A stretch of 9,259 bases of DNA, taken from NCBI GenBank assembly GCA_016210895.1, contig JACQTG010000096.1:1-9259 (forward strand), in the 5' to 3' direction. The number at the start of each line of letters is the position of its first letter. The stretch's first letter is position 1. Positions 1 through 9,259 of this stretch are shown here, in pieces. The notes beneath the pieces are model-generated. The model did no database searches and was not told the origin of the DNA. It saw only the letters and a list, made by a program, of their open reading frames with translations. A program made the position numbers and the translations under genes. The stretch is from Acidobacteriota bacterium. Lineage in GTDB: Bacteria > Acidobacteriota > Terriglobia > Acidoferrales > 2-02-FULL-67-57.

Positions 1-140
1 CATCGTCACTCATCCGGATTTCAACACAGCCGCCCGCGGGGGTCAACTTAGCTGTTGACGCCGGCAGCAACGCCCCACTCGAGTTCGAAACTTACGCGCA
101 CAGCCTGCGGAATGCACCGCTCCGAACTGGGGAACCCGCC
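1..140. other. Left edge, no gene start identified
   Basis: No complete gene or RNA is visible here. The frame of the gene starting at 141 is open, without a stop, back to base 3, but contains no ATG, GTG or TTG before 141. Either this is untranslated leader that happens to be open, or the downstream protein begins outside the window. A TTGACG at 55-60 resembles a -35 box, but no -10 lies at a suitable distance. Confidence 0.4.
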
Positions 141-713
141 TTGGCCACCGTTGAAGACGATTTGAATCAGCTCGAGAAAGAGCTTCGCCAGCTCCGCATC
201 GAGTATGAAGCCTACTTTTCTGGTGGACGGCCGCGGGCGCCTGCCGAGATCGAGTGGCGGGTGCAGCAGCTGATCAAGAAGTACGGCGAAGGCCAGCGCC
301 TCCGCGGCACCCAGCGCTTCCGCTTCAACACCTTGCTGCAGACCTACGCCAAGTTCAGCGAGCTCTGGCGCCAGCGCACCCGGCAGAAGGAAGCCGGGCT
401 CTCGCCCTACTTGGCCGCGGGCGTGGCCCAGCGCGAGGCGGCGCGCGCCGAACGCGACGCGGCAGCGTCGCCCGCCTACCAAATGGTCTGCAGCGACCCG
501 TTGCGCGAGCCGGAGAAAGTTCAGCAACTCTATCGCAGTCTGCTCGAGGCGCGGCAACAGGTGGGGGAGAAGGCGGAGGTGAACTTCGAGCAGTTCCACC
601 GCTTCGTGCGGGAGAAGACCGAGCAGTTGAAGCAGCAACTGGGCTGCCAGCAAGTCGAATACACCGTGTCGATCGAGAACGGCCAGGTACGCCTCAAGGC
701 GAAGGGCAAATAG
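141..713 (+). CDS. Coiled-coil protein of the MXAN_5187 C-terminal domain type, function unknown
   Basis: The product is 190 residues from a TTG start, with a weak purine run (GGGGAA, 129-134) six bases upstream. It has no signal peptide or membrane segment, so it is probably cytosolic. Residues 4-25 form a charged helix (LEKELRQLRIEYEAYF). Next comes a conserved-looking segment at 57-76 (TQRFRFNTLLQTYAKFSELW), then an Ala/Arg-rich linker (about 90-115). A second helix at 125-168 ends in a small strand-rich tail around 171-188 (VEYTVSIENGQVRLKAK). From memory, this two-part pattern matches the family annotated as MXAN_5187 C-terminal domain-containing, frequent in Acidobacteriota and Myxococcota; its biochemical role is unknown to me. 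The gene precedes purH by 55 bases and may be co-transcribed with it. The start is uncertain because the frame stays open to the window edge, so the gene could be longer and only partly shown. Confidence 0.65.
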   Translation: MATVEDDLNQLEKELRQLRIEYEAYFSGGRPRAPAEIEWRVQQLIKKYGEGQRLRGTQRFRFNTLLQTYAKFSELWRQRTRQKEAGLSPYLAAGVAQREAARAERDAAASPAYQMVCSDPLREPEKVQQLYRSLLEARQQVGEKAEVNFEQFHRFVREKTEQLKQQLGCQQVEYTVSIENGQVRLKAKGK

Positions 714-768
714 CCGACTCTCGGCACGCGCACCAACTCGCGGAACACCTAACAGGGGGAATACTGGG

Positions 769-2361
769 GTGAGTCAAATCGAACGCGCCATTCTGAGTGT
801 CTATGACAAGCAGGGCATTGTCGAGCTGGGGCGTGTGCTCGCCGACCAGAACGTCGAAATCCTCTCCACCGGCGGCACCGCCAGCCTGCTGCGGGAGAAG
901 CGAATCCCCGTGCGGGAAGTGGCCGAAGTGACCGGCACGGGCGAGATGCTGGGCGGGCGCGTCAAGACGCTCCATCCGGCCATCCACGCCGGCATCCTGG
1001 CCCGGCGCGACGACCCCAAGCAGTGCGCAGAACTCAAGGACCACAACATCGGCCGCATTGACCTGGTCGTCGTCAACCTCTACCCCTTTGCCGAAACCGC
1101 CGCCCGGGCCGATGCCCGCGTCGCCGACCTGCTCGAGCAGATTGACATCGGCGGGGTGACCCTGATTCGGGCGGCGGCGAAAAATTTCCCCCACGTGGCC
1201 GCGGTGGTTTCTCCCGACGACTACGCCCGGGTGATCGTCGAGCTGACTGAGCACGGGGCGCTCTCGCTGCCGCTGCGGCTGGAGCTGGCCCAGCGCGCCT
1301 ATGCCCTGACCGCACGCTACGATGCCTGGATCGCAGCCGCCTTGGGCCAAGTTGAAGCCGGCGAGCGAGGGCTGAGCCGACGCCGCGAGGCGGAGTTGCC
1401 CGCCCACCTCGTGCTGAGCTACGAGAAGGCGCAACCGCTCCGTTATGGCGAGAACCCGCACCAGCGCGCCGCGCTCTACGTCGAAGCCGGCCGGACGCCT
1501 GCCGGCGTGGCCGGCGCCCGCCAGTTGCAGGGCAAAGAGCTTTCCTACAACAACCTGCTCGATCTGGAAGCTGCCTGGGAGCTGGCACAGGAGTTCGACG
1601 AGCCGGCGGCGGTCATCATCAAACACACCAACCCCTGCGGGGTGGCCACCGCGCGTCCCGAAGCTTCGGGACAGGCCGAGGCCTATGCCAAGGCCCAGGC
1701 TTGCGACCCTATCTCGACCTTCGGCTCCGTGCTCGGCTTCAATCGGCCGGTGACGCGCGCGACCGCGGAGGCGATGGCCAAGCACTTCGTCGAGGCCATC
1801 GTCGCACCCGGCTACGAGCCGGAGGCGCTCGCGCGCCTGGCAGCGAAAAAGAACCTGCGCCTGCTCCAAATCAGTCAGAGCCCAGAGGCCGGCTGGCCGT
1901 GTACGGGCTGGCAGATGCGGGCCGTGAGCGGGGGCCTGTTGGTGCAAGACCGTGACCGCCAGCGGCTCGACCCCAAGCAGGTGCGCGTCGTCACCAAGCG
2001 CGCGCCGACGAAAGCCGAGCAGCGGGCGCTGCTGTTCGCCTGGAAAGTCGTGAAGCACGTGAAATCGAACGCCATCGTCTATGCGCGTCGCGACCAGACG
2101 GTCGGCATCGGCGCCGGGCAGATGAGCCGCGTCGATTCCGTCAAACTCGGGGCGCTGAAAGCCGTGCTGCCGCTCGCTGGCACCGTGCTCGCCTCGGATG
2201 CCTTTTTCCCCTTCCCTGACGGCGTCGAGGAGGCGGCCAAAGTGGGCGTGACCGCCATCGTACAACCCGGGGGCTCAGTGCGCGACCCGGAGGTGATCGT
2301 GGCCGCCAACCGGCTCAGGCTGGCCATGGTCTTCACCGGCATCCGCCACTTCCGCCACTAA
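769..2361 (+). CDS. purH: Bifunctional AICAR formyltransferase / IMP cyclohydrolase PurH
   Basis: PurH catalyses the last two steps of purine synthesis: formylation of AICAR by 10-formyl-tetrahydrofolate, then ring closure to IMP, in the cytosol. The product is 530 residues, essentially the usual length (E. coli about 529). The N-terminal MGS-like cyclohydrolase domain (about 1-150) carries STGGT (33-37) and GGRVKTLHP (62-70). The AICAR transformylase domain (about 200-530) carries LRYGENPHQR (224-233), ELSYNNLLDLEAAW (257-270) and the catalytic KHTNPCG (285-291), and ends in the typical MVFTGIRHFRH. The GTG start is preceded by GGGGGA at 755-760, eight bases away, and puts the first conserved strand where the family has it. 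The domain is complete, with no frameshift. A separate promoter follows immediately, so purH may end its own transcription unit, although no terminator hairpin is visible in the 72-base gap. Confidence 0.97.
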   Translation: MSQIERAILSVYDKQGIVELGRVLADQNVEILSTGGTASLLREKRIPVREVAEVTGTGEMLGGRVKTLHPAIHAGILARRDDPKQCAELKDHNIGRIDLVVVNLYPFAETAARADARVADLLEQIDIGGVTLIRAAAKNFPHVAAVVSPDDYARVIVELTEHGALSLPLRLELAQRAYALTARYDAWIAAALGQVEAGERGLSRRREAELPAHLVLSYEKAQPLRYGENPHQRAALYVEAGRTPAGVAGARQLQGKELSYNNLLDLEAAWELAQEFDEPAAVIIKHTNPCGVATARPEASGQAEAYAKAQACDPISTFGSVLGFNRPVTRATAEAMAKHFVEAIVAPGYEPEALARLAAKKNLRLLQISQSPEAGWPCTGWQMRAVSGGLLVQDRDRQRLDPKQVRVVTKRAPTKAEQRALLFAWKVVKHVKSNAIVYARRDQTVGIGAGQMSRVDSVKLGALKAVLPLAGTVLASDAFFPFPDGVEEAAKVGVTAIVQPGGSVRDPEVIVAANRLRLAMVFTGIRHFRH

Positions 2362-2367
2362 GCGTGT

Positions 2368-2396
2368 TTGACCGGCAGAAGCGGCTATGAAATAAT
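2368..2396 (+). promoter_or_regulatory. Sigma70-type promoter for the TPR gene (predicted)
   Basis: TTGACC (2368-2373) is followed after exactly 17 bases by AATAAT (2391-2396), each one mismatch from consensus. TG at 2388-2389 adds an extended -10. Transcription would start near 2403, about 30 bases before the ATG at 2434. The AT-rich patch stands out in a GC-rich region and lies in the purH-TPR gap. Its position argues against the in-frame TTG at 2368 being the start codon, since that would lie within the -35 box. Confidence 0.7.
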
Positions 2397-2433
2397 CGCT
2401 GTTTTGCGAGGGCGGGGGGAGATTGCCCCAACG

Positions 2434-4488
2434 ATGAAGAACTCCAAACGGCTGTTGCTGACGCTGGGCTTCACCCTCCTCGCCGGGTCCGGCTTTTCTC
2501 TGCTTGCCCGCCCGCTGACTCCGGCCGCGGCTGACCCGGCGGTCGAACAGGAGACCCAGCGGCGCGCCCAGGCCTACTACCATTATTCGCTCGGCCACCT
2601 CTACGAGGAGATGGCCGGCGCGACCGGCCGCACCGATTATCTCGAGCGCGCCATCCAGGAGTTCAAGCAGGCGCTCACCTACGACCCCGACTCGACTCTC
2701 CTCACCGTGCGCCTGGCTGAAGCCTATCGCCGCGCCGGGCGCATCCGCGACGCGGTGCTCGAAGCCGAAGCCGTGGTCAAGGCCGACCCGAAAAACCTGC
2801 CGGCACGGCGCTTGCTCGCGCGCATTTATCTGCAAACGCTGGGCGAGCTCCAGCCGGGCCAGGCCAACAGGCGCACCCTGGAGTTGGCCATCGAACAGTA
2901 CGAAGCCATCGTCGGCCTGGCACCGGACGACCTCGAGTCGCGGCTGTTCCTCGCCCGGCTCTACCGCCTCAACAGCCAGCCGGATAAAGCCGAAGCCACG
3001 CTGAAGGAGGTGCTCGCCTCCGAGCCGCGTTCCGAGCAGGTGCTGGCGGCGCTGGCCCAGCTTTACACCGAGCAGGGGCAGTACGAGCGCGCCATCGAAC
3101 TGCTCCGGGAAGCGACCGACCAGGAGCCGTCGAGCGAGCTGCTGGCCACGCTGGCCTATGCCTACGAGCAGGGCGGCGACTCCGACAACGCCATCGCCGC
3201 TTATCGTCGCGCCCTGGAGCAAGACTCCGGCAACAGTGAAATCCGGCAGCGGCTCGCGCAAGCCCTGCTGGACGCGGCGCGCTACGACGAGGCCCTGAGC
3301 GAATACCAGACCCTGATCCGGCAGAACCCAGAGGATTTCCAGACCTACTTGCGGCTGTCGCAAATCCATCGCCATCGCGGCGACTTTGAGCAGGCCGGCG
3401 CCTACCTGGATCGCGCGGAAGAGATTTCTCCCGACAACCTGGAGATTGGCTTCAACCGCGCCCTGCTCTACGAAGCCGGGGGCAAGTTCGCCGAAGCGGT
3501 GGAAACGCTGACCGACCTGGTGGCCTCGGTCACGCGCACCGATGGCCAGAACGACCGCGCGCGCGCCCTCCTGCTCGAGCAACTGGGGATGCTGCATCGG
3601 CGGCTGGAAAACTTCGACGCCGCCGTCCAGAGCTTCGAGTTGCTCCTGGAGTTGGACGACGAGCACGCCGCGCGTGCCTACACGCAGATCATCGAGACGC
3701 TGCGCCAGAGCCACGACCTCAACGCCGCCATCGCCCGCGCCCGCCAAGCCCGGGAGCGCTTTCCCGAGATCTCGGGTTTCCGCCTGCAACTCGCCACCCT
3801 GCTCGGCGAACACGGTGATTTGGCGGAAGCGGAGCAGCTCGCGCGCGCGGCGCTCGACGGCCAGCCCGAAGACCGCGAAGTCTACCTGGCCCTGGCGCAA
3901 ATCTACGAGCGCAACAAACGGTATCAGGACGCCGAACAGGTGGTGGATGCCGCGCAGCGGCTGTCGGCAAGCCCCGCCGAGCTCGAGTACGTCCACTTCC
4001 TGCGCGGCGCCATCTACGAGCGGCAAAAAAAGCACGACCTGGCCGAGCAGGAGTTCCGCCAGGTGCTCGAGATGAACCCGCGCAATGCCCTGGCGCTCAA
4101 CTACCTGGGCTATATGTTCGCCGACCAGGGCGTGCAGCTGGACGAATCGGTCGCGTTGGTCAAGCGTGCCCTGGACATTGACCCCTACAACGGCGCCTAT
4201 CTCGACAGCCTGGGCTGGGCCTACTATCGCCAGGAGAAGCTTGACCTGGCCGAAGAGTACTTGCGCCGGGCGGTCGAGCGCGTCCGGCGCGACCCCACCG
4301 TCCACGATCATCTTGGCGACCTCTACGAAAAGCTCGGCCGGCTCGACCTCGCCCGGCACCACTGGGAGCGCTCACTCGCCGAGTGGAAGCGCGTGCCCAA
4401 GACCGAGTTCGACACCGAGGCCTACGGCCAGGTCGAAGCCAAGCTGCGCGCCTTGCGTGCGCGCCTGCCGCAGCAAACCAAGAAGTAG
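2434..4488 (+). CDS. Exported tetratricopeptide-repeat (TPR) protein
   Basis: The product is 684 residues. The N-terminus looks like a signal peptide: basic MKNSKR, a hydrophobic run at 7-25, then a Pro/Ala-rich stretch with a possible signal peptidase I site near AAA-DP (32-34). It is therefore probably periplasmic or otherwise exported. From about 47 to 650 it is nearly all TPR helices with the usual small, large and Pro positions, for example around 170-198, 202-232, 236-266, 302-334, 480-512 and 516-549. The C-terminal block LNYLGYMFADQG (555-566) plus YLDSLGWAYYRQEKLDLAEE (589-608) is typical of large bacterial TPR proteins encoded next to ispE. No enzymatic domain is seen, so it probably acts as a protein-binding scaffold; the partner is unknown. 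I prefer the ATG at 2434 over the TTG at 2368 because a promoter covers 2368-2396 and the signal peptide starts at the ATG; GGGGGGAG lies about 12 bases upstream. It sits 18 bases before ispE and is probably co-transcribed with it. Confidence 0.88.
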   Translation: MKNSKRLLLTLGFTLLAGSGFSLLARPLTPAAADPAVEQETQRRAQAYYHYSLGHLYEEMAGATGRTDYLERAIQEFKQALTYDPDSTLLTVRLAEAYRRAGRIRDAVLEAEAVVKADPKNLPARRLLARIYLQTLGELQPGQANRRTLELAIEQYEAIVGLAPDDLESRLFLARLYRLNSQPDKAEATLKEVLASEPRSEQVLAALAQLYTEQGQYERAIELLREATDQEPSSELLATLAYAYEQGGDSDNAIAAYRRALEQDSGNSEIRQRLAQALLDAARYDEALSEYQTLIRQNPEDFQTYLRLSQIHRHRGDFEQAGAYLDRAEEISPDNLEIGFNRALLYEAGGKFAEAVETLTDLVASVTRTDGQNDRARALLLEQLGMLHRRLENFDAAVQSFELLLELDDEHAARAYTQIIETLRQSHDLNAAIARARQARERFPEISGFRLQLATLLGEHGDLAEAEQLARAALDGQPEDREVYLALAQIYERNKRYQDAEQVVDAAQRLSASPAELEYVHFLRGAIYERQKKHDLAEQEFRQVLEMNPRNALALNYLGYMFADQGVQLDESVALVKRALDIDPYNGAYLDSLGWAYYRQEKLDLAEEYLRRAVERVRRDPTVHDHLGDLYEKLGRLDLARHHWERSLAEWKRVPKTEFDTEAYGQVEAKLRALRARLPQQTKK

Positions 4489-4506
4489 GCACACGTCGCC
4501 CGCCGG

Positions 4507-5397
4507 ATGAACGATTGGCTTGGACTTCCTGCCTTCGCCAAGATCAATCTCGGGCTGGAGCTGCTGGGCCGTCGTCCCGACGGCTACTCGGAGATTGCCA
4601 CCCTCTACCAGACGGTTCGTCTGGCTGACCGTCTGCGGCTGCGCCTGCGCCGGTCCCCCGAGATCCGTTTGTGTGTGCGCGGCGATGGCGTCCCCGCCGA
4701 CCGCGGCAACCTGGTCTGGCGGGCAGTGGCGCTCGCGCGGCGGCGATTCGGCATCCAGCAGGGAGTCGAGGTGGAGCTGGAAAAAAACATCCCCGTAAGC
4801 CGTGGGCTCGGGGGCGGCTCAAGCGACGCCGCCGCTGCGCTCGTGGGCTTGCTGCGCCTGGCAGGCCGCAAAGCGGAGTTGAGCGAGTTGGTGCGCCTGG
4901 GAGCGCGCTTGGGTGCCGATGTGCCGTTCTTTTTCCTCGGCGGGCGCGCCTTGGGCGTGGGGCGTGGCGATGAAGTGCACGCGCTTGACGATCTCCCCCA
5001 GACCTACTGCGTGCTGGTCTGTCCCGAGCGGTCGATGGCGACCCGCTCGGCCTACTCCTGGGCGGTTGGGTTGACACCCCGGCGGCGAGCGGCTATCCTA
5101 GGCGGCTTCTCTTCACCGCTCAGGCCACTCGGGGGGCTGGGGAACGATTTCGAAGCCATCGTCTTTCCCCGCTTCCCGGAACTTGCTAGAATAAAGCGCA
5201 CGCTGGCGGCGACAGGCGCTCAGGTGGCAGCGCTGAGCGGGAGCGGTTCTACGGTTTTTGGGCTGTTCAGCCAACACGCGGCGGCCGCGCGGGTGGCACG
5301 GCGGCCCGTAGCCCGAGCAAGGGTTTTCCTCACGGAAACGCTCGCACGCTCTGCGTACGCACGGGCGCTCGGCCTCTGGGGAGTCGTCCAGCGGTAG
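4507..5397 (+). CDS. ispE: 4-diphosphocytidyl-2-C-methyl-D-erythritol kinase IspE
   Basis: IspE phosphorylates the 2-hydroxyl of 4-diphosphocytidyl-2-C-methylerythritol with ATP, the fourth step of the MEP isoprenoid pathway. It is a cytosolic GHMP kinase. The 296 residues contain AKIN (11-14, with the conserved Lys), the ATP loop GLGGGSSDA (100-108), GADVPFFF (136-143, Asp138 being the expected catalytic base) and the C-terminal NDFE (213-216) and SGSGS (244-248) motifs. Two positions differ from the usual pattern: GYS at 26-28 where GYH is normal, and SRGLGGG instead of GAGLGGG or GGGLGGG. The start lacks a clear Shine-Dalgarno; translation may be coupled to the TPR gene ending 18 bases upstream. 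The family core ends near residue 286, and the last six residues (WGVVQR) and the TAG are encoded within tRNA-Gln. Two promoter-like motifs lie inside the gene. Confidence 0.95.
   Translation: MNDWLGLPAFAKINLGLELLGRRPDGYSEIATLYQTVRLADRLRLRLRRSPEIRLCVRGDGVPADRGNLVWRAVALARRRFGIQQGVEVELEKNIPVSRGLGGGSSDAAAALVGLLRLAGRKAELSELVRLGARLGADVPFFFLGGRALGVGRGDEVHALDDLPQTYCVLVCPERSMATRSAYSWAVGLTPRRRAAILGGFSSPLRPLGGLGNDFEAIVFPRFPELARIKRTLAATGAQVAALSGSGSTVFGLFSQHAAAARVARRPVARARVFLTETLARSAYARALGLWGVVQR
5071..5099 (+). promoter_or_regulatory. Candidate internal promoter in ispE (TTGACA / TATCCT)
   Basis: A perfect TTGACA (5071-5076) is followed after 17 bases by TATCCT (5094-5099), which matches the -10 consensus at four of six positions. 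Initiation would be near 5106, about 270 bases before tRNA-Gln. It uses TTG, ACA and CTA codons, which this GC-rich gene otherwise mostly avoids. It could give ispE-independent transcription of tRNA-Gln and prs. The -10 is imperfect, so this is a candidate only. Confidence 0.4.
5184..5192 (+). promoter_or_regulatory. Candidate extended -10 promoter in ispE (TGCTAGAAT)
   Basis: TGC followed by TAGAAT (5187-5192) is an extended -10 with five of six matches. No good -35 lies upstream (TTTCCC at 5164-5169 is weak), which an extended -10 can tolerate. Transcription would begin near 5199, about 180 bases before tRNA-Gln. The motif is spelled in ispE by the adjacent codons AGA and ATA, unusual choices in this GC-rich gene. 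Confidence 0.4.
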
Positions 5398-5450
5398 GAC
5401 ATCTGCCTTTGGAGCAGAAGACCTAGGTTCGAATCCTAGCTCCCCAGCCA
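5377..5450 (+). tRNA. tRNA-Gln (anticodon UUG), CCA encoded
   Basis: The full cloverleaf can be folded by eye. The acceptor stem TGGGGAG (5377-5383) pairs with CTCCCCA (5440-5446), 7 bp. The D stem GTCC/GGAC (5386-5389 with 5397-5400) closes loop AGCGGTA. The anticodon stem TCTGC/GCAGA (5402-5406 with 5414-5418) has loop CTTTGGA, giving anticodon TTG at 5409-5411, which reads CAA. The T stem CTAGG/CCTAG (5423-5427 with 5435-5439) has loop TTCGAAT. Discriminator G5447 is followed by a genomic CCA (5448-5450). The gene overlaps the last 21 bases of ispE on the same strand, so the ispE TAG lies at the D-loop/D-stem junction. prs follows 35 bases later, so the tRNA is probably cut out of a longer transcript by RNase P and 3'-end nucleases. 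Confidence 0.97.
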
Positions 5451-5476
5451 ACAGAAAGACGCCAGTCGGGAGAGTG

Positions 5477-5481
5477 GGAGG
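5477..5481 (+). promoter_or_regulatory. Ribosome binding site that sets the prs start
   Basis: GGAGG at 5477-5481 stands four bases before GTG 5486. The in-frame GTG at 5474 is one base before this motif and has only GGGAGA directly abutting it. This favours 5486, which also gives the family's usual N-terminus. Confidence 0.65.
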
Positions 5482-5485
5482 ACAG

Positions 5486-6430
5486 GTGGATCCGGATCGG
5501 CTGAAAATCTTCAGCGGCAGTGGCAATCGCGTCCTGGCGGAGGCCATTTGCGAGGAACTCGACGTTCCCCTGGGCGACTCCATCCAGGGAAACTTCAGCG
5601 ACGGCGAAGTTTACTTTCAGATTCAGGAGAACGTCCGCGGCGCCGATGTTTTCGTGGTGCAGCCCACCTGCCACCCGGTGGATACGCACCTGATGGAACT
5701 GCTGCTGATGATCGACGCCTTCAAGCGCGCCTCGGCGGCGCGCATCACCGCTGTCATCCCCTATTACGGCTACGCCCGCCAGGACCGCAAGGACAAGCCG
5801 CGCGTGCCCATCTCGGCCAAACTCGTCGCCGACCTGATCACCACCGCCGGGGCGAGCCGCGTGCTCTGCCTCGACCTGCACGCGCCGCAGATTCAAGGCT
5901 ACTTCAACATTCCCGTCGACCACCTCTACGCCACCCCGGTCCTGCTCGACTACTTCAACGCCAAGAAACTTCCGGAACTGATCGTGGTGGCGCCCGACGC
6001 CGGGGGGGTAGAGCGGGCGCGGTTTTTCGCCAAGAAGATGGACACGCCGCTGGCCATCGTCGACAAGCGGCGCGTAGACGTGGACGTGGCCGAGTTGATG
6101 AACGTCATCGGCGAGGTAGAAGGTCACACGGCCTTGATCATTGACGACATCGTGGACACCGCCGGCACGCTGGTCAAAACGGTCGAGGCGCTGCTCGAGC
6201 GCGGCGCGCGCGGCGTCTACGCCGCCTGCACCCACGCGGTTTTATCCGGCCCGGCCTTGCAGCGCATTGGCGACTCGCCGATGAAAGAGTTGGTGGTCAC
6301 AGACTCGATTCCGCTGAATGCAGAGGCCCAGCAGTGCGACCGGCTGACGGTGCTGAGCGTGGCGCCGCTGCTCGCCCGCGCCATCCGCTCCATCCACGAG
6401 GAGACGTCGGTCAGCACGCTGTTTGTCTAG
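5486..6430 (+). CDS. prs: Ribose-phosphate pyrophosphokinase (PRPP synthetase)
   Basis: Prs transfers pyrophosphate from ATP to ribose 5-phosphate to give PRPP, the precursor for purine, pyrimidine, NAD, His and Trp synthesis, in the cytosol. From GTG 5486 the product has 314 residues, close to E. coli Prs (315). Class I features are present: FSDGE (37-41), the ATP-binding segment RQDRKDKPRVPISAK (98-112), His132 in DLHAPQIQGYF, PDAGG (170-174), the catalytic flexible-loop KRR (194-196) and the PRPP-binding loop DDIVDTAGTL (220-229). The C-terminus SVSTLF is standard. KRR is followed by VD rather than the more common P. A four-residue-longer product from GTG 5474 is possible but has a poorer ribosome site. 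It lies directly behind tRNA-Gln, so its mRNA 5' end is probably made by tRNA processing or by promoters inside ispE. Confidence 0.97.
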   Translation: MDPDRLKIFSGSGNRVLAEAICEELDVPLGDSIQGNFSDGEVYFQIQENVRGADVFVVQPTCHPVDTHLMELLLMIDAFKRASAARITAVIPYYGYARQDRKDKPRVPISAKLVADLITTAGASRVLCLDLHAPQIQGYFNIPVDHLYATPVLLDYFNAKKLPELIVVAPDAGGVERARFFAKKMDTPLAIVDKRRVDVDVAELMNVIGEVEGHTALIIDDIVDTAGTLVKTVEALLERGARGVYAACTHAVLSGPALQRIGDSPMKELVVTDSIPLNAEAQQCDRLTVLSVAPLLARAIRSIHEETSVSTLFV

Positions 6431-6449
6431 CGGCAACGGAGAAGCGGGA

Positions 6450-6468
6450 CACCGGCGAGACGCCGGTG
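6450..6468 (+). repeat. Perfect 8-bp palindromic hairpin between prs and rplY
   Basis: CACCGGCG (6450-6457) and CGCCGGTG (6461-6468) are exact reverse complements around loop AGA. The stem lies 19 bases after the prs stop and is not followed by a T-run, so it is not a standard intrinsic terminator. The core GGCGAGACGCC resembles short dispersed palindromes that I recall from intergenic regions of several phyla (REP-like). No second copy is seen in this window. It could also act as a processing or mRNA-stability stem. Confidence 0.6.
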
Positions 6469-6508
6469 CCACCGGAGCAGTGAGTGCCCTACCCTTGGGA
6501 GGTAGAAG

Positions 6509-7231
6509 ATGGAAGCCATTGTCTTGGAAGCGCAGCCCCGGGAAGAGCGGGGGAAGAACTCCATGCGGCGGCTGCGCCTAGCGGGCCAACTGCCCGCGGT
6601 GGTCTACGGCGAGAAAAAGGAGCCGCTGGCGGTCTCGGTTGACCCGCGCGCGGTGGAGAAGATTCTCCACTCGGAGGCCGGCCACAACGCCATCTTCACC
6701 TTGCAGATCAAAGGCCAGGGGAAAACGTCGGCCATGATCAAAGACTGGCAGTACGAACCGGTCAAAGGGGAGTTGCTCCACATCGATTTCCTGCGCATTG
6801 CGCTCGACGTGCGGCTGAAAGTGAACGTTCCGGTGGTCACCGCGGGCGAGCCGGTGGGGGTCAGGCAGCAGGGCGGAGTGCTGGAATTCATCAACCGCGA
6901 GATCGAAATCGAATGCCTGCCCGCCGACATCCCTGATCACCTTACGATTGACATCAGCGAGTTGAAAATCGGCCAGAGCTTCCGCGTGGGTGACCTCAAA
7001 ACCGACCGCCGCTACCAGGTGCTGACCGATGCCGACCAGGTCATCGTCCACGTGGTGGCGCCCAAGGGCATCGAGGAAGAGAAGCCAGCGGAAGAGGCGG
7101 TCGCAGCCGAGCTGGCCGAGCCCGAACTAATTCGGAAGGCCAAAGCCGAAGAGCCGGGAGCCGAAGAAGCAGCGGCACCTAGTCCCGCTGCCCCCGAAAA
7201 AACCGAAAAGGGGGAGAAGAAGAAGGGTTAG
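6509..7231 (+). CDS. rplY: 50S ribosomal protein L25, long CTC/TL5 form
   Basis: L25 binds 5S rRNA at the central protuberance of the large subunit. The product is 240 residues, against about 95 for the short E. coli form. Residues 1-95 are the L25 RNA-binding beta barrel, with a basic start (REERGKNSMRRLR, 11-23) and the typical HIDFLRI (91-97). Residues 98-184 are the TL5/CTC C-terminal beta domain, including LTIDISELKIGQSFRVGDL (145-163). The tail from about 186 is low-complexity Glu/Ala/Lys ending in KKKG and is probably disordered. The ATG has an excellent site, GGGAGGT at 6497-6503, five bases upstream. The prs-rplY-pth order is conserved in many bacteria. Confidence 0.96.
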   Translation: MEAIVLEAQPREERGKNSMRRLRLAGQLPAVVYGEKKEPLAVSVDPRAVEKILHSEAGHNAIFTLQIKGQGKTSAMIKDWQYEPVKGELLHIDFLRIALDVRLKVNVPVVTAGEPVGVRQQGGVLEFINREIEIECLPADIPDHLTIDISELKIGQSFRVGDLKTDRRYQVLTDADQVIVHVVAPKGIEEEKPAEEAVAAELAEPELIRKAKAEEPGAEEAAAPSPAAPEKTEKGEKKKG

Positions 7232-7234
7232 CGG

Positions 7235-7338
7235 GCCCCGTTCCAACCCCGCATGCAGGGCTAGAGGCGTAGCACGGGAATGAGAGCAGGAGGCTCCGAC
7301 GCCAAAAGGGAGCGGAGGGAAAAAAGTTGGAACGGGGC
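7235..7338 (+). repeat. 13-bp perfect inverted repeat enclosing the pth leader
   Basis: GCCCCGTTCCAAC (7235-7247) is the exact reverse complement of GTTGGAACGGGGC (7326-7338), with 78 bases between. Nested shorter complements GGCGT/ACGCC (7266-7270 with 7299-7303) and GAGC/GCTC (7284-7287 with 7293-7296) could form an inner branch. The right arm ends four bases before the preferred pth GTG, so pairing would cover the likely ribosome landing site. It may be a regulatory leader, an mRNA-processing structure or a small inserted element; none is a recognised riboswitch class. Confidence 0.55.
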
Positions 7339-7342
7339 GGGT

Positions 7343-7960
7343 GTGCGGTTGATCGTTGGCCTCGGCAATCCGGGGACGCGTTATCAGGATACCCCCCACA
7401 ACCTCGGCTTTCGCGTCGTCGAGCGGCTGGCGGAGGAGGCGGGGGGCAAGCTTGGGCAGCGCGAAGCCCAGGCGCGTACGGCGCGGACACGATTGGAGGG
7501 AAGCGAAGTAGTGCTGGCACAGCCACAAACGTTTATGAACGCGAGCGGGTTGGCCGTGGCGGCGCTTCTCGCGCGCTACCGCCTGTCGCCGGCGGACTTG
7601 ATCGTGGTGGCTGACGATGTGGCGCTGCCCTGGGGGACGTTGCGCATTCGTGAACAGGGGAGCGCCGGAGGCCACAACGGCCTGGCCTCGATCATCGGGG
7701 CACTCGACAGCGATGCCTTTGTGCGTGTGCGCGTAGGCATTCGTCCCGAGTCCGAAGTTTCGGGGCCGGCGGACGACCTGGCGGACTATGTGCTCTCGCC
7801 CCTGCCGAGCCGCGCTCGCGTCTGGGCGGAGGAGGCGGTCGAGCAGGCGGCGGAAGCTGTGCGGGCAATTCTGCGGGATGGGACGAAGCGCGCGATGACC
7901 CGCTTCAATCGACGCGTGGCGGAACCCAAGCTTCCCGACGGGCCCGCAGGGAACTCTTGA
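7343..7960 (+). CDS. pth: Peptidyl-tRNA hydrolase
   Basis: Pth cleaves the ester bond of peptidyl-tRNAs that drop off the ribosome, recycling tRNA; it is essential in most bacteria and cytosolic. From GTG 7343 the product is 205 residues (E. coli 194) and begins MRLIVGLGNPG as the family does. Expected active-site residues are present: Asn9, His19 (in TPHN), Asn66 (QTFMNASG), Asp91 and Asn112 (GSAGGHNGL). The usual HDDLDLP reads ADDVALP here, keeping the catalytic Asp but losing the flanking His and the second conserved Asp. An in-frame ATG at 7280 would add 21 basic, non-family residues; I prefer 7343 on homology, although its ribosome site (GGGGCGG, 7334-7340) is unconvincing. The upstream gap is spanned by a 13-bp inverted repeat. 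The stop overlaps the rpsF ribosome site. Confidence 0.94.
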   Translation: MRLIVGLGNPGTRYQDTPHNLGFRVVERLAEEAGGKLGQREAQARTARTRLEGSEVVLAQPQTFMNASGLAVAALLARYRLSPADLIVVADDVALPWGTLRIREQGSAGGHNGLASIIGALDSDAFVRVRVGIRPESEVSGPADDLADYVLSPLPSRARVWAEEAVEQAAEAVRAILRDGTKRAMTRFNRRVAEPKLPDGPAGNS

Positions 7961-7965
7961 GGTGA
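7959..7965 (+). promoter_or_regulatory. Ribosome binding site of rpsF, overlapping the pth stop
   Basis: GAGGTGA begins inside the pth TGA (7958-7960) and lies just before ATG 7968. It matches the 16S 3' end well. It selects ATG 7968 over the in-frame GTG at 7962, which sits inside the motif itself. The overlap implies translational coupling of pth and rpsF. Confidence 0.7.
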
Positions 7966-7967
7966 CT

Positions 7968-8360
7968 ATGCGTATCTATGAGGTCATTTTCATCATCCGG
8001 CCGGACGCGGCGGAGCCCGAGGTGGACTCCTTGATCGAGTCCTTCCAGCAGGCGGTGGCGGGCAGCGGCGGCCGGGTGGAGAAAGTAGAAAAATGGGGCA
8101 AGCGTCGCCTGGCCTATCGTATCGCCGGCCAGTGGGAAGGCTACTACGTCTACTTTGAACTCCACGGCACCGGCGACACGGTGCGCGAGCTCGAGCGCCG
8201 GCTCAAGGTCAGCGAGCCGGTCATCAAGTACCTGAGCGTGCGGGTTGATCTCGAACGGAAACGCCTGGAGAAGCTGCGCCGGCGCCGCGAGCATCGCGCC
8301 GTGCGGCGCCAGCGTCGCACACCGGCACCCAGCCCGGAAGCGCCAGCCGGGGCGGGCTAG
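7968..8360 (+). CDS. rpsF: 30S ribosomal protein S6
   Basis: S6 forms a heterodimer with S18 on the platform of the small subunit. The 130-residue product starts [13 protein letters not shown], as the family does, and includes [11 protein letters not shown] (42-52), the GYYVYFEL strand (58-65) and the helix and strand through YLSVRVD (88-94). After about 100 comes a tail rich in Arg, then Pro/Ala ([16 protein letters not shown], then [12 protein letters not shown]), lacking a fold and likely rRNA-contacting or disordered. The start is fixed by GAGGTGA at 7959-7965. rpsR follows 19 bases later with no ssb or priB between, unlike many rpsF operons. In several bacteria the S6:S18 pair represses its own mRNA; no such leader is evident in the 7-base gap upstream. 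Confidence 0.96.
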
Positions 8361-8379
8361 GCGAAAGGAGAGCGAGGAA

Positions 8380-8718
8380 ATGCCAGAACCGGAACAGTCC
8401 CCACCAAGGAGCGAAAGACCGGCCTCCGCCGAGGGCCACCCCCCGCGCAGCGAAGGCCCCGCTTCCCGGGGCCGCGGGCGCGGGCGCGAAGGCGGTCGGC
8501 GGTTCTTCCGCCGGCGCAAGGTGTGCAAGTTCTGCGCCGAGCGCGTCGACCATATCGACTACAAGGACGTGAAGCTGGTCGGCCAGTTCGTCACCGACCG
8601 GGGCAAGATTATGCCGCGGCGGCTGACCGGCACTTGCTCGTCGCACCAGCGCCAGCTCAAGGTGGCCATCAAGCGCGCCCGCAACATCGCGCTGCTGCCG
8701 TTTGCCGCCACCGTATGA
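8380..8718 (+). CDS. rpsR: 30S ribosomal protein S18, zinc-binding type
   Basis: S18 binds 16S rRNA together with S6. The 112-residue product has an N-terminal extension of about 45 residues rich in Pro, Ser, Gly and Arg, containing an imperfect repeat (PPRSERPAS at 8-16 and PPRSEGPAS at 21-29). The S18 core then begins at KVCKFC. Core motifs are HIDYKDVKL (58-66), [13 protein letters not shown] (74-86) and [19 protein letters not shown] (89-107). Cys49, Cys52, Cys86 and His89 are placed as in the zinc-binding form. The ATG at 8380 has AAGGAG (8365-8370) nine bases upstream. An open frame reaching back into rpsF (ATG 8245) is rejected because it lacks this site and overlaps S6. Confidence 0.96.
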
Positions 8719-8721
8719 CCG

Positions 8722-8729
8722 AAGGGAGG
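8722..8729 (+). promoter_or_regulatory. Ribosome binding site that sets the rplI start
   Basis: AAGGGAGG lies eight bases before ATG 8738 but only two before the in-frame ATG 8732. The spacing and the family N-terminus MEVIL both favour 8738. Confidence 0.7.
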
Positions 8730-8737
8730 CGATGAAG

Positions 8738-9184
8738 ATGGAAGTGATTCTGCGGGACGATATCCCCAAGCTCGGCCGCCGCGGCGACCTCGTCACCGTC
8801 AAGGACGGCTACGCCCGCCATTTCCTCTTCCCGCGCAAACTGGCCCTACCGGCCACTCCCGGCAACCGCAAGCAAATCGAGCTGGAGAAGGCCGCCCACG
8901 TGCGGCGCGAGGCCAAGGAGAAAGGCGACGCCGAAGGGCTGGCGCAACAGTTGGCCGCGCTCACCCTGACCATCCCCGCCAAGGCGGCCGAATCCGATCA
9001 GCTGTTCGGTTCCGTCACGGCCATGGACATCGCCGAGGCGCTGGCGGTGAAGGGCTATAACCTCGACAAGCGCAAGGTGATGCTGGAAGAGCCGATCAAG
9101 ACCATCGGCGAGTACGAAGTGCCGCTGCGCCTGCACCGCGACCTCACCGCCACGGTCAAGGTCAGCGTCGTCCGCGCCAGCTAG
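8738..9184 (+). CDS. rplI: 50S ribosomal protein L9
   Basis: L9 binds 23S rRNA at the base of the L1 stalk and helps keep reading frame. The 148-residue product is the standard length (E. coli 149). The N-terminal domain (1-50) carries the L9 signature from LGRRGDLVTVKDGYARHFL (12-30) to FPRKLALP. A long connecting helix runs about 41-75, followed by the C-terminal RNA-binding domain (80-148) with LFGSVTAMDIAEAL (89-102) and KRKVMLEEPIKTIGEYEV (111-128). ATG 8738 is preferred over ATG 8732 on ribosome-site spacing and on the canonical MEVIL start; a longer frame from ATG 8702 overlaps rpsR. It follows rpsR by 19 bases and is very probably co-transcribed with it. Confidence 0.97.
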   Translation: MEVILRDDIPKLGRRGDLVTVKDGYARHFLFPRKLALPATPGNRKQIELEKAAHVRREAKEKGDAEGLAQQLAALTLTIPAKAAESDQLFGSVTAMDIAEALAVKGYNLDKRKVMLEEPIKTIGEYEVPLRLHRDLTATVKVSVVRAS

Positions 9185-9259
9185 TTTCACGGCAGGGCCC
9201 AGCCCGGTTTCCACAAGTCGCGGCAATGCGCCCACAACTTTTTTGGCTTTTCCACCTGC
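9185..9259. other. Right edge, no gene seen
   Basis: There is no coding start with a ribosome site. A small stem (GGGC/GCCC around CCA, near 9195-9205) and a run of six T (9239-9244) are present but too far apart to make a convincing terminator. In related gene orders dnaB often follows rplI; nothing here shows it. Confidence 0.4.

Follow-up and report, generated by a model that had tools for sequence, protein, structure and literature searches.

Within the window, i.e. the whole stretch of 9,259 nucleotides of an Acidobacteriota genome that was analysed, the reading frame of ispE runs into the gene for tRNA-Gln on the same strand and ends 21 nt inside it. Comparison with related loci makes it likely that this is a tolerated overlap of gene ends, in which the D-loop of the tRNA supplies the stop codon, and that tRNA-Gln and the adjacent prs gene are transcribed mainly from a predicted promoter within ispE. 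The + strand of the window carries, in this order, purH, a gene for a TPR protein, ispE, tRNA-Gln, prs, rplY, pth, rpsF, and rplI. The prs gene adjoins tRNA-Gln directly on its 3' side. The features around the overlap are:

4507 to 5397, + strand: ispE, 4-diphosphocytidyl-2-C-methyl-D-erythritol kinase, 296 amino acids (open reading frame and TIGR00154)
5377 to 5450, + strand: tRNA-Gln (UUG), CCA encoded (ARAGORN and Rfam RF00005)
5377 to 5397, + strand: overlap, the last six ispE codons (W-G-V-V-Q-R) and TAG, equal to nt 1 to 21 of tRNA-Gln
5395 to 5397, + strand: ispE stop codon TAG, nt 19 to 21 of tRNA-Gln
5474 to 6430, + strand: prs, ribose-phosphate diphosphokinase, starting at GTG 5474 or at GTG 5486 behind GGGAGG
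6509 to 7231, + strand: rplY (bL25), downstream on the same strand
7280 to 7960, + strand: pth, peptidyl-tRNA hydrolase, downstream on the same strand

The overlap is real and both genes look intact, which confirms the preliminary description of this DNA in its observed part. The ispE frame is open from 4507 into the tRNA and ends there with TGG GGA GTC GTC CAG CGG TAG, so that the stop codon (5395 to 5397) lies wholly within the tRNA gene (5377 to 5450). In standard tRNA numbering this stop presumably corresponds to U20 and A21 of the D-loop and G22 of the D-stem. IspE reaches 184.5 bits with the NCBIfam model TIGR00154 (cut-off 138.7), which matches residues 7 to 266, in agreement with the earlier view of an intact gene. 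The tRNA gene has the anticodon ttg and the final bases GCCA, and gives a full-length covariance match to Rfam RF00005 (69.3 bits, 71 of 71 model positions). The claim that the tRNA folds perfectly holds for these tRNA models, but not for the minimum-energy fold of the bare 74-mer calculated with ViennaRNA, which is not a cloverleaf, although the acceptor and T arms do pair. We do not count this energy fold against tRNA-Gln.

The preliminary description had proposed to compare the junction across relatives. In the nearest family (the family of G011), the identical 21-nt overlap is present at the DNA level in three out of five genomes (L084, L086, and L169). In the other two (L083 and L085) ispE ends ahead of the tRNA, with gaps of 21 and 30 nt, and this is the earlier stop in relatives that the preliminary description had held to count against its proposal. 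The tRNA-Gln at the overlap is probably not a spare copy, because none of the five family genomes has a second full-length match to it. Six partial matches were found in these genomes, and the five that were checked correspond to tRNA-Lys or tRNA-Asn. The one outlying genome that was checked, L179 (G013), possesses a second tRNA-Gln gene with the anticodon CUG.

For the wider order, loci L081 to L172 (92 loci) were collected, and after the duplicates L124 and L129 and the fragments L166, L168, L171, and L172 were dropped, 86 usable loci and the window remained. A tRNA-Gln gene lies within 800 nt after ispE in six of the 86 loci, and prs follows ispE in all 82 order loci whose flank measures 600 nt or more. 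A broad survey, with L173 to L185 left out, comprised 261 loci, reduced to 230 distinct ispE loci once 31 that shared their last 200 nt with another had been removed. Ninety-nine of them have tRNA-Gln at most 800 nt downstream. The ispE frame ends inside tRNA-Gln in 12 of these 99, a proportion that is not an unbiased overlap rate because the samples outside the order are the 30 best loci per search, two of the searches being within the same phylum. The 12 frames end at nt 21 (seven loci), nt 22 (one) or nt 23 (one), all of them with a UAR stop in the D-loop, at nt 10 (two) and at nt 64 (one). Locus L005 was also considered as a 21-nt overlap and rejected, its ispE frame having an earlier stop with a gap of +21.

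The overlapping loci fall into three broad groups. The first comprises the window and the three genomes of the nearest family. The second comprises L061, L195, L202, L203, L206, and L207, in the class around a record named 'uncultured beta proteobacterium', and the third L047 and L219, in a phylum that also contains Desulfocapsa and Deltaproteobacteria records. In L202, ispE ends at nt 10 with a TAG that begins at nt 8 of the tRNA, and in L203 the stop falls in the T arm, with its end at nt 64.

A similar picture was obtained with proteins. The best 120 matches from each of two protein searches correspond to 147 different IspE proteins; the named nearest ones belong mostly to Acidobacteriota metagenome-assembled genomes (Terriglobia, Acidobacteria, Acidoferrales, and Acidiferrales), and one to Xenobia. 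The C-terminal signature VV[QH]x, expected from a stop in the D-loop, occurs in 27 of the 147 listed homologues, the window and some near-copies included, and 24 of the 27 end exactly in WGVV[QH]x. These counts were read from proteins, with the DNA examined for a minority of the signature-bearing ones. Five of the 147 use the second frame and pass through the tRNA from end to end (GRTSAFGAE...), and one ends in the third frame with a stop in the T arm. The IspE of P0008, also one of the 147, continues past WGVVQR with Q-D-V-C-L-W, presumably encoded by a tRNA without the D-loop stop.

On trees of 93 of the 147 listed proteins (the closest ones and four outgroup rows), overlap and its lack are separated by seven changes with the tail included and by ten with the tail removed, at least four of them forced by starred branches; in these counts gains are indistinguishable from losses, and proteins without the signature, their DNA mostly unexamined, were scored as lacking the overlap. 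From the sequences compared, the overlap is not a fixed device: some relatives have it and others do not, any of the three frames may be used, and it seems to have arisen repeatedly.

The recurrence of the D-loop stop is related to the reading frames of tRNA-Gln itself. In 67 out of 90 distinct tRNA-Gln genes, the first stop for an open reading frame that enters at nt 1 of the tRNA is completed at nt 21, whereas the other frames are stop-free throughout in most genes (frame 2 in 68 out of 90, frame 3 in 79 out of 90). An ispE that loses its stop therefore pays little in one frame, with six added residues, and much in the other two. An ispE without its own stop before the tRNA would in frame 1 be terminated by the GGTAG or GGTAA of the D-loop, 21 nt into the tRNA. 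After the conserved Y284, the tail of IspE measures 11 to 25 amino acids (median 12, 27 proteins) with a D-loop stop and 5 to 14 (median 13, 59 proteins) where there is no overlap, and 43 to 62 when the frame passes through the entire tRNA. Matches to the three best IspE family models stop between residues 266 and 273, and those to solved IspE chains extend no further than residue 270, which places the tRNA-encoded residues in the variable tail. Judging by these lengths and matches, tRNA-Gln acts as a fallback stop for ispE with which the enzyme keeps its usual tail length, and the residues encoded by the tRNA replace an ordinary variable tail.

Two promoter-like boxes were found inside ispE:

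5071 to 5099, + strand: candidate promoter P1, TTGACA (5071 to 5076), 17 nt, TATCCT (5094 to 5099), from pattern scan and conservation
5184 to 5192, + strand: candidate promoter P2, extended -10 TGCTAGAAT, within CTT GCT AGA ATA, from conservation, the weaker case of the two

P1 was the one site found by a sigma70-like pattern scan of positions 4000 to 6500, where 0.1 were expected. It agrees with the sigma70 hexamers at ten of 12 positions, with a spacing of 17 nt (within 16 to 18), and is matched in all six relatives of the alignment. In the order set, TTGAC, a spacing of exactly 17 nt and the -10 pattern T-A-n-n-n-T are invariant in the window and in 86 out of 86 usable loci. The first T of the -10 box is the third base of codon 196 and stays the same under seven different residues (P 40, S 22, H 11, A 5, T 4, N 4, and R 1), so that P1 is conserved beyond the needs of protein coding. 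Synonymous shuffling of five ispE genes produced the motif somewhere in 216 to 546 of 20000 shuffles, and the weight of the case for P1 therefore lies on its conservation. The scan of 4000 to 6500 did not report P2. Its CTT GCT AGA is identical in the window and all five nearest-family genomes, and reads CTT GCT ACA in L107; in four of the five ispE genes that were tabulated, AGA is used just once.

These boxes lend indirect support to the earlier suggestion that ispE and tRNA-Gln could be separated by different promoters: two candidate boxes are in place and the first is kept throughout the order, and their role as promoters is predicted from sequence. P1 is kept in the order although tRNA-Gln is near in only six of the 86 loci and prs follows in all 82 with enough flank, so prs would profit from it no less than the tRNA does. 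Probably, tRNA-Gln and prs are transcribed from this candidate promoter within ispE.

According to the explanation that we favour, the sigma70-type P1, and perhaps also P2, would drive most transcription of tRNA-Gln and prs. Transcripts from P1 would start at about 5106 and carry a leader of about 270 nt. On such internal transcripts RNase P would free tRNA-Gln by removing a leader without a complete ispE, so that nothing would be lost, and prs would be translated from the 3' product of this release. As the preliminary description soundly reasoned, a shared transcript would lose its ispE stop through the cut at 5377. The conflict would be limited to transcripts that start upstream of ispE and run through the tRNA. 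On these read-through transcripts, a ribosome would have to finish ispE before the tRNA folds and is cut; otherwise a non-stop message and ribosome rescue would follow. Since the predicted internal promoter would make the supply of the tRNA independent of the ispE message, the two products need not share their source, and the conflict is probably defused in part. A tmRNA above the Rfam cut-off was detected in two of the five nearest-family genomes, and the weak matches in the other three resemble those in archaeal controls.

The overlap might instead be a regulatory switch, in which a single transcript allows either the ispE end to be translated or tRNA-Gln to mature, but not both, and the overlap is kept for this purpose. 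Tagging of a non-stop message would then lower IspE whenever the tRNA is processed, or translation would delay the tRNA. The geometry does force some exclusion on a shared transcript, and D-loop stops recur in the three broad groups. Within some clades, moreover, the overlap persists across clearly diverged sequences, so weak selection for it is possible. However, two of the five nearest-family genomes stop before the tRNA, so that the arrangement is not conserved even among close relatives, and the overlaps differ in length and use three frames. Furthermore, the conserved candidate promoter would uncouple tRNA-Gln from ispE, and the frame asymmetry accounts for the recurrence of the D-loop stop without selection for a switch. 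We consider a switch unlikely. The competition between the two products put forward in the preliminary description finds no support as a dedicated conflict or switch either, given that the overlap varies among relatives and between frames and that the residues coded by the tRNA form an ordinary variable tail.

Another explanation would combine drift with a single long transcript and no internal promoter, the TTGACA and -10 boxes being by-products of a Leu-Thr motif that IspE needs. Leu-Thr is indeed kept as amino acids in 87 of the 87 order-set sequences. Nonetheless, these residues are written TTG ACA in 80 of the 87, where own-gene codon usage predicts 1.71, the wobble T of the -10 box is constant under seven residues, and the spacing is exactly 17 in 87 out of 87. 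Skewed codons also occur in ispE outside P1: in a table of 252 codons, 283, 257, 203, and 262 deviate about as strongly as 189 and 190, which fits drift.

The genes downstream bear on the same question. Among the 164 of the 230 loci with at least 1200 nt downstream, prs and/or tRNA-Gln follow in 89 out of 89 loci with TTGAC-17-TAnnnT, in 34 out of 35 whose sole element is an in-frame TTGAC, located elsewhere in a few cases, and in 14 out of 40 with neither motif. In the class around L061 the -10 box is usually CA[ACG]AAT. With the looser motif TTGAC-17-NAnnnT, in a set of 141 loci from which most of the order set was left out by choice, 91 of the 114 loci with downstream prs or tRNA-Gln carry the motif and 23 are free of it, whereas it is present in none of the 27 loci without these genes. 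All 12 overlapping loci carry it. After correction for kinship the association of P1 with prs or tRNA-Gln is not significant, in a test that is underpowered with three starred independent pairs only, and kinship could therefore explain much of the difference between 91 of 114 and none of 27, which again leaves room for drift. On balance, drift without an internal promoter is very unlikely. An artefact of assembly or annotation, with the ispE stop or the tRNA misassembled, deserves practically no credence, since the same junction is present in three nearest-family genomes and the signature in 27 of the 147 listed homologues from several sources, and both genes score as intact.

Records with the P1 form include Acidobacteria, Geomonas, Desulfuromonas, Desulfocapsa, Nitrospirae, WOR-3, FCPU426, Elusimicrobia, Clostridia, and others, so that similar motifs precede prs or tRNA-Gln in several other phyla as well. 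A more far-reaching proposal is that P1 is held at the same ispE codons in several phyla for the transcription of tRNA-Gln and prs, where it would dictate part of IspE, namely Leu-Thr and the amino acids encoded at the -10 box. In lineages whose ispE has no stop of its own, the full-length message would then be self-limiting, as maturation of the tRNA would destroy the stop codon and IspE would be made only before the excision of the tRNA or with ribosome rescue. Taken as a whole, this proposal is doubtful.

Parts of the arrangement resemble known systems. In E. coli, Mohanty and Kushner reportedly described in 2008 that secG-leuU forms an mRNA-tRNA polycistronic transcript cut by RNase P. Similar to this case, the tRNA of the window lies downstream of a protein gene and would be released by RNase P from one transcript; unlike ispE, the protein gene of secG-leuU presumably ends before the tRNA. 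The E. coli prs gene has an internal promoter inside ispE (ychB), comparable to the candidate promoter within ispE that would drive prs here. In ispE of E. coli K-12 (L185) there is a candidate TTGATG-18-TAGAAT 338 nt before prs, at a position that differs from P1; a direct check showed that P1 and the Leu-Thr TTGACA are absent from this gene, and the E. coli annotation has no tRNA between the two genes.

Variable overlaps of protein genes with tRNAs are already known in organelle genomes, and conserved intragenic promoters are known for sigma54. In Blastocystis organelles, rps12 overlaps a same-strand tRNA-Asn by 7, 38 or 69 nt, and the length differs between close relatives through frame changes (PMC5203790). 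As in ispE, a protein reading frame runs into a same-strand tRNA to a variable extent; the setting there is an AT-rich organelle genome, whereas the present overlaps occur in bacterial genomes, with a UAR stop in the D-loop in three broad groups. In E. coli, conserved intragenic sigma54 promoters drive mRNAs with long leaders (PMC4591121). Like the candidate P1, they lie inside genes and are kept between species; they were compared mostly within Enterobacteriaceae, and P1 is a sigma70-type motif instead. Titles and abstract openings searched in the open-access literature yielded no report of an ispE/tRNA-Gln overlap or of a promoter inside ispE, including one that spans phyla.

The overlap shows that a tRNA gene can, in one frame, provide the preceding gene with a translation stop that is already in place, and this seems to have happened repeatedly. 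The candidate promoter is moreover open to direct testing, as a site apparently retained within a coding sequence in several bacterial phyla, where conservation of amino acids in ispE may reflect signals in the DNA instead of enzyme function. Full-length ispE messages, should they exist, would be natural substrates for the study of competition between the ribosome, RNase P, and ribosome rescue.
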